Origin: Candidatus Gastranaerophilales bacterium
GTDB taxonomy: Bacteria > Cyanobacteriota > Vampirovibrionia > Gastranaerophilales > Gastranaerophilaceae
Length of the DNA: 32,332 nt
Reading direction: 5' to 3'
Assembly: GCA_944325905.1 (NCBI GenBank)
Contig: CALVBY010000001.1
Span: 95,873-128,204, forward strand
Of the stretch, positions 1 to 32,332 are shown piece by piece. The notes below the pieces were generated by a model. It saw only the letters and a list, made by a program, of their open reading frames with translations, made no database searches and was not told the origin of the DNA. Position 1 is the first letter of the stretch, and each line of letters starts with the position of its first letter. Made by a program: the position numbers and the translations under genes.

Positions 1-1
1 T

Positions 2-145
2 ATAACGGCATTGATAGTTATGAAACAAGGCTACCGCTCAATTATAGTAGGCTATACATATGCGCTAAGCGAATATTATAATAGCTGGACCAATTTTTTA
101 AGAGAAACTAACGACGAAGAATTTGAACTTCCTGAAAATATATAA
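2..145 (+). CDS. C-terminal fragment of an unrecognised protein, cut by the window edge
   Basis: An open frame enters from the left edge and ends with TAA at 143-145, giving about 47 residues. The tail is acidic and ends ELPENI. I recognise no family. After the stop, the same frame stays open for another 42 codons to a TAA at 272-274 and still reads like protein, including RYYIEMDSKF. The TAA may therefore be a disabling mutation in a longer gene, or the end of one gene with an unrelated open stretch behind it. It lies in the accessory DNA left of tRNA-Phe. Without the upstream part, neither reading frame nor function can be confirmed. Confidence 0.3.
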   Translation: MTALIVMKQGYRSIIVGYTYALSEYYNSWTNFLRETNDEEFELPENI

Positions 146-624
146 AACAATACTCTAAAACTTCAGTATATAACAGCTGTGGCGCGCTACTACATAGAAA
201 TGGATTCAAAGTTCCCAAAAATGAGAATTGGCCTGCAGGTTATGAATACCCGTATTAACCTAATTTCAGAATAACAAAAATGCATTCAAGATACTAAGAG
301 CAGTAATAATAAAAACCCGTTCATGTCAATCTAAATCAATTTAGAGGACGTTTTATACAAAACAATTGAGTATTGTTTTGCGAGAGGGCAAGGCGCAGAC
401 CTTGCTCCGTGTAAAAGAACAACCAGTTTAGGAATATTTGACAACAAGTTCGGGGTTTTTGGGACAGATAAATTTAGAAACTTTAACTAATATAATAAAT
501 TTGAGATTAAAAAGGAGCAAATTTATTTTTTAGAGCGTATTGTAAAATTTTTTAATGAAAATAACAAAAAAAAAATTTGCAGTTTTTATATCTTCATATA
601 CTACAAAAGAGGAGAAATTAATAA
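146..624. other. Gene-poor accessory stretch between two hypothetical ORFs
   Basis: No convincing gene was found. The stretch holds a 52-bp double-hairpin repeat (358-409). A short plus-strand open frame runs across the repeat and ends at about 488. It has no good start codon or ribosome-binding site, so I do not call it. The last 100 bases are very A/T-rich and lead into the ribosome-binding site of the gene at 625. An arm pair TAAATTTG/CAAATTTA near 495-525 could form a weak hairpin, but no clear promoter was recognised. Confidence 0.5.
358..409. repeat. 52-bp double-hairpin repeat, copy 1
   Basis: This 52-bp unit is identical to 1601-1652 and nearly identical to 1741-1791. It contains two inverted repeats. 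The first is CAAAACAAT/ATTGTTTTG around a 5-nt loop TGAGT. The second is GCAAGG/CCTTGC around CGCAGA. Flanking sequence differs from that of the other copies, so the repeated block ends sharply at CAAAAC on one side and CTCCG on the other. This is the only copy not attached to a tRNA-Phe fragment. Confidence 0.85.
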
Positions 625-1179
625 ATGAAAATAGACAATAATTACACGCAAAGACAACAAAATTTTGGTAGATTGAAATCTATAACATACAAAAGGCATT
701 TTAATCCTGATCTTTACCCTGAAGAATTTGCAGAAGTTTTGAATACTATCAAAGAATCAAAAGCTTTCAATGAATTTTTCAAACAGTATGATGTAGATAT
801 GTGTTTTTATGAGGAGGAAGGTCTTCTCACGGGGGAAGGTCTTCTCAAGAAGGACCATATTTACATGATGTTAAAAACAACAGTTCCAAAAACTAAAGGT
901 AACAAATTGTGTCCAACATTATATTTAGGTGCCGATCAGGGACTTGATGAACCAATATGTTCCACTTATACTCTGTTTAATAGATTAATCCAAAAAATTA
1001 AAAACATAGAATTTTCAGATTTAAAATATAAACTTGATGATGCATTAAAAGAATTGGAAGAGAATGAGAAAAAGAAAAACGCTAGAATAAATGTTGATAA
1101 GATTACAAATAGTCTCCTTTCACCAGAAAAACCTGAAAAGAAAACTTTCTTTGAAAAACTATTTGGCAGGTTAAAATAA
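625..1179 (+). CDS. Hypothetical protein, 184 aa, accessory region
   Basis: I recognise no family. The start is well supported by GAGGAG about 9 nt upstream of ATG 625. There is no signal peptide or membrane segment, so it is probably cytoplasmic. The N-terminus is polar and contains QQNFGRL. The middle is mixed alpha/beta. From about residue 130 the chain is lysine- and glutamate-rich and likely helical (KELEENEKKKN), ending in a basic tail (FFEKLFGRLK). Residues 65-76 contain EGLLTGEGLL, encoded by an 18-nt tandem duplication (816-847), so the gene may be changing quickly. It sits alone between repeats beside tRNA-Phe, which suggests an acquired gene. A real gene is likely; its function is unknown. 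Confidence 0.7.
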   Translation: MKIDNNYTQRQQNFGRLKSITYKRHFNPDLYPEEFAEVLNTIKESKAFNEFFKQYDVDMCFYEEEGLLTGEGLLKKDHIYMMLKTTVPKTKGNKLCPTLYLGADQGLDEPICSTYTLFNRLIQKIKNIEFSDLKYKLDDALKELEENEKKKNARINVDKITNSLLSPEKPEKKTFFEKLFGRLK

Positions 1180-1545
1180 TTAACACTTCTTGTAGAGTTT
1201 CGTAGGTCGTTTTAGTAAAACCGACCTAAATTATATTTCCAAGTAAATTGAAATAGACTTCCACCTAAATTTAAAATTTTGAAAAATTTTTTAACACTGT
1301 CCTGTTCCAAGAATTCCGAACTGTGTCTAAATTCCCGCCATTTAAGGTTTTAAGGCACTGTTTAGTTTTAGACATTGACGAACAGTAATCGGACTTTTTT
1401 GCCAGTTCAGGAATTTCATTTTTAGCAAATTCCGACTAAAAAAATCAAAATATATTTGAAACACAGCCCTATTGGTTCAAAAAAATCAAATTTCTGCATT
1501 GTCTGTTCATCAATACCAAAGCTCATTTTTGGGGACGAAACCCAT
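1180..1545. other. Gene-poor spacer with a hairpin downstream of the 184-aa gene
   Basis: No gene called. Positions 1203-1228 can fold as TAGGTCG/CGACCTA with an inner TTTT/AAAA extension and one bulge. No U-run follows, so it is at best a weak terminator for the gene ending at 1179. A 34-codon minus-strand open frame (1526 down to 1422) lacks support. The part from about 1519 resembles a decayed copy of the 138-bp tandem unit that follows (GCTCATTTTT, then CACTC, then a TAAAAAAA run). Confidence 0.45.
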
Positions 1546-1600
1546 CACTCTTTTTAACTGACTACCTAAAAAAATAGTGCCGCAACTCACTCTGCCGCAG

Positions 1601-1652
1601 CAAAACAATTGAGTATTGTTTTGCGAGAGGGCAAGGCGCAGACCTTGCTCCG
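1601..1652. repeat. 52-bp double-hairpin repeat, copy 2
   Basis: Identical over 52 bp to 358-409. It lies inside the first 138-bp tandem unit, preceded by CTGCCGCAG and followed by AGTTAAGGCTC and a T-run. Both stems are perfect: a 10-bp GCAAAACAAT/ATTGTTTTGC counting the preceding G, and a 6-bp GCAAGG/CCTTGC. Confidence 0.85.
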
Positions 1653-1740
1653 AGTTAAGGCTCATTTTTTTTTGCAGAAAATTCACTCATTTTTAAATTA
1701 ACCACCTAAAAAAAATGGTGCCGCAACTCACTCTGCCGAG

Positions 1741-1791
1741 CAAAACAATTAAGTATTGTTTTGCGAGAGGGCAAGGCTCGACCTTGCTCCG
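1741..1791. repeat. 51-bp double-hairpin repeat, copy 3
   Basis: Lies inside the second 138-bp tandem unit. It differs from the other two copies only in the loops: TAAGT instead of TGAGT in hairpin 1, and CTCGA instead of CGCAGA in hairpin 2. Both stems are unchanged, which suggests the folded form matters. Confidence 0.85.
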
Positions 1792-1853
1792 AGTTAAGGC
1801 TCATTTTTTTTGCAGAAAATTCACTCATTTTTAAATTAACCACCTAAAAAAAA

Positions 1854-1929
1854 TGGTGCCGCAACTCGGAATTGAACCAAGGACACAGGGATTTTCAGTC
1901 CCTTGCTCTACCAACTGAGCTATTGCGGC
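1854..1929 (-). tRNA. tRNA-Phe (anticodon GAA)
   Basis: Read on the minus strand, the 76-nt gene folds as a full cloverleaf. The acceptor stem is GCCGCAA/TTGCGGC with discriminator A and an encoded CCA. The D-arm contains AGCTCAGTTGGTAGAGC. The anticodon stem AGGGA/TCCCT holds loop CTGAAAA, so the anticodon is GAA. The T-loop is GGTTCAATTCC. A run of eight T follows the CCA directly. Downstream (lower coordinates) come tandem repeats that copy its last 14 nt. Upstream is infC on the same strand, about 80 bp away. Confidence 0.97.
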
Positions 1930-2011
1930 ACACATTTATTAAGTTGTAACTTTTGGGCCATTCAAGCCACATTTATAATTATATCTGCTGAATTACAAAC
2001 GTCAAGGACTT

Positions 2012-2503
2012 TTATTGAGGTCCCAAATACAATGTAACGTTTCTGCCTTCAAGCATAGGCTTCTTTTCAATTTGCAAAGGAGCATCTTTTAAATCTTCAA
2101 TAAATCTGTTTGCCAATCCAAAAGCAAGCTCACTATGCTGCATTTCACGTCCACGCAACATAATAACGATTTTAACCTTATTACCTTGCGAAATAAACTT
2201 TTTAATATTATTAATACGAACCTGATAGTCATGGGTATCGATTTTATATCTTACCTTAACTTCTTTAACTTCAACAACATGCTGTTTTTTCTTAGCTTCT
2301 TTAGCACGTTTTTCAAGTTCGTACTTATATTTTCCATAATTTAATATCTTTGCAACAGGAGGTTCTTGGTTAGGACTTATCAATACCAAATCCAGATCGG
2401 CATCATATGCCATTTGTAAAGCCTTTGAAGTCGGCACAACCCCATGATTAGTACCATTGTCGTCAATTAATCTGACTTCTTTTGAGCGAATACGCTCGTT
2501 CAT
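2012..2503 (-). CDS. infC: Translation initiation factor IF-3
   Basis: IF-3 binds the 30S subunit, keeps it apart from 50S and checks start codon-initiator tRNA pairing. The 163-aa chain has the N-terminal domain signature NERIRSKEVRLIDDNG and the LVLISPNQEPPVAKILNYGKYKYELEKR linker region (quoted in parts: residues about 38-66). A C-terminal domain follows with EVKVRYKIDTHDYQVR and ends NVTLYLGPQ. The start given is the first ATG, with AAGGA 10 nt upstream. An ATT directly before this ATG sits 7 nt from the same AAGGA. An in-frame ATA at 2539 has a better AAGGAG 8 nt upstream and would add 12 residues. infC genes often use such non-AUG codons for autoregulation. No rpmI or rplT follows, which departs from the usual infC-rpmI-rplT operon. 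Confidence 0.97.
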   Translation of the reverse strand: MNERIRSKEVRLIDDNGTNHGVVPTSKALQMAYDADLDLVLISPNQEPPVAKILNYGKYKYELEKRAKEAKKKQHVVEVKEVKVRYKIDTHDYQVRINNIKKFISQGNKVKIVIMLRGREMQHSELAFGLANRFIEDLKDAPLQIEKKPMLEGRNVTLYLGPQ

Positions 2504-2553
2504 AATTGCCTGATCCTTATGATGTCTGTCGTTTGCTATTGTCCTATCTCCTT
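2504..2553 (-). promoter_or_regulatory. Alternative non-AUG start region of infC
   Basis: On the minus strand AAGGAG (2548-2553) lies 8 nt upstream of ATA (2537-2539). The frame stays open from there through 12 codons into the infC ATG. A second AAGGA lies 7 nt upstream of an in-frame ATT (2504-2506) directly before the ATG. E. coli and B. subtilis infC start at AUU, and IF-3 represses its own non-AUG start. Which codon is used here cannot be settled from sequence alone. Confidence 0.45.
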
Positions 2554-2768
2554 ATATTAGTATTACCGTGATTATGATAGCACAAAATGGCAAAAAAAGC
2601 CATATATCAACAAAAAACTTTTTTGTAACAAAATGTAAAATCAAATTTTACAGTTAAAACACGCAACAAATGCGGATTTTTCATAAAATCAACAAAAACT
2701 TTATTAAAGTTTTGCAATTAATAATCCGATAATGAATTTGTCAAACAAAGAATATAGGAGTATTAAGT

Positions 2769-2894
2769 ATGATGATTGAAGCACAAGCTGAATTGTTAGG
2801 GATGATTACAGAAGAAGAGATTGACATGTCGTTACCGATTCAAAAACTGTTTGACGAATGTCTTAACTTTATTTCAGTATCAAGCTTTGAATAA
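2769..2894 (+). CDS. Small unrecognised protein, 41 aa
   Basis: A compact gene with strong signals. AGGAG (2756-2760) lies 8 nt before ATG 2769, the frame runs 41 codons to TAA, and a near-perfect intrinsic terminator begins 20 nt later. The protein starts MMIEAQAELLGMITEEEIDM and is acidic. It probably forms two short helices (EAQAELLGMI and PIQKLFDECL) and has a single Cys. There is no signal peptide or membrane segment. I recognise no family. It is the only gene between infC (minus) and the TPR gene, and its own terminator suggests a one-gene transcript. Coding is supported by ribosome-binding site and terminator placement, not by homology. Confidence 0.6.
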   Translation: MMIEAQAELLGMITEEEIDMSLPIQKLFDECLNFISVSSFE

Positions 2895-2913
2895 AGTTAA
2901 AACTTCAAGTTAT

Positions 2914-2947
2914 AAAAAAGGATAAACTTTAAAGTTTATCCTTTTTT
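2914..2947. terminator. Perfect 34-bp palindromic terminator
   Basis: AAAAAAGGATAAACTTT followed at once by its exact reverse complement AAAGTTTATCCTTTTTT. The G/C pairs sit near the base, with A6 on one side and T6 on the other, so it can terminate in both directions. On the plus strand it closes the 41-aa gene and isolates it from the TPR gene. Confidence 0.9.
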
Positions 2948-3012
2948 ATTGACGTTGGCTATATACATATTCTTATTCTTGTATTAAAATTAAACTAAAA
3001 GAGGGAATGTAT

Positions 3013-5115
3013 ATGAGCAGAACATTAAATAATTTGCTGAAGGTTTCTTTGATTATAGGTTTGATGGGAGGTAGTGCTTTAGCAGGCTTCAAAGAGCATT
3101 ATGATTTAGGCCAACAATACTTATCAAATTATCAATATTCCGGTGCAATAACCGAATTTAAGAATGCTTTACGAATAAATTATATGGATAATTCAGCCAG
3201 AATCGGCTTAATCAATTCATATCTTGCACGAGGAATGTACTACGGAAAAGAAGAAAAAGATTATGCAAAAGCTGCAGATGACTACAGAAGTGCATTATTT
3301 TACATGCTCTACTACCCTAATCAAGTAACTTCAACACAAGCCGTCCCTCAAGTTACCGGCAACTTAAACAGATGTCTTAATGCAATAGGCTTTGATACAT
3401 CTGCAGAAAACAGATTCAACACAGCAAAACAATTACGTGCTGAGGGCAACTTTGCCGCAGCAGGTTATGAATTCAATCAAACGCTTGCCGACAGGAATTT
3501 ACAAAAAGATAGTTTTGAACAAGTTGGCGACATAATGAAACTATTAGGGAACAACCAAAAAGCAGCAGAATACTATAGAAAAGCTATAGCAGTTGCTCCG
3601 ACAGATATTGACCTTAGACTTGCATATGCCAAAATGCTTGACAACTTAGGTAATGAAGACGCAGCGGTTGTTGAATATAATTACATTTTAAGCAAAACAA
3701 CCGATAATAAAGAAGTTCTATACGCACTTGAGAGAATTTATAAGAAAAAACTGGAAAACTCTCCGAGCAACGCGGATATAACAGCAAACCTCGGTGCCAT
3801 AATGCAGAAACAAGGCAAATTTGACGAAGCACTTTTATATTACCAAAAGGCAGAATACTTAAATCCGTCAAATGTCAATACAAGACTAAATGTCGGAACG
3901 TTATATCAACAAAAAGGCGATAATAAGACAGCAATCAAAGCGTATGATTCCGTGTTGATTTTGTATCCTGACAATATTAACGCAAACCTTTATAAAGCAC
4001 AAGCCAATGCTGCATTGGGCGATACAAAAGCCGCTGTAGCCGGATATCAAAAAGTTTTATCACTTGATCCTGCAAACAGTCAAGCCCAAGCACAAATGCT
4101 TGACCTGTTAAAGGGTACAATGACAACTTCCCAATTCATTGACTATGTAAAGAAAAACCTTGCAGCTTCAAATCCGGCAGACTTGTTCTATAACTATGCA
4201 CTTGATCTACACAAACAAAACAAGCTTGCTGACGCAATTACAATGTACAATGAAGCATTAAAATTAAACTCTCAAAATCCTGAAATTTACATAAACCTTG
4301 CCATAGCACAAAACCAAGCAGGCTCACAGGAAGAAGCTTTGAATACATTAAAAACAGCCTCAACAAAATTCCCGACAAACAATCAAGTAAAAGATGCACT
4401 TAATTCTGTTAATAATGACCTAATGAATAGTAAACTTGCAAAAGCTGCATCTTATTTTGACGTAAAAGACTACCAAAATGCGATTGCAGAATATCTAAAA
4501 ATAACACCTCCGACGGCAGATTCTATGCTGGGTGTAGCATCAAGCTACCAAGCAATGGAAGATTATGATAATGCAATAAATTACTACCAAAAAGCACTGC
4601 AACTTAAACCAACAGATTCTGACATCGCATACTACATAGCAGTTATGTATTCTGAAAAAGAAGACTGGGCAAATGCAAAAAATTACCTTGGCAGAGCATT
4701 AGCTATTAACAAAAACAACACTAAAGCACTTGATTTTATGCAAAGTGTTAATGAACAAATAAATTTAAATACCCTTAACGAAGCTATTTCGTTATATGAA
4801 TCGGAAAAATATGACGAATGCTTAAAACTTTTGAACCAAATATTAGCATCAGACACCTCTAACGCATACGCATACTATTATAGAGGTATGATTTATGACG
4901 TAAAAGAAAAAAGACAAGAAGCTATTAATGATTTCAAAAAAGCATATTCTCTAAACAAAGAATTTGAAATACTAAATTATATGATAGCAATAGACTATGA
5001 TGCACTTGGAAATACAAAAGAAGCCCTTAAGTATTACACCGCCTACGCAAATTCCAACGCCGCAGACGACGAATACAAACAATATGCAAAGGCTCGAGCT
5101 GAAGAATTAAAATAA
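3013..5115 (+). CDS. Secreted tetratricopeptide-repeat protein, 700 aa
   Basis: TPR proteins are scaffolds for protein-protein contacts. The N-terminus is a signal peptide (MSRTLNNLLKVSLIIG, then SALA before GFKEHYD), so it probably works in the periplasm or at the outer membrane. The rest is almost entirely TPR units. Recognisable helix-B signatures with A..Y.KAL.L.P spacing include KAAEYYRKAIAVAPTD, EALLYYQKAEYLNPSN, DAITMYNEALKLNSQN and NAINYYQKALQLKPTD, at least a dozen units in two blocks. Start: ATG 3007 is only 1 nt from GAGGG (3001-3005). ATG 3013 has a 7-nt spacer and gives the cleaner signal peptide, so I chose it. The dus gene begins 1 nt after the stop, so the two are probably coupled. 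The specific partner is unknown. Confidence 0.9.
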   Translation: MSRTLNNLLKVSLIIGLMGGSALAGFKEHYDLGQQYLSNYQYSGAITEFKNALRINYMDNSARIGLINSYLARGMYYGKEEKDYAKAADDYRSALFYMLYYPNQVTSTQAVPQVTGNLNRCLNAIGFDTSAENRFNTAKQLRAEGNFAAAGYEFNQTLADRNLQKDSFEQVGDIMKLLGNNQKAAEYYRKAIAVAPTDIDLRLAYAKMLDNLGNEDAAVVEYNYILSKTTDNKEVLYALERIYKKKLENSPSNADITANLGAIMQKQGKFDEALLYYQKAEYLNPSNVNTRLNVGTLYQQKGDNKTAIKAYDSVLILYPDNINANLYKAQANAALGDTKAAVAGYQKVLSLDPANSQAQAQMLDLLKGTMTTSQFIDYVKKNLAASNPADLFYNYALDLHKQNKLADAITMYNEALKLNSQNPEIYINLAIAQNQAGSQEEALNTLKTASTKFPTNNQVKDALNSVNNDLMNSKLAKAASYFDVKDYQNAIAEYLKITPPTADSMLGVASSYQAMEDYDNAINYYQKALQLKPTDSDIAYYIAVMYSEKEDWANAKNYLGRALAINKNNTKALDFMQSVNEQINLNTLNEAISLYESEKYDECLKLLNQILASDTSNAYAYYYRGMIYDVKEKRQEAINDFKKAYSLNKEFEILNYMIAIDYDALGNTKEALKYYTAYANSNAADDEYKQYAKARAEELK

Positions 5116-5116
5116 A

Positions 5117-6079
5117 ATGCAAAACAAAGTAAACGAATTAATAAAGAGCAGAGTTTCACTTGCTCCCATGGCTGGAATAACTGATTATGTATTAAGAAGC
5201 TTGGTGAGAAAATATTCTCCCGACTGTCTTTTGACAACTGAAATGATAAGCTCTGAATTTCTTGCACAAACACTGCAAGGAAGAAGCGGTGAAGAAATTC
5301 TAAAAAGAAATTCCGACCATAGCCCAATATCATATCAAATCAGCGGTCACAAACCGCATTTGATGGAACTTGCAGCCAAAACATTGACCCCTCTTGCCGA
5401 TATGATAGATATAAACATGGGCTGTCCCGTAAAAAAAGTCGTAGGCGGGCAAGACGGTTGTTCTTTAATGCGTAACCCTGAACTTGCGGCGGACTTGGTT
5501 AAAGCAGTAAAAAATGGTACTGATAAACCTGTTAGCGTCAAATTTCGCCTCGGTTATACCATGGATGAACTGAACTTTGTAGAATTCGGACAAAAAATGC
5601 AAGAAGCGGGTGCTGAATTTATAACAATACATGGACGCACACGTTCTCAAATGTATTCAGGCAAAGCTGATTGGAAACTTATAAGAAGATTAAAAGAAAA
5701 CGTGAATATACCGGTTTTTGCAAACGGAGATATAATCTCGGTAGAATCCGCAATTGAGGCCCTTGAACAATCAAAAGCCGATGGTGTTGCAATAGGAAGA
5801 GGATCGCTAGGGAATCCTGACTTGATATACAGGATTGAAGAATATCTAAAAACAGGTAAAATACTCCCCTTCCAACCACTTGAGGAGCGTATCTCCGATT
5901 TAAAATGGCATCTGGATGAAGAAATTAAACTAAGAGGGGAAAATGTTGGAATAAAATTTATGAGGAAATTTTATCCATATTACCTTGCAGGATTTAAACA
6001 TGCAAAACAACTACGTACAAAGTTAGTTTTGGAAGAAGATTATACAAAAATTATAACAATTCTTAACGATATAATATAA
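5117..6079 (+). CDS. dusB: tRNA-dihydrouridine synthase
   Basis: An FMN enzyme that reduces specific uridines in tRNA to dihydrouridine with NADPH. The TIM-barrel signatures appear in order: LAPMAGITD (residues 15-23), DINMGCPVKKV with the catalytic Cys at 103, KFRLGY, ITIHGRTRSQMYSGKADW, VFANGDI and AIGRGSLGNPDLI. The HGRTR and A.GRG phosphate-binding motifs are intact. At 320 aa it has normal length for the DusB/bacterial type. The ATG lies 1 nt after the TPR gene stop and has no strong ribosome-binding site, which suggests translational coupling. Family assignment is secure. The choice of DusB over DusA/C is by overall resemblance only. Confidence 0.92.
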   Translation: MQNKVNELIKSRVSLAPMAGITDYVLRSLVRKYSPDCLLTTEMISSEFLAQTLQGRSGEEILKRNSDHSPISYQISGHKPHLMELAAKTLTPLADMIDINMGCPVKKVVGGQDGCSLMRNPELAADLVKAVKNGTDKPVSVKFRLGYTMDELNFVEFGQKMQEAGAEFITIHGRTRSQMYSGKADWKLIRRLKENVNIPVFANGDIISVESAIEALEQSKADGVAIGRGSLGNPDLIYRIEEYLKTGKILPFQPLEERISDLKWHLDEEIKLRGENVGIKFMRKFYPYYLAGFKHAKQLRTKLVLEEDYTKIITILNDII

Positions 6080-6133
6080 AAAATAGCAAATTTTTATATT
6101 TTTGATTTTAAAATACAGAACAAAGGAGTATGT

Positions 6134-6505
6134 ATGAAAGTAAACGCGTTAATAAAAGATTACATCATAGATTCAAGAATAAAATATTCAAATGACAAAA
6201 AAGAAAGCATTGTTTGGTTTTTGAAAGATACACTCAAACCACACATTGAGACAAGACAGATTTTAACATCAGGAAAAGTTTCCGCAGCGTATAATCGCAG
6301 ATATATGGGAAACGGCGACATTTTTGAAACATTTCAGACCCCAAAAGCTATATTAAAGGTATACAAAGACAAAGCCAACAACATTAAGAAAATGCTGATG
6401 CAGAATTCTTATGATAAAAAAGAAATTCCCGCAAACAAAGATTTTATTGAAAGCTTTAAATCAGCTCTCAAGTTTGTAAACAAAGATCTTTTCAGTAATA
6501 TCTAA
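6134..6505 (+). CDS. Hypothetical protein, 123 aa
   Basis: I recognise no family. The start has an excellent AAGGAG 6-7 nt before ATG. The protein is basic and probably mostly helical (many K, N, I), with no signal peptide or membrane segment. The middle part RQILTSGKVSAAYNRRYMGNG is richer in Gly and Arg and could bind nucleic acid or nucleotide, but no known motif is visible. It follows dusB by 54 bp with its own ribosome-binding site and is convergent with argS, whose stop is only 5 nt away. No terminator fits in that gap, so transcripts from both sides probably overlap. Confidence 0.7.
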   Translation: MKVNALIKDYIIDSRIKYSNDKKESIVWFLKDTLKPHIETRQILTSGKVSAAYNRRYMGNGDIFETFQTPKAILKVYKDKANNIKKMLMQNSYDKKEIPANKDFIESFKSALKFVNKDLFSNI

Positions 6506-6510
6506 TAATT

Positions 6511-8223
6511 TTACATTCTTTCAGGTGCTGTTACCGCAAGTATATCTAAAGCGTTGTTTAACACGGTTTTAACCGCATATACAAGCGCCAATCTTGCTTT
6601 AGTAAGCTCTTTGTCGTCATTAATCACTCTTACTGAATTATAGAAAGAGTGGAATTCACTTGCAAGTTCTTGCACATAGCGACAAATAGTATAAACTTGT
6701 CTTGTTTTTGCTGAATTTTCAATCATAGATTTATACTCTTCGAGCTTCAAAACGAGTTTTCTGCCGTCTTGAATATTATCATTCAACAATTTTTTATCGA
6801 AATCGGAAATCAATTTTTCATATTCATCTTTTGATAAAATCGCAGGAATAGTTTTTCCGGATTCAGTATCAACCTTTTCATTTATAACATTTCTAATAAT
6901 TGAACAAGCTCTTGCATGAGCATACTGAACATAGAAAACAGGGTTTTCATCTGATTTTGTTTTAGCAAGCTCAATATCAAAATCCAAAGTAGTATCAATA
7001 TTTCTCATTGACATCCAAAAACGAGTAGCATCAACACCAACCTCGTCAATTAAATCTTCCAAGGTAACCATATTTTTACGCTTACCCATACGCACTTCGT
7101 TACCGTTTATAACAAGATTAACCAATTGTCCCAAAAGGACTTCAAGTTTATTGGGATCGTAACCTAAAGCCTCAATTGATGCCTTAACACGTGCAACGTA
7201 ACCGTGATGGTCAGCACCCCAAATATTAATCATTCTGTCAAATCCGCGTTCCAATTTATCTATATGGTATGCAATATCCGCAGTTAGATATGTATTAGAG
7301 CCGTCAGCTTTTTTAATAACCCTATCTTGATCATCACCAAAATCAGAGGATCTGAACCAATCAGCACCATCTTTTTGATAAATTTTTCCGCTTGATTTTA
7401 GTTTGTTAACACATTCTTCGACCTTACCGGAATTGTGAAGGGTAAGTTCTGAATAAAAATTATCAAAATGTACTTTGAAATTTTCGAGCAAATCTTTTTG
7501 CAACTTTTCCATCTCTTTTTTAGCAAAATCACTCAATTCTTTAACATCTTGGGGCAAGCCGCTATGTGTTTCCAAATATTTTTTAGCAACAGGAATTAAG
7601 TAATCTCCTGGATAATAATTTTTACGTTCAAGCTCATCAGTCGGGAAATCAACATCTTCACCCAACTCTTGACGAATTCTTATTGCAAGAGAATTTCCAA
7701 GTTTTTGAATTTGTGAACCTGCATCATTAATATAAAATTCCTGATATACATCATGTCCATAGAATTTTAAAAGATTTGCCAAAACAGACCCCATAGCAGC
7801 CCAACGGCCATGACCTATATGAAAAGGTCCTGTAGGGTTTGCAGAGACGTATTCCAAGATTATTTTTTCTTTCTCAATTTTCTCGGGCTTTCCGAAAAGT
7901 GTTTTTTTGCTAATGATTTCATCAATCAAATCAACCAACAAAGTATTTCCTGCCTTAAAATTTATAAACCCGGCAATTACAGAGTACTCGTTATCTTCTT
8001 TGTCGATAAATTCCAAAATAGATTGAGCAATTAAAGGTGGTGCAATTCTTGCAACTCTTGCCAAACAAGAAACATTGACAGCATAATCTCCAAATTCAGG
8101 ATTCTTAGGACGTTCAACAACGAGTGTACCACCTGAATACTCAGTCATTTGGCCAAGTTTACCTTCTTTTATTGCTAATCTGATTGCAGTTTCAACTTTA
8201 TTTAAAAAATAATCTTTTATCAT
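6511..8223 (-). CDS. argS: Arginyl-tRNA synthetase
   Basis: A class I synthetase that charges tRNA-Arg. At 570 aa it has the family's usual length. The N-terminal Add-1 domain contains ERPKNPEFGDYAVNV. The HIGH motif is in ANPTGPFHIGHGRW (His 135, His 138). The GADHHGYVAR segment and the KMSK-equivalent region VRMGKRKNMVTLEDL follow. The C-terminal DALR anticodon-binding domain ends LDILAVTAPERM, typical of ArgRS. The start has GGAGAG about 5 nt upstream. A promoter is visible on the minus strand between argS and mgtE. Two tRNA-Arg genes, its potential substrates, lie 3.6 kb away at 11781-11929. Confidence 0.98.
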   Translation of the reverse strand: MIKDYFLNKVETAIRLAIKEGKLGQMTEYSGGTLVVERPKNPEFGDYAVNVSCLARVARIAPPLIAQSILEFIDKEDNEYSVIAGFINFKAGNTLLVDLIDEIISKKTLFGKPEKIEKEKIILEYVSANPTGPFHIGHGRWAAMGSVLANLLKFYGHDVYQEFYINDAGSQIQKLGNSLAIRIRQELGEDVDFPTDELERKNYYPGDYLIPVAKKYLETHSGLPQDVKELSDFAKKEMEKLQKDLLENFKVHFDNFYSELTLHNSGKVEECVNKLKSSGKIYQKDGADWFRSSDFGDDQDRVIKKADGSNTYLTADIAYHIDKLERGFDRMINIWGADHHGYVARVKASIEALGYDPNKLEVLLGQLVNLVINGNEVRMGKRKNMVTLEDLIDEVGVDATRFWMSMRNIDTTLDFDIELAKTKSDENPVFYVQYAHARACSIIRNVINEKVDTESGKTIPAILSKDEYEKLISDFDKKLLNDNIQDGRKLVLKLEEYKSMIENSAKTRQVYTICRYVQELASEFHSFYNSVRVINDDKELTKARLALVYAVKTVLNNALDILAVTAPERM

Positions 8224-8252
8224 AATCTCTCCATTAAAATCTTGCTATAACA

Positions 8253-8280
8253 ATTATATTACAAAGATAGGAAATTTGAA
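8253..8280 (-). promoter_or_regulatory. Predicted promoter of argS
   Basis: On the minus strand TTCAAA (8275-8280) and TATAAT (8253-8258) are separated by 16 nt. The start point would fall near 8246, leaving a leader of about 22 nt that includes the argS ribosome-binding site. Confidence 0.6.
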
Positions 8281-8304
8281 CGTGTCCTATTTTTATATTT
8301 GTAA

Positions 8305-8317
8305 TATAATGGGATTA
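8305..8317 (+). promoter_or_regulatory. TATAAT box 6 nt before the mgtE ATG (leaderless start)
   Basis: A perfect TATAAT (8305-8310) is followed by GGGATT and then the ATG at 8317, so the predicted transcription start falls on or next to the start codon. No ribosome-binding site is visible and no convincing -35 box was found. Confidence 0.5.
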
Positions 8318-9684
8318 TGATAAATATTGCAAATATAGTGGACAGACTCCGCGAAATTATGGATGATGAAGCTACTGAAAAACTTCAAGAGGAAGTTAAT
8401 AGCTATCACGTTGCAGATTTAGCGGATATATTTCAAGAAATGAAACCTGAAGAAAGACTTCAGTGTTTTAAGCTGCTTGATTTAGAAAAAGCTGCCGACT
8501 TAATGGAATATTTATCACCACAACTTCAAGTTGAATTACTTGGAGATATTGATGAAGAAGTTGCCTCAAAAATTATCACAAAATTACCACATGATGCTGC
8601 CGCAGACGTTTTGGGCGATATGGAAGATGACGAGAGTGAAACTTATCTGGACAAACTTCCACATAAATTTTCTGCCGAAGTAAGAGAATTGCTTACATAT
8701 AATGAAGATACTGCAGGCGGTATTATGAACCCGTCAGTTTTGACTGTAAACTGTGGGATGACAGTTATGGATGTTCTAAACCATATACGTATAAAAGCAG
8801 AACAAGATAATATGGAACTTTACTATGTATATGTAGTTGATAAACAAAATCACCTTTTGGGTGTTGTTTCATTGAGAAGCCTTATGACTTCTCCCATAAA
8901 TAAAAAAGTTGAAGACATAATGATTTCTGATATCGTAAAACTTCATGTAGATGATTACCAAGATTACATAGCAGATGTATTTATGAAGTATCAATATAAT
9001 GCACTACCTGTTGTAGATTTATACAATAGATTAAAAGGGATGATAACTTGGGATGACGTTCAAGACATTGTAGAAGAAGAAACAACAGAAACCATTTATC
9101 AATCATCAGGTATTTCAACAGAGTTAGTAGATGAAGATGAAATTCTTTCGGGTAATATCTTTAATGCTATTAAAGCTAGAACCCCTTGGCTTTTCATAAC
9201 TCTAATAGGAGAATTTATTGCAGTAAATGTAGCGCATCATTTTGATGCAACATTATCTGCACTTCCTATAATTGCAATATTTATGCCATTATTAGCTGGT
9301 TTAGGCGGAAATATTGGCACTCAAAGTATCACATTGATGGTACGCGGGCTTTCAACCGGTCAAGTAACTTTGAGCTCCGCAATGTATCACATAATGCGAG
9401 AAATGCTAATCGGATTATGCATTGGAGTATTTTTCGGAACTATGACAACTTTAGTAACTTGGGGTTGGCAACATAACATAGAGTTGGGTGTTGTTGTCGG
9501 AATTGCAATGGCAATAAACATGACAATGGCAACTATAATTGGAACTTTTACCCCGTTTGCTCTAAAGACCGTAAACATAGATCCTGCTGTTGCATCAGGG
9601 CCGGTAATTGCAACAACTATTGATGTTATAGGCTTAGCTGTATATTTTACATTAGTTTCAACGTTTTTATTGAACGTAATTTAA
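8317..9684 (+). CDS. mgtE: Magnesium transporter MgtE
   Basis: A Mg2+-gated Mg2+ channel of the inner membrane. The domain order is canonical over 455 aa. An N-terminal superhelical domain (about 20-125) has repeats such as AADLMEYLSPQ and AADVLGDMEDDE. Two CBS domains follow (about 135-255). The membrane domain (about 285-455) has five helices and the pore signatures GLGGNIGTQS and DPAVASGPVIATT. In the family, Mg2+ bound between the N and CBS domains closes the pore when cytosolic Mg2+ is high; the acidic residues of both domains are present. The LCP gene follows after 12 bp, so the two are probably cotranscribed. The gene appears to be read from a leaderless transcript. Confidence 0.97.
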   Translation: MINIANIVDRLREIMDDEATEKLQEEVNSYHVADLADIFQEMKPEERLQCFKLLDLEKAADLMEYLSPQLQVELLGDIDEEVASKIITKLPHDAAADVLGDMEDDESETYLDKLPHKFSAEVRELLTYNEDTAGGIMNPSVLTVNCGMTVMDVLNHIRIKAEQDNMELYYVYVVDKQNHLLGVVSLRSLMTSPINKKVEDIMISDIVKLHVDDYQDYIADVFMKYQYNALPVVDLYNRLKGMITWDDVQDIVEEETTETIYQSSGISTELVDEDEILSGNIFNAIKARTPWLFITLIGEFIAVNVAHHFDATLSALPIIAIFMPLLAGLGGNIGTQSITLMVRGLSTGQVTLSSAMYHIMREMLIGLCIGVFFGTMTTLVTWGWQHNIELGVVVGIAMAINMTMATIIGTFTPFALKTVNIDPAVASGPVIATTIDVIGLAVYFTLVSTFLLNVI

Positions 9685-9696
9685 AAGGTAAGGAAT

Positions 9697-11040
9697 ATGA
9701 ATAACAATTTACAAGAAGAGAAAGAGAATTTAAACAAAAGTAACCCCATGGATAACTACCTTAAACAAGCCGAAAAAGAGAGAAAAGATCAGTCTCTATT
9801 TTTCAGAATTTTAATTGCAATGATAATACTGTTTATAGGTGCAATATTTGCAATATTTTTATTTGCGGATAACAAAGAATTTTTAGAAGATGAATTTGGT
9901 CAAGATTCATTTGTTACTAAACTTTTTCTGAAATTAACACAAAGCAATACTAACAAAGAAAAAGCTGAATTTAATTTGCCTTTTGGCCCGAGAAAGCAAA
10001 ACATTTTACTGCTGGGGGTAGATTCAAATGGCGCAGACAGTGACCTATGGGTTGGCACAAGAACAGATACCATAGTACTCTTAAATATTGATCCTCGAAG
10101 CAAATCTCTTAACGCTATATCAATTCCTCGAGACAGTAAAGTCTATTTACCCAAAAATATGGGTATACAGAAAATCAATGCAGCACATGCTATTGGTGGT
10201 ATAGACATGACTATTAAGACAATCGAAGATACTCTTGGTGTGAAAGTTGACAGATACATAATGGTTCACGATGAGGCAGTTCGAAAAATAGTTGAAGCAC
10301 TGGGTGGAATCGATATATATGTTGAAAAAAATATGCACTATAATGACTATTCAGGAAACTTACATATAAATTTAACTAAAGGCGACCATCACCTTGATGC
10401 AGATGAAGCTATCGGATACCTCCGATTCAGACATGATGCAATGGGCGATATAGGTAGAACTCAAAGGCAACAATGGTTTTTGAGGGGACTATTACAAGAA
10501 ATGCAAAAACCTCAAACTATTGCTAAAATCCCTCAAATTTTATCTATTGCAAAAGAATATGTAAAAACTGACATGTCTCTATACGAAATGTCTCAGTATG
10601 CTGCGTTAGCAAAACATTTTGATATTGATAACATTGAAATTGCGACACTACCTGGCGCTCCAAACAAAAAAGGTTACACTAGCTATTGGGTTTTAGATCC
10701 GGAAAAAACTCAAGAAGTAGTTAACCGACTAATTTATAGGGAAAGAGTTAAAAGTGATAAAACACAGTTTGTTGCAAGTGTCATGTATTCAAACAACAAT
10801 GAAACTGCAGGAAAAGCTTTGATAGAAGAATTAGAAACTAATAACATAACTGTAAAATGCACAGGTAGTTCAAATTCAACACATTCACAATTCATAGCTC
10901 ATACAAAGGATGTTACTCCTGAATATTACAATTGGTTAAAAAAGAAAGTTACCGGAATAAAATCAAAGCAGTTTGTTTATGATCCTGTTAATTACTACTG
11001 TGCCGATACAGATTTCACAATTATATTGGCCGGACAATAA
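9697..11040 (+). CDS. LytR-CpsA-Psr (LCP) family cell-wall glycopolymer ligase
   Basis: LCP enzymes transfer glycopolymers from polyprenyl-phosphate carriers to peptidoglycan. The protein has a polar cytoplasmic N-terminus, one transmembrane helix (about 36-58, FRILIAMIILFIGAIFAIFL) and an extracytoplasmic LCP domain (about 100-270). Conserved pieces are ILLLGVDSNG, RTDTIVLLNIDP, SIPRDSKV, KINAAHAIGG and GYLRFRHDAMGDIGRTQRQQ, which carry the Asp/Arg residues that bind the lipid phosphate. The last 90 residues match a LytR_C-type domain. AAGGTAAGGA precedes ATG 9697. It follows mgtE closely. In cyanobacterial relatives the polymer joined is not well defined, so the substrate is unknown. Confidence 0.93.
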   Translation: MNNNLQEEKENLNKSNPMDNYLKQAEKERKDQSLFFRILIAMIILFIGAIFAIFLFADNKEFLEDEFGQDSFVTKLFLKLTQSNTNKEKAEFNLPFGPRKQNILLLGVDSNGADSDLWVGTRTDTIVLLNIDPRSKSLNAISIPRDSKVYLPKNMGIQKINAAHAIGGIDMTIKTIEDTLGVKVDRYIMVHDEAVRKIVEALGGIDIYVEKNMHYNDYSGNLHINLTKGDHHLDADEAIGYLRFRHDAMGDIGRTQRQQWFLRGLLQEMQKPQTIAKIPQILSIAKEYVKTDMSLYEMSQYAALAKHFDIDNIEIATLPGAPNKKGYTSYWVLDPEKTQEVVNRLIYRERVKSDKTQFVASVMYSNNNETAGKALIEELETNNITVKCTGSSNSTHSQFIAHTKDVTPEYYNWLKKKVTGIKSKQFVYDPVNYYCADTDFTIILAGQ

Positions 11041-11047
11041 TATTTAA

Positions 11048-11076
11048 TAGACAAAATTCAGAAAATATGCTAATAT
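11048..11076 (+). promoter_or_regulatory. Predicted promoter of lemA
   Basis: TAGACA (11048-11053) and TAATAT (11071-11076) are spaced by 17 nt. The start would be near 11083, leaving a leader of about 20 nt that contains GGAG before ATG 11104. It may also drive the tRNA-Arg pair that follows lemA. Confidence 0.55.
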
Positions 11077-11103
11077 AACAATGTTCTAGTTGGAGATAGT
11101 AAT

Positions 11104-11772
11104 ATGGAAAATTCTTTATCACAAGTAACTACAAATGTAGATTTAAATTCCCTTGTAGCTCAAGCTGCTCAAGCACAGGCGCAAGAACAATTACATTCAA
11201 TATTGTTTACTGTAGGAATTGTTGTACTTGTCGCAATAATACTTTTATATATTGCATACTTCCAATTAATTTCAAGAAAGAATAAGGTAAGGGAAGCACT
11301 TGCAAGCATTGATGTACAACTTAAAAAACGTTACGATTTAATTCCTAATATTCTATTTTTAGCAAATAAATTTATGGAACACGAACGTAGCTTGCTTGAT
11401 GATATAACCAAGCTTAGAACTGAAGCTGTAAAAATGAAATCAAATTTAGATAATGTTGCTGAGAAGATCGCATTGGATAATGAAATTAAAAACAAAATGG
11501 GACAATTAATGGTTTCAGTAGAAAATTATCCACAATTAAAATCCGATCAAACAATGATTCAAGCAATGGCAACATATTCTGAGGTGGAAGAACATATTGC
11601 AGCGGCAAGAAGATTTTATAATAGTGCAGTTCTTGACTTGAATAACGCAGTAGAAATTATACCAAGTAAGTGGTTTGCACAGTCACTAGGAATCAAGTCA
11701 GAATTACCGTACTTTGAGATAACAAATGAAAAAGAACGAGAAAATATTGATGCGAAAGCATTCTTTTCGTAA
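11104..11772 (+). CDS. lemA: LemA family membrane protein
   Basis: LemA proteins are small inner-membrane proteins with one N-terminal helix and a long coiled-coil-like helical domain. Their biochemical role is unclear. Residues about 36-58 (LFTVGIVVLVAIILLYIAYF) form the membrane helix. The signature KVREALASIDVQLKKRYDLIPN, the region around residues 62-83, is the LemA hallmark. AARRFYNSAVLDLNNAVEIIPS near the C-terminus matches the family's other conserved block. At 222 aa it is slightly long because of a Gln/Ala-rich N-terminal extension (AQAAQAQAQEQ). GGAG lies about 8 nt before ATG. The first tRNA-Arg gene begins 8 nt after the stop, so tRNA may be cut from the lemA transcript. Confidence 0.93.
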   Translation: MENSLSQVTTNVDLNSLVAQAAQAQAQEQLHSILFTVGIVVLVAIILLYIAYFQLISRKNKVREALASIDVQLKKRYDLIPNILFLANKFMEHERSLLDDITKLRTEAVKMKSNLDNVAEKIALDNEIKNKMGQLMVSVENYPQLKSDQTMIQAMATYSEVEEHIAAARRFYNSAVLDLNNAVEIIPSKWFAQSLGIKSELPYFEITNEKERENIDAKAFFS

Positions 11773-11780
11773 TAGATTGA

Positions 11781-11854
11781 GTGCCTGTAGCTCAGTAGAA
11801 TAGAGCGTCGGTCTCCGAAGCCGAAGGTCACGGGTTTGACTCCCGTCAGGCATA
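11781..11854 (+). tRNA. tRNA-Arg (anticodon CCG)
   Basis: A 74-nt cloverleaf without CCA. The acceptor stem is GTGCCTG/CAGGCAT (G1-T72 wobble), with discriminator A. The D-arm is GCTC/GAGC. The anticodon stem TCGGT/GCCGA holds loop CTCCGAA, so the anticodon is CCG, reading CGG. The T-arm is ACGGG/CCCGT with loop TTTGACT. It starts 8 nt after lemA, and the next tRNA starts 1 nt after it ends. Confidence 0.93.
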
Positions 11855-11855
11855 A

Positions 11856-11929
11856 GGGTTCGTAGCTCAGTAGGATAGAGCAACGGTTTCCTAAACCGGA
11901 GATCGCGGGTTCGACTCCCGCCGGGCCCT
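11856..11929 (+). tRNA. tRNA-Arg (anticodon CCT)
   Basis: A 74-nt cloverleaf without CCA. The acceptor stem is GGGTTCG/CGGGCCC with two G-T wobbles. The D-arm is GCTC/GAGC. The anticodon stem ACGGT/ACCGG has one A-G mismatch at its outer end and holds loop TTCCTAA, so the anticodon is CCT, reading AGG. The T-arm is GCGGG/CCCGC with loop TTCGACT. The base at the discriminator position is T, unusual for tRNA-Arg. The pectate-lyase-like gene begins 26 nt downstream with no terminator between. Confidence 0.92.
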
Positions 11930-11955
11930 AATATTTTATTATATAGGAGTTATAT

Positions 11956-13419
11956 ATGTTTTTTAAAATTTTAAATTCAATTAAGAATATTGGATTATCA
12001 AGTATTATAGGAATTGTTGTTATACTTACCGGATTAATCTTTACGGTTCTTGTACTACAGACTCCAAGGCAAATATATGCATTTCCATCCGCAGAAGGAT
12101 ACGGAGCATTTGCATCCGGCGGCAGAAGCGGTGTTGTTTATCATGTAAGGACTTTAGAAGATACAAACGAACTTGGTTCTCTTAGATATGCCATAAGCCA
12201 AAGTGGACCAAGAACAATAATTTTTGATGTTTCCGGAATAATAGAACTAAAATCACCTCTTAAAATTCAAAACGGAGATTTGACTATCGCCGGTCAAACT
12301 GCCCCTGGAGATGGAATTTGTATCAAAAACTACCCTGTAATAGTAGATGCAGATAATATAATCATCAGGTTTGTGCGCTTCAGATTGGGTGATAAATCAA
12401 ATGATAGCGCACTTGTAATAAAAAACAGACACGATGTAATTATTGACCACTGCTCAATGAGTTGGGCTGCCGTTGACAATGTAACATCTTTCAACAACCT
12501 AAAACACACTATGCAATGGTGTATAATAAGTGAAGCTTTAAATAAAGGTGTTCATAATGGATTAGGCGCAACTTTAGGTGGTTATAGTTCATCATACCAT
12601 CACAATCTTTTTGCAAGTAACAGAACGAATAATCCTAAATTTTACAAGTCAACACATACAAATCTGTTAGATTTGGAATCTGTAGATTTTAGAAATAATG
12701 TTCTTTATAACTGGGGAACATCATCCATAAACGGCGCCGAAAGCGGGACTTATAACATAGTCAATAACTACTATAAATTTGGCCCGGCAACTCAAATACC
12801 TTCCAGAAGCCAAATCTTAGAGCTTACAAGTACAACAAAAAAAGGTATAATATATGTTAGCGGCAACTATGTTCACACAAACCCACTACAAACTAATGAT
12901 AACTGGATGGGAGTTTATCCAAATATGGATTACATCAAGACTTCAAAAAATCCGGTCTTAACACGTAATGAATTTGACCATGAACCAGTAACTATGCATA
13001 CTGCAGAACAAGCTTACAAAAATGTTTTAAAATACGCAGGTGCGTCATATAAAAGGGATTTTGTTGACAACCGCATAACACAGTCGGTTGAGACTTACAT
13101 TTCAGGCGCTGCTAACAGTAAAGGTCTTATATCATCACCAGATGACGTAGGTGGATACCCTGAATATAAAAGTGATGTTCCTAATCTAGATTCCGACGGT
13201 GATGGCATCCCTGATGACTGGGAATTTAGTCATAATCTGAATCCATATGATGGTGGTGACGGCAAAAGCATGACAAAAACAGGCTATACTAATTTAGAAA
13301 TATACTTAAACGAAATAGTAGCGGATCTTATAGAAAATCAAAATCAAAAAGCTATACCTACTATTGATACATTAAAGATGTTGGTGCAAGCCACAGCTAA
13401 TAAATTTAAGAAACACTAA
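11956..13419 (+). CDS. Membrane-anchored pectate-lyase-like (PL1-type) beta-helix protein
   Basis: Related to bacterial PL1 pectate lyases, which cleave pectate by beta-elimination. Residues 12-36 form a hydrophobic anchor or signal segment. The mature part opens FPSAEGYGAFASGGR, typical of these enzymes. The parallel beta-helix motifs follow: GSLRYAISQSGPRTIIFDVSG, from residue 75; TIAGQTAPGDG; DNIIIRFVRFRLGD; and IIDHCSMSWAAVDN. The usual RNPRF-like catalytic segment after HHNLFA (215-220) here reads NRTNNPKF, so the expected arginines appear replaced. The C-terminus has a thrombospondin-3/dockerin-like calcium loop, DSDGDGIPDDWE from residue 412. AGGAG precedes ATG. The placement directly after two tRNA genes fits acquisition by transfer. 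Fold is secure; activity is uncertain. Confidence 0.85.
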   Translation: MFFKILNSIKNIGLSSIIGIVVILTGLIFTVLVLQTPRQIYAFPSAEGYGAFASGGRSGVVYHVRTLEDTNELGSLRYAISQSGPRTIIFDVSGIIELKSPLKIQNGDLTIAGQTAPGDGICIKNYPVIVDADNIIIRFVRFRLGDKSNDSALVIKNRHDVIIDHCSMSWAAVDNVTSFNNLKHTMQWCIISEALNKGVHNGLGATLGGYSSSYHHNLFASNRTNNPKFYKSTHTNLLDLESVDFRNNVLYNWGTSSINGAESGTYNIVNNYYKFGPATQIPSRSQILELTSTTKKGIIYVSGNYVHTNPLQTNDNWMGVYPNMDYIKTSKNPVLTRNEFDHEPVTMHTAEQAYKNVLKYAGASYKRDFVDNRITQSVETYISGAANSKGLISSPDDVGGYPEYKSDVPNLDSDGDGIPDDWEFSHNLNPYDGGDGKSMTKTGYTNLEIYLNEIVADLIENQNQKAIPTIDTLKMLVQATANKFKKH

Positions 13420-13437
13420 TAGGTTTTAATAGAATAC

Positions 13438-13468
13438 AAAAAAGGACACGGTATGTGTGTCCTTTTTT
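13438..13468 (+). terminator. Terminator after the pectate-lyase-like gene
   Basis: AAAAAAGGACAC and GTGTCCTTTTTT pair around a 7-nt loop. The hairpin starts 18 nt after the stop at 13419. The A-run on the left means it can also act for thyX transcripts from the other side. Confidence 0.9.
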
Positions 13469-13487
13469 ATATAATAAAATTTTTCAA

Positions 13488-14192
13488 CTAAAACCCTAAC
13501 TCTTCTCGAGTCTTAACTCTTCCACAAGATTTATCCTCATCACAGAAGCCAAATCTTTCACACTTCGGAACTAAATAAGGCTTCAACCAAGGCTCTTCCT
13601 TAATTAGTTCATCACACATCATCTTAACCATAGTTCTAATTTCGTATTGTGCACGTGTACATAATCTTAGATTTGCCAAATGGATTAATTCACGCAAGTT
13701 CAAACTTGTAACAAGTGAACTTGCTGCAGCATTAGGTAAAACAAATCTTGCATCCTCTGCAGGGATCCCTGCTTCAACAAATTCTTGATATTGATCTGAT
13801 ATTTTATTCATAAAATTAGTAAATTTCTCTTTCAATACAGGATCTTTTTCGATTGTCGGAGGAATAATATAATCAAATTGCCCTTTTTCTTTTACATATC
13901 TTTGTGACTTTTGAGAAAAAGACATATGTCTATGACGAACAAGCTGATGCGTACAAGCTCTGGAAACATTTGAAATAGCAAAAGAAACTTGTACATGTTC
14001 AATTGTAGAATAATGCCCTGAAGAAATAACTCTATTAATAAGCTTCAACATCTTATCTTTATCATCAGTGCTTTCATAAATATTGATTGGATAATCAGCA
14101 CTATAACAAGTCCTGCAAGCAGTATAGACTGTTTTTAACATATTTTCGGGTTTTGATATTAAATTTACAACAGGTTTGTTATTTTTTTCCAT
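13488..14192 (-). CDS. thyX: Flavin-dependent thymidylate synthase
   Basis: ThyX makes dTMP from dUMP using methylenetetrahydrofolate, FAD and NADPH. The 234-aa protein carries the ThyX motif from R86 to Y99 (RHRHMSFSQKSQRY), matching RHRxxSxxxxSxRY. It also has SGHYSTIEHVQVSFAI, residues 58-73, and LNLRELIHLANLRLCTRAQ, which supply substrate and FAD contacts. AAGGAG lies about 8 nt before ATG. The gene follows rpmE on the same strand; a terminator hairpin sits directly upstream of its ribosome-binding site, so expression may depend on readthrough. Confidence 0.97.
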   Translation of the reverse strand: MEKNNKPVVNLISKPENMLKTVYTACRTCYSADYPINIYESTDDKDKMLKLINRVISSGHYSTIEHVQVSFAISNVSRACTHQLVRHRHMSFSQKSQRYVKEKGQFDYIIPPTIEKDPVLKEKFTNFMNKISDQYQEFVEAGIPAEDARFVLPNAAASSLVTSLNLRELIHLANLRLCTRAQYEIRTMVKMMCDELIKEEPWLKPYLVPKCERFGFCDEDKSCGRVKTREELGF

Positions 14193-14207
14193 AGCTTATT
14201 TCTCCTT

Positions 14208-14246
14208 ATAAAAAATTGTAGCCTACTTTAAACAAATAGGCTACAA
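14208..14246 (-). terminator. Hairpin terminator or attenuator between rpmE and thyX
   Basis: On the minus strand TTGTAGCCTA and TAGGCTACAA form a 10-bp stem around an 11-nt loop, followed by a T-rich run. It follows the rpmE stop by about 27 nt and ends only a few nt before the thyX ribosome-binding site, leaving little room for a separate thyX promoter. Confidence 0.85.
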
Positions 14247-14273
14247 TGTAAATTTTTCATAACAAACACAAAT

Positions 14274-14480
14274 TTATGCTTTTTTATTACCATAACGTTT
14301 GTTAAATCTTTCAACTCTACCTTCAGAGTCAAGAATTTTTTGTTGACCTGTGTAGAATGGGTGACATTTGTTGCAAATTTCAACAGTAATGTTATCAACC
14401 ACAGAACCTGTTTCAATTTCGTTACCGCAAACACACTTGATTGTCATTTTCTTATAATCAGGATGTATTCCTTCTTTCAT
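14274..14480 (-). CDS. rpmE: 50S ribosomal protein L31
   Basis: L31 bridges the two ribosomal subunits. The 68-aa protein has the start [12 protein letters not shown] and the zinc-binding Cys set of the C+ form: C16 and C18 (CVCGN), C36 and C39 ([13 protein letters not shown]). The end is basic ([11 protein letters not shown]). GAGGT lies about 6 nt before ATG. The Cys-containing form usually marks the zinc-replete paralogue; no Cys-free paralogue is in this window. thyX lies downstream beyond a terminator hairpin. Confidence 0.97.
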
Positions 14481-14828
14481 TTTCTACCTCATTTCTTTTT
14501 TATCAAGATTCCAAACTTGAATATTTCGACTAACAATATTTTATATTACTAAATCCCAAAACGCAAGCCTTTTTTTAAAATATTTAAATAAGTATAATTC
14601 AAATGCATGAGAAATATTATTGAATACTATATAAAAGGTTGATGTAAATATATTATGAATTTGAAATAATTATCAAGTATCGCAAATATTATAGGTAATT
14701 ATTAATGAATCTACATGAAGAATGTTTATTAAGATATTTAAAATTCCCAGATGAATTATCTTATTCTACTGAAATTCTTAAATTAAATAACTATATCCTT
14801 GAAAAGCATTTTTTAATGAAAAATTTTG
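14481..14828. other. AT-rich gap between rpmE and the CHASE2-GGDEF gene
   Basis: Mostly very A/T-rich sequence with no recognised RNA gene or repeat. It must contain the rpmE promoter (minus strand), but I could not pick a clear -35/-10 pair. The right half is covered by the weak 54-codon open frame listed separately. Confidence 0.5.
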
Positions 14829-14869
14829 TTGCCAAATCTTTCGTAATCAGCTATACTGATGAAAAATAG
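14705..14869 (+). CDS. Possible 54-aa ORF, weakly supported
   Basis: ATG 14705 opens 54 codons to TAG 14867-14869. The translation starts MNLHEECLLRYLKFPDELSY and looks protein-like, with charged and hydrophobic residues mixed. There is no good ribosome-binding site (only TAGG 11 nt upstream) and no family was recognised. The promoter of the next gene lies inside its 3' part. It could be a small real gene or a remnant. Treat as tentative. Confidence 0.25.
   Translation: MNLHEECLLRYLKFPDELSYSTEILKLNNYILEKHFLMKNFVAKSFVISYTDEK
14829..14857 (+). promoter_or_regulatory. Predicted sigma70-type promoter of the CHASE2-GGDEF gene
   Basis: TTGCCA (14829-14834) and TATACT (14852-14857) are separated by 17 nt, each matching the consensus at 4-5 of 6 positions. 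The predicted start near 14864 leaves about 22 nt before ATG 14887 but only about 8 nt before the upstream TTG 14872, which favours the ATG. Confidence 0.7.
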
Positions 14870-14886
14870 TTTTGGAAAATTTTGGC

Positions 14887-16665
14887 ATGTTAAAAAAAAT
14901 ATTATACTCTCTTTGGATAACTATATTCTTGATATTTGTATTTTACACAGCAAAAAGTACAAACTTTAACACTTTTTTGGATGCTGTTGAAAACAAAACT
15001 TTTGATTTGCGACAAAACATAATTGTAAAATCAGGATATAAAAAGCCTAACAAAAACATTCTCATAGTTGCAATAGATGATGCCAGCTATGAATATATAC
15101 TTGAAAAATATGGAGAATGGCCGCTACCGAGAGATATTTATGCCAAGGTAATCGATAATATTGAAGCGCAACATCCCAAGAGTATAGCTTTTGACTTAAT
15201 GTTTGTAAAATCAATAAAGAGTAAACCTAGCGCTGACGAAGCTCTTGCTGCTGCGTTTAAAAAATATAACAACATATACACTGCAATGAATCTTGACAAT
15301 CAGTCTGTAGAATTAAGAAAACCAATTACATTACCAGAAAACTTAAGTGTACCGGTTACTAATTATTCTCTTGATATAGATTTCGATTCACTTTCGTTTT
15401 TAAATTGCAGATCAATATTACCTGAAATAATACAAAATACTAGTAATATTGGTATGATAAATGTTTCAAGAGCAGAAGATGGTATTTTAAGAAAAATGCC
15501 TGTATTCGTAAAATATCAAGGCAAATTTTATCCTCAACTAGCCTTTAGGGTTGGTATGGGATTAATCAAACACGAAGAAGGCTATAATCCGACAGAATAC
15601 ATCATTGATAGAAACTCAAACCTGATACTTAATAACAGAAAAATTTTTATTGACAAAGACGGAGGTGCAATACTTAATTGGTACGGACCTACAGGCACCT
15701 ATCAACAAATTCCGATGTACAAATTAGTTAAAGCTGTTGAAGAAGGAAAACAAAGCAATTACAATTTCACCAATAAAGTTGTATATTTTGGAACTACGGC
15801 TTCTAGTCTTTTTGATATCAAAACAACACCTATAGCAAAAATATATCCAGGAGTTGAAGTTCAAGCAACATACGTAAATAATTTGTTGGATAATAGTTTT
15901 ATTACAAAAGTAGACAAATGGATTACGATTTTCTTAGGTATCATTCTGGCTGCATTAATTGGTTACATGGTTATACACGTTTCTTCAGCTGCAATTGTTA
16001 CCTTGTCATTTGTTTCAATATACTCAGCCTATATAATTTTTGCTTACTTCATAATGAAATATCACAACTTGTGGATTGGAATTGTGTATCCTTTAATGCT
16101 AGGTTTTATAATCTTCATTTCGGCATTTGTCGTAAAATATATAATTAAATCAAGAGATTTTGAACAACAATACTTACTTGCGACTACCGATGGACTAACT
16201 GAATTATATAATCACAGATATTTTCAAGAACAAATGAAAATGCAAGTTGAACAGGCCAAAAGATATGAAGCACCTTTTTCTCTAATAATTATAGACATAG
16301 ACTTTTTCAAAAAGTTCAATGATACTTTCGGACACCAAGCAGGTGATGCGGTATTAAGACAAGTTGCACAACTTCTAAAACAAAGCGTCAGAACTACAGA
16401 TATAGTTTGTAGATACGGAGGAGAAGAAATGAGTATAATTCTTCCAAATACATCCAAAGAAATGTCTGTATCAACAGCTGAAAAAATTTGTAAACGTGTT
16501 GCTTCAAAAAGATTTCGATTGAATAATTACCAAGAAAGCAATGTCACAATAAGTCTTGGTGTAGCAAGTTTCCCTGATGACGGCGAAACTCCTGCTCAAA
16601 TAATAGAAATGGCAGACAAAAGATTGTATCAATCAAAACATAACGGAAGAAATCAAGTAACATAA
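14887..16665 (+). CDS. CHASE2-domain membrane diguanylate cyclase (GGDEF)
   Basis: A predicted sensor that makes cyclic di-GMP in response to an extracytoplasmic signal. From N to C: one membrane helix (about 4-22), a periplasmic CHASE2 domain (about 30-330; LIVAIDDASYEYI, WPLPRDIYAKVIDNI, VYFGTTASSLFDIKTTP), three membrane helices (about 342-420), and a C-terminal GGDEF domain. The active loop reads GGEEM (511-515) instead of GG(D/E)EF, with Met replacing Phe. The RxxD inhibitory site is present five residues earlier (R502-D505). DGLTELYNHRYFQEQ and ISLGVASFPDDG are typical. A longer form starting at TTG 14872 is possible, but the promoter position favours ATG 14887. The next gene starts 11 bp after the stop. 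The ligand is unknown. Confidence 0.93.
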   Translation: MLKKILYSLWITIFLIFVFYTAKSTNFNTFLDAVENKTFDLRQNIIVKSGYKKPNKNILIVAIDDASYEYILEKYGEWPLPRDIYAKVIDNIEAQHPKSIAFDLMFVKSIKSKPSADEALAAAFKKYNNIYTAMNLDNQSVELRKPITLPENLSVPVTNYSLDIDFDSLSFLNCRSILPEIIQNTSNIGMINVSRAEDGILRKMPVFVKYQGKFYPQLAFRVGMGLIKHEEGYNPTEYIIDRNSNLILNNRKIFIDKDGGAILNWYGPTGTYQQIPMYKLVKAVEEGKQSNYNFTNKVVYFGTTASSLFDIKTTPIAKIYPGVEVQATYVNNLLDNSFITKVDKWITIFLGIILAALIGYMVIHVSSAAIVTLSFVSIYSAYIIFAYFIMKYHNLWIGIVYPLMLGFIIFISAFVVKYIIKSRDFEQQYLLATTDGLTELYNHRYFQEQMKMQVEQAKRYEAPFSLIIIDIDFFKKFNDTFGHQAGDAVLRQVAQLLKQSVRTTDIVCRYGGEEMSIILPNTSKEMSVSTAEKICKRVASKRFRLNNYQESNVTISLGVASFPDDGETPAQIIEMADKRLYQSKHNGRNQVT

Positions 16666-16676
16666 AAGGGGAACTT

Positions 16677-17363
16677 ATGAAATTAAAACTATTATCACTA
16701 TTTTTAGCATTGATTACAACAATACAAATAACATTGGCAGGGCCATTCAATGCAAATGCCAAAACAAAAAGAATTCCGGCAGGCACGAAATTGGAAATGA
16801 AATTGCTAAGTCCACTTTCTTCAACACTAAACACTGCAGGAAGTGAATTTTCGGCTATGCTCATAACCGACCAAACTTCTGACAACGATGTAATACTACC
16901 AATGGGTTCTGTCATTAGGGGCACCATTAAAAAAATAGTACCTGCCAAAAGGATGTCAAAAGGTTCAATAATATATATGGACTTTGACCATGTTGTTACA
17001 CCAAACGGCAGACAACTTCCTCTTTCACTAAATATAGTAGGAAGAACCGATCTAACTTATGATGGAGGAATAACCACTACAAGAGGATACGGTGATGCGT
17101 TCAAACAGACCTGCCAAAAATCCGGCGAAATTGCCAGAGAATCTACACAATGGGGATTTGATGTCGGTGAAGATTACTGGAATGGTTATATGCAAATAAT
17201 AACCGTGCCTGTAGGCATAATCGGTGCGGGCTTGGGTACTGCTGGTTATTTTGTGTACGATAGTATTGCTGATATGATAAGAAAAGGTAAAGAGGTCGAA
17301 CTGAATAAAGGGGAAATTCTGAACGTAATACTTACAGATCCAATAGATGTTCCGGTAATATAA
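16677..17363 (+). CDS. Secreted hypothetical protein, 228 aa
   Basis: No family confirmed. AAGGGG lies 6-7 nt before ATG. A signal peptide is clear (MKLKLLSLFLALITTIQITLA, cleaved near residue 21-27), so it is periplasmic or surface-exposed. Residues 30-130 look beta-rich (RIPAGTKLEMKLLSPLSS, VILPMGSVIRGTIKKIVPA) and loosely recall the beta-barrel part of VirB10/TrbI-like or similar envelope proteins. That resemblance is weak. Residues 175-195 (ITVPVGIIGAGLGTAGYFV) are Gly-rich and hydrophobic and may sit in or on a membrane. It lies between the CHASE2-GGDEF gene and a TPR gene with gaps of 11 and 3 bp, so all three are probably one operon. Confidence 0.75.
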   Translation: MKLKLLSLFLALITTIQITLAGPFNANAKTKRIPAGTKLEMKLLSPLSSTLNTAGSEFSAMLITDQTSDNDVILPMGSVIRGTIKKIVPAKRMSKGSIIYMDFDHVVTPNGRQLPLSLNIVGRTDLTYDGGITTTRGYGDAFKQTCQKSGEIARESTQWGFDVGEDYWNGYMQIITVPVGIIGAGLGTAGYFVYDSIADMIRKGKEVELNKGEILNVILTDPIDVPVI

Positions 17364-17366
17364 ATT

Positions 17367-18296
17367 ATGTCAAAACTAGATAAAATAGAAGAATTGCAAA
17401 ATATTTTAAAAGAAGATCCGTCGAATTTTCCAACAAGAAGACAACTGGCGGTTCTTCTTCTTGATACAGGCTACGCTGAAGAAGCGCTGCAACATTTCTT
17501 GTATCTTTCTCAAATATTTCAACAGGATAGTGGAATATACTACAATCTTGGCATTACATATGAAAAACTAAAGGATCTTGATAAAGCGGAAAATTCATAT
17601 CTTAAGGCTTTTGAATATGCACCAGAAGAAGTAGATTCTATGTACAATTTAGGATTGGTGTATATAGAAAAAAAAGAATACAATAAAGCCATTCAATGTT
17701 TTGACAAAGTTTTAGAAACAGATGACAAAGATTCAAACTCGTATTTCAATATTGGTATTGCGAACTTTAAAAAAGGTGACCTTATCGAAGCGATGGATAA
17801 CTTTCAGCATACAATTGATTTAAATGATGATGATATATATGCACACTTCTACATAGGTAATATTTATAAAGAATTTGGAGATAATGAATCCGCAGCGGAA
17901 GAATTCAAAAAAGTTCTCTCGATTTCTCCTGATTATAGCTGGGCGTATTACAATTTGGGGGTCATAGATTATGAAGCCGGAAACATTGAAGGGGCTATTC
18001 AAAATCTTGAAAAAACACTTGAACTAAACCCAAAAGATACCGAAGCTTACAAAATATACATAAAAATACTTGCAAAAAACAAGGACTATGAAAGCGCAAA
18101 TGATTTAGTTAAAACCGCCCTAAAAAACTGCGGCTCAAATGGCGATTTGTTTTACATTTATGCACAAATTAAAAAATTAATGAATGACCCTGAATCTTGT
18201 GTGAAATATTTGCAAAAAGCACTTGAAAATAATGATACCCTATCAATAGCACCGAAACTGGTTAAACAACAAATTGATAAATTGTTAGCACAATAA
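17367..18296 (+). CDS. Tetratricopeptide-repeat protein, 309 aa
   Basis: A cytoplasmic TPR scaffold with no signal peptide. About seven to eight TPR units run end to end. Examples are SGIYYNLGITYEKLKDLDKA, SMYNLGLVYIEKKEYNKAIQ, SYFNIGIANFKKGDLIEAMD and AYYNLGVIDYEAGNIEGAIQ, each about 34 residues apart. ATG 17367 is 3 nt after the previous stop and has no strong ribosome-binding site, so translation is probably coupled to the secreted protein upstream. Its partner is unknown. Unlike the secreted TPR protein at 3013, it should act inside the cell. Confidence 0.88.
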   Translation: MSKLDKIEELQNILKEDPSNFPTRRQLAVLLLDTGYAEEALQHFLYLSQIFQQDSGIYYNLGITYEKLKDLDKAENSYLKAFEYAPEEVDSMYNLGLVYIEKKEYNKAIQCFDKVLETDDKDSNSYFNIGIANFKKGDLIEAMDNFQHTIDLNDDDIYAHFYIGNIYKEFGDNESAAEEFKKVLSISPDYSWAYYNLGVIDYEAGNIEGAIQNLEKTLELNPKDTEAYKIYIKILAKNKDYESANDLVKTALKNCGSNGDLFYIYAQIKKLMNDPESCVKYLQKALENNDTLSIAPKLVKQQIDKLLAQ

Positions 18297-18351
18297 TTTT
18301 TAGCATGTTAAAATTGTACCATAGGAATAGAAACAAGAGGGAATAAGACTT

Positions 18352-20088
18352 ATGAAGATGTCAAAATTATTCGTGCAAACTTTAAGAGAATTTCCGTCAG
18401 ATGCGGAAGTTGTTTCACACAAAATGCTTGCACGTGCGGGTTATATAAGAAAACTTACATCAGGGGTATACAATTTTTTACCTTTGATGTGGAGAGTTTT
18501 AAAGAAAATTGAAAATATAGTAAGAGAAGAAATGGACGCGGCAGGAGCCCAAGAACTATTAATGCCGTTTGTTCAGCCAAAGGAACTTTGGGAAGAATCA
18601 GGCAGATGGGATGCCTATGGCAAAGAATTAATGAGATTAAAAGACAGACACGACAGAATTATGTGTCTTGGACCTACTCACGAAGAAGTAATCACATCAA
18701 TTGCACGTGATGGACTAAAATCATATAAACAATTGCCTGTGAATTTATATCAAATTCAATCAAAATTCCGCGACGAAGTTCGTCCAAGATACGGACTTTT
18801 AAGAGGACGAGAATTCATAATGAAAGATGCCTATAGTTTTGACACCGATGAAGCAGGGCTTGATAAAGAATATGAAAATATGGCAAAAGCATACAAACGA
18901 ATTTTTGACAGATGCGGCCTTGCAACAAAAATGGTTCAATCAGATTCAGGTGCTATAGGCGGCTCTGTGTCACACGAGTTTATGGTGATTACGGACACTG
19001 ACGCAGGTGAAAATGACGTTTTTTACTGCGATTCTTGCGATTATTCCGCAAACTCAAACCACGCTGTTTCAAAACTTCAGCCAGCTTTGGTTGATGGTAA
19101 AGATTATTTTAATAAAACCGAAATTATTGTCACTCCAAATACTCATTCAATTGAAGAATTAAGTGAATTTTTGAAAATTCCTTCAACATTAATTTTAAAA
19201 ACTCTGGTATACATTGTCGACAAAAAACCTGTGCTTGCACTTATTAGGGCTGATAGAGCTGTTGAAGAAACCAAACTTATGAATGCTGTTGGCGGCATTG
19301 AAATAAGAATAGCTTCAAGTGCTGAAATAGCAGAATTAATGGCCGACAAAGGATTTGACGCAGTACCGGGATTTATCGGACCCAAAGGGATGAATGGTAT
19401 AAAAATAATTGCCGACGAAACAGTAAAAGATATGAAAAATTTTGTCGTTGGCATAAATATTACCGACAAACACCAAGTTGGGGCAAACTTGAGTGATCTT
19501 GGAATAGATAATATAGAATACGAGGATATCAGACTTGTTGAAGCAGGTGATATATGTCCTGTTTGCGGCAAACCTCTATTAGTTACTAAAGGTATCGAAG
19601 TTGGTAACATCTTCAAACTTGGTACAAAATATTCAAAACCAATGAATGCAGTATTCACTGATGTAAACGGTGAAATGAAGCCTTATGTAATGGGTTGCTA
19701 TGGTATCGGGATTTCAAGAACGGCCGCTGCAGCTGTCGAAGCTCACTATGATGAATACGGTATAAAATGGCCTATCTCTATTGCACCGTATCATGTTGTT
19801 GTAATACCTGTAAGCACAAATGATGAACTGCAAATGACAACTGCGACGAAAATCTATGAAGATTTACAAAAAGCAGGCGTTGAGGTTGTTTTAGACGATA
19901 GAGATGAAAGAGCCGGCGTAAAGTTCAAAGATGCTGATCTTATCGGATTTCCATATAGAATAACTATTGGAAAAACAATAACCGAAGGGCTTGTGGAATG
20001 CAAGGTAAGAGAAACAGGTGAACTTACCAAAATAAAACCTGAAGAAGCCGTTGAAAAACTTATTGAAATAGTTGAAAACATAAAATAA
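18352..20088 (+). CDS. proS: Prolyl-tRNA synthetase (bacterial type with editing domain)
   Basis: A class II synthetase that charges tRNA-Pro. At 578 aa it matches the long bacterial form. Class II motifs are present: the motif 1 region HKMLARAGYIRKLTSGVYNFLP (quoted span residues about 24-45), motif 2 FRDEVRPRYGLLRGREFIMKDAYSF (about 139-163) and motif 3 GCYGIGISRTAAAAVE. The inserted YbaK-like domain that deacylates Ala-tRNA-Pro lies at about 230-400 and contains STLILKTLVYIVD. The anticodon-binding domain is at the C-terminus (VVLDDRDERAGVKFKDADLIG). AGAGGG lies about 10 nt before ATG 18352. A second ATG two codons later is possible. A terminator follows the stop. Confidence 0.98.
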   Translation: MKMSKLFVQTLREFPSDAEVVSHKMLARAGYIRKLTSGVYNFLPLMWRVLKKIENIVREEMDAAGAQELLMPFVQPKELWEESGRWDAYGKELMRLKDRHDRIMCLGPTHEEVITSIARDGLKSYKQLPVNLYQIQSKFRDEVRPRYGLLRGREFIMKDAYSFDTDEAGLDKEYENMAKAYKRIFDRCGLATKMVQSDSGAIGGSVSHEFMVITDTDAGENDVFYCDSCDYSANSNHAVSKLQPALVDGKDYFNKTEIIVTPNTHSIEELSEFLKIPSTLILKTLVYIVDKKPVLALIRADRAVEETKLMNAVGGIEIRIASSAEIAELMADKGFDAVPGFIGPKGMNGIKIIADETVKDMKNFVVGINITDKHQVGANLSDLGIDNIEYEDIRLVEAGDICPVCGKPLLVTKGIEVGNIFKLGTKYSKPMNAVFTDVNGEMKPYVMGCYGIGISRTAAAAVEAHYDEYGIKWPISIAPYHVVVIPVSTNDELQMTTATKIYEDLQKAGVEVVLDDRDERAGVKFKDADLIGFPYRITIGKTITEGLVECKVRETGELTKIKPEEAVEKLIEIVENIK

Positions 20089-20116
20089 AAGTTTTTCATG
20101 CGTAAACTTATAAATT

Positions 20117-20144
20117 AAAAGCCAAATCAATGATTTGGCTTTTT
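20117..20144. terminator. Bidirectional terminator between proS and gtrA
   Basis: AAAAGCCAAATCA and TGATTTGGCTTTT pair across a single central base; the real loop will be slightly larger. It serves proS on the plus strand. Its left A-run gives a T-run on the minus strand for gtrA, whose last codons it overlaps. Confidence 0.88.
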
Positions 20145-20543
20145 AAATGCAAAATATTTAAACAAAACATAAGTTATAACTGACACAAGAAAAATTGAAA
20201 TAGATTGTGCAACATAAGCATTTTTCAAAACAAATTTCATTAATATTTCCAATATAACTACATTAACAAAATAACTAACAAGCCAAGTTGTACAACATTT
20301 TGCATATTCTTTTAAATAATTTCCTCTGGTACAAAAGACAAAAAACTTTTGATTCAGATAAGAAAATATCGAAGAAATTCCCCACTGTAAAGCTACACAA
20401 ACCTGATAATGCTGCTGTCCTAAAAAGTAGAGCGCAATTACATAAATTACGTATGAAATCGCCGCATTAACACACCCAATGATAACAAATCTAATTTTAT
20501 CATCAAGTTTTAACCACAAAGAAAATAATTGAGATAAATTCAT
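20127..20543 (-). CDS. GtrA-like membrane protein
   Basis: GtrA-family proteins are small four-helix membrane proteins linked to polyprenyl-phosphate sugar transfer, as in O-antigen glucosylation. Four hydrophobic segments are visible: FVIIGCVNAAISYVIYVIAL, VCVALQWGISSIFSYLN, WLVSYFVNVVILEILM and AQSISIFLVSVITYVLF. The motifs NQKFFVF and FKYFAF(KK) are typical. At about 138 aa the length is normal. ATG 20543 overlaps the gatD stop as TGATG, so the pair is translationally coupled. A TTG one codon earlier is a less likely start. The coupling to a peptidoglycan enzyme suggests an envelope role; the sugar is unknown. Confidence 0.9.
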   Translation of the reverse strand: MNLSQLFSLWLKLDDKIRFVIIGCVNAAISYVIYVIALYFLGQQHYQVCVALQWGISSIFSYLNQKFFVFCTRGNYLKEYAKCCTTWLVSYFVNVVILEILMKFVLKNAYVAQSISIFLVSVITYVLFKYFAFKKPNH

Positions 20544-21277
20544 CAATAAGCCTTACCTACTAATAATTCATGCGTTTTATTTTCGATATCATCATCCAGT
20601 TTTGATAGCTTAATTTTTTCACCGTAATGTTTTTCCAAAGCCAATTCAATTAATAAATCCGCAAAATGCGTATTTTTAGGCAAAAAAGAACCATGCAAGT
20701 ATGTACCAAAAACATTTTTATAACGTGCACCTTCAGTCTTATCTTGCCCGTTATTTCCATACCCGATTGATACGATACCTAAAGGCTTTGTTTCACCTTG
20801 CAGATAAGTTAATCCGCTGTGATTTTCAAACCCAACCAAACTATCAGGTGAAACCAAGTCAGTTTTCGCCGTAACATTACCGATAAAACGTTTTTTACCG
20901 GCGACAGTATAAGCATCCAAGAGAGAAATTCCAAGAAGTTTATCTTTATCATGCGGCTGATAATAATGTCCGAAAAGTTGATATCCGCCACAAATTCCAA
21001 GAAAAACGGCTCCGGAATCACGCAAATTAATAAAATAATCTTTATTTTTATAGAGCTCTCTTGCGACTTCCTCCTGTTGTTTGTCCTGTCCCCCGCCCAT
21101 AAAATACAAATCATATTCTCCAACGGAATCGCCAATATTTATTTCATTATACTCGACATCTATTCCTCGCCACTCACAACGTTTTTTCAACGTAATGATA
21201 TTTCCGATATCACCATAAAGATTCAATAATTTTGGATATAAATGCCCTATAGAAATTTTCATTTTATTCTCTTCCAT
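20543..21277 (-). CDS. gatD: GatD-type lipid II glutamine amidotransferase subunit
   Basis: GatD is the glutaminase subunit that, with the Mur ligase-like MurT, amidates D-Glu of lipid II. The 244-aa class I-like glutaminase carries the start ISIGHLYPKLLNLYGDIGN, the oxyanion strand YFMGGGQD, the nucleophile Cys 96 in FLGICGGYQ and His 195 in GTYLHGSFLPKN. Length and motifs fit the GatD/CobQ-like group rather than full cobyric acid synthase. No murT is adjacent; gtrA is coupled instead. ATG 21277 lies 7 nt after a TATAAT box and has no good ribosome-binding site. ATG 21262 (MKISIGHL) is a plausible shorter start with GGAAGAG upstream. Confidence 0.88.
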   Translation of the reverse strand: MEENKMKISIGHLYPKLLNLYGDIGNIITLKKRCEWRGIDVEYNEINIGDSVGEYDLYFMGGGQDKQQEEVARELYKNKDYFINLRDSGAVFLGICGGYQLFGHYYQPHDKDKLLGISLLDAYTVAGKKRFIGNVTAKTDLVSPDSLVGFENHSGLTYLQGETKPLGIVSIGYGNNGQDKTEGARYKNVFGTYLHGSFLPKNTHFADLLIELALEKHYGEKIKLSKLDDDIENKTHELLVGKAY

Positions 21278-21290
21278 AACACCTATTATA
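21277..21290 (-). promoter_or_regulatory. TATAAT box 7 nt before the gatD ATG
   Basis: On the minus strand TATAAT (21285-21290) is followed after 7 nt by ATG 21277. The predicted start falls at or beside the ATG. No clear -35 box was found. Confidence 0.45.
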
Positions 21291-21347
21291 TAACAAAGAT
21301 TAAAACTTTTTTAATAAAGTACAAATAAAGTGCAGTAAAGTTTATGT

Positions 21348-21360
21348 TATAATCTGACTA
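21348..21360 (+). promoter_or_regulatory. TATAAT box 6 nt before the tatD ATG (leaderless start)
   Basis: TATAAT (21348-21353) then CTGACT then ATG 21360, so the transcript should begin on or next to the start codon. No ribosome-binding site is present. Just upstream, three AAAGT motifs are spaced about 10-11 bp apart (21316-21341), which may bind an activator in place of a -35 box. Confidence 0.5.
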
Positions 21361-22121
21361 TGGATAACTACCTAATAGATACACACGCACATATAGATAT
21401 GCTTGAGAATATAGATCAAGCAATACAAACAGCAACAGAATACGGTGTTAAAAAAATAATTTTACCCTGTGCATATCCAAATGATATTGAAAAAGTCTTT
21501 GAACTCACACAAAAATACGAAAACGTATTCGGACTGCTGGGAGTTCACCCTAGCGAAGTAAGAGATTGGAACGATGAATTATCCGAAAAAATAAAAGAGT
21601 ATGCAAAAAACCCTAAAATTGTCGGAATAGGCGAGATTGGACTGGATTATTATTGGGACAAAAGTTTTATCGACTTGCAAAAAGAAGTATTCATCAAACA
21701 AATAAAACTTGCAAATGAGCTTAAACTTCCTATATGTGTGCACGATAGGGAGGCGCATAAAGATACTTTTTATATTTTAAAAGAACATAACAAAAATTCT
21801 ACTGTCGTAATGCACTGTTTTTCAGGCAGTTTAGAATTTGCAAAAGAATGCATAAAAGAGGGCTGGTACTTGGCAATAGGCGGAGTTGTGACATTTAAAA
21901 ACGCGGTAAAAATGAAAGAGGTTGCAAAAGAAATTCCGATTGAAAAACTTTTACTTGAAACAGATTGCCCATACCTCACACCTGAACCTTATAGAGGAAA
22001 AGAAAATCAACCGGCATACGTTAAATACGTAGCACAAAAAATTGCGGAACTTCGTGATACTTCCTTTGATGAGATAGCCCAAATAACTTCCCAAAACGCA
22101 GAAAAGGTATATAAAATATGA
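21360..22121 (+). CDS. tatD: TatD family metal-dependent deoxyribonuclease
   Basis: TatD enzymes are TIM-barrel hydrolases with 3'-5' DNase activity used in DNA repair and turnover. All metal ligands are visible: H9 and H11 in THAHID, the Glu of VGIGEIGLDYYW, the His of CVHDREAH, the His of VMHCFSG and the Asp of LLETDCPYLTPEP. At 253 aa it has the family's usual length. No ribosome-binding site precedes ATG; a TATAAT box 6 nt upstream indicates a leaderless message. tlyA overlaps the end by 4 nt (ATGA), so both are cotranscribed. It is divergent from gatD. Confidence 0.96.
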   Translation: MDNYLIDTHAHIDMLENIDQAIQTATEYGVKKIILPCAYPNDIEKVFELTQKYENVFGLLGVHPSEVRDWNDELSEKIKEYAKNPKIVGIGEIGLDYYWDKSFIDLQKEVFIKQIKLANELKLPICVHDREAHKDTFYILKEHNKNSTVVMHCFSGSLEFAKECIKEGWYLAIGGVVTFKNAVKMKEVAKEIPIEKLLLETDCPYLTPEPYRGKENQPAYVKYVAQKIAELRDTSFDEIAQITSQNAEKVYKI

Positions 22122-22927
22122 AGAAAGAACGACTTGATAAATATCTTACCGATTTAGGCTATTTTGAAACGAAAAGCAAGGCTTCCGCTGCAATTTTGGC
22201 AGGTCATGTAAAAATAGATGATGAATACATAACAAAATCAGGATTTCAAATAAATACGGAAAAAGAACATGATATAACCGTCAAAACAATGCCATATGTA
22301 TCCAGAGGTGGGTTTAAGCTTAAAAAAGCTCTTGATACTTTTCCTATAAGTGTAAAAGACAGAATATGCTTTGATGCAGGAGCTTCTACGGGCGGTTTTA
22401 CAGACTGTTTATTACAAAACGGTGCAAAATTTGTCTATGCTGTTGATGTCGGATACGGGCAGCTTGATTGGAAAATTCGCTCTGACAAGAGAGTTAAAAC
22501 TATCGAAAGGACAAATTTAAAAATTTGCCAATTTTCAGACATTTACTTTGAAGATGAACCTGTTGCTGACCTCTTGGTGAGTGATTTATCTTTCATATCA
22601 CTTACTAAAGTTCTTGAAAATTTGAAAAAATTATTAAATCCAAACTTTCACGAGCTTGTTTGCCTTATAAAACCCCAGTTTGAAGCAGGCAAAGAAAAAA
22701 TTGAAAAAGGCGGAGTTGTCAGGGACAAAAAAGTTCACCAAGAAGTTATTTCTAACGTAATAAATTTTGCTATTAAAATTGGCTATTCAATAAAGGGACT
22801 CACTTACTCATCAATAAAGGGCCCATCCGGCAATATTGAATATCTTGTATGGCTTTCAACCGAACTTTGTGAATCTGACTATAATATCACCGAAATTATT
22901 GAAAATGCATTCAAAAATCTTAATTAA
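22118..22927 (+). CDS. tlyA: TlyA family rRNA 2'-O-methyltransferase
   Basis: TlyA methylates ribose 2'-OH groups of rRNA; some members were first named hemolysins. An S4 RNA-binding domain (residues 1 to about 60, RLDKYLTDLGYFETKSKASA) precedes YVSRGGFKL (60-68) and a FtsJ-like methyltransferase domain. That domain has the SAM motif CFDAGASTGGFTDCLL from residue 84, the YAVDVGYGQLDW loop, LLVSDLSFIS and LIKPQFEAGKE. At 269 aa the length is normal. The start overlaps tatD by 4 nt. The gene is convergent with the small secreted protein gene only 5 nt away, with no terminator between. Confidence 0.95.
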   Translation: MKKERLDKYLTDLGYFETKSKASAAILAGHVKIDDEYITKSGFQINTEKEHDITVKTMPYVSRGGFKLKKALDTFPISVKDRICFDAGASTGGFTDCLLQNGAKFVYAVDVGYGQLDWKIRSDKRVKTIERTNLKICQFSDIYFEDEPVADLLVSDLSFISLTKVLENLKKLLNPNFHELVCLIKPQFEAGKEKIEKGGVVRDKKVHQEVISNVINFAIKIGYSIKGLTYSSIKGPSGNIEYLVWLSTELCESDYNITEIIENAFKNLN

Positions 22928-22932
22928 AATGC

Positions 22933-23361
22933 TTACAAATTAGTTTTTATCTGAACAGGCCTTACAGTACTATTTAGTTCAATATATCTAAACATATTTA
23001 AAACAATTCCGGGCTGGAAATAATAGACGTTATTTGTGGGTGTAACTCTTAGAAGGGAATTTTTTGAATCCAATTTCACAACTGATGCTAAGAAATCTTT
23101 GTTTACAGCACTGAATAAAATATAGCCTGTTTTGGATTGAATTTCAGATATTTTAAAACGATTTGCATTAATACTAGCAATAGTAAGATAAAACAGACTT
23201 TCCGCATCCATATTAAAAACTTTGGTGCAATCTTCAAACGGAACATTTTGCACCGTAACAAGAGTGCTAAGGCTGACCGGCTGAGTTTCCGCAAAAGCCC
23301 TTGGAATAACAAACGATATTATCAAACACAAAAATAAAATTAACCTTACAACGCTTGCCAT
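22933..23361 (-). CDS. Small secreted hypothetical protein, 142 aa
   Basis: No family recognised. The N-terminus is a clear signal peptide (SVVRLILFLCLIISFVIPRAFA, cleavage before ETQPV near residue 25). There is no lipobox at the cleavage site. The mature part is beta/alpha mixed, with one Cys and segments such as FKISEIQSKTGYILFSAVN and PTNNVYYFQPGIVLNMFRYIE. Its ATG lies inside the last codons of polA (16-nt overlap, different frame), so it is read from the tig-clpP-clpX-polA transcript. The coupling of an exported protein to polA has no obvious functional logic. Confidence 0.75.
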   Translation of the reverse strand: MASVVRLILFLCLIISFVIPRAFAETQPVSLSTLVTVQNVPFEDCTKVFNMDAESLFYLTIASINANRFKISEIQSKTGYILFSAVNKDFLASVVKLDSKNSLLRVTPTNNVYYFQPGIVLNMFRYIELNSTVRPVQIKTNL

Positions 23362-26210
23362 GTTTCACCTACACTTACGTCTACAACTAAAGGAACTAAA
23401 AGTGGCTGCCCTAATTCCATAGACTCAAGCACCAATCTTTTAACGGTTTCCAATTCATCTTTATAAACTTCAACAACAAGTTCATCATGAACTTGGATAA
23501 TCAATTTCGATTTAAGATTTTGCTCTTTTAGTTTTTTATCGAAATCTACCATAGCAAGCTTTATAAGATCAGCAGCTGTACCTTGCATTGGATGGTTTAT
23601 CGCAGCACGTCGTGCAAAATCTCTTACCAGACCATTTGAACTGCTTAGTTCGCCTGCCAGATAGCGTCTTCTTCCCATAATAGTTTCGACAAACCCTTGT
23701 TCTTCAACCACCTTAATCATAGATTCCATGTATTTTTTTACATTAGGATATGTTTCAAAATACCTGTTTATGAAATTTTCAGCCTCACTAGCTTGGATAT
23801 CCAACGCCTTTGCCAAACCATACTTGCTCTGACCGTAGATAATACCAAAATTTACAGCTTTAGCTTTATATCTCATTGTTTTTGTTACAGCATCAATAGG
23901 AACATCGAAAACTTTTGACGCCGTAATAGTATGAACATCTTCACCTGATTTGAATGCTTCAATTAAATTCTCATCCTGAGATACATGCGCCAGTAAACGA
24001 AGTTCTATTTGTGAATAATCAGCAGATAAAATTAACGCATTTTCCCTATCTTTTGGGACAAAAGCCTTTCGAATTTTGTTACCTTCTTCAGTTCTTACAG
24101 GTATATTCTGCAAATTTGGATTAGATGAAGAAAGTCTGCCGGTGGCCGTTGTCGTCTGGTTATAAGTTGTGTGTATCCGGCCATCAACTGGACTTATTAA
24201 TTTAGGAAGTGCATCTGTATATGTCGATTTTAATTTTGAATATTTACGATAATCCAAAATTAATCTTGCAATTTCATGCTCAACTGCGAGTTCTTCCAAC
24301 ACATCTGCCCCAGTTGCGTATTTAGTCTTCGTTCTTTTTTTCAATGGTGTTATCTGAAGTTTGTCGAACAAAATCTCAGATACCTGCTTTGGAGACGCTA
24401 TATTAAAAGCTTCACCGGCAATTTTGTATATTTTAAACTCAGTTGATCGAATGATGTCCGCCATATTTTTAGACAATTCATTCAAATATTTTATATCAAC
24501 AGACACACCATCGTATTCCATATTAGCCAAAACAACGGCTAAAGGCACTTCAATATCGTATAATATCTTCAATTCCTTGTTGTTTAATTTATTAATCCAA
24601 AACTTAGTAAGCTCAAACACTGTAGCTAATAAATCAGAAACAAATTCCAAAGCATTATCAATAGATATATTCAATATCGTAACATTAGTTTTGGCATTAC
24701 GTACACTTGGGACAAAATCGCTCACAACGTGATCAATATTTTCAATAGCCTGAATATCTAAAAGATGTGTGCGACTCGGATCATGAACATAACTTGCTAA
24801 AAGTGTATCAAAAATAATACCCTCGACAGTGACACCCATTGTTCTCAAAAAATTATGCTCAGTTTTAGCATCATGCACAACCTTTTTGATACTTGCATCT
24901 TCAAATATAGGTTTTAAAGCATTTATAACATATTCCTGACTAAGTTGATTTTCAATATAATGATTAACAGGAATATAAAAAGTATGTGCAATATTTCCAT
25001 TATCACTATAATGAACTATCGAATCAGCAGTAAAATTGTCATTGTAACAAATGGCAATACCATATAATTCACCATTAACTGCACTTTTTATATTGCCTTC
25101 TGTTCTGAATGATATAACCTTCTTTGTCTTTAAAACATTGACTAAATCTAACAAATCTGTTGAATCAGTAATCAATTTTGATTTAAAGTCAATACTTATT
25201 TTATTAATTTCAGCTTTTACAGCATCCGCAAAAAGTCCGAGCTGTTTTTGACCAGATTGAGTCATATACATCTCTGACGCAGCAACAGCGGGCACAACAA
25301 TCTTTGCTTCTCTATCAAACGATAACAAAATTGAATCAATATTCTTTAAAAAACTGAAAAATTGCAATTTTTTCAAAAAAGCAGTAACTTTTGATAAATC
25401 AGGAAGTTCAATGTGCGTACTTTTGAAATCAAAGTCAATATCCAAATCTCGAACAATAGTTGCCAAGAAATAACTCAACTTTGCCATTTCGATATTTTCA
25501 CAAAAACATTTTTTTATATTTTTTTCTTGAATATTTTCACAATCATCAATAATATTCTGCAAATGACCATATTTAGCCAGCAATTTCACAGCAGTTTTTT
25601 CACCTATACCTTTTACACCCGGTATATTATCAGAGGTATCACCACGTAAACTTTTATAGTCAACTACTTGATCAGGATAAACCCCAAGCTTTTCGTAAAC
25701 TCTGTCCCAATCATACTCTTTTAGTTCACCCTTAGAAGGTATAATAACTTTTACACAGCCGTCTTTATCAATAAGTTGAAAGGAATCTTGATCCCCGGTT
25801 AGAATAAGAACTCTGTGTCCTAATTCGCAAGCCTGTTTTGAAATAGTTCCAATAACATCATCCGCCTCAAAACCATTTTTGGTATATATAGGAATATTAA
25901 ATGCATCCAAACCTTCATATATTAAATCCATTTGTACACGCATGTTATCAGGCATCGCCTCACGATTAGCCTTATATTCTGAATACCTTTCCACACGGAA
26001 AGTATCATGACTTACATCAAAAGCGACACAAATAGCATCAGGATGAAGCTCTTTATTTTTTAATAAATCAAAAATTGATTTAAAGAATCCAAAAACAGCC
26101 CAAGTCGGCGTTCCACTTGATGTACGCATGTTAGTTCTTTCAAGCGCAAAAAACTCTCTAAACGCCAAAGCATGACCATCAATTAATATTAATGTCTTTT
26201 GTTTTTCCAT
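23346..26210 (-). CDS. polA: DNA polymerase I
   Basis: Pol I fills gaps and removes RNA primers. The 954-aa chain has an N-terminal 5' nuclease (FEADDVIG, LTGDQDSFQLI, DYKSLRGDTSDNIPGVKGIG), a 3'-5' exonuclease-like domain (about 355-570) and a complete polymerase domain. Polymerase motif A is ILSADYSQIELR, motif B is RYKAKAVNFGIIYG and motif C is QVHDELVVEV, about 45 residues from the end. In the exonuclease-like domain the expected FDTET reads FRTEG. The KYD Asp reads KTE and the YxxxD site is not preserved, so proofreading is probably lost. ATG 26210 is preferred over TTG 26222. It follows clpX by 19 bp in the same operon. Confidence 0.97.
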   Translation of the reverse strand: MEKQKTLILIDGHALAFREFFALERTNMRTSSGTPTWAVFGFFKSIFDLLKNKELHPDAICVAFDVSHDTFRVERYSEYKANREAMPDNMRVQMDLIYEGLDAFNIPIYTKNGFEADDVIGTISKQACELGHRVLILTGDQDSFQLIDKDGCVKVIIPSKGELKEYDWDRVYEKLGVYPDQVVDYKSLRGDTSDNIPGVKGIGEKTAVKLLAKYGHLQNIIDDCENIQEKNIKKCFCENIEMAKLSYFLATIVRDLDIDFDFKSTHIELPDLSKVTAFLKKLQFFSFLKNIDSILLSFDREAKIVVPAVAASEMYMTQSGQKQLGLFADAVKAEINKISIDFKSKLITDSTDLLDLVNVLKTKKVISFRTEGNIKSAVNGELYGIAICYNDNFTADSIVHYSDNGNIAHTFYIPVNHYIENQLSQEYVINALKPIFEDASIKKVVHDAKTEHNFLRTMGVTVEGIIFDTLLASYVHDPSRTHLLDIQAIENIDHVVSDFVPSVRNAKTNVTILNISIDNALEFVSDLLATVFELTKFWINKLNNKELKILYDIEVPLAVVLANMEYDGVSVDIKYLNELSKNMADIIRSTEFKIYKIAGEAFNIASPKQVSEILFDKLQITPLKKRTKTKYATGADVLEELAVEHEIARLILDYRKYSKLKSTYTDALPKLISPVDGRIHTTYNQTTTATGRLSSSNPNLQNIPVRTEEGNKIRKAFVPKDRENALILSADYSQIELRLLAHVSQDENLIEAFKSGEDVHTITASKVFDVPIDAVTKTMRYKAKAVNFGIIYGQSKYGLAKALDIQASEAENFINRYFETYPNVKKYMESMIKVVEEQGFVETIMGRRRYLAGELSSSNGLVRDFARRAAINHPMQGTAADLIKLAMVDFDKKLKEQNLKSKLIIQVHDELVVEVYKDELETVKRLVLESMELGQPLLVPLVVDVSVGETWQAL

Positions 26211-26229
26211 ACCATATCCCAAAAGAAAA

Positions 26230-27540
26230 CTATGCTATTATCTCTTCACCACCATCATTACGTTTGGTAGGAAGTTTAATTAATTCAGCTGAGTTTCTAT
26301 TTCTCACGGCTTCAGCTGTAACAACATATTTTTCCATATTTTCTTTAGTCGGAACATCATACATAACATCAAGCATGATTTCCTCAACTATTGACCTCAA
26401 GGCACGAGCACCGGTTTTACGTTTCATAGCCTCTTGAGCAATTAAGTCGATTGCATCCGGCTCAAACTCTAAATCAACACCATCCATCTTTAATAAGCAT
26501 TGATATTGCTTGACTATGGCATTCTTAGGCTCTGTCAAAATCATTTTTAATGTTTTTTCATTCAATTGATCAAGAACAGCATAAGTAGGAATACGACCTA
26601 TAAATTCAGGAATTAAACCAAACTTCAACAAATCTTCAGGTTGAAGTTTCTTAAGCATTCTATTCGCATTAGCTTCCTTTTCAGCCTGAGACATAGGAGC
26701 CTTGGCACCGAATCCGACTGTATTACCCTCTCCTGCGCGTCTTTCCACAATTTTTTCCAAACCAACGAAAGCACCACCAACAATAAATAATATATTGCTA
26801 GTATCAATTTCGATAAATTCTTGGTGAGGGTGCTTTCTGCCACCTTGCGGCGGAACATGAGCAACAGTACCTTCAATCATTTTCAAAAGAGCCTGTTGAA
26901 CCCCTTCACCTGAAACATCACGCGTAATAGAAGTATTTTCAGATTTTCTTGAAATTTTATCTATTTCATCAATATAAATAATACCTCTTTCAGCTTTTGA
27001 AGCGTCAAACTCAGCATTCTGATAAAGACGAAGAAGAATATTTTCGACATCATCGCCAACATACCCCGCCTCTGTCAAAGTTGTGGCATCCGCAACTGCA
27101 AACGGCACATCTAGCATCTTTGCAAGAGTCTGCGCTAAAAGCGTTTTACCAGAACCAGTCGGTCCAACGAGTAAAATATTTGACTTTTGAATTTCAACAT
27201 CATCTTTAGAATTTGCTGATTTATTATGTTTCAAACGCTTATAGTGATTATACACAGCAACAGATAAAACTTTTTTTGCGTCATCTTGACCTACTATATA
27301 TTGATCAAGATATTCTTTGATTTCATGCGGTTTTGGAATAGGTTTTTCAGAAACTTCGGAATCAGACTCTGAACCCTCTTTATCCTTAGATTCAAAAAAT
27401 TCCTCATCTAAAATTTCATTACAAAGTTCAACGCATTCATCACAAATGTAAACCTCAGGACCTGCTATAAGTTTTTTAACTTGGTCTTGGGATTTTCCGC
27501 AAAATGAACATTTTAATCTGCTATCGTCGTGTTTTGGCAT
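26230..27540 (-). CDS. clpX: ATP-dependent Clp protease ATP-binding subunit ClpX
   Basis: An AAA+ unfoldase that feeds substrates to ClpP. The 436-aa protein has the N-terminal zinc-binding domain (C11, C14, C33, C36), an acidic linker (about 45-70), Walker A GPTGSGKT (126-133), pore loop GYVG (about 158-161), Walker B IIYIDEID and sensor/arginine regions around [20 protein letters not shown] in the IGF-loop position is the ClpP-docking element. CGGAGA precedes ATG. It lies 24 bp after clpP and before polA on the same transcript. Confidence 0.98.
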
Positions 27541-27564
27541 TATTTATATCTCCGATAAACGTAA

Positions 27565-28158
27565 TTAACCTTTTACAACATCACGTGAAACAACTTTATC
27601 AATCATACCATATTCAAGAGCTTCTTGAGGAGTCATGATATAGTCACGATCCGTATCTTTTTCAATTTTTTTCAATGATTGGCCTGTATTGTTTGCAAGA
27701 ATTTCATTCAAACTCTTCTTAATTCTGATAATTTCAGCAGCCTGAATTTCAATATCAGTAGCCTGACCTTGCGCACCACCCAAAGGTTGGTGAATAAGAA
27801 CTCTTGAATGAGGCAATGCCATTCTCTTTCCTTTTGTACCTGCGGCAAGCAAAAATGCACCCATAGAAGCAGCTTGACCAAGACATATAGTGGAAACATC
27901 CGCTCTTATATGCTGCATAGTATCATAAATCGCAAATCCTGCAGTAACACTACCACCCGGGCTATTTATGTACAACATAATATCTTTCTCTGGGTTTTCA
28001 CTGTCTAATAACAACATTTGTGCTACAACCAAGTTCGCAACCATATCATCAATAGGCGTACCTAAGAAAATAATTCTTTCTCTTAATAATCTTGAAAATA
28101 TATCAAAAGAACGTTCACCACGACTTGATTGTTCAATTACAACAGGTACAAAACTCAT
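27565..28158 (-). CDS. clpP: ATP-dependent Clp protease proteolytic subunit
   Basis: A serine protease that forms the double-heptamer chamber used with ClpX. The 197-aa chain has the catalytic triad S98 (GQAASMGAF), H123 ([10 protein letters not shown]) and D172 (DTDRDYIM), the oxyanion strand [12 protein letters not shown], and the start [23 protein letters not shown] (quoted span residues 3-25) typical of ClpP. AAAGGAA lies about 9 nt before ATG. Between tig (57 bp upstream) and clpX (24 bp downstream), it is part of a standard tig-clpP-clpX order. Confidence 0.98.
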
Positions 28159-28215
28159 GTTCTATTTTCCTTTCTTATATTATAAATTATATACTATTTT
28201 TATTTGGTATCAAAA

Positions 28216-29523
28216 TTACTTTTTAGGTGCAACCAACTCAACATTGTTGTTACTTACTAAAAAGTCTCTGACTTTGTCGTTCAAAGCCTGTTGAGAAAGT
28301 GATCCCAACATTTCAGGATTATGACCCAATTGCTTTAAAATATCTTGTTGCTGCATACCGTACATAGTGGCAAGCTCAGCAAATTTCTTTTCGATATCTT
28401 TTTGTTCTAACTTGATATTCTCAGTTTTTGCGATTTTGTCAATTACCAAGGAATTTTTAATTCTGTGTGTAGCATCCTCTTTCAAAGTTTCTAACAAGTG
28501 ATCTTCACCACCTTGTGCTTTTACAAGCGCATCCCAATTAATTCCTTGATAAGCAAGTCTTTGAGTATAATCATTTTTCAATGATTCTACTTCTCTATCA
28601 ATCATAGACTGAGGGATATCGACTTTCGCAGCATCAATAACTGTCTTAAATATCTCATTTTCAGAATTTTGCTTATTGGTTCTTTCTCTTTGAGTTTCCA
28701 AATATTTTTTAACATCAGCTTTTAAGTCATCAACAGTCTTAAAAGGCCCTACTTTTTGAGCAAAAGCATCATTCAATTCAGGTAAAACTCTTTCTTTTAC
28801 TTCGTGAATTTTTATCTTGAATGTAGCCGGTTGACCTTTAAGTTTTTCATCGTGATACTCTTCCGGGAATTTTACATTAATTTCAAACTCGTCATTTACA
28901 CTTTTGCCAACTATTTGTTCAGCAAAGCCAGGGATGAAGTTAGAATTACCTAAATCCAGGCTGTAGTTCTTACCTTCGCCGCCAACAATCTTTTCACCGT
29001 TTGAATATCCTTCAAAGTCAATAACAACTGTATCCTTATCACTTGCAGGTCTATCAACAACCAATTCAAAAGTAGCGTGTTGTTTTAGCAAATTATCAAT
29101 AGATTTTTGTTCTGCATCTTCTGCAATAGGAGAGTCTTCAACTTTTAAATTCAAACCTTTATATTCACCAAGCGTAACTTCAGGTCTGGTTTCAACCTTT
29201 ACAGTTACAGTTAAATCTTTACCAACTTCAAAATCATAAGATGTAATTGAAGGCTGAGTAATAACATCAAGCTTATTTTCTTCGATTGCAGCTGAAATTG
29301 TTTTTGGCATCAAAGACTCAATGGCTTCTACCTTGATTCTTTCAGTTCCAACATGCTTTTCAACAATAGCTCTAGGCGCTTTACCTTTTCTAAAACCATC
29401 GATATTTACATATTGAGATATTTTATTTACAGCTCTGTTATAAGCTTCGGCAGCCTCTTTTGCCGGAATAACAATATCCAAATCAACTACATTATCTTTT
29501 CCATTTTTCAAAGTAACTTTCAT
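28216..29523 (-). CDS. tig: Trigger factor
   Basis: A ribosome-associated chaperone with peptidyl-prolyl isomerase activity. The 435-aa protein has the ribosome-binding N-domain with the signature GFRKGKAPRAIVEKHVG near residues 43-59. A FKBP-type domain (about 155-245; VVIDFEGYSNGEKIVGGEG, SNFIPGFAEQIVG) and a long helical C-domain follow. AAGGAAAGAG precedes ATG. A strong promoter lies about 40 nt upstream, making tig the first gene of tig-clpP-clpX-polA-(secreted protein). Confidence 0.97.
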   Translation of the reverse strand: MKVTLKNGKDNVVDLDIVIPAKEAAEAYNRAVNKISQYVNIDGFRKGKAPRAIVEKHVGTERIKVEAIESLMPKTISAAIEENKLDVITQPSITSYDFEVGKDLTVTVKVETRPEVTLGEYKGLNLKVEDSPIAEDAEQKSIDNLLKQHATFELVVDRPASDKDTVVIDFEGYSNGEKIVGGEGKNYSLDLGNSNFIPGFAEQIVGKSVNDEFEINVKFPEEYHDEKLKGQPATFKIKIHEVKERVLPELNDAFAQKVGPFKTVDDLKADVKKYLETQRERTNKQNSENEIFKTVIDAAKVDIPQSMIDREVESLKNDYTQRLAYQGINWDALVKAQGGEDHLLETLKEDATHRIKNSLVIDKIAKTENIKLEQKDIEKKFAELATMYGMQQQDILKQLGHNPEMLGSLSQQALNDKVRDFLVSNNNVELVAPKK

Positions 29524-29564
29524 TTGTCTCTTTCCTTTTTATATCACTACATGTATCTTTCCAG

Positions 29565-29592
29565 ATTATACACCAAAAAAGAATATGTGCAA
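29565..29592 (-). promoter_or_regulatory. Predicted promoter of the tig operon
   Basis: On the minus strand TTGCAC (29587-29592) and a perfect TATAAT (29565-29570) are separated by 16 nt. The start near 29558 gives a leader of about 35 nt with the tig ribosome-binding site. No other promoter was found inside the operon. Confidence 0.7.
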
Positions 29593-29677
29593 GTCATTCA
29601 AAGGGATGAAATCCAAGATTAAAAGGTTAATTCAACAACTTGAGATATTCGTATAATTTTATGATAAGATAAGTAAC

Positions 29678-30349
29678 ATGGTAAGATTGATAAACAATAA
29701 AAACATTACAAAAATAGCTGATGTTGTATTCGGAATACTAAATTTCCAGAAAATTTTTACACATATAATCGAAATAAACAATCACGAAATCAAACCATGT
29801 ATATACGTGATGTGGCACGAAAACCAATTCTGCATACACGGAATTGAAGATAAAAAACACCTTAACGTATTGGTAAGCAATTCTGCTGATGGAGAAATAA
29901 TAACACACACGCTAAAAAAATGGGGTTACAGCGTGATTAGAGGATCCTCGGCCAGAAAAGGATGCATTTCTTCCACAATGCAATTGATTAAAAAACTCAA
30001 GGAAGGAGAATGCGCCGCTTTGATGGTAGATGGCCCGCATGGTCCATTACACAAAGTAAAAGGTGGCGCCATAAAACTGGCAAAAGAAACAGGTGCACCG
30101 ATTGTTCCTGTTCATTGGTTTTCACCACAAAAGACCTTCATTACACTGCCATCATGGGACAAAATGAAAACACCACTAGGACATTGCAACATTATAAACA
30201 TTTATGGTGAACCCATTAATGTTGCGCCTGATGATAACGAAAAAGAAATAGCTAAAAAAATTAAGTTTTCACTGGAAGAACTTAAAAAACTGGCACCAGT
30301 AGAATACCAAAAGGCTAAAGAGCAAAAATTATGGAAAAGAAAGAAATAA
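29678..30349 (+). CDS. DUF374 / lysophospholipid acyltransferase-like protein
   Basis: A member of the DUF374 branch of LPLAT-like acyltransferases, which probably transfer an acyl group in lipid or lipid A-type synthesis. Motifs seen are YVMWHENQF (the HX4D-like site region), VIRGSSARKG, ALMVDGPHGPLHKVKGGAI and GAPIVPVHWF. At 223 aa it is typical for the branch. There is no clear membrane anchor beyond a hydrophobic N-terminal part. No ribosome-binding site lies before ATG 29678. A TATAAT (29652-29657) and a TTGAGA-N17-GATAAG pair are two alternative promoters, both giving a very short leader. The next gene overlaps by 19 nt. The substrate is unknown. Confidence 0.88.
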   Translation: MVRLINNKNITKIADVVFGILNFQKIFTHIIEINNHEIKPCIYVMWHENQFCIHGIEDKKHLNVLVSNSADGEIITHTLKKWGYSVIRGSSARKGCISSTMQLIKKLKEGECAALMVDGPHGPLHKVKGGAIKLAKETGAPIVPVHWFSPQKTFITLPSWDKMKTPLGHCNIINIYGEPINVAPDDNEKEIAKKIKFSLEELKKLAPVEYQKAKEQKLWKRKK

Positions 30350-31143
30350 ACATATCTGCAATACAGATGTGTGCTAAGATTGGGGATAAACAAACAAATT
30401 TCAGTAAAGTAGATCAATTAGCAGAAAAAATTGACAAAACTGATATTATTGTATTGCCCGAAGTTTGGAATATTGGTTGGTCTTGCAACGATTTTATAAC
30501 TAATGCAGAGGAATTAGATAAGAGTATTACAATCCGCTTTTTGTCTAATTTAGCAAAACAAAAAAACGCATACGTTATTGGCGGAAGCTTCATACAAAAA
30601 GTTAATGAAAATACTTACTTCAACTCGTGTCCGGTTATTGACAAAGAGGGAAAACTTATAGCTTTATATAAGAAAAACCATCTTTATTCATACTATGGAT
30701 GCAACGAAGGAAAGTATGTAAGTGTTGGTGACTCACCTATTATTGTTAACATAGAAGGTATAAATTTTGGGCTTACTATTTGTTATGATATACGTTTTCC
30801 TGAAATATACAGAGCATATAGAAAGTGCGGCGCTGATGTGTTTATAAATTGTGCTGCATGGGCCTCTACAAAACCTATTCCTTGGGAAATGATGACCAAA
30901 TCACGAGCTATTGAAAATCAAACATACATGGTTGCAGTTAACCAATTCGGACCAATGAAAAATAACGAAACAAATCTTGGACATTCAAGAATTATTGACT
31001 ATAATGGAAATGTACTTGCTGAAATTTTGGACGGTGAAGGTGTAATACAATCAACTTTAAATTTCAATGCCATGTACAGATTCAGGGATAAATGTACAAT
31101 TCTTAAAGATATAAGAGAAGCTTATGAGGTAACAAAAGTATGA
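30331..31143 (+). CDS. Carbon-nitrogen hydrolase (nitrilase superfamily, omega-amidase-like)
   Basis: The nitrilase superfamily hydrolyses C-N bonds through a Glu-Lys-Cys triad. Here E44 is in VLPEVWNIGW, K115 in YKKNHL and C151 in LTICYDIRFPEIYR. The 270-aa length and the CYDIRFPE and ENQTYMVAVNQFG segments fit the omega-amidase/Nit2/YafV group, which clears alpha-keto acid amides. Cytoplasmic; no signal peptide. It begins inside the end of the DUF374 gene (AAAGAG lies about 8 nt before ATG) and overlaps the S13 peptidase by 4 nt (ATGA). Exact substrate not determinable. Confidence 0.92.
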   Translation: MEKKEINISAIQMCAKIGDKQTNFSKVDQLAEKIDKTDIIVLPEVWNIGWSCNDFITNAEELDKSITIRFLSNLAKQKNAYVIGGSFIQKVNENTYFNSCPVIDKEGKLIALYKKNHLYSYYGCNEGKYVSVGDSPIIVNIEGINFGLTICYDIRFPEIYRAYRKCGADVFINCAAWASTKPIPWEMMTKSRAIENQTYMVAVNQFGPMKNNETNLGHSRIIDYNGNVLAEILDGEGVIQSTLNFNAMYRFRDKCTILKDIREAYEVTKV

Positions 31144-32332
31144 AAAAAATTCTAAGCTTATTGTGTGTATTTATGCTAAGCATAACAATTGCAAATGCAA
31201 ATTCAATAGATCGAGCAATTTCAGATTCTAAAATAAATAAAAGCGCAATTTCTGTCTCAGTTAGAGACATAACAAATGGTAAAGTCATATACCAACTTAA
31301 TGAAAACAAACCTGTAAATCCAGCTTCTACTTTAAAAGTTATAACCTTGGCAGCATCTTTAAGCGAACTGGGCAAAAATTATGAGTTTTCAACTGAATTA
31401 TATAAAAATACGAATAACGAACTTTTCCTAAAATTAGGAGCTGATCCATTTTTAAAATCAAATAATCTCAAAGATCTTTTTAAAACAGCACGATCTAAAA
31501 ATATTATTGAACCAAAGGCTTTGTACATAGATGATACAATCCTTGATAAAAACGAATGGGGAGAAGGCTGGCAATGGGATGACGATTTAAACCCTTTAAT
31601 GCCTAAATTTGGTGCTTACAACATCGACGGAAACATTTTAAAAATTATTGTAGAACCAACAATCAAAGGTGCCCCAGCAGAGATTAAAATGGATGTATTT
31701 TACCCAACAACATTTGTAAATTTAGTTACAACTGATGCTACAAATAACATAAAAGTAAGTAGAAATAACAATATAGCTCCTGACGTTTTAAATCTTGAAG
31801 GTACTGTTGCTAAAAGAGAAATTATAGAAATTCCAATAAACTATTTGCAACGATATTTAAGATTAAGACTGGAAGATGCAATAAGTTCCGCAAAAATTGA
31901 ATATTATGGCAACATAACAAACAAAAAAGTGCCAACCCAAAATGTTTATTTGGTAGACAAAAAGACAACACCTATATCTAAAGCTATTGATGAAATAATG
32001 AAAAATAGCAACAACATGGTTGCAGAGACTGTATTTAAACTGGCCGGAGCTCACCATTCCAATCAAACCGGAAGTGTTGAAAATGCAATTCAAATGTTAA
32101 TTGATTACTGTCAAAAAATTGGAGTAAATGCTTCTGATATAAAGGTTGTTGACGGAAGCGGAGTTTCAAAAAACAATCTTGTGACAGCAGATTTTATGAC
32201 ATCATTCTTAGCTGCCCAATATCGAACATCTGAAAAATACAAAGACATTTTTGCTTCGGCCGGCGAAGGTACTTTAAAAAATAGAATGCTGTATATGGGG
32301 GACAAATTAAAAGCCAAAACAGGGACCTTAAC
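31140..32332 (+). CDS. dacB: D-alanyl-D-alanine carboxypeptidase/endopeptidase, PBP4 type (S13), 3' end missing
   Basis: A periplasmic penicillin-binding protein that trims or cleaves peptidoglycan peptides. The frame opens at ATG 31140, overlapping the previous stop as ATGA, and runs open to the window edge (397 complete codons). A signal peptide is present (MKKILSLLCVFMLSITIANA). The three active-site motifs of the serine peptidase are visible: S63-x-x-K66 in NPASTLK, S290-N-N in KNSNNMVAE and K393-T-G in KAKTGTL. DGSGVSKNN, typical of S13, precedes the last. The large insert between the first two motifs is also typical of S13. Only the last part of the C-terminal domain should be missing. 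Confidence 0.93.
   Translation, partial: MKKILSLLCVFMLSITIANANSIDRAISDSKINKSAISVSVRDITNGKVIYQLNENKPVNPASTLKVITLAASLSELGKNYEFSTELYKNTNNELFLKLGADPFLKSNNLKDLFKTARSKNIIEPKALYIDDTILDKNEWGEGWQWDDDLNPLMPKFGAYNIDGNILKIIVEPTIKGAPAEIKMDVFYPTTFVNLVTTDATNNIKVSRNNNIAPDVLNLEGTVAKREIIEIPINYLQRYLRLRLEDAISSAKIEYYGNITNKKVPTQNVYLVDKKTTPISKAIDEIMKNSNNMVAETVFKLAGAHHSNQTGSVENAIQMLIDYCQKIGVNASDIKVVDGSGVSKNNLVTADFMTSFLAAQYRTSEKYKDIFASAGEGTLKNRMLYMGDKLKAKTGTL

Follow-up and report, generated by a model that had tools for sequence, protein, structure and literature searches.

The window, the whole stretch of DNA analyzed here (32,332 nucleotides), covers positions 95873 to 128204 of contig C1 in a 1.6-Mb draft genome. 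Its IF-3 relatives place the genome with Candidatus Gastranaerophilales, an order of uncultured gut bacteria. Three of its genes frame the segment described below.

1 to 145, plus strand: 3' portion of a gene for a TolC-like outer-membrane efflux protein (433 aa, starting left of the window; from the ORFs)
1854 to 1929, minus strand: tRNA-Phe (gaa), intact, with the CCA encoded (Rfam tRNA, 70.9 bits)
2012 to 2503, minus strand: translation initiation factor IF-3, a conserved neighbor (Pfam IF3_N and IF3_C)

In the 10 kb that flank the window on its left, a dxs-like ORF precedes the TolC-like gene; both labels were read from the sequences and not from a profile search. The TolC-like gene is syntenic with tRNA-Phe at L039, L040, L043, L046, L062, L260, and L261, and 73 of the 80 IF-3 loci of relatives contain tRNA-Phe. 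The TolC-like and dxs-like genes are conserved neighbors that form the left border of a variable segment, and their presence indicates that the left side is core synteny with a variable insert rather than an island. A preliminary description of this DNA had noted no core gene to the left of the tRNA and had taken positions 1 to 1850 to fit an inserted element. Both points have to be revised: positions 1 to 145 are conserved, and the insertion is limited to 410 to 1515, so that the segment from 1 to 1850 is not shared as a whole by all relatives. An Rfam scan matched no family other than tRNA.

The strongest repeat in the window by far lies directly beside the tRNA, where Tandem Repeats Finder (TRF) reports an array at 1545 to 1867 with a period of 138, 2.3 copies, 93% matches, and a score of 562. 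The reverse complement of the last 14 nt of tRNA-Phe (TGGTGCCGCAACTC) occupies 1854 to 1867, and the array contains the following parts.

About 360 to 409, plus strand: left half of the third (outermost) unit, made up of the remainder of a hairpin element and a second hairpin and ending in CTCCG (identity to unit 1)
1516 to 1588, plus strand: right half of the third unit, with a tRNA-end copy, TAGTGCCGCAACTC, at 1575 to 1588 (sequence match)
1589 to 1630, plus strand: hairpin element, copy 1 (ACTCTGCCGCAGCAAAACAATTGAGTATTGTTTTGCGAGAGG; repeat search)
1631 to 1664, plus strand: second hairpin GCAAGG..CCTTGC, then TCC and GAGTTAAGGC, the strand with which the unit closes on its tRNA-end copy, with a T run after it (fold)
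1716 to 1729, plus strand: exact copy of the tRNA-Phe end, TGGTGCCGCAACTC (sequence match)
1730 to 1770, plus strand: hairpin element, copy 2 (model R1, 68.5 bits, E = 6e-13)
1771 to 1803, plus strand: the second hairpin of unit 2 and the strand that closes the unit; a T run follows (fold)

As first described, the 14-nt tRNA-Phe end thus recurs within the 138-bp tandem, once exactly and once with a single change (1575 to 1588, TAGTGCC...). Units 1 and 2 have 123 of 128 alignment columns in common, and the recurrence of the tRNA-Phe end is not due to chance. Older copies had also been suspected as far out as about position 1519. They are real but represent more than decay, because 1516 to 1588 is the right half of a third unit. 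Its left half, in which 50 nt are letter-identical to unit 1, lies on the other side of the inserted segment, and joining the left flank (353 to 410) to 1516 to 1588 yields a whole third unit with a diverged right part. That left half and the 41-nt hairpin that makes up most of the unit had both been overlooked.

In predicted folds, the whole unit forms a three-way structure closed by the tRNA-end copy, with fold z scores of −3.45 for unit 2 (1715 to 1800) and −2.41 for 1574 to 1663. Each 138-bp unit comprises, in order, the A-rich DNA adjoining the tRNA, the outer end of tRNA-Phe, the 41-nt hairpin, the second hairpin, and the re-closing strand, with a predicted miniature tRNA-like fold.

A genome search with the array found copies of a core of about 42 nt elsewhere in the window genome. 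The hairpin element has a length of about 41 to 42 nt and the form ACTCTGCCGA-stem-GAGAGG, in which ACTCTGCCGA and GAGAGG are near-invariant and the stem is variable. Among 31 distinct copies, changes occur on both sides in 8 of 13 pairs. The covariation score is 0.329, compared with 0.158 for shuffled copies (none of 500 shuffles reached it), and it is lost once the pairing partner is shifted, a control that is biased toward structure because the structure was derived from these same sequences. A reading of the conserved GA/GA internal loop as a kink-turn was dropped, since many of the contexts of the element place it antisense to the tRNA.

The element is widespread in the order. The first search found the core in 21 of 40 relatives, and the covariance model R1 found 1 to 50 copies per genome in 26 of the 40. 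When R1 was applied to 192 genomes of the order, 167 had matches. A phylum-wide sample of 244 genomes contained 105 with matches; all 105 belong to the order, and none was detected outside it. There were likewise no matches in the viral collections IMG/VR (searched by exact pattern) and INPHARED, and a phage or viral origin of the hairpin was rejected on that basis. We found no literature on Gastranaerophilales repeats or half-tRNA arrays. Some copies sit within palindromes of another kind (TCATYCTGAG..GAAGRATCT). Some of the genomes are rich in these BIME-like palindromes: G007, G011, G072, and G133 have 66 to 157 of them per genome, often as opposite pairs, and in some genomes a few bear the hairpin element as an apical stem. 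A shared sequence of about 200 nt (GACGGCTTGCGAAGCAAGACTAG..) is also inserted in the loop of an element (L164:819-1079) and directly after one (L175:1062-1263).

The usual setting of the hairpin element is within a truncated copy of a tRNA end, near an intact tRNA of the same kind and in one polarity. Its left flank is the outer end of the tRNA, usually to position 10 to 14 (to 26 for Ile); on its right flank there is either a continuation of the tRNA after a gap of a few bases or a second hairpin. Copies upstream of the tRNA are sense and involve the D arm (Pro, Val, Ile, Leu with the anticodons UAG, GAG, and CAG, and some Met), the Ile copies having the element near the anticodon arm, and copies downstream of the tRNA are antisense and involve the T arm (Phe, His, Gln, Glu, Arg, Leu with the anticodon CAA, and other Met). 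In the first sample, 61 of 84 copies had a tRNA within 1.5 kb, and it was on the right in all 61. In the second, which consisted of the best-scoring covariance-model matches, a tRNA lay within 600 bp on the right of 55 of 92 copies, on the left of 10, and on both sides of 6, the last because of tRNA clusters; about 4% per side would be expected from the tRNA density (56 tRNAs in the 902 kb of that sample). At tRNA-Leu(UAG) in L142, L163, and L169, the units are placed after a conserved TTGACA..TATAGAT-like promoter and before the tRNA and may be transcribed as a tRNA leader.

Comparison of the locus in relatives, as had been proposed, revealed variation in both the presence and the number of units. 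Only a minority of the 73 relatives with tRNA-Phe in the locus have units there, in differing numbers and of two types, and the close relatives L038, L044, and L046 have none. Five near-identical tandem units at tRNA-Leu in L163 and four in L172 point to recent amplification, with the proviso that unit numbers are uncertain because these are metagenome assemblies in which many copies lie at contig ends. Units may be gained and lost by slippage or by unequal crossing-over between direct repeats, with the hairpins helping, and selection would keep an intact tRNA at the inner end of the array. No intermediate of gain or loss was caught among the loci compared.

The segment that separates the two halves of the third unit has the parts of a small transposon.

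405 to 409, no strand: presumed 5-bp target duplication, left copy, CTCCG (flank shared with the right flank of L045)
410 to 1515, plus strand: putative non-autonomous transposon, 1.1 kb, of a tRNA-targeting group in the Mu/Tn7 superfamily (ends shared with many loci)
410 to 577, plus strand: left-end module (75 to 91% identical copies beside tRNA-Phe and elsewhere)
625 to 1179, plus strand: cargo ORF, 184 aa (ORF list)
1231 to 1515, plus strand: right-end module, facing the tRNA (shared right ends)

Positions 411 to 577 and 1231 to 1509 recur beside tRNA-Phe in other species with 74 to 95% identity, and the ORFs between them differ. The left end (TGTAAAAGAACAACC) and the right end (CAATGTCTGTTCA..ATA, or TATCATTGAACAGACATTGCAGG as the reverse complement) are imperfect inverted repeats of each other, and both have similar GACAG..GGAATTTT motifs, which were identified by eye only. 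The boundaries of the transposon are thus TGTAAAAG...ATA and not the tRNA-Phe 14-mer. This right end recurs in G012 (L045) with CTCCGAGTTAAGG directly after it, consistent with a CTCCG duplication that pairs with the left flank in the window; the right copy of that duplication is not visible in the window, where CCAAA stands instead. Matching 5-bp duplications were found in two elements (TTGGC in L088/L323 and GCTCT in L314, a composite). Several other tested end pairs had no matching 5-bp duplication, some of them because the copies are nested or tandem. The cargo ORF has no Pfam or NCBIfam match, and its homologs occur in a few relatives with 34 to 47% identity. A Pfam scan of the window ORFs found neither a transposase nor a TnsC/TniB-like ATPase inside 410 to 1515; at best, the window copy could be a non-autonomous derivative.

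Surveyed across 192 genomes of the order, the right-end module is present in 53, which represent 17 of 45 genera and extend to another family (at 89%). A tRNA (Phe, Met, Asn, or Gln) lies within 400 bp to the right of 27 of 48 distinct right ends, with its 3' end facing the module in all 27, and none of the 48 has a tRNA within 800 bp on the left; the other 21 have no tRNA within 400 bp. The right ends therefore reveal oriented insertion downstream of a conserved gene (27 of 48 on one side versus 0 of 48 on the other).

Genes for a possible transposition machinery occur in relatives. L311 (tRNA-Met) and L312 (tRNA-Gln) each have a transposase gene that begins about 300 bp in from the right end; these are the only two loci at which the module was found near a transposase. 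The homologous transposase in L325 (G094) has Mu-transpos_C (2.6e-15) and rve domains, and a gene for a TniB-like ATPase (3.7e-11) adjoins it. The nearest PDB chains of these proteins include TnsB and TnsC/MuB, with weak matches (E = 0.003 for TnsB and 2e-5 for TnsC) that place them at the superfamily level only. Mu-transpos_C proteins are found in 21 of 40 relatives, and there are three in the genome of the window. Of 20 stretches around transposase genes, 13 contain a tRNA, and in all 13 the transposase gene is on the 3' side of the tRNA and co-directional with it. The ORF beside tniB in L325 had no Pfam or NCBIfam match. No genes for TniQ/TnsD, TnsA, or Cas proteins were identified among the individual genes inspected.

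Taken together, the locus probably consists of a tandem, tRNA-derived hairpin array beside tRNA-Phe and a cargo-only TnsB/TnsC-type (Mu/Tn7 superfamily) transposon that lies in its outermost unit. Mobile DNA very commonly inserts at tRNA genes. The tRNA-facing right ends, the duplications, and the TnsB/TnsC-like genes in relatives point to a genuine hotspot of integration at a tRNA, with a DDE transposon as the integrating element. The idea of a hotspot, put forward in the preliminary description, is thereby retained, for integration of the element here and of its relatives at tRNA-Phe elsewhere and also for duplication, but not with a tyrosine recombinase as the maker of the array. The transposon group would insert on the downstream side of tRNA genes, its right end facing the tRNA, presumably by recognizing the tRNA in some way, and in the window it would have entered the outermost unit; the window copy may have been mobilized in trans. 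The array is a tandem repeat of hairpin units for which we infer an origin from tRNA.

Among known systems, Tn7-like elements, including those of cyanobacteria, have tRNA attachment sites, 5-bp duplications, and controlled orientation (PMC11406308; PMC10293859). Such sites are used by the cyanobacterial type I-B2, I-D, and V-K CAST groups (PMC11406308), and CyCAST inserts 30 to 33 nt downstream of tRNA-Leu (PMC10293859). The elements described here resemble tRNA-attaching Tn7-like transposons in the TnsB/TnsC-type genes of relatives, the 5-bp duplication seen in two elements, the fixed orientation, and the insertion downstream of a tRNA gene. However, the window copy has a length of only 1.1 kb, no transposase, and one cargo ORF, its right terminus is ATA rather than ACA, and, unlike that of CyCAST, the insertion distance ranges from 38 to 340 bp and several tRNAs are used. 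By analogy, the window element fits a candidate cargo-only member of a Tn7-like type of group. MuA/MuB of phage Mu and IstA/IstB of IS21 are relatives of TnsB/TnsC that likewise pair a DDE transposase with a small AAA+ partner, and phage Mu and IS21 are not known to target tRNAs. No target selector has been reported for IS21 (PMC10293859).

The units might instead be neither parasites nor by-products of slippage but a selected functional RNA or DNA element of tRNA operons, such as a bidirectional terminator, a processing or attenuation element, or a decoy. This is unlikely, although several features are in keeping with it: the stem has compensatory changes, the second hairpins vary in sequence with folding kept, the same tRNA isotypes are adjoined across genera, and a T run follows the closing strand. 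However, units are absent at tRNA-Phe in most relatives, copies also occur within unrelated dispersed palindromes, and mutation processes acting on DNA can also keep hairpins. Furthermore, a single RNA function would hardly cover both the D-arm copies, which have the sense orientation of their tRNA, and the T-arm copies, which are antisense to theirs.

It is a speculative, and in our judgment unlikely, extension of the transposon reading that the tRNA-end units are tRNA-derived hairpin elements of a new class, with an additional role as decoy landing sites for tRNA-targeting Tn7-like transposons. The transposons would then enter beside partial tRNA copies and not beside the real gene. This idea is drawn from one locus, that in the window, which would be its first example and where the right end is about 60 bp from a partial tRNA copy and 339 bp from the real tRNA.

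Small dispersed repeats of cyanobacteria, reportedly described by Elhai in 2008, share with the element their nature as short dispersed hairpins. The same is true of REP/BIME palindromes with RAYTs, which are sometimes found within other repeats (PMC3733652, PMC3116915), and a REP-type palindrome that a Y1 (RAYT/IS200) transposase mobilizes through its single-stranded hairpin would match the element in size and shape. Y1_Tnp genes occur in 16 of 40 relatives, one lies inside a tRNA-Phe unit in G010/G011, and another adjoins the tRNA-Gln unit of G020. Nevertheless, we regard this origin as distinctly improbable. In contrast to REP/BIME repeats, the element lacks the GTAG/CGTC tag at its foot, where the bases before the hairpin vary and the element begins with ACTCTGCCGA; it is also strongly tied to tRNA-end copies and has one polarity. 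Y1_Tnp was not found in the draft genomes G009, G024, and G002, which have 5 to 17 copies each, and RAYT was rejected as the mover because its presence does not track copy number. The Y1_Tnp genes that adjoin units have other palindromes of their own. Finally, the copies have no strand bias relative to GC skew, a result that also speaks against single-strand insertion on one replication strand and comes from a test that is weak because the skew is small. The RAYT-like gene in the tRNA-Phe units of G011 (L261:330-903) and G010 (L260:6369-6990) is antisense and has a GTTGGGCA..TGCCCAAC palindrome on one side. That of G020 (L267:1565-2405) is flanked by GTAGGGTGCAAT palindromes and lies about 120 bp from the tRNA-Gln hairpin unit.

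The preliminary description had attributed the array to tyrosine recombinases, that is, to an island that was repeatedly integrated at and excised from the tRNA-Phe 3' end, with the 14-mers as att remnants. In its favor, attB sites classically lie at tRNA 3' ends, and the 14-mer has an exact second copy. However, inspection by eye of the ORFs in the left-hand 10 kb revealed no integrase, and none was found in the Pfam-scanned ORFs of the window. The boundaries of the inserted DNA, 410 and 1515, fall within a unit; its ends differ from the 14-mer, and it is not flanked on both sides by an identical tRNA 3' end. The unit is dominated by a dispersed hairpin that, with tRNA ends, also occurs beside many other tRNAs and even upstream of the 5' end. 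This explanation is largely refuted and retains very little probability. Simple tandem duplication of the tRNA flank without a mobile history, with 410 to 1515 as unrelated old DNA, has just as little to recommend it: tandem duplication clearly contributes, as units 1 and 2 differ at few positions, but the dispersal of the hairpin over the order contradicts it as a full account, and the ends of 410 to 1515 match at other tRNAs in other genera.

The array that probably received the transposon resembles the rtT repeats of Escherichia coli tyrT, tandem units of 100 to 200 bp at one tRNA-Tyr operon, each with the 3' end of the neighboring tRNA; the units in the window are also tandem and each has the end of the neighboring tRNA. 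In contrast to rtT, which is confined to one operon, the units here share an order-wide hairpin core, involve many isotypes, and use both tRNA ends, and RtT had no Rfam match at the gathering score. The order-wide tRNA-end hairpin represents a natural system for asking why partial tRNA copies build up beside tRNA genes and whether they shape transposon landing. tRNA-homing Tn7-like elements are of interest as insertion tools, and the locus points to a compact tRNA-homing TnsB/TnsC group in a gut lineage, with cargo-only copies that bear single genes.

Other cargo-like genes beside tRNA-Phe in other species (L089:5086-6693, L055:5254-7893, and L060:4496-7178) encode small proteins with an N-terminal NFxG-type motif, one of which has an ADP-ribosyltransferase exoenzyme domain (PF03496) and one of which is kinase-like. 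In G094, a 1205-aa gene resembling those of DNA methylases or restriction enzymes (L325:9932-13549) lies between the transposon right end and tRNA-Met. We also found pairs of Mu-transpos_C genes about 3.7 kb apart in G024:C2, G012:C17, and G035:C1, which perhaps represent two elements or an element with two transposases.
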